Shown here: positions 1 through 32,925 of the stretch, piece after piece
Layout of the letters: each line of letters starts with the position of its first letter
Numbering within the stretch: position 1 is the stretch's first letter
DNA from: Chloroflexota bacterium
Lineage (GTDB): Bacteria > Chloroflexota > Dormibacteria > Dormibacterales > Dormibacteraceae
Assembly (NCBI GenBank): GCA_005887685.1
Contig: VBHJ01000010.1
Span: 1-32,925 of the forward strand
Direction: 5' to 3'
DNA: 32,925 nucleotides
Translations under genes and position numbers: made by a program
The notes under the pieces: model-generated
Seen by the model: only the letters and a program-made list of their open reading frames with translations
What the model was told of the DNA's origin: nothing
The model's database searches: none

Positions 1-14
1 TGACGCTCGCTCAG

Positions 15-1472
15 CTAGATGGTGCGGGCGAAATAAATGTCGGAGTTGAGGCAGTCGGTCGTGTCGTCACCGGGCACGAGGTCGACGCACCGCGTGTACA
101 CGACATCGAGGCGGCCGCTGGGGTCGAAGCCGACCTCGAAGAAGTCGCCGAACGCAAAGTCGCCGCTCGGCGCCACCTCAACCGGATCAACGAGGCTGTA
201 GTGCACCGTGCTGCCGAAGTTCGCCGCCGTTCCGGCGTACACATGCCAGTTGCCGTTCACCGTCTGGTGGGTGAAGTAGCCGACGCCGATGGTGCGGCCA
301 TCACCGGCCACGTCCATCCAGCTGTAGCGGATCAGCCCCGCGTTCGCGGGCGTGACGTTCTGCTTCGACCAGTGCGCTCCGTGGTCGGTGGATCGGTAGA
401 GATTGAGCGCAGTCCCGGTCTTCACTCCATTGCTGCTGATCGGGTTGGTGAACAGCGCGTACACGTATCCGTTCGACGCCACCTTGATCGAAGGCCAGGT
501 GATGTCCCCGGTGGAGGAAGAGAAGTTGGAGTTGTAGCTGTCGACGCGGTATCGCTTCCACGTCGCGCCGTTGTCCGCCGAAACGTACGACCACAGTGTG
601 CCCACCGTGTACCCCGGAGAGCCTTCGCTGTTGACGTTGTCATCGGCGCCGGAGTCGTTCGTGCAGAACATATAGAGGTATGGTGAACCGGCTGTGTGGT
701 CGGCCGCCGGCCTGCACCAGCCGCTGTCCGGCAGCGTGCACCCAAGCGGGTCGAACGTCGCACCGCCGTCGCGCGACATGAACACCGTATAGCGGCCGCC
801 CGTCGCGGGCTGCCCAGGGGCCGGCGGCGTGACAGGTCCGGTGCACCCGGCGGCGGCGGACCCGACGTTGTAGCTGTCCTTGTCGCCTTCGTTGCCCGCG
901 TACATCACGGTGCTCGAGCCGTGCGCGGTCACCCACGGACGGTCATCGACCGGCATCAGCGACGGAATGACAGGACGGTGAATGTCCTGGACCATGTTGG
1001 ATGTGCCCGGCCCGCTGACTGTCCATCGACTGAAACTGTCATCGACCACCTTTGTGTCGACAAAGAAGAAGTGGTTGGCGTCGTCGAGCGCGATATCGCC
1101 CTCGTCGCCGACGTCCAGCTGGTCCGGCGCCGCCAGCAGGTTGCCCAGTCCGGGCATGTCGTTGAAGTTGACGCCGTCGGTCGAGGTCCACATCCAGGAT
1201 TGAGCGCGAACGCCGATCGGTGCGCTGGGGTCTGGAGCGACCGCGTCGCAGTGATTCTGCTTGTGCGCGGTCACGAAGATGTTTCCGTACCTGTCGAGCG
1301 CGATGCCGGGCTCATAACCGCCGCACGACCTGAACGTCGGTAAGCGAACCGGCGTGCCGAATGTCGGGCCCGAACTTGCACCAACGCTTGTCGCCCCATC
1401 CCCGATCATGAGCAGGAACAGAAGCAGCGCACTGGTCGCAGCAAGACGACGCAAAGGATTCCAAGGAGCCAT
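15..1472 (-). CDS. secreted BNR/Asp-box beta-propeller protein (sialidase-like)
   Basis: Predicted exported protein of 485 residues. I start at the ATG at 1472 because it opens a classic signal peptide (basic MAPWNPLRR, then a Leu-rich core to about residue 25) and follows a G-rich Shine-Dalgarno-like stretch; the open frame continues about 30 codons further upstream without looking like protein. Four Asp-box type motifs (S-x-D-x-G-x-T/H-[WF]) are visible near residues 97 (STDGVNF), 233 (SRDGGATF), 298 (SADNGATW) and 361 (STDHGAHW), as in sialidase/BNR-repeat six-bladed propellers. The arginine triad of true sialidases cannot be confirmed by eye, so the substrate is unknown. It is transcribed divergently from the alkyltransferase-like gene. 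Confident in fold and export, not in enzymatic activity. Confidence 0.85.
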   Translation of the reverse strand: MAPWNPLRRLAATSALLLFLLMIGDGATSVGASSGPTFGTPVRLPTFRSCGGYEPGIALDRYGNIFVTAHKQNHCDAVAPDPSAPIGVRAQSWMWTSTDGVNFNDMPGLGNLLAAPDQLDVGDEGDIALDDANHFFFVDTKVVDDSFSRWTVSGPGTSNMVQDIHRPVIPSLMPVDDRPWVTAHGSSTVMYAGNEGDKDSYNVGSAAAGCTGPVTPPAPGQPATGGRYTVFMSRDGGATFDPLGCTLPDSGWCRPAADHTAGSPYLYMFCTNDSGADDNVNSEGSPGYTVGTLWSYVSADNGATWKRYRVDSYNSNFSSSTGDITWPSIKVASNGYVYALFTNPISSNGVKTGTALNLYRSTDHGAHWSKQNVTPANAGLIRYSWMDVAGDGRTIGVGYFTHQTVNGNWHVYAGTAANFGSTVHYSLVDPVEVAPSGDFAFGDFFEVGFDPSGRLDVVYTRCVDLVPGDDTTDCLNSDIYFARTI

Positions 1473-1505
1473 GCCACACCCCCCGTATTGCCCCAGAATT
1501 TGCAG

Positions 1506-1518
1506 CCAGGAAACCTGG
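1506..1518. repeat. short inverted repeat in divergent intergenic region
   Basis: CCAGG-AAA-CCTGG is a perfect 5-bp dyad. The flanking CCCCAG (1491-1496) can alternatively pair with CTGGGG (1515-1520), so two mutually exclusive hairpins are possible. It lies between the divergent starts at 1472 and 1570 and could be an operator or 5' UTR hairpin. No function is demonstrated. Confidence 0.35.
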
Positions 1519-1569
1519 GGTCTTCGCCGAATAGGGTATGGGGGACTCCGCCTGAGGGTCAAATTACCA

Positions 1570-1845
1570 ATGAGCGGCTCTTACTCCGAGTTCCGCGTCG
1601 CGGCCATCATCGGGCGGATTCGGCGCATCCCAAAGGGCTCGGTTCAGACCTACGGCGGCATCGACCCCAGAGCACCACGGCTTGTCGGCCACGTCCTTGC
1701 CACAACCGACCTGGACCTGCCGTGGCATCGGGTCGTGCGCGCGGATGGAAGCCTCGCGAAGGGGCGGCGCCAGCGCGAGCTCCTGCTCCGGGAGGGCGTC
1801 GCGATGCGAGGTGAGCGGGTCGACCTCAAGCGCGCCCGAAGCTAG
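1570..1845 (+). CDS. alkyltransferase-like (ATL) protein, MGMT DNA-binding fold
   Basis: A 91-residue protein matching only the C-terminal DNA-binding domain of O6-methylguanine-DNA methyltransferase. It has the PKGSVQTYG segment (21-29), an RLVGHVL segment with the arginine position used for base flipping (R37), and the active-site block PWHRVV (51-56), in which Trp52 replaces the alkyl-accepting Cys of PCHRVV. In the ATL family this means the protein binds O6-alkylguanine without repairing it and marks the lesion for nucleotide excision repair. The start at 1570 is the only ATG just before the conserved domain; a GAGGG lies about 11 nt upstream. Its stop overlaps the stop of the convergent MarR gene by 3-4 bp. 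Confidence 0.85.
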   Translation: MSGSYSEFRVAAIIGRIRRIPKGSVQTYGGIDPRAPRLVGHVLATTDLDLPWHRVVRADGSLAKGRRQRELLLREGVAMRGERVDLKRARS

Positions 1846-2348
1846 CGGCCGAGCGCCGCGGTTACCGCCTCCTCCGTCGCGAGATTCTCCGTGCTCCCCG
1901 GATCGGCGATACGTCCGAGAAGTTCCAGCAGGACCTGCTCCTCGTCCCGGCCAAGGCCTCGAACGGTCTCCCGTTCGGCTACGACGATCGCCCGCTGGGC
2001 TCGGGTGAGAAGAGCCCGCCCCTTGGCGGTGGTTTGGAGTGCGTACTCGCGCCTGTCCTTCGGATTCCGCCGGCGCACGATGTGTCCTGATCGCTCGAGG
2101 GAGTCAATGACGTCGACCATGGTCGCGGGATCCATACGGATGCGGTGGCTCAACCTCTGCTGGGAGATCGCACCGTCGCTGACCAGGGTCGAGAGTGCCG
2201 CGAAGCCCTTCATCGAAAGGCCGACCTCCTCCAGGGCACGGTCGGCCTTCTCCCGAGCGACCAGGTGGGCGCGTGCCAGCAGGAAACCGATCCTGGCGGC
2301 AAGCGCCTTGGGGTAAGTGGTCTCAGCCATCGGGGCAAAGCTTACCAT
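1842..2348 (-). CDS. MarR family transcriptional regulator
   Basis: About 168 residues with the MarR layout: an N-terminal dimerisation helix, a winged helix at roughly 45-110 with the recognition region (QQRLSHRIRMDPATMVDVID) and a wing containing RRRNPKDRREYAL, then C-terminal helices. The D-x-R motif in the wing (PKDRREY) is typical of the family. Alternative starts are TTG 2354, GTG 2351 and ATG 2330; none has a strong Shine-Dalgarno, and 2330 (MAETTYPK) is equally plausible. It is divergent from an SDR gene, with a palindrome between them that is a plausible operator, so it probably regulates itself and that gene. The ligand is unknown. Confidence 0.88.
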   Translation of the reverse strand: MVSFAPMAETTYPKALAARIGFLLARAHLVAREKADRALEEVGLSMKGFAALSTLVSDGAISQQRLSHRIRMDPATMVDVIDSLERSGHIVRRRNPKDRREYALQTTAKGRALLTRAQRAIVVAERETVRGLGRDEEQVLLELLGRIADPGSTENLATEEAVTAALGR

Positions 2349-2357
2349 CACCAATCA

Positions 2358-2369
2358 TTAGTGCAATAA
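2358..2369. promoter_or_regulatory. candidate MarR operator palindrome
   Basis: TTA-g-TGCA-a-TAA is a near-perfect palindrome (TTAnTGCAnTAA) immediately upstream of the MarR gene and about 70 bp before the divergent SDR. It sits between two direct copies of AATCATT (2353-2359 and 2369-2375, period 16), in an AT-rich island unlike its surroundings. The size and position fit MarR-type operators. Binding is inferred. Confidence 0.5.
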
Positions 2370-2437
2370 ATCATTGGCGCTACCTATTATCTAGAGCAAG
2401 GGCGTGTAGAGCGCCACCAGCGGGGAGGGCCTGAGCA

Positions 2438-3274
2438 ATGGCCGCGATACGTCAGACCGCTCTGATCACCGGAACGTCGAGGGGCATCGGGCCGCACATC
2501 GCGCGGGCGATGGCAAAAGCCGGTTACAACCTGGTCCTCGCCAGCCGTTCCGGTCGCGAGCTCGAGGCCCTCGCCAAGCAGCTAACCATCTCGGGCGCGG
2601 CGGCGGTCGCCGTTCCCACGGACGTGACCGATCCGGGCGCCCTCGAGCACCTGGTCAGCGTCGCCGAAGCCGCTTTCGGCCACGTCGACGTGCTGGTCAA
2701 CAACGCCGGCGGCGACCCTCAGCGAGAGTTCGACCAGATGTCATGGAGCGACAACGAAAGGATCTTCCGGCTCAACGTCCTGGCTCCGATGGAGCTGACG
2801 CATCGCCTGCTGCCGGGAATGCTCGATCGCCGCAGCGGTCACGTGGTCAGCATCTCGTCGATCGCGGGCCGGATTGGATTCCCCTACACCGAGGCGTACG
2901 CCGCGGCGAAGGACGGGTTGATCGGATTCACGCGAGTTCTGCGCAACGACTACAGGAGCCGGGGCGTCAGCGCATCGGTGATCGTCCTCGGAGCGATTCG
3001 GGACGCAGGCCAGGGTCAGCGCACCAGCGACGAGCTCGGTCTCGACATGCCCCGCTACAGCACGGCTCCGGCCGAGGCTGTTGGAGCAGCGGTTGTCAGG
3101 GCAATCGCGAAAGACAGGGCAGAGATCGTGGTCATGCCAGGACCGGGCCGCGTCATGAAGGCGCTGATGGACCTGTTCCCCGGTTTGGGACGGTCAATGA
3201 ACCGGATGGCGGGCGCCGACGCCACCATGAGTCGCGTGATCGAGTTGAGGAAGCGCTCGAAGCTCAGCGCGTGA
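2438..3274 (+). CDS. short-chain dehydrogenase/reductase (SDR)
   Basis: Classical SDR of 278 residues. The Rossmann glycine motif TGTSRGIG is at 11-18, the NNAG motif at 88-91, the catalytic Ser in SISS (about 140) and the Tyr-Lys pair in YAAAK (Y154, K158). The basic ASRSGR segment after the second strand (R37, R40) suggests NADP(H) preference. ATG 2438 follows GGGGAGGG by a normal spacing. Its 3' end overlaps the 3' end of ftsH on the other strand by 11 bp. The divergent MarR gene and the palindrome between them suggest ligand-controlled expression. The substrate cannot be read from sequence. Confidence 0.9.
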   Translation: MAAIRQTALITGTSRGIGPHIARAMAKAGYNLVLASRSGRELEALAKQLTISGAAAVAVPTDVTDPGALEHLVSVAEAAFGHVDVLVNNAGGDPQREFDQMSWSDNERIFRLNVLAPMELTHRLLPGMLDRRSGHVVSISSIAGRIGFPYTEAYAAAKDGLIGFTRVLRNDYRSRGVSASVIVLGAIRDAGQGQRTSDELGLDMPRYSTAPAEAVGAAVVRAIAKDRAEIVVMPGPGRVMKALMDLFPGLGRSMNRMAGADATMSRVIELRKRSKLSA

Positions 3275-5216
3275 GGGCGGCGGCGGCGACAGGTTCGGCG
3301 GGAGGCTGCTTGATCCCGGTGACTTTGAGGATCTCCTGCTCATCGAGCGAGTCATTGCGCAAAAGCGCATGGGCGAGCGCGTCGAGCTGCGGGCGATGCT
3401 CCTGCAGCAGCTGCTCCGCCTGGACCTGGCACTCCTCGGCGATGCGCCTCATCTCGTCGTCGATCAGCTGGGCGGTGGCTTCGCTGTAGGGCCGCTGCTG
3501 CAGCATTCCGCCGTCACCGTCGCTGAAGTTCAACGGGCCGACCTTCGGGCTCATGCCCCAGCGCACGACCATCTCGTGTGCGATTCGTGTCACCTGCTGC
3601 AGGTCGTTTTCCGCCCCGGTCGTGACGACACCATAGATCAGGCGCTCCGCCGCACGGCCGCCCAGCGCGCCCACCATCCGCGCCCGCAAATAATCCTCGC
3701 CGTAGTTGAAGCGGTCGTCGACCGGGCTCTGCAGCGTCACGCCAAGGGCCATTCCACGGGGCACGATCGTCACCTTCTTGACCGGGTCGGCGCCCGGAAC
3801 GAGCAAGCCCAGAAGTGCGTGCCCTGACTCGTGGTAGGCGATCCGTTCGCGGTCCTGGTCGCTGAGGAGGATCTTGCGCTCGGTGCCGAGCAGCGTCCTC
3901 TCGATGGCGTCGGCGAAGTCCGCCATCGTGACCGCGGATTCGCCCGTCCGCGCGGCGCCGAGCGCCGCCTCGTTGACCAGGTTCTTCAGGTCCGCGCCGA
4001 CGAGGCCGGGCGTCTGGCCCGCGACCTGGTCGAGGTCGACGTCCGGCGCGAGAGGGACGCTCCGCGTGTGGATCCGCAGGATCGCGGCGCGGCCGCGGCG
4101 GTCCGGAGGCTGCACCGTGACCCGGCGGTCGAACCGCCCGGGCCGGAGCAGCGCGGGGTCCAGCACGTCCGCGCGGTTCGTCGCCGCAAGCACTATCACG
4201 CCCTCGCGTGAGTCAAAGCCGTCCATCTCGGTGAGGATCTGGTTCAGGGTCTGTTCCTGCTCATCGTTGCCGCCGAACCGGATGGCCGCGGAGCGGCTCC
4301 GCCCGATCGCGTCCAGCTCGTCGATGAAGATGATCGACGGAGCCGCAGCCTTCGCCTTGGTGAAAAGATCGCGCACGCGTGAGGCGCCTACCCCGACGAT
4401 CGCCTCGACGAACTCGGACGCGGCGATGCTGAAGAATGGCACCTTCGCTTCGCCCGCCACCGCCCGAGCGAGCAACGTCTTGCCGGTCCCGGGCGCTCCG
4501 ATCAAAAGCACGCCTTTGGGCATCGTGCCTCCGAGGCGCTGATATTTCTGAGGCTCGCGAAGGAAATCGACGACCTCCTGGAGGTCGGCCTTCACCTCGT
4601 CGATGCCCGCCACGTCCTCGAACGTGACCGCCGGCCGTTCGGCGTCGTACAGGCGCGCGCGGCTCTGGCCGAAGCTGCCGAGTATGCCCCCCGCGCCGGC
4701 CGACGCGGCACGTCGCGAGAGATAGAGGAATCCAAGCACCAGCAGGATTGCGGGCCCGAAGCTGAAGAGCAACGTCACCCACAGCGGCGTGGCTGCGTTC
4801 GGGTCCTTGGCGTTGATTACGACGTTGTGCTGCTGGAGAAGGGTCTCGAGATCGTCGGTCGCAAATGCCGGGCGTTGGGTCTGGAATTTGGTCGATTTGG
4901 TCCCGCTCGACTGATCCGCCACGGACGCTTTCGTCACACCGTTGATCGACTCCCCCGTGCTCGTCACGCTGACGACGTTGTTGGCCTCGACCTGGGCGAG
5001 GAAGGCGTTGTACGAGATGGTCACGGTTGGAGATTGACTCGCCGAAGTCAGGACCTGCGTGATCAGCAGGTTGGCCGCGAAAAGGATCGCCAGCATGATC
5101 CAGAAGCGCGTCGATCGCATCGGCGTGAGCATGCTGGGCCCTCTTGGCGGCGGCTTCTGCGGCGGCTTCGAGGACGGCGCACCGGGCTTCGCCGGCGGCG
5201 GGTTCTGCGCCATCAT
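3264..5216 (-). CDS. ftsH: ATP-dependent zinc metalloprotease FtsH
   Basis: Membrane-anchored AAA+ protease of 650 residues. It has a Pro-rich cytoplasmic N-terminus (1-32), TM1 at about 36-57, a periplasmic domain (60-143), TM2 at about 144-166, and an AAA module with Walker A GAPGTGKT (240-247) and Walker B IIFIDE (295-300). Sensor and arginine-finger regions follow (ATNR 345-348, RPGRFDRR 358-365), then the zinc site HESGH (462-466) with a probable third ligand, Asp538, in TTGAEND. The pore loop reads IVG rather than the E. coli FVG; from memory this variant is frequent in Actinomycetota and Chloroflexota FtsH. Length and motifs indicate an intact enzyme degrading membrane and short-lived cytosolic proteins. 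Two tandem ATG codons begin the frame, after an AGGA. Confidence 0.97.
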
Positions 5217-5268
5217 CTGATCCTACGCGCCACCAAGACGGCGGACTGGGAAAGCTATCGTTGCTGGA

Positions 5269-6147
5269 GTGGCGAGCACCCCTCAAGCCGGCATTTTCGC
5301 GCTCGGCACCGCATCGCATGCGTATCTCGAGCTCGACATCGAGGAGGGTGCGGAAGGGCGCGCGCTGGTCGAGGGCGTGACCAGCCTCCGCGAACCGCGG
5401 ACGACCATGGGTGGAGTGAACCTCGTGGCGGGGTTCCGGCCGGAGCTGTGGCGCGCCGTCGCTCCTGACGAATCGCCGGCCGAGCTCGAAGGCTTCAACC
5501 GGCCAATCGCCGGCGCGAACTTGATCATGCCTGCCACCCAACACGACGCGGTGCTGTGGATCTCAGGCAGCGCGTACGACGTCGTGTTCGACGTGGCCAG
5601 GCAGGCGATCGCCGCGCTACGCGGTGTCGCTCGCATCGCTGAAGAGACGTCGAGCTGGCCGTACCACCATGACCGGGACCTCACCGGTTTCATCGATGGG
5701 ACCGAGAACCCCACGCTGATCGAGGCGCCCGACGTCGCTGTGATCCCCGAGCCGAGTCCCGGGGCCGGCGGGTCGATCCTGCTGCTCCAGAAATGGGTGC
5801 ACGACGCAACGGAATGGGAGGCGCAGCCGACCGCGCGACAGGAGGCGGTGATCGGCCGCAACAAGCTCGACAGCGCCGAGCTCGAGGACAAGCCCGCCGA
5901 TTCGCACGTCGCGCGGACCGACCAGGACGTGTTCGGCAAGATCTTCCGCCGCAACATGCCCTACGGCACGGTCACGGACCACGGCACGATGTTCGTCGGC
6001 TTCAGCTCCGAGCAGCGCCGGCTCGTCGCCATGCTCGAGAGCATGGCGGGGGCGACGGACGGCGTGCGCGACGCGCTCACGTTCTTCGCCACGCCGTTGA
6101 CCGGCGCGTTTTACTTCATCCCTTCGATTCGCGGCTTGACGCATTAG
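5269..6147 (+). CDS. Dyp-type heme peroxidase (YfeX-like)
   Basis: A 292-residue dye-decolorizing peroxidase. It carries the family GxxDG signature (GFIDG, 140-144) with the distal Asp143, the proximal heme ligand region DSHVARTD (His213) and the IFRRNMPYG segment (226-233) supplying the distal arginine. Length and the absence of a signal peptide match the short cytosolic YfeX-like group rather than Tat-exported EfeB. The start is GTG at 5269, 52 bp from the divergent ftsH start, with no convincing Shine-Dalgarno. It has no encapsulin gene beside it. The physiological reductant is unknown. Confidence 0.93.
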   Translation: MASTPQAGIFALGTASHAYLELDIEEGAEGRALVEGVTSLREPRTTMGGVNLVAGFRPELWRAVAPDESPAELEGFNRPIAGANLIMPATQHDAVLWISGSAYDVVFDVARQAIAALRGVARIAEETSSWPYHHDRDLTGFIDGTENPTLIEAPDVAVIPEPSPGAGGSILLLQKWVHDATEWEAQPTARQEAVIGRNKLDSAELEDKPADSHVARTDQDVFGKIFRRNMPYGTVTDHGTMFVGFSSEQRRLVAMLESMAGATDGVRDALTFFATPLTGAFYFIPSIRGLTH

Positions 6148-6208
6148 GCGCCGATGAGTTCGGGCTTGGGGTGTCGTCTAACGAGGCGACGAACTTCTGG
6201 AGGATGAG

Positions 6209-6751
6209 ATGAGACTGGTCGCAACAGAGTACGTGTCGCTCGACGGAGTCTTTGAAGAGCCCGGCCACTGGTCCGGTCCGATGTTCAACGAGGAGGCTGG
6301 ACAGTTCAAGTGGGCCGAGCTGCAGGCGAGCGACGCGCTTCTGCTCGGCCGCAGGACTTACGAAGGCTTCTCTGCGGCGTGGCCGAAGATGCAGGGCACC
6401 GGCGACTTCGGCGTGAAGATGAACACGATGCCGAAGTACGTGGTCTCCTCCACGTTGGACAAGGCGGATTGGCCCGGGTCGAAGCTGATCAAGGGCAACG
6501 TCCCGGACGAGATCCGCAAGCTGAAGCAGCAGCCCGGCAAGGACCTCCTGCTTTCTGGCAGCGCCCAGCTCTTCAACGCGCTGATGAGGGAGAACCTGAT
6601 CGACCTCTACCGCCTGATGTTGCACCCGATCGTGCTCGGCACGGGGGCTCGCCTCTTCACCGACGACGCAGCCCGGACGAGGATGGATTTGAAGGAGATC
6701 AAGCGGTTCGCAACCGGGATCGTCGTCCTGGAGTTCGAGCCGGCGAAGTAG
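6209..6751 (+). CDS. dihydrofolate reductase family protein (RibD C-terminal domain)
   Basis: A 180-residue single-domain protein of the RibD-C/DHFR-like fold. It opens MRLVATEYVSLDGVFEEP, the typical start of YyaP/YwjB-type proteins, and has an LLGRRTYEGF block near 48-57 and a GSAQLFNALM block near 115-125 that form the pyridine-nucleotide pocket. These stand-alone proteins are NADPH-binding reductases of mostly unknown substrate and are not the folate DHFR. A strong GGAGGATGAG precedes the ATG at 6209. It is followed after 3 bp by csaA, so the two are probably co-transcribed. Confidence 0.9.
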   Translation: MRLVATEYVSLDGVFEEPGHWSGPMFNEEAGQFKWAELQASDALLLGRRTYEGFSAAWPKMQGTGDFGVKMNTMPKYVVSSTLDKADWPGSKLIKGNVPDEIRKLKQQPGKDLLLSGSAQLFNALMRENLIDLYRLMLHPIVLGTGARLFTDDAARTRMDLKEIKRFATGIVVLEFEPAK

Positions 6752-6754
6752 GTC

Positions 6755-7087
6755 GTGGGCGCCACCAGCGAGGATTTTCAGCGCCTCGACATCCGTGTCG
6801 GAAAGATCGTCGAGGTCGGCGAATTGGCGCAGGCGAGAAAGCCCTCCTATCGCCTGACCATCGACTTCGGGCCACTTGGCCGGCGGCGTTCGGTGGCCGC
6901 CGCGAAGACCAACTACGGGCGCGATGACCTGCTGAACCGGCAGGTCGTGTGCGTGTTTAACCTGCCTCCCCGGCGGGTGGCCGGCGTCCTCTCGGAGGTG
7001 CTGGTGCTGGCCGCGACCGAGGCTGACGGCACCCTTCGCCTGCTCCGGCCCGACACGGAGGCCGAGCTGGGAAGCCAGATCACGTGA
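6755..7087 (+). CDS. csaA: CsaA-like tRNA-binding domain protein
   Basis: A 110-residue protein with a stand-alone EMAP/tRNA-binding OB fold. FQRLDIRVGKIVEV (8-21) is the hallmark N-terminal strand pair, followed by KPSYRLTIDFG and the conserved N-L-P-P-R segment (NLPPRRVAG, about 69-77) of CsaA. CsaA proteins are dimeric, bind tRNA and have been described as Sec-related chaperones. It starts with GTG 6755, 3 bp after the stop of the upstream reductase, indicating an operon. Family assignment is firm; the chaperone role is by analogy. Confidence 0.9.
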   Translation: MGATSEDFQRLDIRVGKIVEVGELAQARKPSYRLTIDFGPLGRRRSVAAAKTNYGRDDLLNRQVVCVFNLPPRRVAGVLSEVLVLAATEADGTLRLLRPDTEAELGSQIT

Positions 7088-7145
7088 ATTCGCGTACTGC
7101 AAATGAACGATGACAGGCCCCGCCGGCCGGAACTAGGGTTCCGCC

Positions 7146-7364
7146 GTGGCTATGAAGATCCGCGTCATGGCGTCCCACGGGCCACTCCGCCGGGGTCTCG
7201 TGCCGTTCCTCGTCTACCGGGCTGAGGCTTACGACGAAAGCGATAGGTTCCGAGAGCCCACGTGGGGATGCGCGCACGACCACGAGAGCGTCGAGCATGC
7301 GTTCAACTGCGGGGTGGCGTGGCTCAACGGTCAATCCGATGAAAGCGCCGTCGAGATGGCCTGA
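7146..7364 (+). CDS. small hypothetical protein
   Basis: A 72-residue protein from GTG 7146 (ATG 7152 is an alternative). I do not recognise a family. It has aromatic and Cys/His residues spaced like a folded domain ([28 protein letters not shown]) and no membrane segment. It precedes the ECF sigma gene by 25 bp on the same strand, so the two may be co-transcribed. Codon use looks like that of its neighbours. It could still be a non-coding frame, but composition argues for a real gene. Confidence 0.6.
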
Positions 7365-7389
7365 ACGACCCGCCGCTAAAATCGCTTTG

Positions 7390-8370
7390 ATGCAGACGTC
7401 GACCGTATCGGCTCCCCATGCCTTCGGTGAGCTCGAGCAATACCGGGGCGAGCTGACGGCGTACTGCTACCGGATGCTCGGGTCCCCGTTCGACGCCGAG
7501 GACGCGGTCCAGGACGCGTTCGTGCGCGCGTGGCGTAGCAGAGACCGTTTCGAAGGACGCTCCGCGATGCGCTCGTGGCTCTACCGGATCGCGACCAACG
7601 TGTGCCTCGACATGCTCAAAGGCAAGCAACGCCGGGCCAGGCCGATGGACCTGGGGCCGGCGGTCGAGCCGCTTGACTCGAACCTCAACGTGCCCGCCGA
7701 GATCACGTGGCTGGAACCGATTCCGCTTCATCTGATCGCACCTGAGCGCGACCCAGCGGAGGTGGCAATCGCCAACGAGTCGATCCGGCTCGCCTTCGTG
7801 GCGGCGCTTCAGCACCTTCCTGCGCGGCAGCGCGCCGTGCTCATCCTGCGCGAGGTGCTGGACTGGCAGGCGACCGAGGTCGCGGAGCTGCTCGACACCT
7901 CCGTCGCCTCGGTGAACAGCGCGCTGCAGCGCGCCCGCGCGACCATGGCCAAGAGCAACGCGGATTCAGAACAACCCGCGCAGCCGCTCAGTGCAGCCGA
8001 CCGGGCGATGCTTGAGCGCTACGTCTCCGCATTCGAGCGCTACGACGTCGCCGCCCTCACCTCGCTGATTCGGGAGGACGCCACGCAGTCGATGCCGCCT
8101 TACGACATGTGGCTGAACGGCCGGGACGACGTTCTCGCGTGGTGGTTCGGTCCCGGCATCGGGTGCAAGGGCTCGCGTGTGCTCCCGACGCTTAGCGCCA
8201 ACGGGATGCCCACTTTCGGCCAGTACAAGCCGAGCCCGAACGGCGGCTACGACCCCTGGGCGCTCCAGGTGCTGGACCTGTCAGACGGGCGGATCGGAGA
8301 GTTCACCTTCTTCCTGGACACGGCCAGGCTCTTCCCGCTCTTCGGGCTGCCGCTCCACCTCGACGCCTAG
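7390..8370 (+). CDS. ECF RNA polymerase sigma factor with SnoaL-like C-terminal domain (SigG/SigX5-like)
   Basis: A 326-residue sigma-70 family protein. Region 2 spans about 20-90 with the [14 protein letters not shown] signature (35-48) and [10 protein letters not shown] (61-70). Region 4 spans about 135-185 ([14 protein letters not shown], then a helix-turn-helix). A SnoaL/NTF2-like domain fills 205-326. This layout matches long ECF factors (TIGR02960/SigG-like), where the C-terminal domain replaces a separate anti-sigma factor. I choose ATG 7390 because conserved sequence begins there; the frame is open further upstream but overlaps the small protein. There is no clear Shine-Dalgarno. The last 90 bp are overlapped antisense by a STAS gene. 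Confidence 0.92.
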
Positions 8371-8547
8371 CACCTCCGCCAAACCGGCCAGCTCGATCAG
8401 CTCGATCAGGTCGTCGTTCGGGCTCGCCAGGCACAAATCGCGGCCGCCTCGCCGGAGGCCGAGCTTGAGCCTGGCCAGGTAGTCGATGGCCGCCAGGCCC
8501 GGATCTTTGATCCGAGCACAGTTCAGGGTGACCGTTCCGGTCGCCAT
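8281..8547 (-). CDS. STAS-domain (anti-anti-sigma-like) protein, antisense-overlapping the sigma gene
   Basis: An 88-residue protein. Residues 1-62 read as a short STAS domain ([19 protein letters not shown], then [22 protein letters not shown], ending AEVLGVEVE), like bacterial anti-sigma antagonists. A typical phosphorylatable D-S-S/T is not visible; DPGLAA sits there instead. Residues 60-88 (Glu/Pro-rich tail) are encoded by DNA opposite the last 30 codons of the ECF sigma gene. From memory, similar STAS genes with such Glu-Pro tails lie convergent to SigG-like sigma genes in Actinomycetota, which supports a real gene. It may modulate the neighbouring sigma factor; that is inference. Confidence 0.72.
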
Positions 8548-8575
8548 CGATATACAGACGGAATAACCGGCCTCA

Positions 8576-8600
8576 ACTCATCGGTTGCGCACCGATGAGT
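8576..8600. promoter_or_regulatory. perfect 10-bp inverted repeat upstream of the DHA2 exporter
   Basis: ACTCATCGGT-TGCGC-ACCGATGAGT has two perfect 10-bp arms and a 5-bp spacer. It lies 22 bp before the exporter start and 28 bp from the divergent STAS start. There is no T-tract, so it reads better as an operator for a dimeric repressor than as a terminator. No regulator gene adjoins it. A hairpin in the exporter's 5' UTR is the alternative. Confidence 0.5.
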
Positions 8601-8622
8601 CATGGGGACGTTGGTCGTCTGA

Positions 8623-10065
8623 ATGAGCATGAAGAACTCGCGCTGGCTTTCACTGATCGTCCTCTGCACTGGATTCCTACTGATCGTCGTCGACATGACG
8701 ATCGTCAACGTTGCCCTGCCATCGATCCAGAAGGACCTCGGTTTCTCGCAGTCAGGGCTGGCGTGGGTCATCAATGCTTACCTGATCGCTTTCGGCGGGC
8801 TCCTCCTGCTGGCCGGCCGGGTTGGTGACCTGGTCGGGCGCAAGCGCGTCTTCCTCGCCGGTCTCGCGATCTTCACGGCCGCATCCCTTCTGTGCGGACT
8901 CTCGTTCACACAGCCGATGCTGATCGCCGCGCGATTCATTCAGGGTATTGGTGGCGCCGTGAGCTCGGCCGTCATCCTTGCGATGGTCGTTACGCTGTTC
9001 CCCGAACCGCTGGAGCGCGCCAAGGCGTTCGGCGTTTTCAGCTTCATCGCATCGGCCGGAGCGGCGGTCGGCCTACTTGCCGGCGGACTCATCACCGCGG
9101 CGGTCAGCTGGCACTGGATCTTTTTCGTCAACCTTCCCATCGGGATCGTCACGGCGGTGATCGCGTTGCGGTTGCTCGAATCGGACCGCGGAATCGGACT
9201 CGGCCAGGGGGCCGATGTGCTCGGAGCGATCATGGTCACGTCCGCCCTGATGCTCGGCGTGTACACCATCGTCCAGACGTCGGACTACGGCCTTGCTTCG
9301 CCACGCACCATCGCGCTCGGTGGCGTCGCGATCGCGCTGCTGGCCGCGTTCGTCGTCCGCCAGGCCAGGGGACACAACCCGATCCTTCCATTGCGCATCT
9401 TCCGCTCGCGCAAGGTCACCGGGGCCAACATCGTGCAAGCGCTGATGTCGACCTCGTTCATCGGCTTCTTCTTCCTTGGCTCGCTGGACATGGAGCGGGT
9501 GCTCGGATACGGGCCGATGGCGATCGGGCTGGCCTTCCTGCCGGTCGCGGTGGTGATGGCGCTGTTCTCGATTCGGTTCTCGGCACAGCTGATCGCGCGG
9601 TTCGGAGCGGGTGCGATGCTGGGCGCAGGGCTGGTCACGGCGCTGGTCGCGTTGATCACGGTCGGCCTCGGCCCGGCCACAGGCAACTACTTCGTCTACC
9701 TGCTGGCGCCGATGGTCCTCTTCGGGCTGGGTGGCGGGCTGGCGTTCCCCTCGTTGACCATGATCGCCATGGCCGATGTGTCGCCCAGCGAAGCCGGGCT
9801 TGCCTCGGGCCTGCTCAACACCACCGGGCAGGTGGGCGGCGCGTTCGGGCTGGCCGTGCTGGCCACGCTGGCCGGCGCGCGAACCCTGGACCTGGTGCGC
9901 AACGGCATCGATGGACAGGCCGCGCTCTCCGGCGGCTATCACTTCGCGTGGCTGGTCGGCGCGGGCGTGGTCGCGGTCACGATCGGCGTGGCGGCGGCTC
10001 TCCTCCGCGCGCAAGCCCAGGCGCCGGCAGATGCCGCGCTCGCGGAGTGCGAGGCCGCGGCGTGA
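8623..10065 (+). CDS. MFS drug exporter, DHA2 (14-TM, EmrB/QacA) family
   Basis: A 480-residue integral membrane protein with about 14 hydrophobic segments. The first helix carries the DHA2 motif LLIVVDMTIVNVALPSI with Asp24. Motif A is GRVGDLVGRKRVF after TM2, and motif C (GAAVGLLAGG) lies in TM5. These features indicate proton-coupled export of hydrophobic or cationic compounds. The start is ATG 8623, or ATG 8629 two codons later; neither has a good Shine-Dalgarno. A perfect inverted repeat sits just upstream. Substrates are unknown. Confidence 0.93.
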   Translation: MSMKNSRWLSLIVLCTGFLLIVVDMTIVNVALPSIQKDLGFSQSGLAWVINAYLIAFGGLLLLAGRVGDLVGRKRVFLAGLAIFTAASLLCGLSFTQPMLIAARFIQGIGGAVSSAVILAMVVTLFPEPLERAKAFGVFSFIASAGAAVGLLAGGLITAAVSWHWIFFVNLPIGIVTAVIALRLLESDRGIGLGQGADVLGAIMVTSALMLGVYTIVQTSDYGLASPRTIALGGVAIALLAAFVVRQARGHNPILPLRIFRSRKVTGANIVQALMSTSFIGFFFLGSLDMERVLGYGPMAIGLAFLPVAVVMALFSIRFSAQLIARFGAGAMLGAGLVTALVALITVGLGPATGNYFVYLLAPMVLFGLGGGLAFPSLTMIAMADVSPSEAGLASGLLNTTGQVGGAFGLAVLATLAGARTLDLVRNGIDGQAALSGGYHFAWLVGAGVVAVTIGVAAALLRAQAQAPADAALAECEAAA

Positions 10066-10160
10066 CGAACCAACCGCACGCGCCGTGCTCAACGCTGGTT
10101 TACCTGGCTGCTCTGGCGGCTCCGGAGTACCGCGTGGAAGTCGACGCCTGGGCCTGCAAT

Positions 10161-10180
10161 CTTCCCCGCTAGCGGGGAAG
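10161..10180. repeat. 20-bp perfect palindrome CTTCCCCGC-TA-GCGGGGAAG
   Basis: The sequence reads identically on both strands over 20 bp. A near-identical copy with a different 2-base centre occurs at 26255-26274. Here it lies in the 205-bp gap between the DHA2 exporter and the SpoIIAA-like gene, with no following T-run. It may be a dispersed REP-like element, a hairpin terminator of the exporter transcript or a protein site. Apart from it I see nothing gene-like in 10066-10270. Confidence 0.6.
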
Positions 10181-10270
10181 TATCGCCGCAGGAGGGGGTA
10201 CGGCTGAATCAGACGTGGCTTAACGTTCGCCACCGTCTGTGACCTGAGTTACGTTGGTGGCTGGGGAAAA

Positions 10271-10681
10271 ATGGCGGAGGCTGACGACGTCTACTTCTCG
10301 GTCCCGGGTGTCGCCACGGTCAGGTGGGACGCCCCCCACTCGACTGTCTTCGTGGAGTGGGACGGGTGGGCCAACACCGCGGAGTTCAATGCCCTGCTCG
10401 ATGCCGAGGTCAAGGCGCTCCGCGAGCACACCTGCTCGCGGCTTCTGGCCGACTGTCGCCGCCAGCGGGTCCTGAACCCGGCAGACCAGGAGCGGGCGGA
10501 CCGGGAGTGGGTCCCGCAGGCGCTCGAGGCGGGACTCAGGCGGTTCGCCATCGTAATGCCCGAGAGCGACCTCGCCGCGGGACACATCCGCGAGCGCCTC
10601 GACAAGGTGCCGCAAACGGCGATGCAGATCGCGTACTTCGCCTCGGTCGAAGAGGCGAGGGAGTGGCTCACCAAACAGTAG
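10271..10681 (+). CDS. SpoIIAA/STAS-like protein
   Basis: A 136-residue cytosolic protein resembling stand-alone STAS/SEC14-like SpoIIAA-like proteins (PF11964 type). It shows an N-terminal strand pair (TVFVEWDGWANTAEF), a central RLLADCRRQRVLNPAD segment, GLRRFAIVMPES, and an IAYFASVEEAREWL ending typical of the family. ATG 10271 follows GGGGAAAA. Its TAG stop (10679-10681) shares one base with the GTG of the next gene, implying translational coupling to the GHKL-peptidase. By analogy with SpoIIAA it may be a binding partner of that ATPase; no phosphoacceptor serine is evident. Confidence 0.75.
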   Translation: MAEADDVYFSVPGVATVRWDAPHSTVFVEWDGWANTAEFNALLDAEVKALREHTCSRLLADCRRQRVLNPADQERADREWVPQALEAGLRRFAIVMPESDLAAGHIRERLDKVPQTAMQIAYFASVEEAREWLTKQ

Positions 10682-12081
10682 TGCCGAAAGGCAAACCTCA
10701 GCTCTTTGACCTCAACGTCGAGAAGATCCTCGACCACTGGGGCGTGCCTGAGGCCGCGCGCGAGGTCATCGCCAACGCGCTCGACGAGCAGGCTTTGAGC
10801 GGCACCGCCCAGCCGCAGATCGTAAAGCGCCGCGACGGATGGCACATCACAGACTCCGGACGCGGGCTGCGCTACCAGCACCTGACCCAGAACGAGAATC
10901 CGGAGAAGCGGCGCCGCTCCGACCTGGTAGTCGGCAAGTTCGGCGTCGGGCTCAAGGACGCTCTGGCGACCTTTGATCGGCGCGGCATCGAGGTGCGGAT
11001 CCGCAGCCCGCACGGAGATATCACGTTGCAGCGGGCCGCGAAGTCCAACTTCGCCGATGTCAAGACGCTGCACGCTGCGATCACGCCGCCCTCCGAGCCC
11101 AGGCGGCGCGGCACCGATTTCACTCTGGGCGGCCTGTCGGACGCCGACATGGCCGCCGCGAGGGACTACTTCTTGCGTTTTGCGGACGACAAGGAGCTCG
11201 AGAAAACAGAGCTGGGCGTCATCCTCGAGCGCCGGCCTGACGAGCCCGCGCGGATTTACGTGAAGGGCGTCCGCGTTGCGCTGGAGGACCAGTTCCTCTT
11301 CTCCTACAACATCACGTCGACCACAGCGCAGCTCCAGCGGGCGCTCAATCGCGAACGCAGCAACGTGGGGCGCGCCGCATACCAGGACCGGGTCAAGGCA
11401 ATCTTGTTGAAGGCCAAATCCGATGCCGTGGCAACGCAGCTGGTCGGAGACCTGACGCGCATACCGCTGGGCACCAACCACGATGAGATCACCTGGCTGG
11501 ACGTCCAGGAGCAGGCAGTTCGAATTCTCGCCACGAAAGGTAAGACCGTGTTTGTCAGCTCGCAGCAGATGTTCACGATGGGCTCGACGATCCAGGAGGC
11601 CAGGGCCGACGGCTACCGGGTCATCGTCGTGCCCGACCGGCTTCTGGGACGGCTTTCCAACCTTCGCGACCTCGACGGCAACCGGATTCTCGACATCTCG
11701 GGCTTCGTCCAGGTCTGGAACGCATCGTTCACCTACAACTTCGTCGACCCGGCCAAGCTGAACAAGAAAGAGCGGATGGCCTGGGCGATCCTGCCCGACC
11801 TGATCCGGCTGGCCGGCGCCCACGCGAAACGGGTGAAAGAGGTGCGCATCTCGGCCACGATGCGCCTGGATGAGGGCGCGTACGAGACGGAAGGGGTTTG
11901 GGACTCGCCGCACATCGTGGTCAAGCGATCGGTGCTCGATTCGCCGCGACACTTCGCCCGCGTGGTGCTGCACGAGATCGCCCACGCCAGCTCGGGTGGC
12001 AACCATGGCAGCCTGGCTTTCATGGCCGCGATCGACGACCTCGCGGGCCTGGCGGCGGTCGAGGCCGTCAGGCGCGTCTAG
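10681..12081 (+). CDS. GHKL (Hsp90/MORC-type) ATPase fused to a C-terminal HExxH zinc-peptidase motif
   Basis: A 466-residue protein starting at GTG 10681. The N-terminus is a Bergerat ATP site: E28-x3-N32-ALD35 (N box), DSGRGL (58-63) and GKFGVGLKDA (85-94), the order seen in Hsp90, MutL, gyrase B and MORC. The middle (about 100-400) includes probable transducer-like strands and a segment rich in Arg/Lys. The C-terminus holds LHEIAH (H431, E432, H435), then GGNHGSLAF with H442, the arrangement of SprT-like or related zinc peptidases (HExxH...HGxxF). There is no HisKA or receiver domain, so it is not a histidine kinase. I know no characterised protein with this combination. It forms an operon with the SpoIIAA-like gene. 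Domain calls are by eye; the function is unknown. Confidence 0.85.
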   Translation: MPKGKPQLFDLNVEKILDHWGVPEAAREVIANALDEQALSGTAQPQIVKRRDGWHITDSGRGLRYQHLTQNENPEKRRRSDLVVGKFGVGLKDALATFDRRGIEVRIRSPHGDITLQRAAKSNFADVKTLHAAITPPSEPRRRGTDFTLGGLSDADMAAARDYFLRFADDKELEKTELGVILERRPDEPARIYVKGVRVALEDQFLFSYNITSTTAQLQRALNRERSNVGRAAYQDRVKAILLKAKSDAVATQLVGDLTRIPLGTNHDEITWLDVQEQAVRILATKGKTVFVSSQQMFTMGSTIQEARADGYRVIVVPDRLLGRLSNLRDLDGNRILDISGFVQVWNASFTYNFVDPAKLNKKERMAWAILPDLIRLAGAHAKRVKEVRISATMRLDEGAYETEGVWDSPHIVVKRSVLDSPRHFARVVLHEIAHASSGGNHGSLAFMAAIDDLAGLAAVEAVRRV

Positions 12082-12142
12082 CGGCCCGCCGGGTGGTCGT
12101 TAAGCAATCGATTTCGGCTGTTTAGTCGCCTAGAGTTGCCGC

Positions 12143-14278
12143 ATGTCTGAGGGCCATACCCAGCGGCTGGCAGCGATCGCGGAAGCGGCCGGCGCGTTCA
12201 GCGATGCCGTTCCGGACATCGAAGCCCTCCTTGGCATCGTCGCCGAGCAAATCTCGCGGGCGACTGGCGACTTTTGCGCCGTCGTGCTGCTCTCGGCCGA
12301 CGGGAGGCACGTCGAGCCGGTGGCCGCCTATCACCCAAATCCGCAGGTCATGGAGGACGCGCGACACCTGCTCGGCGTCCGTATGGACCTGGAAGCCTCA
12401 GGGGTGTGGAAATCCGTCCTTGGTGAGCGGCGACCCGTCGTGATCGATATCGATCCGGACCACCTGCCGCCCAACCTTGCGCCCCACCAGAGACGCCACA
12501 TCGAGAGGTGGCGAATGCGTCAATCGGCTTTGATCCCGATGGTCGCGCACGACACGGTCGTCGGCGGGCTGAACCTCAACCGCATGGAGGGAAGCACGCC
12601 CTTCAGCCAGGCCGACCTCGACCTGTTGGGCAGCCTGGCCGAACGCGCCGCGCGTGCGATCGCCACCGCGCAGCTGCTGCGTAACCAGAGACTTCTTGCG
12701 GACGAGCTCGAGACCATGGTTTCGGAGCGGACAAAACAGTTGAGCGATGCTCAAAGCGAGGCCGAGCGAGCCAACCGCGCCAAGAGCCGATTCCTCGCCA
12801 GCATGAGTCACGAGCTCCGGACCCCGCTGAACGCAATCATCGGGTTTTCGGAGCTGCTCAGCGATGAAGGGTCAGAACGTTTTGACCTGGTGACGCGTCG
12901 CCGATTTCTGGAGCAGATTCGCAGCAGCGGCAAGCACTTGCTGCAGCTCATCAACGACATACTCGATCTCTCGAAAGTCGAAGCGGGGCAGCTCGAGCTG
13001 CATTTCCAACCCATGTTGGTGGCGGACAGCATTCGCGAGGTGCTGGCCACCGCCGAACCGCTGGCACAGGCCAAGAAGATCTCCCTCGACAGCGAGTCGG
13101 AAACCGGCCTGCAGCTCGTCGCGGATGCCGGAAAGGTGAGGCAGATGCTGTTGAACCTTGCCTCTAATGCCATCAAATTCACCCCGGCCGGCGGCCGCGT
13201 GTCCGTCCGGGCGCGCCGCGCGGCGAGCTGGGTCGAAATCGCTGTCACCGATACCGGGATCGGCATCGCACAGGCGGATCTCCCCCTGCTCTTCGGTGAG
13301 TTTCAGCAGCTCGACCCAGGGCCAGGGCACCGCCAGGAGGGCACTGGACTCGGCCTGGCGCTGACCAAGCGCCTGGCCGCCCTCCACGGCGGCGACGTCA
13401 CCGTCGAAAGCGAGGTTGGGAAGGGGTCGACCTTCACGATCCGGTTGCCCGCCCAGGTCGCCGCGCCTGAGCACGCGCCGGCCTACACGCCCGAACCAGC
13501 CCGGCAAGCAGATCGCGGTCGGCCGCTCGTTCTGGTCGTCGAAGACAACCCGCAGGCGGCCGAGATCCTCGGCCGGCATCTCGAGGTCGGCGGCTTCGGA
13601 ATGGAAATCGCGCGCAACGGGACCGAGGCGCTGCGGATGGCCAGGGAGCTCAGACCCGTCGCCATAACCCTCGACATACTCCTGCCCGAGATAGATGGCT
13701 GGGAGGTCCTGACCCGGCTCAAACAGGACGAGTCGACGCGCAACATCCCGGTGGTGGTCGTCTCCGTGGTCGACAACCCCGCGCTCGGCCGCGCGCTCGG
13801 GGCGATCGACTACTTCGTCAAGCCCGTCGATGGAAAAGGACTGCTCTCAAGGCTCGACCAGTTCAGCTTCACCACGAAAGGGAAGCGCGAAGAAATCAAT
13901 GTCCTGGTGGTGGACGACGAGCAGGCAAACCTCGACCTGGTCGAGGGCCTGCTCAAGCCCGCGGGCTTCAGTGTGCTCCGGGCCAATGGCGGGCAAGAAG
14001 GGATCGAGATGGCAAAATCACGCCTGCCCAACCTGATCTTGCTCGACCTGATGATGCCGAAGGTCAGCGGGTTCGAGGTCGTCGAACAGCTCAGAGCGGA
14101 GGAGGCGACGCGGACGATCCCGATCATGGTCCTCACCGCGAAAACCCTGACCGAGGATGACAAGCGGTCGTTGAACGGACACGTCGCCGCGATCTTTCAG
14201 CGGAACTCCGTGGCGGGCACCGAGCTGATCGAGTGGCTGCGGGGGATCGTGCTGAAGACAGTCCCGAGCACCAGCTAG
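12143..14278 (+). CDS. GAF-domain hybrid histidine kinase with two receiver domains
   Basis: A 711-residue soluble sensor kinase. It has a GAF domain (about 20-190), a coiled linker (190-215), HisKA with His223 in SMSHELRTPLN, and HATPase_c with an N box (NLASNAIKF), DTGIGI and GTGLGL motifs up to about 445. REC1 begins at LVLVVEDN with phosphoacceptor Asp511 (TLDILLPE) and Lys in YFVKP. REC2 begins at NVLVVDDE with Asp635 (LLDLMMPK); its usual beta-5 Lys is replaced within IFQRNS. No HPt or output domain follows, so phosphate probably passes to a separate protein. There is no transmembrane segment. It starts at ATG 12143, 61 bp after the GHKL-peptidase. The stop overlaps the convergent small helical gene. 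Confidence 0.93.
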   Translation: MSEGHTQRLAAIAEAAGAFSDAVPDIEALLGIVAEQISRATGDFCAVVLLSADGRHVEPVAAYHPNPQVMEDARHLLGVRMDLEASGVWKSVLGERRPVVIDIDPDHLPPNLAPHQRRHIERWRMRQSALIPMVAHDTVVGGLNLNRMEGSTPFSQADLDLLGSLAERAARAIATAQLLRNQRLLADELETMVSERTKQLSDAQSEAERANRAKSRFLASMSHELRTPLNAIIGFSELLSDEGSERFDLVTRRRFLEQIRSSGKHLLQLINDILDLSKVEAGQLELHFQPMLVADSIREVLATAEPLAQAKKISLDSESETGLQLVADAGKVRQMLLNLASNAIKFTPAGGRVSVRARRAASWVEIAVTDTGIGIAQADLPLLFGEFQQLDPGPGHRQEGTGLGLALTKRLAALHGGDVTVESEVGKGSTFTIRLPAQVAAPEHAPAYTPEPARQADRGRPLVLVVEDNPQAAEILGRHLEVGGFGMEIARNGTEALRMARELRPVAITLDILLPEIDGWEVLTRLKQDESTRNIPVVVVSVVDNPALGRALGAIDYFVKPVDGKGLLSRLDQFSFTTKGKREEINVLVVDDEQANLDLVEGLLKPAGFSVLRANGGQEGIEMAKSRLPNLILLDLMMPKVSGFEVVEQLRAEEATRTIPIMVLTAKTLTEDDKRSLNGHVAAIFQRNSVAGTELIEWLRGIVLKTVPSTS

Positions 14279-14586
14279 CGCTGCTCCAGGTCCGTCCTCC
14301 GCTTGACCCAGTAGTCGAGCCGGTGCCGGAAGCGCTCGACCTGGGACGCCAGCACCGGCAGGTTGGTCTGCTCAGCCTCCCGTTGCGCCGCGCTCGGCAT
14401 CTTGGGGATGGCGCCGGCGAGGATGTCGAGCAGCTCCTCCTCCAGCTTCACCAGGTAGCTGTATACGGTCACCCACCGGCGGGCGTCCTCCAGCGACTCG
14501 GATTCGGGATTCTCTCCGAGGATCGGTCGATCCAGGTCGGCGCCTTCCCAGGCCGCTCCCGCAGCCTCCTCTTTTCTGGAGGCCAT
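14275..14586 (-). CDS. small two-helix signalling-island protein, copy A (W-x3-Y / W-x2-R motif family)
   Basis: A 103-residue, highly charged, predicted all-helical protein with no family I recognise. Helix 1 contains SLEDARRWVTVYSYLVKL (31-48) with W38 and Y42. Helix 2 contains LASQVERF (79-86) and ends WVKRRTDL (93-100). These blocks align convincingly with the 108-residue protein at 18327-18653 (shared GENP, SLE-x-ARRWV, RF-x2-R-x-D-x-W-x2-R). The frame is open upstream, but ATG 14586 precedes the conserved region with no better start. It follows the Y-family polymerase by 31 bp on the same strand, so it may be co-transcribed with the polymerase and PAS kinase. Its stop overlaps the hybrid kinase stop. 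Confidence 0.75.
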   Translation of the reverse strand: MASRKEEAAGAAWEGADLDRPILGENPESESLEDARRWVTVYSYLVKLEEELLDILAGAIPKMPSAAQREAEQTNLPVLASQVERFRHRLDYWVKRRTDLEQR

Positions 14587-14617
14587 GCGTCCATCTTGTT
14601 CCTTATCGCGTGAGAAG

Positions 14618-15910
14618 TCACGGCTTATTCGGCCTGGATTCATCAGGGTGTCCCGTATTACCAAACGCGATGCGGTCTCGCACCACTGGAGCCCGGCCGA
14701 GGAGGCGCGAGCGCTGCACCGCGTCTTCGCCAAACCGATCCCGTAAAGCGTCGACCGCCGCCTCGAGTCGCTCCTTGCGCGGCAGGACTGCCTCCCCGAA
14801 AAGGTCGAGCTGGCCTGCGCCACCGTCGACCAGGTCGGAGAGTCCCACGCCAAGCGTGCCGACCGTCCGCCTTGGGTCCCTGGCAGCGAGAAGGGCCAAC
14901 GCCGCCTGGTAGATCTCGTCGCCGGTCGAGATCGGATCAGGCTGTTTCGCCTGCTTCGAGAAGTGGCCGGCGTCCGGCCTGTACACGACGCCGACCGAGA
15001 CCACCCTGCCCCGCCTGGCGGCGGCCCGAAGGCGCCGGCCGACCATGTCAGACAGCCGCATGAGGAGCTCCTCCAGGTCTCGCTGTGAGGCGGTCGCATG
15101 CGCGAGCACGTGCGAATGGCTGTAGCTCTTCCGCCTGGTGGTCTCGAAGCCGCCCACCTCGAACCCGCGCAGGCGCATGCTCCAGCCTCTCGCCACCTCG
15201 GAGTGCATCCCGGCCAGGCGTAGCCGCGGCGGAGTCGCGCGCAAGAACTGAACGGGCGAGAGGATTCCGGCGCGAGAAAGGCGGCCGGCGGTGGCCTCGG
15301 CGATCCCGGACAGGTCGGTCAGCTGCAGCCGCTCGAACACCGACACAAGGTTGGTATGGTCGATGCGCTGCAGGCCATCGCGCTTGTCCAGGTTCGAGGC
15401 CTGCTTGGCCATCCAGATCGAGGTCGAGACGCCCACCGACGCGGTGACGCATGGGCCTATCTCCTCCCGAATTGCCCTCTTGACCGCGTGCGCGACGCCT
15501 TCCGGACCAAGCTTCTTGAGGTCTGGCGTGCCGGCCAGGTTCATCGAGGCCTCGTCGATCGACATGCGCAGGACGTCGGGGGTGTGCCGCTCGATGATCT
15601 CCATGAGCCTGTCCGACACCGTGCGGTAGAGCGGCGGATTGGGCTCGCGGACGACGATGGCCGGGAAGATCGACCTGGCTTCGAAAACGCGCATCCCGGT
15701 CTTGATGCCGAGGTCGCGCGCTTCGCGCGACGAGGAGACGATGGTCGCGGCGTCGGTGGCGTAGGCCGCGATCGCGACCGGCCGGCCGCGAAGCGCCTGG
15801 TCATGTTGCTGCTCGATCGACGCAAAGGCGCAATTGAGGTCGATGACCATGGTCGTCGGGTCGGCGGTGTTCAGCCCGAGCTCGACGGCCTCAGGGGACG
15901 GAGGGTCCAC
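14618..15910 (-). CDS. Y-family DNA polymerase (DinB/UmuC-like)
   Basis: A translesion polymerase of about 430 residues. The palm begins MVIDLNCAFASIEQQ, with the metal-binding Asp and the D-x-N pattern seen in UmuC-type enzymes. The second catalytic pair is in RMSIDEASM. A helix-hairpin-helix thumb region (LTDLSGIAEATAGRL) and a little-finger domain follow. Near the C-terminus GQLDLFG contains a QLxLF beta-clamp-binding motif. I place the start at GTG 15910 because the DPTTMVIDLN lead-in looks conserved; ATG 15850 is the alternative. It lies 41 bp downstream of a PAS kinase on the same strand. I see no LexA box. No umuD or imuA is nearby. Confidence 0.9.
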   Translation of the reverse strand: MDPPSPEAVELGLNTADPTTMVIDLNCAFASIEQQHDQALRGRPVAIAAYATDAATIVSSSREARDLGIKTGMRVFEARSIFPAIVVREPNPPLYRTVSDRLMEIIERHTPDVLRMSIDEASMNLAGTPDLKKLGPEGVAHAVKRAIREEIGPCVTASVGVSTSIWMAKQASNLDKRDGLQRIDHTNLVSVFERLQLTDLSGIAEATAGRLSRAGILSPVQFLRATPPRLRLAGMHSEVARGWSMRLRGFEVGGFETTRRKSYSHSHVLAHATASQRDLEELLMRLSDMVGRRLRAAARRGRVVSVGVVYRPDAGHFSKQAKQPDPISTGDEIYQAALALLAARDPRRTVGTLGVGLSDLVDGGAGQLDLFGEAVLPRKERLEAAVDALRDRFGEDAVQRSRLLGRAPVVRDRIAFGNTGHPDESRPNKP

Positions 15911-15951
15911 AACGAGCAAATGTTCGCACCTCAGGTCGTTGCGGGCAAGGG

Positions 15952-17106
15952 CTAGATCGTGGAGGGCAGCACCAGCGTGAACTCGCTGCCCATGCCCGGG
16001 GCAGACACCACGGTGATGTCGCCACCGTGTCGGGCCGCGATCTCCTTGCACAGGAAAAGGCCCAGCCCCGTTCCTGGAATGGTCACGTTCTCATCGGTTG
16101 GCAGCCGGCCGAAGCGCGTAAAGAGACGTGGCATATGCTCGGCGGCGATGCCGAGTCCCGCGTCGCGCACAGTGACGTAGGCCTGGGACTCCCGCCGGCC
16201 GACCCTGCAATGGACCTCTCCACCTTGCGGTGAGTACTTGAGCGCGTTGTCGATCAGGTTGGCGACGATCGTGGCTATCCGGAGCCGGTCGCCCCTGACG
16301 ACCACGTCGAGATCGCCGCCATCCATCAGGAGAAGCCGCCCCTCGGCCAGCGGCCGGAACACGTCGATCTGCTCCTGGGCCACCAATCGCAGATCGAAGG
16401 TCTCGTCTGCCAACTCGGGGGCGTCGTCTTCGAGGCGTGCGGTCTCGAGCATCTGCTCAACAAGGCGATCCATCTGCGCGAGCTTGATCTCGAGCAATCG
16501 CGAGACGGCCGGGATCTGAGCAGGCGGAATGGAACCGTCCGCGAGCATTGAGTTGTAACCGCGGATAACCGTCAGCGGTCCGCGAAGCTCGTGCGACGCG
16601 AGGTTGAGGAAATGTGTCTTGGTGCGCTCAAGCTCGGCCATGCGTTCGGCATGGGCTCGCAGCAGCATGGCTTCACGCTCACGTTCCGCGCTGCGGTGGA
16701 CCTCCTCGGCGTGCCGCTCACTGAGGTCCCGCGTGACCTTGCCGAAGCCGCGCAAACGGCCCGACTCGTCACGCAGCGCGGTGATGATCACGTTGGCCCA
16801 AAATCGCGTGCCATCCTTGCGGATGCGCCAGCCTTCTTCTTCATACCGGCCCTCGCGCTTGGCGACCTCGAGCTCCCAGTCGGGTTTGCGGTTCCGGACT
16901 GCTTCCGCGGGGTAGAAAACCGAGAAGTGCCGGCCGATGATCTCGTCTGCCGCGTACCCCTTGATCCGTTGCGCACCCTCGTTCCACGTGACGATCACGC
17001 CGGTTGGGTCGAGCATGAAAATTCCGTAATCGACCACACCGGAGACGAGGAGCGCGAACTGATCGCCGAGGTCCCTCGGCTCAGTCGTATTCGACTTCCG
17101 CAGCAC
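15952..17106 (-). CDS. PAS-domain sensor histidine kinase
   Basis: A 384-residue soluble kinase. The PAS domain spans about 18-130 (YGIFMLDPTGVIVTWNEGAQ, then GRHFSVFYPAE, ending GKVTRDLSERH, a PAS-PAC junction). A coiled linker precedes HisKA, with His172 in ASHELRGPL. HATPase_c shows the N box NLIDNALKYS (N287), DAGLGI (315-320) and GTGLGL (345-350). There is no transmembrane segment and no receiver. The PAS composition resembles heme- or flavin-binding redox sensors of the FixL/BphP-adjacent type, but the cofactor cannot be read. It starts with GTG 17106 after GGGGAA. It heads a likely operon with the Y-family polymerase and small protein A; its partner regulator may be one of the two in this island. 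Confidence 0.93.
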   Translation of the reverse strand: MLRKSNTTEPRDLGDQFALLVSGVVDYGIFMLDPTGVIVTWNEGAQRIKGYAADEIIGRHFSVFYPAEAVRNRKPDWELEVAKREGRYEEEGWRIRKDGTRFWANVIITALRDESGRLRGFGKVTRDLSERHAEEVHRSAEREREAMLLRAHAERMAELERTKTHFLNLASHELRGPLTVIRGYNSMLADGSIPPAQIPAVSRLLEIKLAQMDRLVEQMLETARLEDDAPELADETFDLRLVAQEQIDVFRPLAEGRLLLMDGGDLDVVVRGDRLRIATIVANLIDNALKYSPQGGEVHCRVGRRESQAYVTVRDAGLGIAAEHMPRLFTRFGRLPTDENVTIPGTGLGLFLCKEIAARHGGDITVVSAPGMGSEFTLVLPSTI

Positions 17107-17151
17107 TTCCCCGATCTTAAGGTTGAGGGGGCGGTCGGCGCAAAGCCTGGA

Positions 17152-18240
17152 TCAACCCCACACGGAGCGTGCCACCTTGCCCACCAGCTCCAACTTCTTG
17201 CGCTGGTCCTCGGCGGTCAGGCGGTTGCCTTCCATCGTGGATGCGAACCCGCACTGCGGGCTGAGCGCCAGTCGCTCCGGCGGCAGGTATCGCGACGCTT
17301 CGGCAATCCTTCGCTTGAGCTCTTCTTCGTGCTCGAGTCCAGGCTTCTTGCTGGTCACGAGGCCGAGCACCACGACCCGATCTTCCGGCACGTGCTGCAG
17401 TGGCTCGAATCCGCCCGATCGCTCGTCGTCATACTCCAGCAGGAAGCGGTTGAACCTTGTCCTTTCAAAGATTCGGGCGATCGGGCCATAGTCGCCGGCG
17501 GCGTAGAACTTGCTCTGGTTGTTGCCGCGGCAGATGTGGATCCCGAAGGTGACTCCGGGGTGGCCGGCGATGATGGCGTTGTCCATCTCGATGCAGGTGT
17601 CGATCAGGGTCTCCGGGTCGCTGCCGCGCTTGCGGTATCCCTCGCGGAGCTCGGGATCGAGCAGCGCGGCGTATTGCGGTGCATCGATCTGGACATACGT
17701 GCAGCCGAGGCGAACCAGCTCATCGACCTCGCGCCGGCTCAGGTCGACCACGTCGGCGAGATACGCGTCGCGCGTCGGATATGCGGCCTTCGACTTGTCG
17801 GGGTCGTAGTAGGCGGCAGCCTGCTGTGCGCTGATCATCGTGACCTTCGCCGCGGCGCCGGTGCTCGCCCGCAGGTAGGTGAACTCCTCGGCGGCCATGT
17901 TGCGCAGCGGACGCAGCTTCTCGACCACGACCGGTCGCTTGAAGACGAGCTCTTCTCCCTTTTCGTCTCGAAACGGGATGGCCCACCCACCGTACTTGTC
18001 GAAGCCGGCCATCGCGTCGACGAGGTGGCCAAAGAACGCGTAACGGCGCTGCTCGCCGTCGGTGATCACGTCGATCCCGGCTGAGGTCTGGACCTCGATC
18101 GCGTGGTCGACGGCCCTGTCCTCGATCTCCTTGAAGTGCGCCGGGTCTAGCTCGCCCGCTTCGAGCCGTCTCCTGGCCGCGACCAGAAAGTCCGGCCGCA
18201 GAAGGCTGCCCACGACCTCGGCTCGAACGTCATGAAGCAT
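17152..18240 (-). CDS. cobalamin-independent methionine synthase family protein (MetE C-terminal-like)
   Basis: A 362-residue single-domain protein matching the catalytic UROD/MetE-C barrel. The zinc ligands appear as IHICRGN (His and Cys), the acidic LEYDDERSGGF block and the C-terminal SPQCGF cysteine. The substrate-site sequence EVVGSLLRP opens the protein as in MetE-C. Lacking the N-terminal MetE half, it resembles core-MetE or relatives such as epoxyalkane:CoM transferase, so the methyl donor is uncertain. ATG 18240 follows GGGAGGGGGCG; the frame extends 15 codons further but without conserved sequence. It is divergent from small protein B and seems functionally unrelated to the signalling genes around it. 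Confidence 0.88.
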   Translation of the reverse strand: MLHDVRAEVVGSLLRPDFLVAARRRLEAGELDPAHFKEIEDRAVDHAIEVQTSAGIDVITDGEQRRYAFFGHLVDAMAGFDKYGGWAIPFRDEKGEELVFKRPVVVEKLRPLRNMAAEEFTYLRASTGAAAKVTMISAQQAAAYYDPDKSKAAYPTRDAYLADVVDLSRREVDELVRLGCTYVQIDAPQYAALLDPELREGYRKRGSDPETLIDTCIEMDNAIIAGHPGVTFGIHICRGNNQSKFYAAGDYGPIARIFERTRFNRFLLEYDDERSGGFEPLQHVPEDRVVVLGLVTSKKPGLEHEEELKRRIAEASRYLPPERLALSPQCGFASTMEGNRLTAEDQRKKLELVGKVARSVWG

Positions 18241-18326
18241 GGCTCGCCCCCTCCCAACCGATCGAGAGCATGATGACAGGTACAAATCTGGACGGTCCGG
18301 TTATCGGGTTATGAGAAGGGCAATGC

Positions 18327-18653
18327 ATGCAACGGCGTGAGATGACGATGGCGTTCCTCCAGCGACTCGGCGACCCTGGCTACCGCCTCCATGGTGAGAA
18401 CCCTGCGACGGCCACCCTCGAGCAGGCCCGCCGCTGGGTCGACACCTACGACGAGTTGATCAAGTTCAAGCGCCAGCTGATCGGCCTGAGCCACGAATAC
18501 GCTGAACGAGCACAGCCGGAGGTGGCGCGAGCCATCCGCGAAACCGATGTGGTCTTGCTAGAGACACAGGCCTCGCGCTTTGAGCTGCGGCGTGACTTCT
18601 GGAAGATCCGGGTGGCCGAAATGAAGGGCGGCCGGAGCCGCGGCCCGGACTGA
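18327..18653 (+). CDS. small two-helix signalling-island protein, copy B
   Basis: A 108-residue all-helical protein, the closest relative of the one at 14275-14586. Its first helix has LEQARRWVDTYDELIKFKRQ (31-50) with W37 and Y41. The second has LLETQASRFELRRDFWKIR (77-95) and ends with the W-x2-R-x-A-E-M block (92-99). ATG 18327 follows AGAAGGG with 6-nt spacing; internal ATGs at codons 6 and 8 are alternatives. Its TGA overlaps the proposed CTG start of the cheB-like gene, so it is probably translated with cheB and cheR. No catalytic residues or membrane segments are visible; an adaptor or regulator role is a guess from context. Confidence 0.8.
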   Translation: MQRREMTMAFLQRLGDPGYRLHGENPATATLEQARRWVDTYDELIKFKRQLIGLSHEYAERAQPEVARAIRETDVVLLETQASRFELRRDFWKIRVAEMKGGRSRGPD

Positions 18654-19252
18654 GCTCGGCTGTCCGGCCGCCGACCTCTTTCGACATCATCGCCATCGCG
18701 GCTTCGGCCGGCGGCGTCATCGCCCTCACCGAGGTCCTTGCGCATCTGCCTGAAAGCCTCGGGGCGATCATCGTCATCGTGCAGCACGTCGACCCGCGCC
18801 ACCGAAGCCTCATGCCCCAGGTCATCGGCCGTCAGTCGCGGATGCCCGTCGTGCACGCGGAAGAGGGGGCCCGGCTGGAGAGAGCGCACATCTACCTTGC
18901 GCCGCCTGACCGTCATCTGCTCGTCAAGCGCGGCGGCACGCTCACCCTCACCGACACAGAGCTGGTCAACTTCGTAAGGCCTTCGGCCGACCTGTTGTTC
19001 GAATCCGTCGCGGCGGTGTACGGGCCGCGTGCGATCGCGGTTGTGCTGACCGGCAGCGGCCACGACGGTGCCCTGGGCGTGACGGCGATCAAACAGCGGG
19101 GCGGCACCGTGGTCGCGCAAGATGAAGCCACGTCAGAATTTTTCGGGATGCCATCCGCCGCGATCAAGACTGGTGCGGTTGACTTCGTCCTGGCGCTTGA
19201 CGAGATCGCGCCGAAGCTCGTGGGACTCGTGGCCGCGGAAGCGCTCAATTGA
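18650..19252 (+). CDS. cheB: CheB-like protein-glutamate methylesterase (stand-alone catalytic domain, non-canonical start)
   Basis: A roughly 200-residue CheB catalytic domain without a receiver. Numbered from codon 18650, the triad is Ser19 (AASAGG), His46 (VQHVDP) and Asp139 (GSGHDGALG), with the C-terminal QDEATSEFFGMP block also conserved. The first GTG in frame (18779) would delete the catalytic serine, and no ATG, GTG or TTG lies between the upstream gene's end and the conserved strand FDIIAIAAS. CTG 18650, which overlaps the preceding TGA as CTGA, is the likeliest start. It is followed by cheR with a 4-bp overlap. Such receiver-less CheB proteins usually act in alternative, non-flagellar pathways. 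Confidence 0.85.
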   Translation: MSSAVRPPTSFDIIAIAASAGGVIALTEVLAHLPESLGAIIVIVQHVDPRHRSLMPQVIGRQSRMPVVHAEEGARLERAHIYLAPPDRHLLVKRGGTLTLTDTELVNFVRPSADLLFESVAAVYGPRAIAVVLTGSGHDGALGVTAIKQRGGTVVAQDEATSEFFGMPSAAIKTGAVDFVLALDEIAPKLVGLVAAEALN

Positions 19253-21075
19253 AGCTGGAAGCGGGAACCGATTTCGAGAGCCTGATCGAATACCTCCGCG
19301 ACGCTCGAGGGTTCGACTTCACGGGCTACAAGCGGGCCAGCCTGATGCGCAGAGTCGCCTCCAGGTGCTCGGAGCTGGGGATCGACAACTTCCGCGAGTA
19401 TCACGACTACCTGCAGGTCCATCCCGACGAGTTCGTGACCCTGTTCAACAAGATCCTGATCAACGTGACCGAGTTCTTCCGGGACCGGTCGGCGTGGGAC
19501 TACGTACGCGATCACCTCGTGCCGCGGATCGTCGCAAGAGACGGCGACATCCGGATCTGGAGCGCCGGGACTTCGTCCGGCGAGGAGGCGTTCTCGGCGG
19601 CCATCCTGTTCTGCGAGGCCATCGGGGAGGTGTCGTACCTCGACCGGGTCAAGATCTATGCCACAGACGTCGACGACGAGGCTTTGAGCAAGGCGCGCGC
19701 GGGGTACACCGCCAAGGAGCTGGAGTCTCTCGGCGGGGACTTCAAGGAACGGTACTTCGATCGCCAGGGCGAGCGGTTTGTCTTCCGCACCGAGTTGCGG
19801 CGGGCGATGATCTTCGGGCGGCACGACCTGACCCAGGACGCGCCGATCTCGCGGCTCGACCTCTTGATCTGCCGGAACACGCTCATCTACTTGACGGCGG
19901 AGACTCAGGCCCGGATCCTCGCTCGGTTTCATTACGCCCTAAACGACGACGGCTACCTGTTTGTCGGACGCGCCGAGATGCTGCTGACGCATGCGGCCCT
20001 GTTCACGCCAGTGGAGTTGAAGGAGCGCCTGTTCACCAAGGTGGCCAGGCTCCAGCTGCGAGAACGGCTGATGCTTCTTGCTCAGTCGGGCAGCACCGAT
20101 GCGTCAAACCATGTCGCCCGCCAGCTGCGCGTACGCGAGCTCGCGACCGAGGGAGCGCCGTTCCCCCAGGTCGTGATCGACTCAGGCGGAATCCTGGTGA
20201 GCGCGAACCAGCCCGCCCGCGAGCTGTTCGAGGTGCCGCTCACCGACATCGGCCGCGCGCTGAAGGATCTTCAGCTCTCCTACAACCCGATCGACATGAG
20301 AACGCCGATCGACAAGGTCAGCCGAGACCGTCAAGCCACGACGATGCCGGGCGCCGAGATCAAAGGCACCGACGGGACCTCCAGAATGTTTGACGTTCAC
20401 GTCGCCCCACTGATTGACGAGGATGGGTCGCTGGTGGGAACGGCCATCAACTTTTTCGACGTGTCGCACCTCATGCGCCTCCGCGCCGACGTCGATCGGA
20501 TGAGACAGGAGCTGCAGTCGGGCAAGGAGGAGCTCGAGACCACCAATGAAGAGCTCCAGTCCACCGTGGAGGAGCTCGAGACGACCAACGAGGAGCTTCA
20601 GTCGACGAACGAGGAGCTCGAGACCTTGAACGAAGAGCTCGAATCGACGAACGCCGAGCTCGAGAGCATCAACACCGACCTTCGGCTCCGGACCGGAGAA
20701 GTGGAGCGGCTGAACACACTGCTCCTCGCGATCACGGGGAATATCGAGGTTGGGGCGGCCGTCCTGGACGCCATGTTTCGAGTCCAGGTGTGGAACGAGC
20801 GCGCGGCCGATCTTTGGGGCATAAGGTCTGACGAGACGCTGGGGAGATCGTTCTTCGACCTGGACATCGGGCTGCCCGCTGAGCAGCTGAATGAGATGAT
20901 CCAGGCCGGGAGTGGAGGCCACCCGCGCCACGGAGAGCTGATCGTTGACGCGACGACGCGAAAAGGCCGTCATATTCGCTGCCGCGTCATCGCGCACACG
21001 CTCGGCGACGGGGAACGCCCGAGTGGCGTCGTCGTGGTGATGGAGGAGCTGAAACCTGAGGTGGCGCGGCTCTAG
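19249..21075 (+). CDS. cheR: CheR methyltransferase with PAS, coiled coil and second PAS domain
   Basis: A 608-residue protein. It contains the CheR N-terminal helical domain (about 8-65, with TGYKRASLMRRV), a SAM-dependent methyltransferase (75-270) with motif SAGTSSGEE (105-113) and CRNTLIYL (208-215), a PAS-like region (about 300-410) ending INFFDVSHL, an unusually regular coiled coil of EEL-x3-N heptads (427-478), and a C-terminal PAS (about 490-600). This is the classic CheR-PAS arrangement often fused to CheB and a kinase; here CheB is a separate gene just upstream. It starts with TTG 19249, overlapping the cheB stop (TTGA). No receptors, CheA or CheW are in the window, so the methylated target is unknown. 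Confidence 0.92.
   Translation: MKLEAGTDFESLIEYLRDARGFDFTGYKRASLMRRVASRCSELGIDNFREYHDYLQVHPDEFVTLFNKILINVTEFFRDRSAWDYVRDHLVPRIVARDGDIRIWSAGTSSGEEAFSAAILFCEAIGEVSYLDRVKIYATDVDDEALSKARAGYTAKELESLGGDFKERYFDRQGERFVFRTELRRAMIFGRHDLTQDAPISRLDLLICRNTLIYLTAETQARILARFHYALNDDGYLFVGRAEMLLTHAALFTPVELKERLFTKVARLQLRERLMLLAQSGSTDASNHVARQLRVRELATEGAPFPQVVIDSGGILVSANQPARELFEVPLTDIGRALKDLQLSYNPIDMRTPIDKVSRDRQATTMPGAEIKGTDGTSRMFDVHVAPLIDEDGSLVGTAINFFDVSHLMRLRADVDRMRQELQSGKEELETTNEELQSTVEELETTNEELQSTNEELETLNEELESTNAELESINTDLRLRTGEVERLNTLLLAITGNIEVGAAVLDAMFRVQVWNERAADLWGIRSDETLGRSFFDLDIGLPAEQLNEMIQAGSGGHPRHGELIVDATTRKGRHIRCRVIAHTLGDGERPSGVVVVMEELKPEVARL
20527..20682 (+). repeat. in-frame heptad-coding repeats in cheR
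   Basis: About seven tandem 21-base units encode the EEL-x3-N heptad of the coiled coil linking the two PAS regions. The units are similar in DNA (recurring gaggagctcgaga-like strings) as well as protein. Such coiled coils transmit signals between PAS modules, and unit number can vary by slippage. Confidence 0.7.
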
Positions 21076-21485
21076 GCGACTGCGGCAATCGATTCGCGGA
21101 TCGACTCACGCCACCGGTCGACGAGCACCTCGAGCATCTCCACCTCGGCCGCGAGCTGGTATCTCTCGGACGGTGGCATGTCGGAGGCCGACCGCCGCAA
21201 CTTCGCCGCCAGCTTTTCAGCCATCTCGACCAGGCGGCGGTACGCCACAGGCCAGTAATCCGGCGTCGACGGCGACCCCCACCGCAACATCGATGCGGAG
21301 TAGCCGGTTTGTGCGGTATCCGTCTCCAGCCGCATGTGCTCGACCCGGCCCCGAAGCGATTCGAGCGGCCGCTGAGTCAGCCGGCGCTCGAGCGTCGCCA
21401 GGATCAGTCGCTTCGACTGCAGCATCAGCAGGCGGGCCGAGATGAGAGTCTCGGCGATCGACGTCACAGGCATCTGCTCGCTCAT
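21072..21485 (-). CDS. helical hypothetical protein coupled to the winged-helix gene
   Basis: A 137-residue, predicted all-helical, charged protein of no family known to me. A C-terminal half with YWPVAYRRLVEMAEKL (77-92) and a second helix ending VDRWRESIRESI may be a diverged relative of the two-helix module in this island (W78-x3-Y82), but the second-helix signature is weak, so membership is tentative. The N-terminal half (SARLLMLQSKRLILATLERR) is another long helix. The ATG overlaps the TGA of the upstream winged-helix gene (ATGA), a sign of coupled translation. It ends 4 bp into the cheR 3' end on the opposite strand. Confidence 0.75.
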   Translation of the reverse strand: MSEQMPVTSIAETLISARLLMLQSKRLILATLERRLTQRPLESLRGRVEHMRLETDTAQTGYSASMLRWGSPSTPDYWPVAYRRLVEMAEKLAAKLRRSASDMPPSERYQLAAEVEMLEVLVDRWRESIRESIAAVA

Positions 21486-22021
21486 CCGTCCAGGCCTCGA
21501 CCCAGGCCGGCCATGCAGTAGCCGCGATTCCTCTCGACCGTGATGACCTCGCCGAGCCCAACCGCTCGCAAGCGGTTTCGCAACCGCATGATGTAGGTGC
21601 GGACTTGCGCGTCGGACAGGCGCGAATTCTGCCAGGCGAGCGTCGCCAGCTGCTTGCTTGTGAACGGGCGTTGCGGGTGACGGAGGAGGAAGTCGAGGAG
21701 GTCCGCCTCACGGCGTGTCAGCGACAGGGATTTACCGCCGTAGGTGAGGGTGTGGTCCCTGCGGTCGATCACGACGCCCGCCAGCTCAGCGTGCCGGTCG
21801 CGCCACGTCGCCAGCCGCTGCTCAATCCAGCCCAGGTTGCTCCTGAGCTCGTCCACCTCGCCTGATCCGTCGGCGCGCGAGATCACGGAGCGCAGGACGG
21901 ACACCATCTCTTCGTAGATGGCGATCCAGCCCGCCACCTCCGGAAGGGCGGAAGTTGCCAGGTCCTCGCCCGGGAACTCCCGCCAAGCGCGCCCCGGCTC
22001 CTCGAGCACCTTGGCTTCCAT
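21482..22021 (-). CDS. two-helix module (copy C) fused to OmpR/PhoB-type winged-helix DNA-binding domain
   Basis: A 179-residue transcription factor. Residues about 25-80 form the island's two-helix module: W32-x3-Y36 in helix 1 and W73-x2-R76-x-A78-E79-L80 at the end of helix 2. Residues 85-175 are an OmpR-type winged helix (LTRREADLLDFLL, then RPFTSKQLATLAW, a recognition helix VRTYIMRLRNRLR, and the wing ITVERNRGYCM). There is no receiver domain, so the two-helix module sits where a signal-input domain normally would. Start ATG 22021. It heads a two-gene operon with the helical protein downstream and is divergent from copy D. Confidence 0.85.
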   Translation of the reverse strand: MEAKVLEEPGRAWREFPGEDLATSALPEVAGWIAIYEEMVSVLRSVISRADGSGEVDELRSNLGWIEQRLATWRDRHAELAGVVIDRRDHTLTYGGKSLSLTRREADLLDFLLRHPQRPFTSKQLATLAWQNSRLSDAQVRTYIMRLRNRLRAVGLGEVITVERNRGYCMAGLGRGLDG

Positions 22022-22094
22022 GGCTCTGAGCCTACTCCGACTTGAGAATTTTTGACCAGCAATGTTGCGGTAGGCGGTCTATGGTGACCTCGGC

Positions 22095-22361
22095 ATGGCT
22101 GCCGGGAGCAGCAGGATCAAGTCAGCACGCCGGGGGGCATACACAGGGCAAGGGGCCGAAGCCCGGAGGGAGGGCCAGGCCCCTTTGCCATCTTTGCAGC
22201 CCTACGTCCAGGGTATCGAGAGCCTGGAGGAGATCTGCGGCTGGCTGGGCACCTTCCGGGAGCGGCTTCGCATCGCTCACACTGACGACCAGCCGGGCAT
22301 CGCGCTCGTTGTCCGGCAACTGGAGGCCCGTTACCTGACGAGGCGGGCCGAGCTGTCCTGA
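22095..22361 (+). CDS. small two-helix signalling-island protein, copy D
   Basis: An 88-residue protein. The conserved part begins near residue 40: IESLEEICGWLGTFRERL with W50 and F54, then LVVRQLEARYLTRRAEL with the Y80-x2-R83-x-A85-E86-L87 ending. The loop between helices is shorter than in the other copies. The start is doubtful: ATG 22095 has no Shine-Dalgarno and residues 1-35 are encoded by a GC-rich hairpin-forming stretch; TTG 22185, about 10 bases after GGAGGGAGGG, is an alternative giving about 58 residues. It lies 30 bp upstream of a NarL-type response regulator on the same strand. Confidence 0.7.
   Translation: MAAGSSRIKSARRGAYTGQGAEARREGQAPLPSLQPYVQGIESLEEICGWLGTFRERLRIAHTDDQPGIALVVRQLEARYLTRRAELS
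22147..22189 (+). promoter_or_regulatory. GC-rich hairpin at the start of copy D
   Basis: GGCAAGGGGCC (22147-22157) can pair with GGCCCCTTTGCC (22178-22189), leaving one bulged T. The loop contains a further GCCC/GGGC pairing and a purine-rich GGAGGGAGGG that could serve as Shine-Dalgarno for TTG 22185. If translation starts there, the stem would sequester that start. It may simply be coding DNA if ATG 22095 is used. Confidence 0.35.
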
Positions 22362-22391
22362 GGTGCGTGCCGGCCGCAGGCGGCTAAGCCG

Positions 22392-23078
22392 ATGAGCCAG
22401 GTCAAGTCTCGCCACGAAGCGCCTCCGCCGCGTGTGCTCCAGATTGCGCGTCTGATTCGGGTCGTCATCGTGGAAAACCATCAGCTCGTCTCGGAGAGCC
22501 TCGGCCTGCTGCTCGACGGGCAGAGAGACATGGAGGTGGTAGGCAAGGCGAGCTCTGTGGCGGAAGCCGTTGCCCTGCCAGGCTCCCTGGGCCCAGACGT
22601 GGTCGTGATGGATTACCACCTCGGTGATGGGACGGGTCGTGACGCGGCCATTGCGATGAGAGATTCGTTCCCCAACGTCCGATTCGTGTTTCTGAGCCGC
22701 GACGAAAGTGACGATGCCCGCCTCGCCGCGGTCGAGGCCGGCGCCAGCGCTTACCTGCACAAGTCCAGTCCCGCGATCGAGGTGATCCTCGCCGTCCGCA
22801 AGGTCGCGCAAGGAATCAGCCTCATCACGCCTTCGATGATCGCCGGCCTGGTGAGCCGCGGCAGAGACCGCGATCACGTGCGCGACAGCCTGAGCCCGCG
22901 CGAACGCGAGGTGCTTCAGCTCATGGCCGACGGGACCTCCACGCGCCAGATCGCCCATCAGCTCGGCATCAGCTACTCGACAGTTCGGACCCACGTGCGC
23001 GCCATCAGCACCAAGCTGGGAGCGAAGTCGATGGTCAACGCGGTCGTTACCGCGCGCGAGCTGGAGCTCGTCAACTAA
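22392..23078 (+). CDS. NarL/LuxR-family response regulator
   Basis: A 228-residue two-domain regulator with a receiver at about 21-140 and a LuxR/GerE helix-turn-helix at about 163-225 (LSPREREVLQLMADGTS, then IAHQLGISYSTVRTHV). The phosphoacceptor is Asp74 (VVMDYHLGDG) and the conserved Lys is Lys124 (YLHKSS). The acidic pocket reads VEN (E28, N29) instead of the usual two acids, which may alter phosphorylation. A 20-residue N-terminal extension precedes the receiver. ATG 22392 has no clear Shine-Dalgarno and lies 30 bp after copy D. No kinase is immediately adjacent; the hybrid or PAS kinase of this island are candidate partners. Confidence 0.93.
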   Translation: MSQVKSRHEAPPPRVLQIARLIRVVIVENHQLVSESLGLLLDGQRDMEVVGKASSVAEAVALPGSLGPDVVVMDYHLGDGTGRDAAIAMRDSFPNVRFVFLSRDESDDARLAAVEAGASAYLHKSSPAIEVILAVRKVAQGISLITPSMIAGLVSRGRDRDHVRDSLSPREREVLQLMADGTSTRQIAHQLGISYSTVRTHVRAISTKLGAKSMVNAVVTARELELVN

Positions 23079-23082
23079 GCAG

Positions 23083-23484
23083 TCAGACGGGGGATACGGC
23101 GACCTCCACCTGTCGCGTCCGCGGTCCGTCCCACTCGCACATGAAGATCGCCTGCCACCTGCCTAGAGCCAGCTTGCCGCCGCGCACCGGAGCCGTGCAT
23201 GAGGGCCCGATGAGCACGGCCTTGATGTGCGAGTCGGAATTGCCCTCGGCGTGTTGAAAGGCGGCCTCTCTCGGCACGATCTCGCCAAGATGCGATTCGA
23301 TGTCGCGGGCCACGTCAGGGTCGGCGCCTTCGTTGATCGTCACTCCTGCGGTCGTGTGCGGCACGAAGACGTGACAAGTCCCGTCCCGCACGGCTGACCG
23401 TTCGACCGCGTCGGCAACGCGCTCGGTGATGTCGACGAGCTCGGTGCGCCGCCGGCTGCGGACTTCGAAAGTTACCCAGCCCAC
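23083..23484 (-). CDS. YjbQ family protein (UPF0047)
   Basis: A 133-residue single-domain protein with all hallmarks of the YjbQ/UPF0047 family: VFVPHTTAGVTINEGAD (40-56), the AEGNSDSHIKA block with conserved His, and the LGRWQAIFMCEWDGPR ending. The family is often annotated as secondary thiamine-phosphate synthase, based on side activity of the E. coli member; the true role is unsettled. Length is standard and the enzyme looks intact. It follows the PfpI-like gene by 8 bp on the same strand, suggesting an operon. Confidence 0.92.
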   Translation of the reverse strand: MGWVTFEVRSRRRTELVDITERVADAVERSAVRDGTCHVFVPHTTAGVTINEGADPDVARDIESHLGEIVPREAAFQHAEGNSDSHIKAVLIGPSCTAPVRGGKLALGRWQAIFMCEWDGPRTRQVEVAVSPV

Positions 23485-23492
23485 CGCCTTCG

Positions 23493-24017
23493 TCAGCGCC
23501 GCGAGGGAATCTGATCCAGGACCGTGAGCGACTCCCTGATGAAAGCGGGGATGTCCGAAGGTTGGCGCGACGTCACCAGGTTGCGGTCGACCACAACTTC
23601 CTGGTCGACGACGTTGGCTCCGGCTTTCTCGAGGTCGCCCTGGACGGTCTTCCAGGCGGTCATCTTGTGGTTCTTGAATTCGTCGGCCGTGAGCAGCAGC
23701 TGGGGTCCGTGGCAGATCGCCAGGACGGGCTTGGCGGCGGTCATGAACGCCCTGACGAACCTCACGGCTTCGTCGTGGGCCCGCAACTTGTCCGGGCTGC
23801 CGCCGCCCGGGATGAGCAGCGCGTCGAAGGCCTCCGGCTTCACGTCCTGGAAGGACTTCTCGACGGTCGCCTTCACCGTGCCCTTGTCGCCCTCGATCTG
23901 GGCGCCGGCTTCCAGCCCGACGACGGTGACCTCGTGGCCGGCCCGCCGGAACGCGTCATAAGGCTGTTTGAACTCGGAATCCTCGAACTTCGGCCCCAGC
24001 ACACAAGCGATCCTCAT
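23493..24017 (-). CDS. DJ-1/PfpI family protein (class I glutamine amidotransferase-like)
   Basis: A 174-residue protein with the PfpI/DJ-1 fold. The nucleophile-elbow motif AICHGPQLL carries Cys102 and His103, and an acidic residue near the N-terminus (Glu12) fits the family. LLIPGGGSPDKLR (68-80) is the conserved glycine loop. Family members act as stress-induced proteases, glyoxalases or deglycases; which applies here cannot be told. ATG 24017 is chosen because GGAGG lies 8 nt upstream; the earlier GTG 24026 would be only one base from it. It is probably co-transcribed with yjbQ and is divergent from the sigma factor gene. Confidence 0.92.
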   Translation of the reverse strand: MRIACVLGPKFEDSEFKQPYDAFRRAGHEVTVVGLEAGAQIEGDKGTVKATVEKSFQDVKPEAFDALLIPGGGSPDKLRAHDEAVRFVRAFMTAAKPVLAICHGPQLLLTADEFKNHKMTAWKTVQGDLEKAGANVVDQEVVVDRNLVTSRQPSDIPAFIRESLTVLDQIPSRR

Positions 24018-24113
24018 GCAGCACACCTCCTATGGAATTGGGCGCCGAAACCCAACATACGAGGCTCCCTGACGGGTTTGCCCGCCGCACACAGTGGGTA
24101 AATCGAAAGGTGC

Positions 24114-25097
24114 ATGCAACCTCAGTCATCGGTATCACTGTGGCTGGACGCAGCCGACGACGACGACCGGGCCGCTTCGCGCGAAGCGAACCCCGATCTC
24201 GCGGACGTGCTCTCCGGCATCGAAGAGGAGCGGCCCCGGCCGGCTCCTGAACCGGGCCAGTCCGACCCCGACGACGCCCTCGGAGCCTATCTCCGCGAGA
24301 TCGGTCGGGGAACCCTGCTCACCAAAGAGCAGGAGATCGAGCTCGCCAAGCAGATCGAGGCGGGGTCCGACGCGGCACGCCGCCACATGACCGAGGCGAA
24401 CCTCCGCCTGGTCGTGTCCATCGCCAAGAAGTACCAGGGCCGGGGCATGCCCCTGCTCGACCTCATCCAGGAGGGCAACGTCGGCCTGATGCGGGCGGTC
24501 GCCAAGTTCGACCACCGGCGCGGCTTCAAGTTCTCCACTTACGCGACCTGGTGGATCCGCCAGGCGGTCCTGCGCGCCATCGGGGACCAGGCACGCACGA
24601 TTCGCCTCCCGATCCATATCGGCGACCAGACCAACAAGCTGGTCCGCATCTCAGACCGACTCCGCGACGCCCTCGGACGTCAGCCCACTGACCAGGAGAT
24701 CGCCGAGGAGCTAGGCCTGACGCCGATCGAGGTCGAGGGGTTGCGCCAGACGGCTCGCGACGCCGTCTCCCTCGAGACGCCGATCGGAGAGGACGGCGAC
24801 ACTGAGCTCGGTCACATCATTGAAGACGCGAACGCCGAATCGCCTGCCTCGGCAGCGATGGAAGCCGACCTGAAGGACCAGGTCGACGAGGTGCTGAGCA
24901 CCCTGCAGCCGCGCGAGCGCCGCGTGATCCAGCTGAGGTTCGGCCTTGGCGACGGGCATCAGCGTGCGCTCGACGAGGTGGCGCGCCGGCTCGGCACGAG
25001 CCGCGAGACCGTTCGGCAGCTCGAGCGGCATGCGCTGGACAAGCTGCGCCGGACGGGCCGGGCGGAGAGCCTTCGCTCGTACGCCGCCAACTCCTGA
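24114..25097 (+). CDS. sigma-70 family RNA polymerase sigma factor (group 2-like, regions 1.2-4)
   Basis: A 327-residue sigma factor with an acidic N-terminus (1-50), region 1.2 ([21 protein letters not shown]), region 2 ([46 protein letters not shown]), region 3 (IRLPIHI to about 235) and region 4 ([15 protein letters not shown], then [18 protein letters not shown]). Region 4.2 reads SRETVRQLE rather than the near-invariant TRERIRQIE of housekeeping factors and region 1.1 is minimal, so I favour a non-essential group 2 factor over the primary RpoD/SigA. ATG 24114 follows AAAGG at short spacing. A GC hairpin lies just after its stop. Confidence 0.92.
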
Positions 25098-25104
25098 CCC
25101 TTGT

Positions 25105-25123
25105 CCTCCCCACCAGGGGGAGG
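25105..25123 (+). terminator. GC hairpin after the sigma factor gene (REP-like)
   Basis: CCTCCCC-ACCAG-GGGGAGG is a perfect 7-bp stem with a 5-base loop, 8 bp past the stop codon. It is followed by TGGCCCGTAAGGCCGG, another small GGCC dyad, with no T-tract. The combination resembles the GC-rich dispersed hairpins reported from memory in several high-GC genomes, so it may be a REP-like unit rather than a true intrinsic terminator. Confidence 0.45.
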
Positions 25124-25157
25124 TGGCCCGTAAGGCCGGGTCGCCGACAATGAACCG

Positions 25158-25799
25158 GTGATCGGGCTCGGCCCGTACCTCGCGTTTCTCGGTGTTTCCC
25201 TCCTCGTCATCTGCACGCCGGGACAGGACACGGCGCTGACGATCCGGAACACCCTGCTCGGCGACCGGCGAACAGGCGTCGCGACGGCCTTTGGCGTTTC
25301 CGCCGGCCAGGCGGTGTGGACGGTGGCCACCAGCGCCGGGCTGGCCGTGGTCCTGACAGCTTCAGAGCCTTTGTTCCTCGCCATCCGGCTGGCCGGCGCG
25401 GTGTACCTCGTCTATCTAGGCCTGCGCTCGGTGGCGCATGCGATCGGACGGCCCGCCTCGAGCGAGGCGATCGCGACGGGACCAGGCTCGCGCCTGTCAG
25501 CGCGCAGCGCACTGGCGCAGGGATTCGTGAGCAATCTCTCCAACGCGAAGATGGTGGCGTTCTTCATCAGCCTCCTGCCTCCCTTCGCGGGGCCGCACCC
25601 AAGCTTCCTCGTCCTTCTTGCGCTGGGGGTGAACTTCAGCCTGCTCACCCTTGCCTGGCTGATCGGCTATGCCTTCGCGGTGGAGCGGATGGGCCGCTGG
25701 CTGCGCCGAAGGTCGATTCGCCGCGCCCTGGATGGGATGCTCGGCGCGGTCCTGGTGGTCCTGGGGGTTCGCGTCGGGGCTGAAGCGCTGACCAGCTGA
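25158..25799 (+). CDS. LysE/RhtB family amino-acid exporter
   Basis: A 213-residue membrane protein with about six hydrophobic segments. The N-terminal signature LLVICTPGQDTALTIRNTLLGDRRTG is the conserved P-G-[QP]-[DN] motif of the LysE/RhtB family, and LAGAVYLVYLGLRSV near residue 75-90 is its second hallmark. These proteins export amino acids or their derivatives. It starts with GTG 25158; there is no clear Shine-Dalgarno. It is located between a sigma factor and a double-ACT protein; export of an amino acid sensed by the latter is conceivable but unproven. Confidence 0.9.
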   Translation: MIGLGPYLAFLGVSLLVICTPGQDTALTIRNTLLGDRRTGVATAFGVSAGQAVWTVATSAGLAVVLTASEPLFLAIRLAGAVYLVYLGLRSVAHAIGRPASSEAIATGPGSRLSARSALAQGFVSNLSNAKMVAFFISLLPPFAGPHPSFLVLLALGVNFSLLTLAWLIGYAFAVERMGRWLRRRSIRRALDGMLGAVLVVLGVRVGAEALTS

Positions 25800-25862
25800 T
25801 CGCGCGTCTACTTACTATGCTTAGCCCGCTGTTCGGCGGTCGATTTTTGAAGGAGTACCGCA

Positions 25863-26252
25863 ATGCCAAGGGCAAAGCAGCTTTCGCTCTGGGTCCCGGA
25901 CAAGGTGGGGATGCTCGGTGAGGTCGCAGGCGCGTTGGGGGAGAAGAAGGTGAACATCAGGGCCATCATGGCCGCGACCGAAGGTGGCCGCGGCGCGATC
26001 CGGATGGTGGTCGACAAGCCGGCCGCGGCCCGCAAGATCTTCACGTCGCGGGGCTGGCAGACGACGGAAGAAGAGGTCGTCGAGGTCACGCTTCCGGACT
26101 CGCCGGGATCCCTGGGAAAGTTGGCCTCGAAGCTGGGCAAGGCGGGCGTCAACATCGAGTACATCTACGCAGGGTCGGGAGGCGGCGCTCGCAAGCTCAA
26201 CGCCTACCTCGGTGTGGCGGACATCAAGGCGGCGCTGAAAGCCGCCCGTTAG
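25863..26252 (+). CDS. tandem ACT-domain amino-acid-binding protein
   Basis: A 129-residue protein of two ACT domains (about 5-60 and 65-129). The first has LWVPDKVGMLGEVAGALGEKKVNIRAI and the second TLPDSPGSLGKLASKLGKAGVNIEYIY, both with the D-x-x-G-x-L-x-x-[LV] ligand loop and beta-alpha-beta rhythm. No catalytic domain is attached, so it likely acts as a small-molecule sensor. GAAGGAG precedes ATG 25863 at good spacing. It is 63 bp after the exporter. The stop overlaps the convergent TetR stop. Confidence 0.88.
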   Translation: MPRAKQLSLWVPDKVGMLGEVAGALGEKKVNIRAIMAATEGGRGAIRMVVDKPAAARKIFTSRGWQTTEEEVVEVTLPDSPGSLGKLASKLGKAGVNIEYIYAGSGGGARKLNAYLGVADIKAALKAAR

Positions 26253-26920
26253 CTCTTCCCCGCTCGCGGGGAAGCCGGGGGATTGGGCCGGACCGCGTAG
26301 TCTCCCAGGCCACGTTCCAGCCGCGCGAAGGCGCGGCGAATCTGCGCCCTGGCGTCTTCGGCGAGCGCCGGGCCCTTGCGCCCCGCGCGCACCCGCCGGC
26401 GCACGTAGTCGACCATGGCGCGGTGCGCTCCCATCATTGCGGCCGCAGCGGCCATTGGCTCGACGTCACCGGGGTCGGACTTCGCATCCGCGGCCAACAG
26501 CTCGGCCAGGCGCTGGGTGTAGCGTTCGACGATCTCGCGCTCCCGCGCCACCAGGGAAGGGCTGGCGGACACCGTCTCGCCCGCTTTGGTGATGGCGGCA
26601 ATCCGCTCCTTGCTGCCCAGGGCGTCCGTGCCTTCCAGCAGCCGGCGGCGGAAGGCCTTGATCGCGGACTCGCCACGCGGACGGGTGCGCACCGCCTCGA
26701 GGAGGTCCTCCTCGAAGAACTGCATCCCTCCGTAGAACAGGTCTTCTTTGGTCGGGAAGTAGTTGAACACCGTGACCTCGGAGACGTTGGCGGCGCGGGC
26801 AATCTCCGCCACGGTCACGTCCTCGAAACGCCGCCCGGCGAACAGTCGTCGGGCGCTGTCGAAGATGGCCTGCCTGGTCTGCTGTTTCTTGCGCGCCCTG
26901 AGCCCGATCTCTGCGACCAC
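26249..26920 (-). CDS. TetR family transcriptional regulator
   Basis: A 223-residue regulator. The TetR N-terminal helix-turn-helix spans about 12-60 (TRQAIFDSARRLFAGRRFEDVTVAEIARAANVS, TVFNYFPTKEDLF) and the rest is a helical ligand-binding domain of no assigned ligand. It starts with GTG 26920. It is divergent from the DUF2269-DHA2 exporter operon, across an AT-rich gap with repeated CACTA sites, so it very likely represses that operon. Its last nine codons (PASPRAGKS) are encoded by the second copy of the 20-bp CTTCCCCGC palindrome, suggesting the repeat has extended the reading frame. Confidence 0.92.
   Translation of the reverse strand: MVAEIGLRARKKQQTRQAIFDSARRLFAGRRFEDVTVAEIARAANVSEVTVFNYFPTKEDLFYGGMQFFEEDLLEAVRTRPRGESAIKAFRRRLLEGTDALGSKERIAAITKAGETVSASPSLVAREREIVERYTQRLAELLAADAKSDPGDVEPMAAAAAMMGAHRAMVDYVRRRVRAGRKGPALAEDARAQIRRAFARLERGLGDYAVRPNPPASPRAGKS
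26255..26274. repeat. second copy of the CTTCCCCGC-N2-GCGGGGAAG palindrome
   Basis: CTTCCCCGC-TC-GCGGGGAAG differs from the copy at 10161-10180 only in its central dinucleotide. It lies just after the ACT gene stop and inside the 3' end of the convergent TetR gene. A hairpin at a convergent 3' junction could act as a bidirectional terminator, though without T-runs. Confidence 0.6.
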
Positions 26921-26930
26921 TCGTCCAGTC

Positions 26931-26971
26931 TAGTGGAATAAGCTTAGTCGCACTATTATTTAAGTCACTAT
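26931..26971. promoter_or_regulatory. probable TetR operator region with CACTA half-sites
   Basis: This AT-rich gap between the TetR gene and the DUF2269 gene contains TAGTG at 26931-26935 and CACTA at 26951-26955 and 26966-26970. The latter two are embedded in AGTCgCACTAT and AGTCACTAT. The first and second form an inverted pair with a 15-bp spacer and the second and third a direct pair. The composition contrasts with the GC-rich surroundings and fits a promoter/operator. The binding protein is inferred from position. Confidence 0.45.
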
Positions 26972-27020
26972 AAGTTTGTGGTAGCCTAGCCACAAGGGCT
27001 GGATCTGGGAGGTGACTTCG

Positions 27021-27476
27021 ATGGATCTCTATTCGATCGTTCTTTTCGTCCATATCGTGGGTGCACTTCTGCTCTTCGTGCTCCTCACGGTCGAAGGGGT
27101 CGGGCTTCGGGCCGGGTTCGCCCCAGCATCCCTGAACCGGGTGTTGGGGCCGATCTCGGCCCTGGCGATCCTGTTCCCAGGCCTGTACCTGATGAAAGCG
27201 CAGTGGGGTTGGACCGGATGGGTCGTCGTCGGAATCGTGACGTGGTTCCTTATCGCGGTCGCGGGGGCCGGCACGGGGATCGGCGTCATGCGCGGACGAG
27301 TCGGCAAACGGGCGGCGACCGTTTCCTGGTTGGTCAGGGTCGGGATGGCGTCGGGCGTCGTCTTCGACATGACGGTGAAGCCCAACCTGCTCGTCTCGGT
27401 GATCGCGGTTGCGGCAGGGATCGCACTCGGCGCCGCGGCAGCCCTGGCCGGCCGGCGTGAGGTGGTGACCACATGA
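27021..27476 (+). CDS. DUF2269-like integral membrane protein
   Basis: A 151-residue membrane protein with four hydrophobic segments (about 5-25, 40-57, 63-84 and 118-143). The opening SIVLFVHIVGALLLF with a His in TM1 recalls DUF2269 and related small membrane proteins. ATG 27021 has GGGAGG at proper spacing, so the GTG at 27012 is rejected. Its TGA overlaps the ATG of the downstream DHA2 transporter (ATGA), so the two are translated together and are likely under control of the divergent TetR. The function is unknown. Confidence 0.82.
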   Translation: MDLYSIVLFVHIVGALLLFVLLTVEGVGLRAGFAPASLNRVLGPISALAILFPGLYLMKAQWGWTGWVVVGIVTWFLIAVAGAGTGIGVMRGRVGKRAATVSWLVRVGMASGVVFDMTVKPNLLVSVIAVAAGIALGAAAALAGRREVVTT

Positions 27477-28909
27477 GCGCAACACCCGCCGTCGACCGCG
27501 AGTTCCCAGAGGCGCCGCAGAAGGATCGGCGGCGCTGGGTCGCTCTCGCCTTCATCGCTGTGGCGCAGCTGATGATCGCGCTCGACGCCACCGTGGTCAG
27601 CATCGCGCTGCCCTCGGCCCAGGCGGCGCTCCATGCCTCGGATGCCGACCGACAGTGGGTCGTGACCGCATACACGCTGGCCTTTGGCGGACTGCTGCTG
27701 CTCGGCGGCCGCGTGGCCGACTATCTCGGGCGGAAGCGCGCGTTCCTCATCGGTCTGGCGGGATTCTCGATCGCCTCGATGCTCGGCGGCGCGGCTCCGG
27801 ACTTCGCGGTCCTGGTCGCGGCCCGCGCCCTGCAAGGAGCATTCGCCGCGTTGCTGGCTCCCACGGCGCTCTCGCTCCTGGCCGTCACGTTCACCCAGCC
27901 TCGAGAGCGGGCAACCGCGTTCGCGGTCTACGGCTCGATCGCCGGCAGCGGCGCGGCGATCGGGATGCTGCTCGGCGGCGCGCTGACGCAGTACCTCTCC
28001 TGGCGCTGGTGCCTGTACGTGAACCTTCCGATCGCGCTCATCGCCGCGGTCGGCGGGTGGAGGGTACTGGCCCGGTCGGAGTCCCGCCCGCGACCGAGCT
28101 TCGACCTGCCCGGCGCACTCCTGGTGACGGGCGCGCTTGCCGCGCTCGTGTATGCCTGCACGAACGTCGTGACATCCGGCTGGTCATCGCCGAACGTCAC
28201 CGGGTTCCTGGTTGCCAGCGCCGTGATGCTGGTCCTGTTCGTCCTTCGCGAATCGAGCACGTCAAACCCGCTGTTGCCCCTGAGGATCCTGGCCGACCGC
28301 AACCGCAGCGGTGCATACGTAACGGTCGGACTGGGACTGGCGGGCATGTTCGGAGCGTTCCTGTTCCTGACGTACTACCTGCAGGTCGTGCTTCGTTTCC
28401 CGCCCCTGCAAGCCGGGCTGGCCTTTCTGCCCATCACGCTCGCGTCACAGGCCGGCTCGTGGCTGATCGCGAGGCAGCTCATGCCAAGGGTGGCGCCGAG
28501 ACTGTTGATGGTCCCGGCGGCCCTGGTCGCGATGGCGGGCATGGCACTGCTCACCCAGCTCCACGTCGACAGCGGCTATATGTCGTTGGTGCTGCCGGCG
28601 GAGATCCTGCTCGGGTTGGGCATCTCGAGCCTGATGGTGCCCGCCTTCAGCATTGCAACGCGCGGGGTCGATCCGCGCGAGGCCGGCGTGGCCTCGGCCA
28701 CGGTGAACACCGCGCAGCAGGTGGGGGCCTCACTTGGCACGGCTTTGCTCAACACGGTCGCGACCAGCGCAACGGCAGGTTTCGCCGGCGTGCGAACCGT
28801 CGCCCTGGTGCACGGCTTTTCCGTTGCCACCGCCTGGGGAGCCGGGATCCTGCTGCTCGCGGCCATCACCGCGGGGATCCTGATCAACTCCCGCCCGTCG
28901 CGCCGCTGA
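27473..28909 (+). CDS. MFS drug exporter, DHA2 (EmrB/QacA) family
   Basis: A 478-residue transporter with about 14 predicted transmembrane helices. The first helix carries LMIALDATVVSIALPSAQ, motif A is GRVADYLGRKRAF, and motif C (GSGAAIGMLLGGAL) lies in TM5. It is a second DHA2 member in this window, clearly diverged from the one at 8623. The start overlaps the upstream stop as ATGA. The TetR gene across the regulatory gap makes a drug- or metabolite-inducible efflux operon likely. Substrates are unknown. Confidence 0.93.
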   Translation: MSATPAVDREFPEAPQKDRRRWVALAFIAVAQLMIALDATVVSIALPSAQAALHASDADRQWVVTAYTLAFGGLLLLGGRVADYLGRKRAFLIGLAGFSIASMLGGAAPDFAVLVAARALQGAFAALLAPTALSLLAVTFTQPRERATAFAVYGSIAGSGAAIGMLLGGALTQYLSWRWCLYVNLPIALIAAVGGWRVLARSESRPRPSFDLPGALLVTGALAALVYACTNVVTSGWSSPNVTGFLVASAVMLVLFVLRESSTSNPLLPLRILADRNRSGAYVTVGLGLAGMFGAFLFLTYYLQVVLRFPPLQAGLAFLPITLASQAGSWLIARQLMPRVAPRLLMVPAALVAMAGMALLTQLHVDSGYMSLVLPAEILLGLGISSLMVPAFSIATRGVDPREAGVASATVNTAQQVGASLGTALLNTVATSATAGFAGVRTVALVHGFSVATAWGAGILLLAAITAGILINSRPSRR

Positions 28910-28928
28910 AATTCTTGGCCGGAGCCCC

Positions 28929-28958
28929 TTGACAGGGTTTGGGTGGCGGTTGTATTCT
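28929..28958 (+). promoter_or_regulatory. sigma-70-like promoter for the ArsR-AHSA1 operon
   Basis: TTGACA (28929-28934), an 18-bp spacer and TATTCT (28953-28958) form a good housekeeping-type promoter. Downstream, ATTAG occurs twice with period 8 (28963-28967 and 28971-28975) near the expected transcription start, a possible site for autoregulation by the ArsR protein whose gene starts at 28993. Confidence 0.65.
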
Positions 28959-28992
28959 ACCGATTAGTTAATTAGCCAATGAGCGAAATACG

Positions 28993-29367
28993 ATGGCATC
29001 CGACCAGCTGAGCATCACGTTCGCAGCCCTCGCCGATCCCACCCGGCGAGCGATCCTGGCCCGTCTTGCACAGGGAGAGGCCTCGGTCACGGAACTGGCC
29101 AAGCCGTTTGACCTGAGCCTCCCCGGCATCTCCAAACACCTGAAAGTGCTGCAAAGAGCCGGTCTGGTGACGCAAAGCCGCAACGCTCAGTGGCGGCCTT
29201 GCCGGCTCGAAGCCGGTCGGCTCCACGAAGCATCCGACTGGGTGGGGGAGTACAGGCGCTTCTGGGACGAAAGCTTCGAGCGCCTGGACGAAGTTCTGCA
29301 GGATCTAATACAAGAGGAGAAGAAGAGCAATGACGGAAAAGGGAGCCAGGACAATGCCCAAGACTGA
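28993..29367 (+). CDS. ArsR family winged-helix regulator
   Basis: A 124-residue regulator. The winged helix spans about 5-85: FAALADPTRRAILARL, VTELAKPFDLSLPGISKHLKVLQRAGLV is the helix-turn-helix, followed by the wing. The C-terminal helix (RRFWDESFERLDEVL) is the dimerisation element. No metal-binding ELCVCDL motif is present; this type pairs with AHSA1/SRPBCC genes, as here, and is not an arsenic sensor. ATG 28993 lies just downstream of a strong promoter. The downstream gene overlaps its end, indicating co-expression. Confidence 0.93.
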   Translation: MASDQLSITFAALADPTRRAILARLAQGEASVTELAKPFDLSLPGISKHLKVLQRAGLVTQSRNAQWRPCRLEAGRLHEASDWVGEYRRFWDESFERLDEVLQDLIQEEKKSNDGKGSQDNAQD

Positions 29368-29833
29368 GTACGTGATCGAGCCCGGCAAGCAGGAGATCGT
29401 TTCGACCACCATTCTCGACGCGCCGCGGGAGCTCGTGTTCAAGGCGTACACCGACCCGAAGCTGTTCGCGCAGTGGTGGGGCCCGCGCCGTTACGAGATC
29501 AAGATCGACAAGTTCGACTCCCGGCCGGGCGGCCAATGGCGCGTCGTCCATCGTGGCGCGGACGGTGCCGAGTACGGGTTCCGGGGCGTCAACCACGACG
29601 TTGTGGCCCCCGAGCGGATCTGCGCGACATTCGAGTTCGAGGGCGTGCCCGGGCACGTCGCGTTGCAGACGGCCACCTTCGAGGCCGTGGGCAACAAGAC
29701 CAGGCTGGTCGCCCACCAGGTTTTCCAGTCCGTGATGGACCGCGACGGCATGGTCGCGTCCGGAATGGAGGAGGGCGCCAACGAATCTATCGAGCGGCTC
29801 GCCGAGCTGCTCGAGAAGATGAAGGCCCGGTGA
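29354..29833 (+). CDS. SRPBCC/AHSA1-like protein
   Basis: About 159 residues of the START/Bet v1-like AHSA1 fold: IVSTTILDAPRELVFKAYTDP, then FAQWWGPRRYE, GGQWRVVHRG, and a C-terminal helix MEEGANESIERLAELL. The family binds hydrophobic ligands or acts as an accessory to stress responses. ATG 29354 opens the conserved part; ATG 29330, 8 codons earlier, has AGGAG about 10 bases upstream and is also possible. Either start overlaps the end of the ArsR gene. The pair is a common regulator-effector unit with unknown ligand. Confidence 0.9.
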   Translation: MPKTEYVIEPGKQEIVSTTILDAPRELVFKAYTDPKLFAQWWGPRRYEIKIDKFDSRPGGQWRVVHRGADGAEYGFRGVNHDVVAPERICATFEFEGVPGHVALQTATFEAVGNKTRLVAHQVFQSVMDRDGMVASGMEEGANESIERLAELLEKMKAR

Positions 29834-29852
29834 ACAAGGCCATCCGAAAACA

Positions 29853-30260
29853 GTGACCGATCAGACCGGCAAGCAAGCGGTCGACGCTTACATAGCGGCT
29901 GCGCCGAAAGAGGCGCAGCCGCTGCTGCGGCAGCTGCGCAAGACGATCAAAGCCGCGGCACCGGAGGCCGAGGAGAGGATGAGTTACGGAATGCCTCACT
30001 ACGCATACAAGGGGCGGCTCGTTTACTTCGCGGTCTTCAAGAACCACATCGGGTTCTATCCCGCGGGCTACGCGAACAAATACCCTGAGGTGAGGCGCTA
30101 CCTCGCCGGAGCCGGCACGCTTCGGTTCCCGCTCGGCGAGCCGCTTCCGGTCGCGCTGATCGAAAAGCTGGTCAAGACACGAGTCGGCGAGAACGAGGCG
30201 AAGGCCGGGTCAAAGGACCGATCCGTTCGCCGTTCTTCGATTGGTCGATCAGGACTTTGA
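29853..30260 (+). CDS. DUF1801 (YdhG-like) family protein
   Basis: A 135-residue protein. It has VDAYIAAAPKEAQPLLRQLR and the diagnostic EERMSYGMPHYAYKGRLVYFAVFKNHIGFYP block (41-71) of the YdhG/DUF1801 family, whose Bacillus member is an iron chaperone. The start is GTG 29853, 19 bp after the SRPBCC gene. The C-terminal 20-30 residues (KAGSKDRSVRRSSIGRSGL) are unusual and overlap the 3' end of the convergent YdeI-like gene by 89 bp, so the stop may have drifted beyond the ancestral end. Confidence 0.88.
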   Translation: MTDQTGKQAVDAYIAAAPKEAQPLLRQLRKTIKAAAPEAEERMSYGMPHYAYKGRLVYFAVFKNHIGFYPAGYANKYPEVRRYLAGAGTLRFPLGEPLPVALIEKLVKTRVGENEAKAGSKDRSVRRSSIGRSGL

Positions 30261-30783
30261 GCCGCCGGTCTCGCGTTTCCTCGCGCTTGGCGCTCATCAC
30301 CCAGTAGGTCGCTGTCCGCCGATACCACGGCGCCTGGGACTCGAAGAACTTCCACGCCGTCCTGTGCCGGCGAAACTCGGCTTCGCGCGCCTGGTCAAAA
30401 CCGGCCGAGCGATTCTCGTAGGCGTAGATCCGAGACCTCGCTTCGTCGCGCGCGTCGAACGCGGCGTGGCCGCTGGGATGGACCAGCCCCAGCTTGTCCA
30501 GCTCGCCAAAGCGACGGATGTTGACTGCGCTCCACACGCTCCGCTTGCGACGAGGGGTGATGCGCTGAGCGGACCTGTCGTCGCTCAGTGAGTAACGCAC
30601 GCTGTCGATCCACCCGAAGCAGAGCTCCTGGTCGACGACTTCGGGCCAGGTGACCGACGGGCGGCCCGACCGCTTCTTGTGATAGCCCAGCCAAAGCTCT
30701 TTCGCCGTGTCGTGGTTGGCTTCGAACCACGCGCGCAGCTCGGCCGGCGTGGCGAAGAACACAACGTTTTCGGGTCTCGGCAT
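30172..30783 (-). CDS. YdeI/OmpD-associated family protein
   Basis: A 203-residue soluble protein matching the YdeI family: ENVVFFATPAELRAWFEANH, ELWLGYHKKRSGRPSVTW, the hallmark EVVDQELCFGWIDSVRYSLSDD (51-72) and a C-terminal basic tail. The biochemical role is unknown; the family is linked to antibiotic tolerance in enterobacteria. ATG 30783 is chosen; a TTG two codons earlier extends it trivially. The C-terminal region is convergent with and overlaps DUF1801. The 5' end is divergent from the TMEM175-like gene with 36 bp between starts. Confidence 0.9.
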   Translation of the reverse strand: MPRPENVVFFATPAELRAWFEANHDTAKELWLGYHKKRSGRPSVTWPEVVDQELCFGWIDSVRYSLSDDRSAQRITPRRKRSVWSAVNIRRFGELDKLGLVHPSGHAAFDARDEARSRIYAYENRSAGFDQAREAEFRRHRTAWKFFESQAPWYRRTATYWVMSAKREETRDRRLKVLIDQSKNGERIGPLTRPSPRSRRLVS

Positions 30784-30819
30784 CGCCAATCAATGTATCG
30801 GTGCCGCATCCTTACCGGC

Positions 30820-31473
30820 GTGAGCCAGACACCGGGCATGCGGCGCCGCCTGGCCGATCTGTCCGGCACGAATCCGGACCGGCTCTCAGGCATCTCAGAC
30901 GGCATCTTTTCGGTCGGCATGACGCTGCTGGTCCTCGGGCTGGTGGTGCCGGCCGTGAAAGACACGAGCACCACGGAAGGTCAGCTGTGGGAGGTGCTTC
31001 GGGGGCTCGCCCCGCATGTCCTCGTCTACACGATGAGCTTCATGACGCTTGGCATCTTCTGGTTGGGACAGGGGACTCAGTTGAGCCGGTTGGCGCGCAG
31101 CGATCGCAACTACATGTGGATCCACCTGGTGTTTCTGTTCTCCGTAACCCTGGTTCCCTTCTCGACCGCCTTGCTGGCCAATTACTTCTGGTTGAAGATC
31201 GCGCTGATCGAATACTGGCTGAACATCGTGCTGCTCGGCGCGTCGCTGTTGGCGGGTCTCGCATACGGACTCCGCGCCAACCTCTTTCAGGAAGAGGGGA
31301 GGCGCGAGATGGCGTTTCTGATGCGCGGGCGGATCTTGATCGCCCAGGCCCTCTATGCGGGCGCGACTGCGCTCTGCCTGATCTTCCCCACGTGGGTCAG
31401 CATCGCGCTCATCGTGCTGATCCAGCTCAACTACGTCCTGGCGCCCCGGATCCCCTTCATCCACCGCTTCTAG
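30820..31473 (+). CDS. TMEM175/DUF1211-like potassium channel protein
   Basis: A 217-residue membrane protein with about six hydrophobic segments. It opens with RLSGISDGIFSVGMTLLVL, matching the R-x3-[FI]-SDG[IA]F motif of TM1 in the TMEM175 family of lysosomal/bacterial potassium channels. The family proteins form tetramers with two repeats per subunit in animals; bacterial ones have one six-TM repeat as here. The GTG 30820 start is uncertain; ATG 30838 is equally possible, and the frame continues 5'. It is followed by an SDR after 26 bp. Confidence 0.85.
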   Translation: MSQTPGMRRRLADLSGTNPDRLSGISDGIFSVGMTLLVLGLVVPAVKDTSTTEGQLWEVLRGLAPHVLVYTMSFMTLGIFWLGQGTQLSRLARSDRNYMWIHLVFLFSVTLVPFSTALLANYFWLKIALIEYWLNIVLLGASLLAGLAYGLRANLFQEEGRREMAFLMRGRILIAQALYAGATALCLIFPTWVSIALIVLIQLNYVLAPRIPFIHRF

Positions 31474-31499
31474 CTGAACTCCTCGGCCGCCTGAATAGA

Positions 31500-32318
31500 A
31501 TGCCCGCTGTGACAACTGACGAGCTGCCGCGCGGTGCGCTGACCGGCAAGGTCGCGGTCATCGTCGGCGGCGCCAGCGGCATCGGGAGGATGGTCGCCCG
31601 AGCCCTGGCCAGGCAGGGAGCGCGCGTGGTCGTCGCCGATTTCGACGCTGCGCGCATGGAACGGACCGTGGAGGAACTCCTTCGCCTTGGGAGCGCGGAT
31701 GCTGTGCTCGCTCTGCCGACAGACGTGCGGAACGAATCATCCGTCCGGGCGCTGGCCGGCGATGCGATCAAGGCGATGGGACAGGTCGACATCCTGGTCA
31801 ACATGGCCGGGGTGGTCCTGCACGGCCCGCTCGACCACATCAAGCCCAGCGATTGGAAGTGGATGCTGGAGACGAACCTCCTCGGCACCGTGCGCACGAC
31901 CATGGCAGTGCTGCCCCACATGCTCGAACGCCGCTCCGGTCACATCGTCAACGCGGTCCCGGTCGGCTCGCTGGTCACGACGAGCCCGCTCGAGGTCCCG
32001 TACGACAGCGGCTACGCGGCGGTGGCGACGTTCACTTATGGCCTGGCGATGCTCGCCGCGGGGAAAGGGGTCCATGTCTCGATGTACGTCACCGGATCGA
32101 AGGCGCCGCTCATCGGGCAGAACACCCGGACTCGAGGCGTGACCCGGCTCCTGCGGTCGAGCGACGGGCTCGACGAGGCGTCACCCGCGGATGAGCAGCT
32201 GGTGGACAGCCTGATCGAGGCGGTGCATCAGCCGAGGTTTCTCGTCTTCGCCGACCCGGCGGACGCGACCAGCGTTCCGGATCGCTGGGGCGAGCCGGAA
32301 AGGGTCGCGGCGCGGTGA
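31500..32318 (+). CDS. degenerate SDR-fold protein lacking catalytic Ser and Lys
   Basis: A 272-residue SDR-like protein. The cofactor loop GGASGIG (23-29) and an acidic residue in VVADFDA (Asp47, NAD-type) are intact. The NNAG motif reads NMAG (101-104). The catalytic Y-x3-K is PYDSGY (Y168, Lys replaced by Tyr172) and the catalytic Ser region is NAVPVGS (Val153/Pro154). It therefore probably binds NAD but cannot carry out normal SDR chemistry, or uses other residues. ATG 31500 lies 26 bp after the TMEM175-like gene. Its stop overlaps the GTG of the CPA2 antiporter (GTGA), indicating operon and coupling. It is a candidate regulator of that transporter. Confidence 0.85.
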   Translation: MPAVTTDELPRGALTGKVAVIVGGASGIGRMVARALARQGARVVVADFDAARMERTVEELLRLGSADAVLALPTDVRNESSVRALAGDAIKAMGQVDILVNMAGVVLHGPLDHIKPSDWKWMLETNLLGTVRTTMAVLPHMLERRSGHIVNAVPVGSLVTTSPLEVPYDSGYAAVATFTYGLAMLAAGKGVHVSMYVTGSKAPLIGQNTRTRGVTRLLRSSDGLDEASPADEQLVDSLIEAVHQPRFLVFADPADATSVPDRWGEPERVAAR

Positions 32319-32925
32319 ACGTTCCCACCGACCTGCTGTCGAGCATCGGCATCTGCGTCGGTTTCGCCGCGCTGATCGCTGCGGTCACCTGGCGCTTCCA
32401 CCAGCCGTTGATCATCGCCTACCTCGCCACGGGCGTGATCATCGGGCCAAACATCGGCCTGAGGTTCATCACGAACCAGGAGAGCATCTCGACCGTGGCC
32501 GAGATCGGTCTCATCCTGCTGCTCTTCGTGATCGGTCTCGAGATCGACCTGCGAAAGATGGCGTCGGGCGGCGCCGCGGTCCTGCTGACCGGCGCTCTTC
32601 AGGTCCCGATCTGTATCGCGCTGGGCCTCGGATTCTTCTATCTGTTCGGGGTGCAGAACGCCCCTCATAACTACGAGCTGCTCTACCTCGCGGCGTGCAT
32701 GAGCCTCTCGAGCACGCTGGTCGTCGTCAAGATCCTGAATGACAAGTTCGAGCTCGACACGCTGCCCGGCCGGATCACCCTCGGGGTGCTGGTCATCCAG
32801 GACCTTTGGGCCGTCGGCATGTTGGCGGTCCAGCCCAACCTCCTCAACCCGAACCTCGTCCCCCTCCTCGGTTCGCTGTGGCGTGGCGCGCTGCTCGTGG
32901 TGGGTGGTTTCGCGGTGGCGAAATA
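32315..32925 (+). CDS. CPA2 family cation:proton antiporter (KefB-like), truncated by window end
   Basis: The first 203 residues of a membrane transporter; the frame is open to the last base of the window, so the 3' part is missing. The start is GTG 32315, overlapping the SDR stop. Hydrophobic segments alternate with short loops, LIIAYLATGVIIGP (about 30-45) is the conserved TM region of Kef/NapA-type antiporters, LLFVIGLEIDLRKM follows, and TLGVLVIQDLWAVGM contains the conserved QD ion-site motif. The protein should exchange K+ or Na+ for H+. Whether it has an RCK/TrkA-N domain is not visible here. The preceding NAD-binding SDR-like protein may regulate it. Confidence 0.88.
   Translation, partial: MNVPTDLLSSIGICVGFAALIAAVTWRFHQPLIIAYLATGVIIGPNIGLRFITNQESISTVAEIGLILLLFVIGLEIDLRKMASGGAAVLLTGALQVPICIALGLGFFYLFGVQNAPHNYELLYLAACMSLSSTLVVVKILNDKFELDTLPGRITLGVLVIQDLWAVGMLAVQPNLLNPNLVPLLGSLWRGALLVVGGFAVAK

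Follow-up and report, generated by a model that had tools for sequence, protein, structure and literature searches.

An unnamed helical-hairpin domain of one Chloroflexota class, alone and on a receiver-less winged-helix regulator, and an accompanying promoter box

In one class of the Chloroflexota, a recurrent theme is a standalone protein built on an unnamed helical hairpin, here called F, encoded beside FW, a regulator in which an F hairpin is joined to an OmpR/PhoB-type winged helix without a receiver; a promoter box accompanies the pair. Our starting point was a 32,925-nucleotide stretch of contig VBHJ01000010.1 (hereafter the window), in which a sequence-only reading had described a two-helix module in four proteins, A to D, and a weaker fifth candidate, E. 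All five ORFs are present at the coordinates given in Table 1, with the motifs that had been quoted for them. The explanation that we favor, and hold to be somewhat better than evenly probable, is that FW is a box-binding activator that is tuned by F through the hairpin common to both.

Table 1. Features of the window and the basis for each
Feature	Coordinates	Strand	Basis
A, standalone F-hairpin protein, 103 aa	14275..14586	(-)	F profile, 120 bits
B, standalone F-hairpin protein, 108 aa, directly 5' of cheB	18327..18653	(+)	F profile, 110 bits
E, probable F relative, C-terminal half (residues ~72-128)	21072..21485	(-)	Profile and hhalign
C, FW protein, 179 aa	21482..22021	(-)	Pfam, F profile, AF2, Foldseek
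C, F-hairpin part, residues ~6-81	21779..22006	(-)	F-profile alignment, AF2
C, winged helix Trans_reg_C, residues 96-170	21512..21736	(-)	Pfam PF00486, E 7.6e-15
C/D intergenic element TTTTGACCAGCAATGTTGCG, candidate operator of C-type FW	22050..22069	(+)	Footprint, 17 sequences
TATGGT, -10-like, 10 bp after the element, toward D	22080..22085	(+)	Footprint
D, small protein, possible shortened remote F relative	22095..22361	(+)	13-row alignment, hhalign

The five proteins were scored with an F profile of 64 rows, which excludes the window's C, D and E but includes C-like hairpins of other genera. In a whole-genome search, B as the query recovered A with an E value of 1.9e-10. C scored 28.4 bits over its whole length and 32.8 bits for its N-terminus alone, compared to 10.9 bits for the best of 1915 scored shuffles. 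A, B and C all carry the residues of the F signature, namely the E of GEDP, a W and a Y in helix 1, and R, W and R in helix 2. AF2 predicted a helical hairpin for both B (helices 31-61 and 64-101, helix pLDDT mostly 92-96) and C (helices 26-49 and 53-80, pLDDT mostly 77-87), in line with the structure that had been anticipated. Proteins A and B and the N-terminal part of C are firm members of one helical-hairpin domain, and to this extent the claim of a recurrent two-helix module was upheld by the profile and the shuffles.

E obtained 21.4 bits with the F profile, compared to 13.8 bits for the best of 1978 scored shuffles, and in profile-profile comparison by hhalign it matched F at 86% with a score of 35.5 (maximum 24.1 in 100 shuffles, five rows only). 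Although E is without the GEDP part of the signature, these values raise it from a weaker candidate to a probable member of the family. D is conserved in two genera, has the lowest codon score of the five ORFs (0.134 per codon) and was not called by the gene caller. The F profile did not find it (0.2 bits, E = 60); a 13-row alignment of D (A5) matched F by hhalign at 56% with a score of 27.0 (maximum 22.4 in 200 shuffles), and the core of D alone gave 9.4%. Thus, the profile and profile-profile scores place A, B and C as firm members, E as a probable one and D as suggestive of a remote relative. We rejected D as a firm member, so the earlier claim of four copies stands for A, B and C but not for D as a clear fourth. 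We assign a negligible probability to the view that the motifs had been read by chance into helices that are unrelated; profile, shuffle and whole-genome statistics rule it out for A, B and C, and E passes as well, whereas for D, missed by the profile, such a reading holds in part.

The description of the module as unnamed also held, as no convincing match came from Pfam, NCBIfam or the PDB profiles. Specifically, Pfam and NCBIfam gave no family for F among the families listed for 62 scanned members (for Pfam, the first 25 of 40), and the PDB profile search returned nothing significant. Foldseek with the B model gave no match at E 0.001 or better, PHROGs gave weak matches only (best E 0.002, one member), a plasmid collection gave none and a phage collection one, at E 1. 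Titles and abstract beginnings retrieved in a literature search contained nothing on the F/FW family. We consider it very improbable that F represents a divergent phosphotransfer hairpin of the HPt/DHp kind. The two-helix hairpin and the nearby kinase genes of the window would suit this assignment, but neither HPt nor HisKA appeared in the family lists of the 62 members (for Pfam, the first 25 of 40), B lacked a Foldseek match at E 0.001 or better and no histidine is invariant across the F alignment; HPt/DHp membership was rejected on the histidine and Pfam results.

F is present in 78 of the 110 genomes of the window's class, with up to 13 copies per genome, and all 35 F matches in a 400-genome sample of the phylum (at most 12 candidates scored per genome) fall in this class. 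F is therefore restricted to one Chloroflexota class within that sample, to which the statement applies since coverage of other phyla came from a limited peptide-pattern scan of genome contigs together with the two collections of plasmids and phages. The window's host is a soil bacterium, and the two members of the group that are named here are metagenome-assembled genomes. In the tree, 13 A orthologs and 13 standalone-type hairpins of other genera group together (support 97/84); the A subfamily contains the FW partners of other genera, and B forms a separate clade of seven rows (100/100). Because A and B belong to separate subfamilies, we rejected the proposal that the module had duplicated within a signaling island. 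In the 41 mapped loci, we found no ORF carrying F twice.

The fusion of C to a winged helix was confirmed both by Pfam (Table 1) and by fold, with Foldseek matches to the DNA-binding domains of PhoB and ArlR. A Pfam scan of C found no receiver, and a predicted hairpin lies in its place. FW constitutes a subfamily across the class, full-length C having tblastn matches around 1e-20 in many class loci. FW proteins share the C-terminal winged helix of OmpR/PhoB response regulators, but where the latter have an N-terminal receiver with a phospho-acceptor Asp, the F hairpin stands in for it; a further difference from the OmpR/PhoB family is that a free copy of the hairpin often accompanies FW. In CadC/ToxR-like and SARP regulators the winged helix is N-terminal and is followed by membrane-sensor or BTAD/TPR parts, whereas in FW it is C-terminal, behind the hairpin. 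These regulators, among them CadC (PMC5430869) and the SARP regulator AfsR (PMC10936776), nevertheless resemble FW in having an OmpR-type winged helix and no receiver.

Standalone F lies within 1.5 kb of FW in 25 of 30 loci picked by FW score alone (the 25 do not count L214, in which FW is cut by the contig end). Similarly, it is near 26 of the 31 FW genes in hand-picked loci, 12 divergent, 12 tandem and 2 convergent. Two-component genes account for 17 of the 217 genes within three genes of F compared to 2 of 134 at a distance of at least five genes (p = 0.013; members outside the window locus, loci partly non-independent). This enrichment would fit standalone F proteins being sensors or adaptors that link two-component kinases or receivers to FW rather than feedback partners, a reading that we find somewhat unlikely. 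Of 36 loci outside the window group, 12 have receiver or kinase genes within three genes of F, and such genes also occur among the box-linked genes described below, but the other 24 loci have none, neighbors vary between genera and no phospho-acceptor is invariant in F (the H usual in DARHW is replaced by R in A and B and by G in C). Among the 41 mapped loci, the kinase/CheB/CheR neighborhood of the window recurs only in the same genus. A general link to chemotaxis genes was thus rejected, and an adaptor of chemotaxis or kinase genes is not the general theme; of the signaling neighbors proposed by the sequence-only reading, what survives is the mild two-component enrichment.

In relatives, a box is found upstream of F, FW and other genes, oriented consistently toward the downstream gene and followed by a -10-like element. 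The distance from the end of the box to the -10 is 10 bp in 78 aligned sites, which fits the architecture of class II activators (operator ~10-11 bp upstream of the -10); pho and PhoP boxes are similarly placed. Direct-repeat half-sites, described for KdpE of the OmpR/PhoB family (PMC3264566), were counted as a further likeness. The box scored >17 in 20 of 75 F/FW upstream regions, the same regions on which its matrix was trained, and shuffles reached at most 14.1. Allowing one mismatch, 26 chosen genomes contained 99 sites compared to 8 for the reversed pattern, and the exact box had 63 sites in 25 of 110 genomes compared to 0 for controls. The patterns were derived from sites in the same genomes; independent of this derivation are the controls with the reversed pattern and those bases that the pattern does not include, among which the -10 A is conserved at 92% and the T at 68%. 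Because many sites and loci are orthologous, these counts are not independent events. Some F/FW genomes (G029, G047) yielded no such box.

The presence of the box follows the FW subtype. Type-1 FW is predicted to bind DNA of the GTTGCTGACTTTGTTA type, and the exact box occurs in 24 of 31 genomes with type-1 FW compared to 1 of 79 without. Among the genera in which both states occur, the same was seen within g1 (4/4 with, 0/13 without), g2 (5/5, 0/1), g7 (1/1, 0/1) and g19 (1/1, 0/3); g28 ran in the opposite direction, with the exact box in 0/5. The g1 contrasts derive for the most part from the F/FW locus, which means that box and FW can be gained or lost together as a single locus. Box variants also, for the most part, track variants of the recognition helix: the five g28 loci combine L/MPEEVRNYVTR with GTTGCTGAACTTYTTGCG, and L108, L114 and L115 combine LPEESLRTYI or LPEETLRTYI with RTGCTGCTTTTGGTGC. 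Among the exceptions, G434 has a g28-type helix, LLPEEVRNYVTR, and no nearby box within two mismatches, and L233 (G454) has no box near its FW and one elsewhere in the genome. In G028, which is 59% complete, the box is present and FW was not detected. Other proteins may bind the box, for example the receiver-winged-helix neighbors in L104, L105 and L110.

The box could instead be the promoter element read by an alternative sigma factor of the general-stress kind, with F and FW driven by it as well; binding by FW would then be needless. Its constant orientation, its set distance to the -10-like element and its stress-type targets would suit such an element. We consider this unlikely, however, as the conserved stretch of ~18 bp exceeds a typical -35, the -10 is weakly constrained (nAnnnT), and both box presence and, mostly, box variants follow FW.

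The window's own C/D element exactly matches a derived C-type pattern, which has 18 sites in the 110 genomes and 3 control hits; 15 of the 18 lie at the C/D position that had served to derive the pattern. With 3 sites elsewhere, equal to the control hits, no wider regulon emerged for the C-type element. The window genome contains this element once, between C and D, and a wide regulon is thus a feature of the relatives.

Under the activator explanation, FW most likely binds the box, which takes the place of a -35 and stops 10 bp short of the -10, and bound FW would recruit RNA polymerase as in class II activation. It would thereby drive the F and FW genes, joined in several genera by a handful of stress/envelope-type genes. 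Standalone F (A, probably B and E) would provide the same hairpin without a DNA-binding domain and most likely pairs with the hairpin of FW, tuning or restraining it. The box also precedes F genes, so that restraint of FW by box-controlled F would amount to negative feedback. What the sequences show is the family, the adjacency of F and FW genes, the box, its co-occurrence with one FW subtype and, with exceptions, its covariation with the recognition helix; DNA binding by FW, activation and the stress role are what we infer from them. Id-type helix-loop-helix inhibitors offer a parallel, in that a dimerizing helix module occurs with and without a DNA-binding part, but they are eukaryotic and unrelated to F/FW, for which we infer the pairing.

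The box-linked genes have a stress/envelope flavor (CsbD, Transgly_assoc, DUF1003, LapA, ice-binding), a label taken from the Pfam names of 20 chosen proteins. Eleven had a family above the cut-off (YGGT, Ice_binding, Sortase, Transgly_assoc, DUF1003, LapA, a kinase, zf-dskA_traR, GH39, HTH_17 and, just above it, CsbD), five had one only below it (a second LapA, Phosphatase-like_N, DUF5670, YflT and zf-C2H2) and four had none. Target gene calls were heuristic, with 19 of 92 sites assigned no downstream gene. SigB-type and PhyR/EcfG general stress systems have targets of CsbD, YflT-like and Transgly_assoc flavor, which the box-linked genes resemble; what sets F/FW apart from those systems is that its promoter box is linked to a regulator of OmpR type. 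We tentatively suggest that F/FW could be a lineage-specific general-stress switch, with an unnamed dimerizing hairpin as input that is checked by box-controlled standalone copies.

If true, F/FW would do the job of sigma-B or PhyR/EcfG in one Chloroflexota class, and FW in relatives may turn on a limited group of genes of stress type. The unnamed, lineage-expanded F domain would gain a testable job, and FW would represent a form of the common OmpR/PhoB class that lacks a receiver and whose input hairpin is also a free-standing partner. The paired recognition helices and boxes would offer a clean system in which the specificity of regulators can be predicted from sequence alone and put to the test.

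All five small ORFs proposed by the sequence-only reading (A to E; see the table) were found at its coordinates; among the close relatives of the genome are two MAGs, 'Chloroflexi bacterium' CF_126 and CF_81. The two-helix module postulated for A, B and the N terminus of C is real: B recovered A from its own genome at E 1.9e-10, and a profile of the hairpin domain, F (64 rows, with C, D and E left out and C-like hairpins of other genera included), gave A 120 bits, B 110 bits and C 28.4 bits whole or 32.8 bits for the N terminus alone (best shuffle 10.9). E, put forward as a weaker fifth candidate, is a probable member, with 21.4 bits (best shuffle 13.8) and an hhalign match to F of 86%, score 35.5, from five rows only (100 column shuffles reached at most 24.1). 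At E 0.1 or better, 49 of 61 genomes (the window's own and 60 relatives) gave matches to A and 50 gave matches to B, with up to 13 matches per genome.

The module was also right to be called unnamed. We found no convincing Pfam or NCBIfam family for A, B, D or E, and the sole assignment for C was its C-terminal Trans_reg_C winged helix. Scanned singly, 62 F members gave scattered weak matches (best E 0.0056 in Pfam and 0.0013 in NCBIfam among the families listed), and no listed Pfam family was matched by more than five of them. A PDB profile search with F returned nothing better than E 0.56, and a literature search made at listing level found nothing on the family. AlphaFold2 predicted the expected hairpin in both proteins modeled, long and antiparallel in B (helices 31–61 and 64–101), shorter in C (26–49 and 53–80) and followed by the winged helix. 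Across the 62 rows of the alignment, three residues are invariant (the E in GEDP, a W and a Y) and four are nearly so (A, R, W and R). Judged from the secondary structure, these positions fall where helix 1 begins and helix 2 ends, and so would share the same open end of the modeled hairpin.

Features of the window and of related loci
Feature	Location	Strand	Description
A	14275–14586	-	small ORF
Meth_synt_2 gene	17152–18285	-	cobalamin-independent methionine-synthase-like, inside the signalling cluster
B	18327–18653	+	small ORF
B/CheB junction	18596–18779	+	CheB start region
E	21072–21485	-	small ORF
C	21482–22021	-	F hairpin with winged helix
C/D element	22050–22069		conserved, intergenic, TTTTGACCCCGAATGTTGCG-like; the C-type protein's own
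Hexamer	22080–22085		TATSGT-like, 10 bp after the C/D element
D	22095–22361	+	small ORF
D first third	22095–22200	+	within conserved GC-rich block
L104	5669–6412		receiver plus winged-helix protein beside FW gene
L105	6282–6998		receiver plus winged-helix protein beside FW gene
L110	4837–5610		receiver plus winged-helix protein beside FW gene
L109	6904–8575		ice-binding-domain protein and sortase after a box-linked F/FW pair

D, claimed as a further copy, fared less clearly. It is probably a gene, because it has relatives in two genera (51–74% identity within the genus, 43–47% in the second) and its start or end is conserved in most rows; against this, it has the lowest codon score of the five ORFs and was skipped by the heuristic gene caller. 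Its kinship to F is only suggestive: hhalign gave 56%, score 27.0 (maximum 22.4 in 200 shuffles), but the D core alone gave 9.4% and the F profile 0.2 bits. The GC-rich block at its 5′ third (CCCTCCCTCCGG, and CCCCTTGCCC on the opposite strand; footprint in L237–L252) may act as a leader or an RNA element and not only code for protein.

In a sample of 400 genomes of the phylum, with at most 12 candidates scored per genome, 35 matched F at 1e-5, all from the window's own genome, genus, family or class; the 20 listed among the 365 without a match are of the same class too. Within the class, F occurs in 78 of 110 genomes, and none was found in the six genomes listed of one family (f4). A tree built from 62 hairpins over 98 columns (C not included, many forks unresolved) grouped the 13 orthologs of A with 13 hairpins of standalone type from other genera (support 97/84) and placed 15 hairpins of FW proteins, which join F to an OmpR/PhoB-type winged helix without a receiver, in another group (89/97); B fell elsewhere, in a clade of its own (100/100). 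By this tree A and B, which lie in separate groups, are distinct paralogs of older origin, and the suggested duplication within the island is not supported.

FW proteins from many genomes match C from end to end. Among 41 mapped loci (the window and 40 hand-picked from match lists; heuristic gene calls), 28 contain 31 FW genes. For 26 of these genes a standalone F, a hairpin without DNA-binding domain, lies no more than 1.5 kb away, in tandem (12), divergent (12) or convergent (2) arrangement. Because these loci were hand-picked, we rechecked the pairing in 30 loci selected by FW score alone (L207–L236, one genome each): 25 have a standalone F in the 1.5-kb flanks and four lack one; L214, cut by a contig end and counted positive by the script, is left out of the 25. 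In the window, the presumed pair is A and C, separated by ∼7 kb. The link to signalling genes held in part: around F loci outside the window group, two-component genes show a mild enrichment (17/217 versus 2/134, p=0.013; 12 of 36 loci, some related to each other), but among mapped loci the window's kinase, CheB/CheR and polymerase neighbors recur only within the genus. At the B/CheB junction, CheB has no in-frame ATG, GTG or TTG ahead of the AIAASAGG motif, where the candidates are CTG and ATC, and its open frame reaches back to overlap the 3′ end of B, in a different frame; L094 and L095 also lack a standard start ahead of the motif, and L097 has a GTG. Either CheB starts at an unusual codon or a frameshift from B into CheB would fuse an F hairpin to CheB.

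In relatives, a DNA element, the box, lies upstream of F, FW and other genes. Among 75 F/FW upstream regions (near-identical pairs left out, some sharing regions related), one word was common to up to 14 others, versus at most five in one shuffled set; a weight matrix trained on the same 75 regions exceeded 17 in 20 of them, two being one shared site (shuffle maximum 14.1). The exact 18-bp pattern has 63 sites in 25 of the 110 class genomes and no control matches, and with up to one mismatch 26 chosen genomes gave 99 sites versus 8 with the pattern reversed as control. A further 40 regions, most of them selected around sites distant from F, contain 55 sites, and the midpoints of 50 of these lie outside called genes. 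Across 78 aligned sites, many orthologous, the box (approximately GTTRCTGAYYTTNTTAYG) is followed after 10 bp by a −10-like nAnnnT (A 92%, T 68%, both outside the searched pattern). Its GTTRC and GTTAY look like a direct repeat, and its placement resembles that of OmpR/PhoB-type class II activator sites such as the pho box and PhoP box. The receiver–winged-helix proteins of L104, L105 and L110 may compete for the same box or act there as partners.

The box tracks one FW subtype, type 1, defined by a match better than 1e-60 to the L109 protein (31 genomes). Specifically, the exact box occurs in 24 of these genomes versus 1 of 79 others (G028, 59% complete). The FW proteins of box-bearing genomes have in common a recognition helix that follows EEVRNYV.R.RK with minor differences, and EEVRNY occurs in 29 of 30 type-1 loci, the thirtieth being interrupted by a contig end. 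The seven type-1 genomes lacking the exact box are G025 (one mismatch), five of genus g28, with helix L/MPEEVRNYVTR and the variant GTTGCTGAACTTYTTGCG, and G434, which has the g28 helix and no box within two mismatches nearby and thus counts against a helix/box match. A third type (L108, L114, L115) pairs LPEESLRTYI or LPEETLRTYI with RTGCTGCTTTTGGTGC. The window-type helix is RLSDAQVRTYIMRLRNRL; a pattern derived from the C/D element has a single match in each of 18 genomes out of 110, of which 15 lie at the C/D place and 3 at other places (3 control matches), and no other box-type element was seen in the window. The searches made found neither box nor known variant in two F/FW genomes, G029 and G047. 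The exact box is absent from G033 (g7) and G030 (g2), neither of which has a type-1 FW; it occurs seven times in G022 and six times in G366, their respective sister species.

A downstream gene was called at 73 of 92 box sites, and the box-linked proteins (at most three genes per site, some regions entered twice) number 154 in 45 clusters. Among 20 chosen, 11 scored above the Pfam cut-off (YGGT, Ice_binding, Sortase, Transgly_assoc, CsbD, DUF1003, LapA, a kinase, zf-dskA_traR, GH39 and HTH_17), five only below it (a second LapA, Phosphatase-like_N, DUF5670, YflT and zf-C2H2) and four not at all. Read from the family names, these genes have a stress and envelope flavor. On the most economical reading, FW would be a receiver-less activator with a dimerizing hairpin, and standalone F its partner and feedback brake; we infer DNA binding and activation by FW, F:FW pairing and a role in stress.
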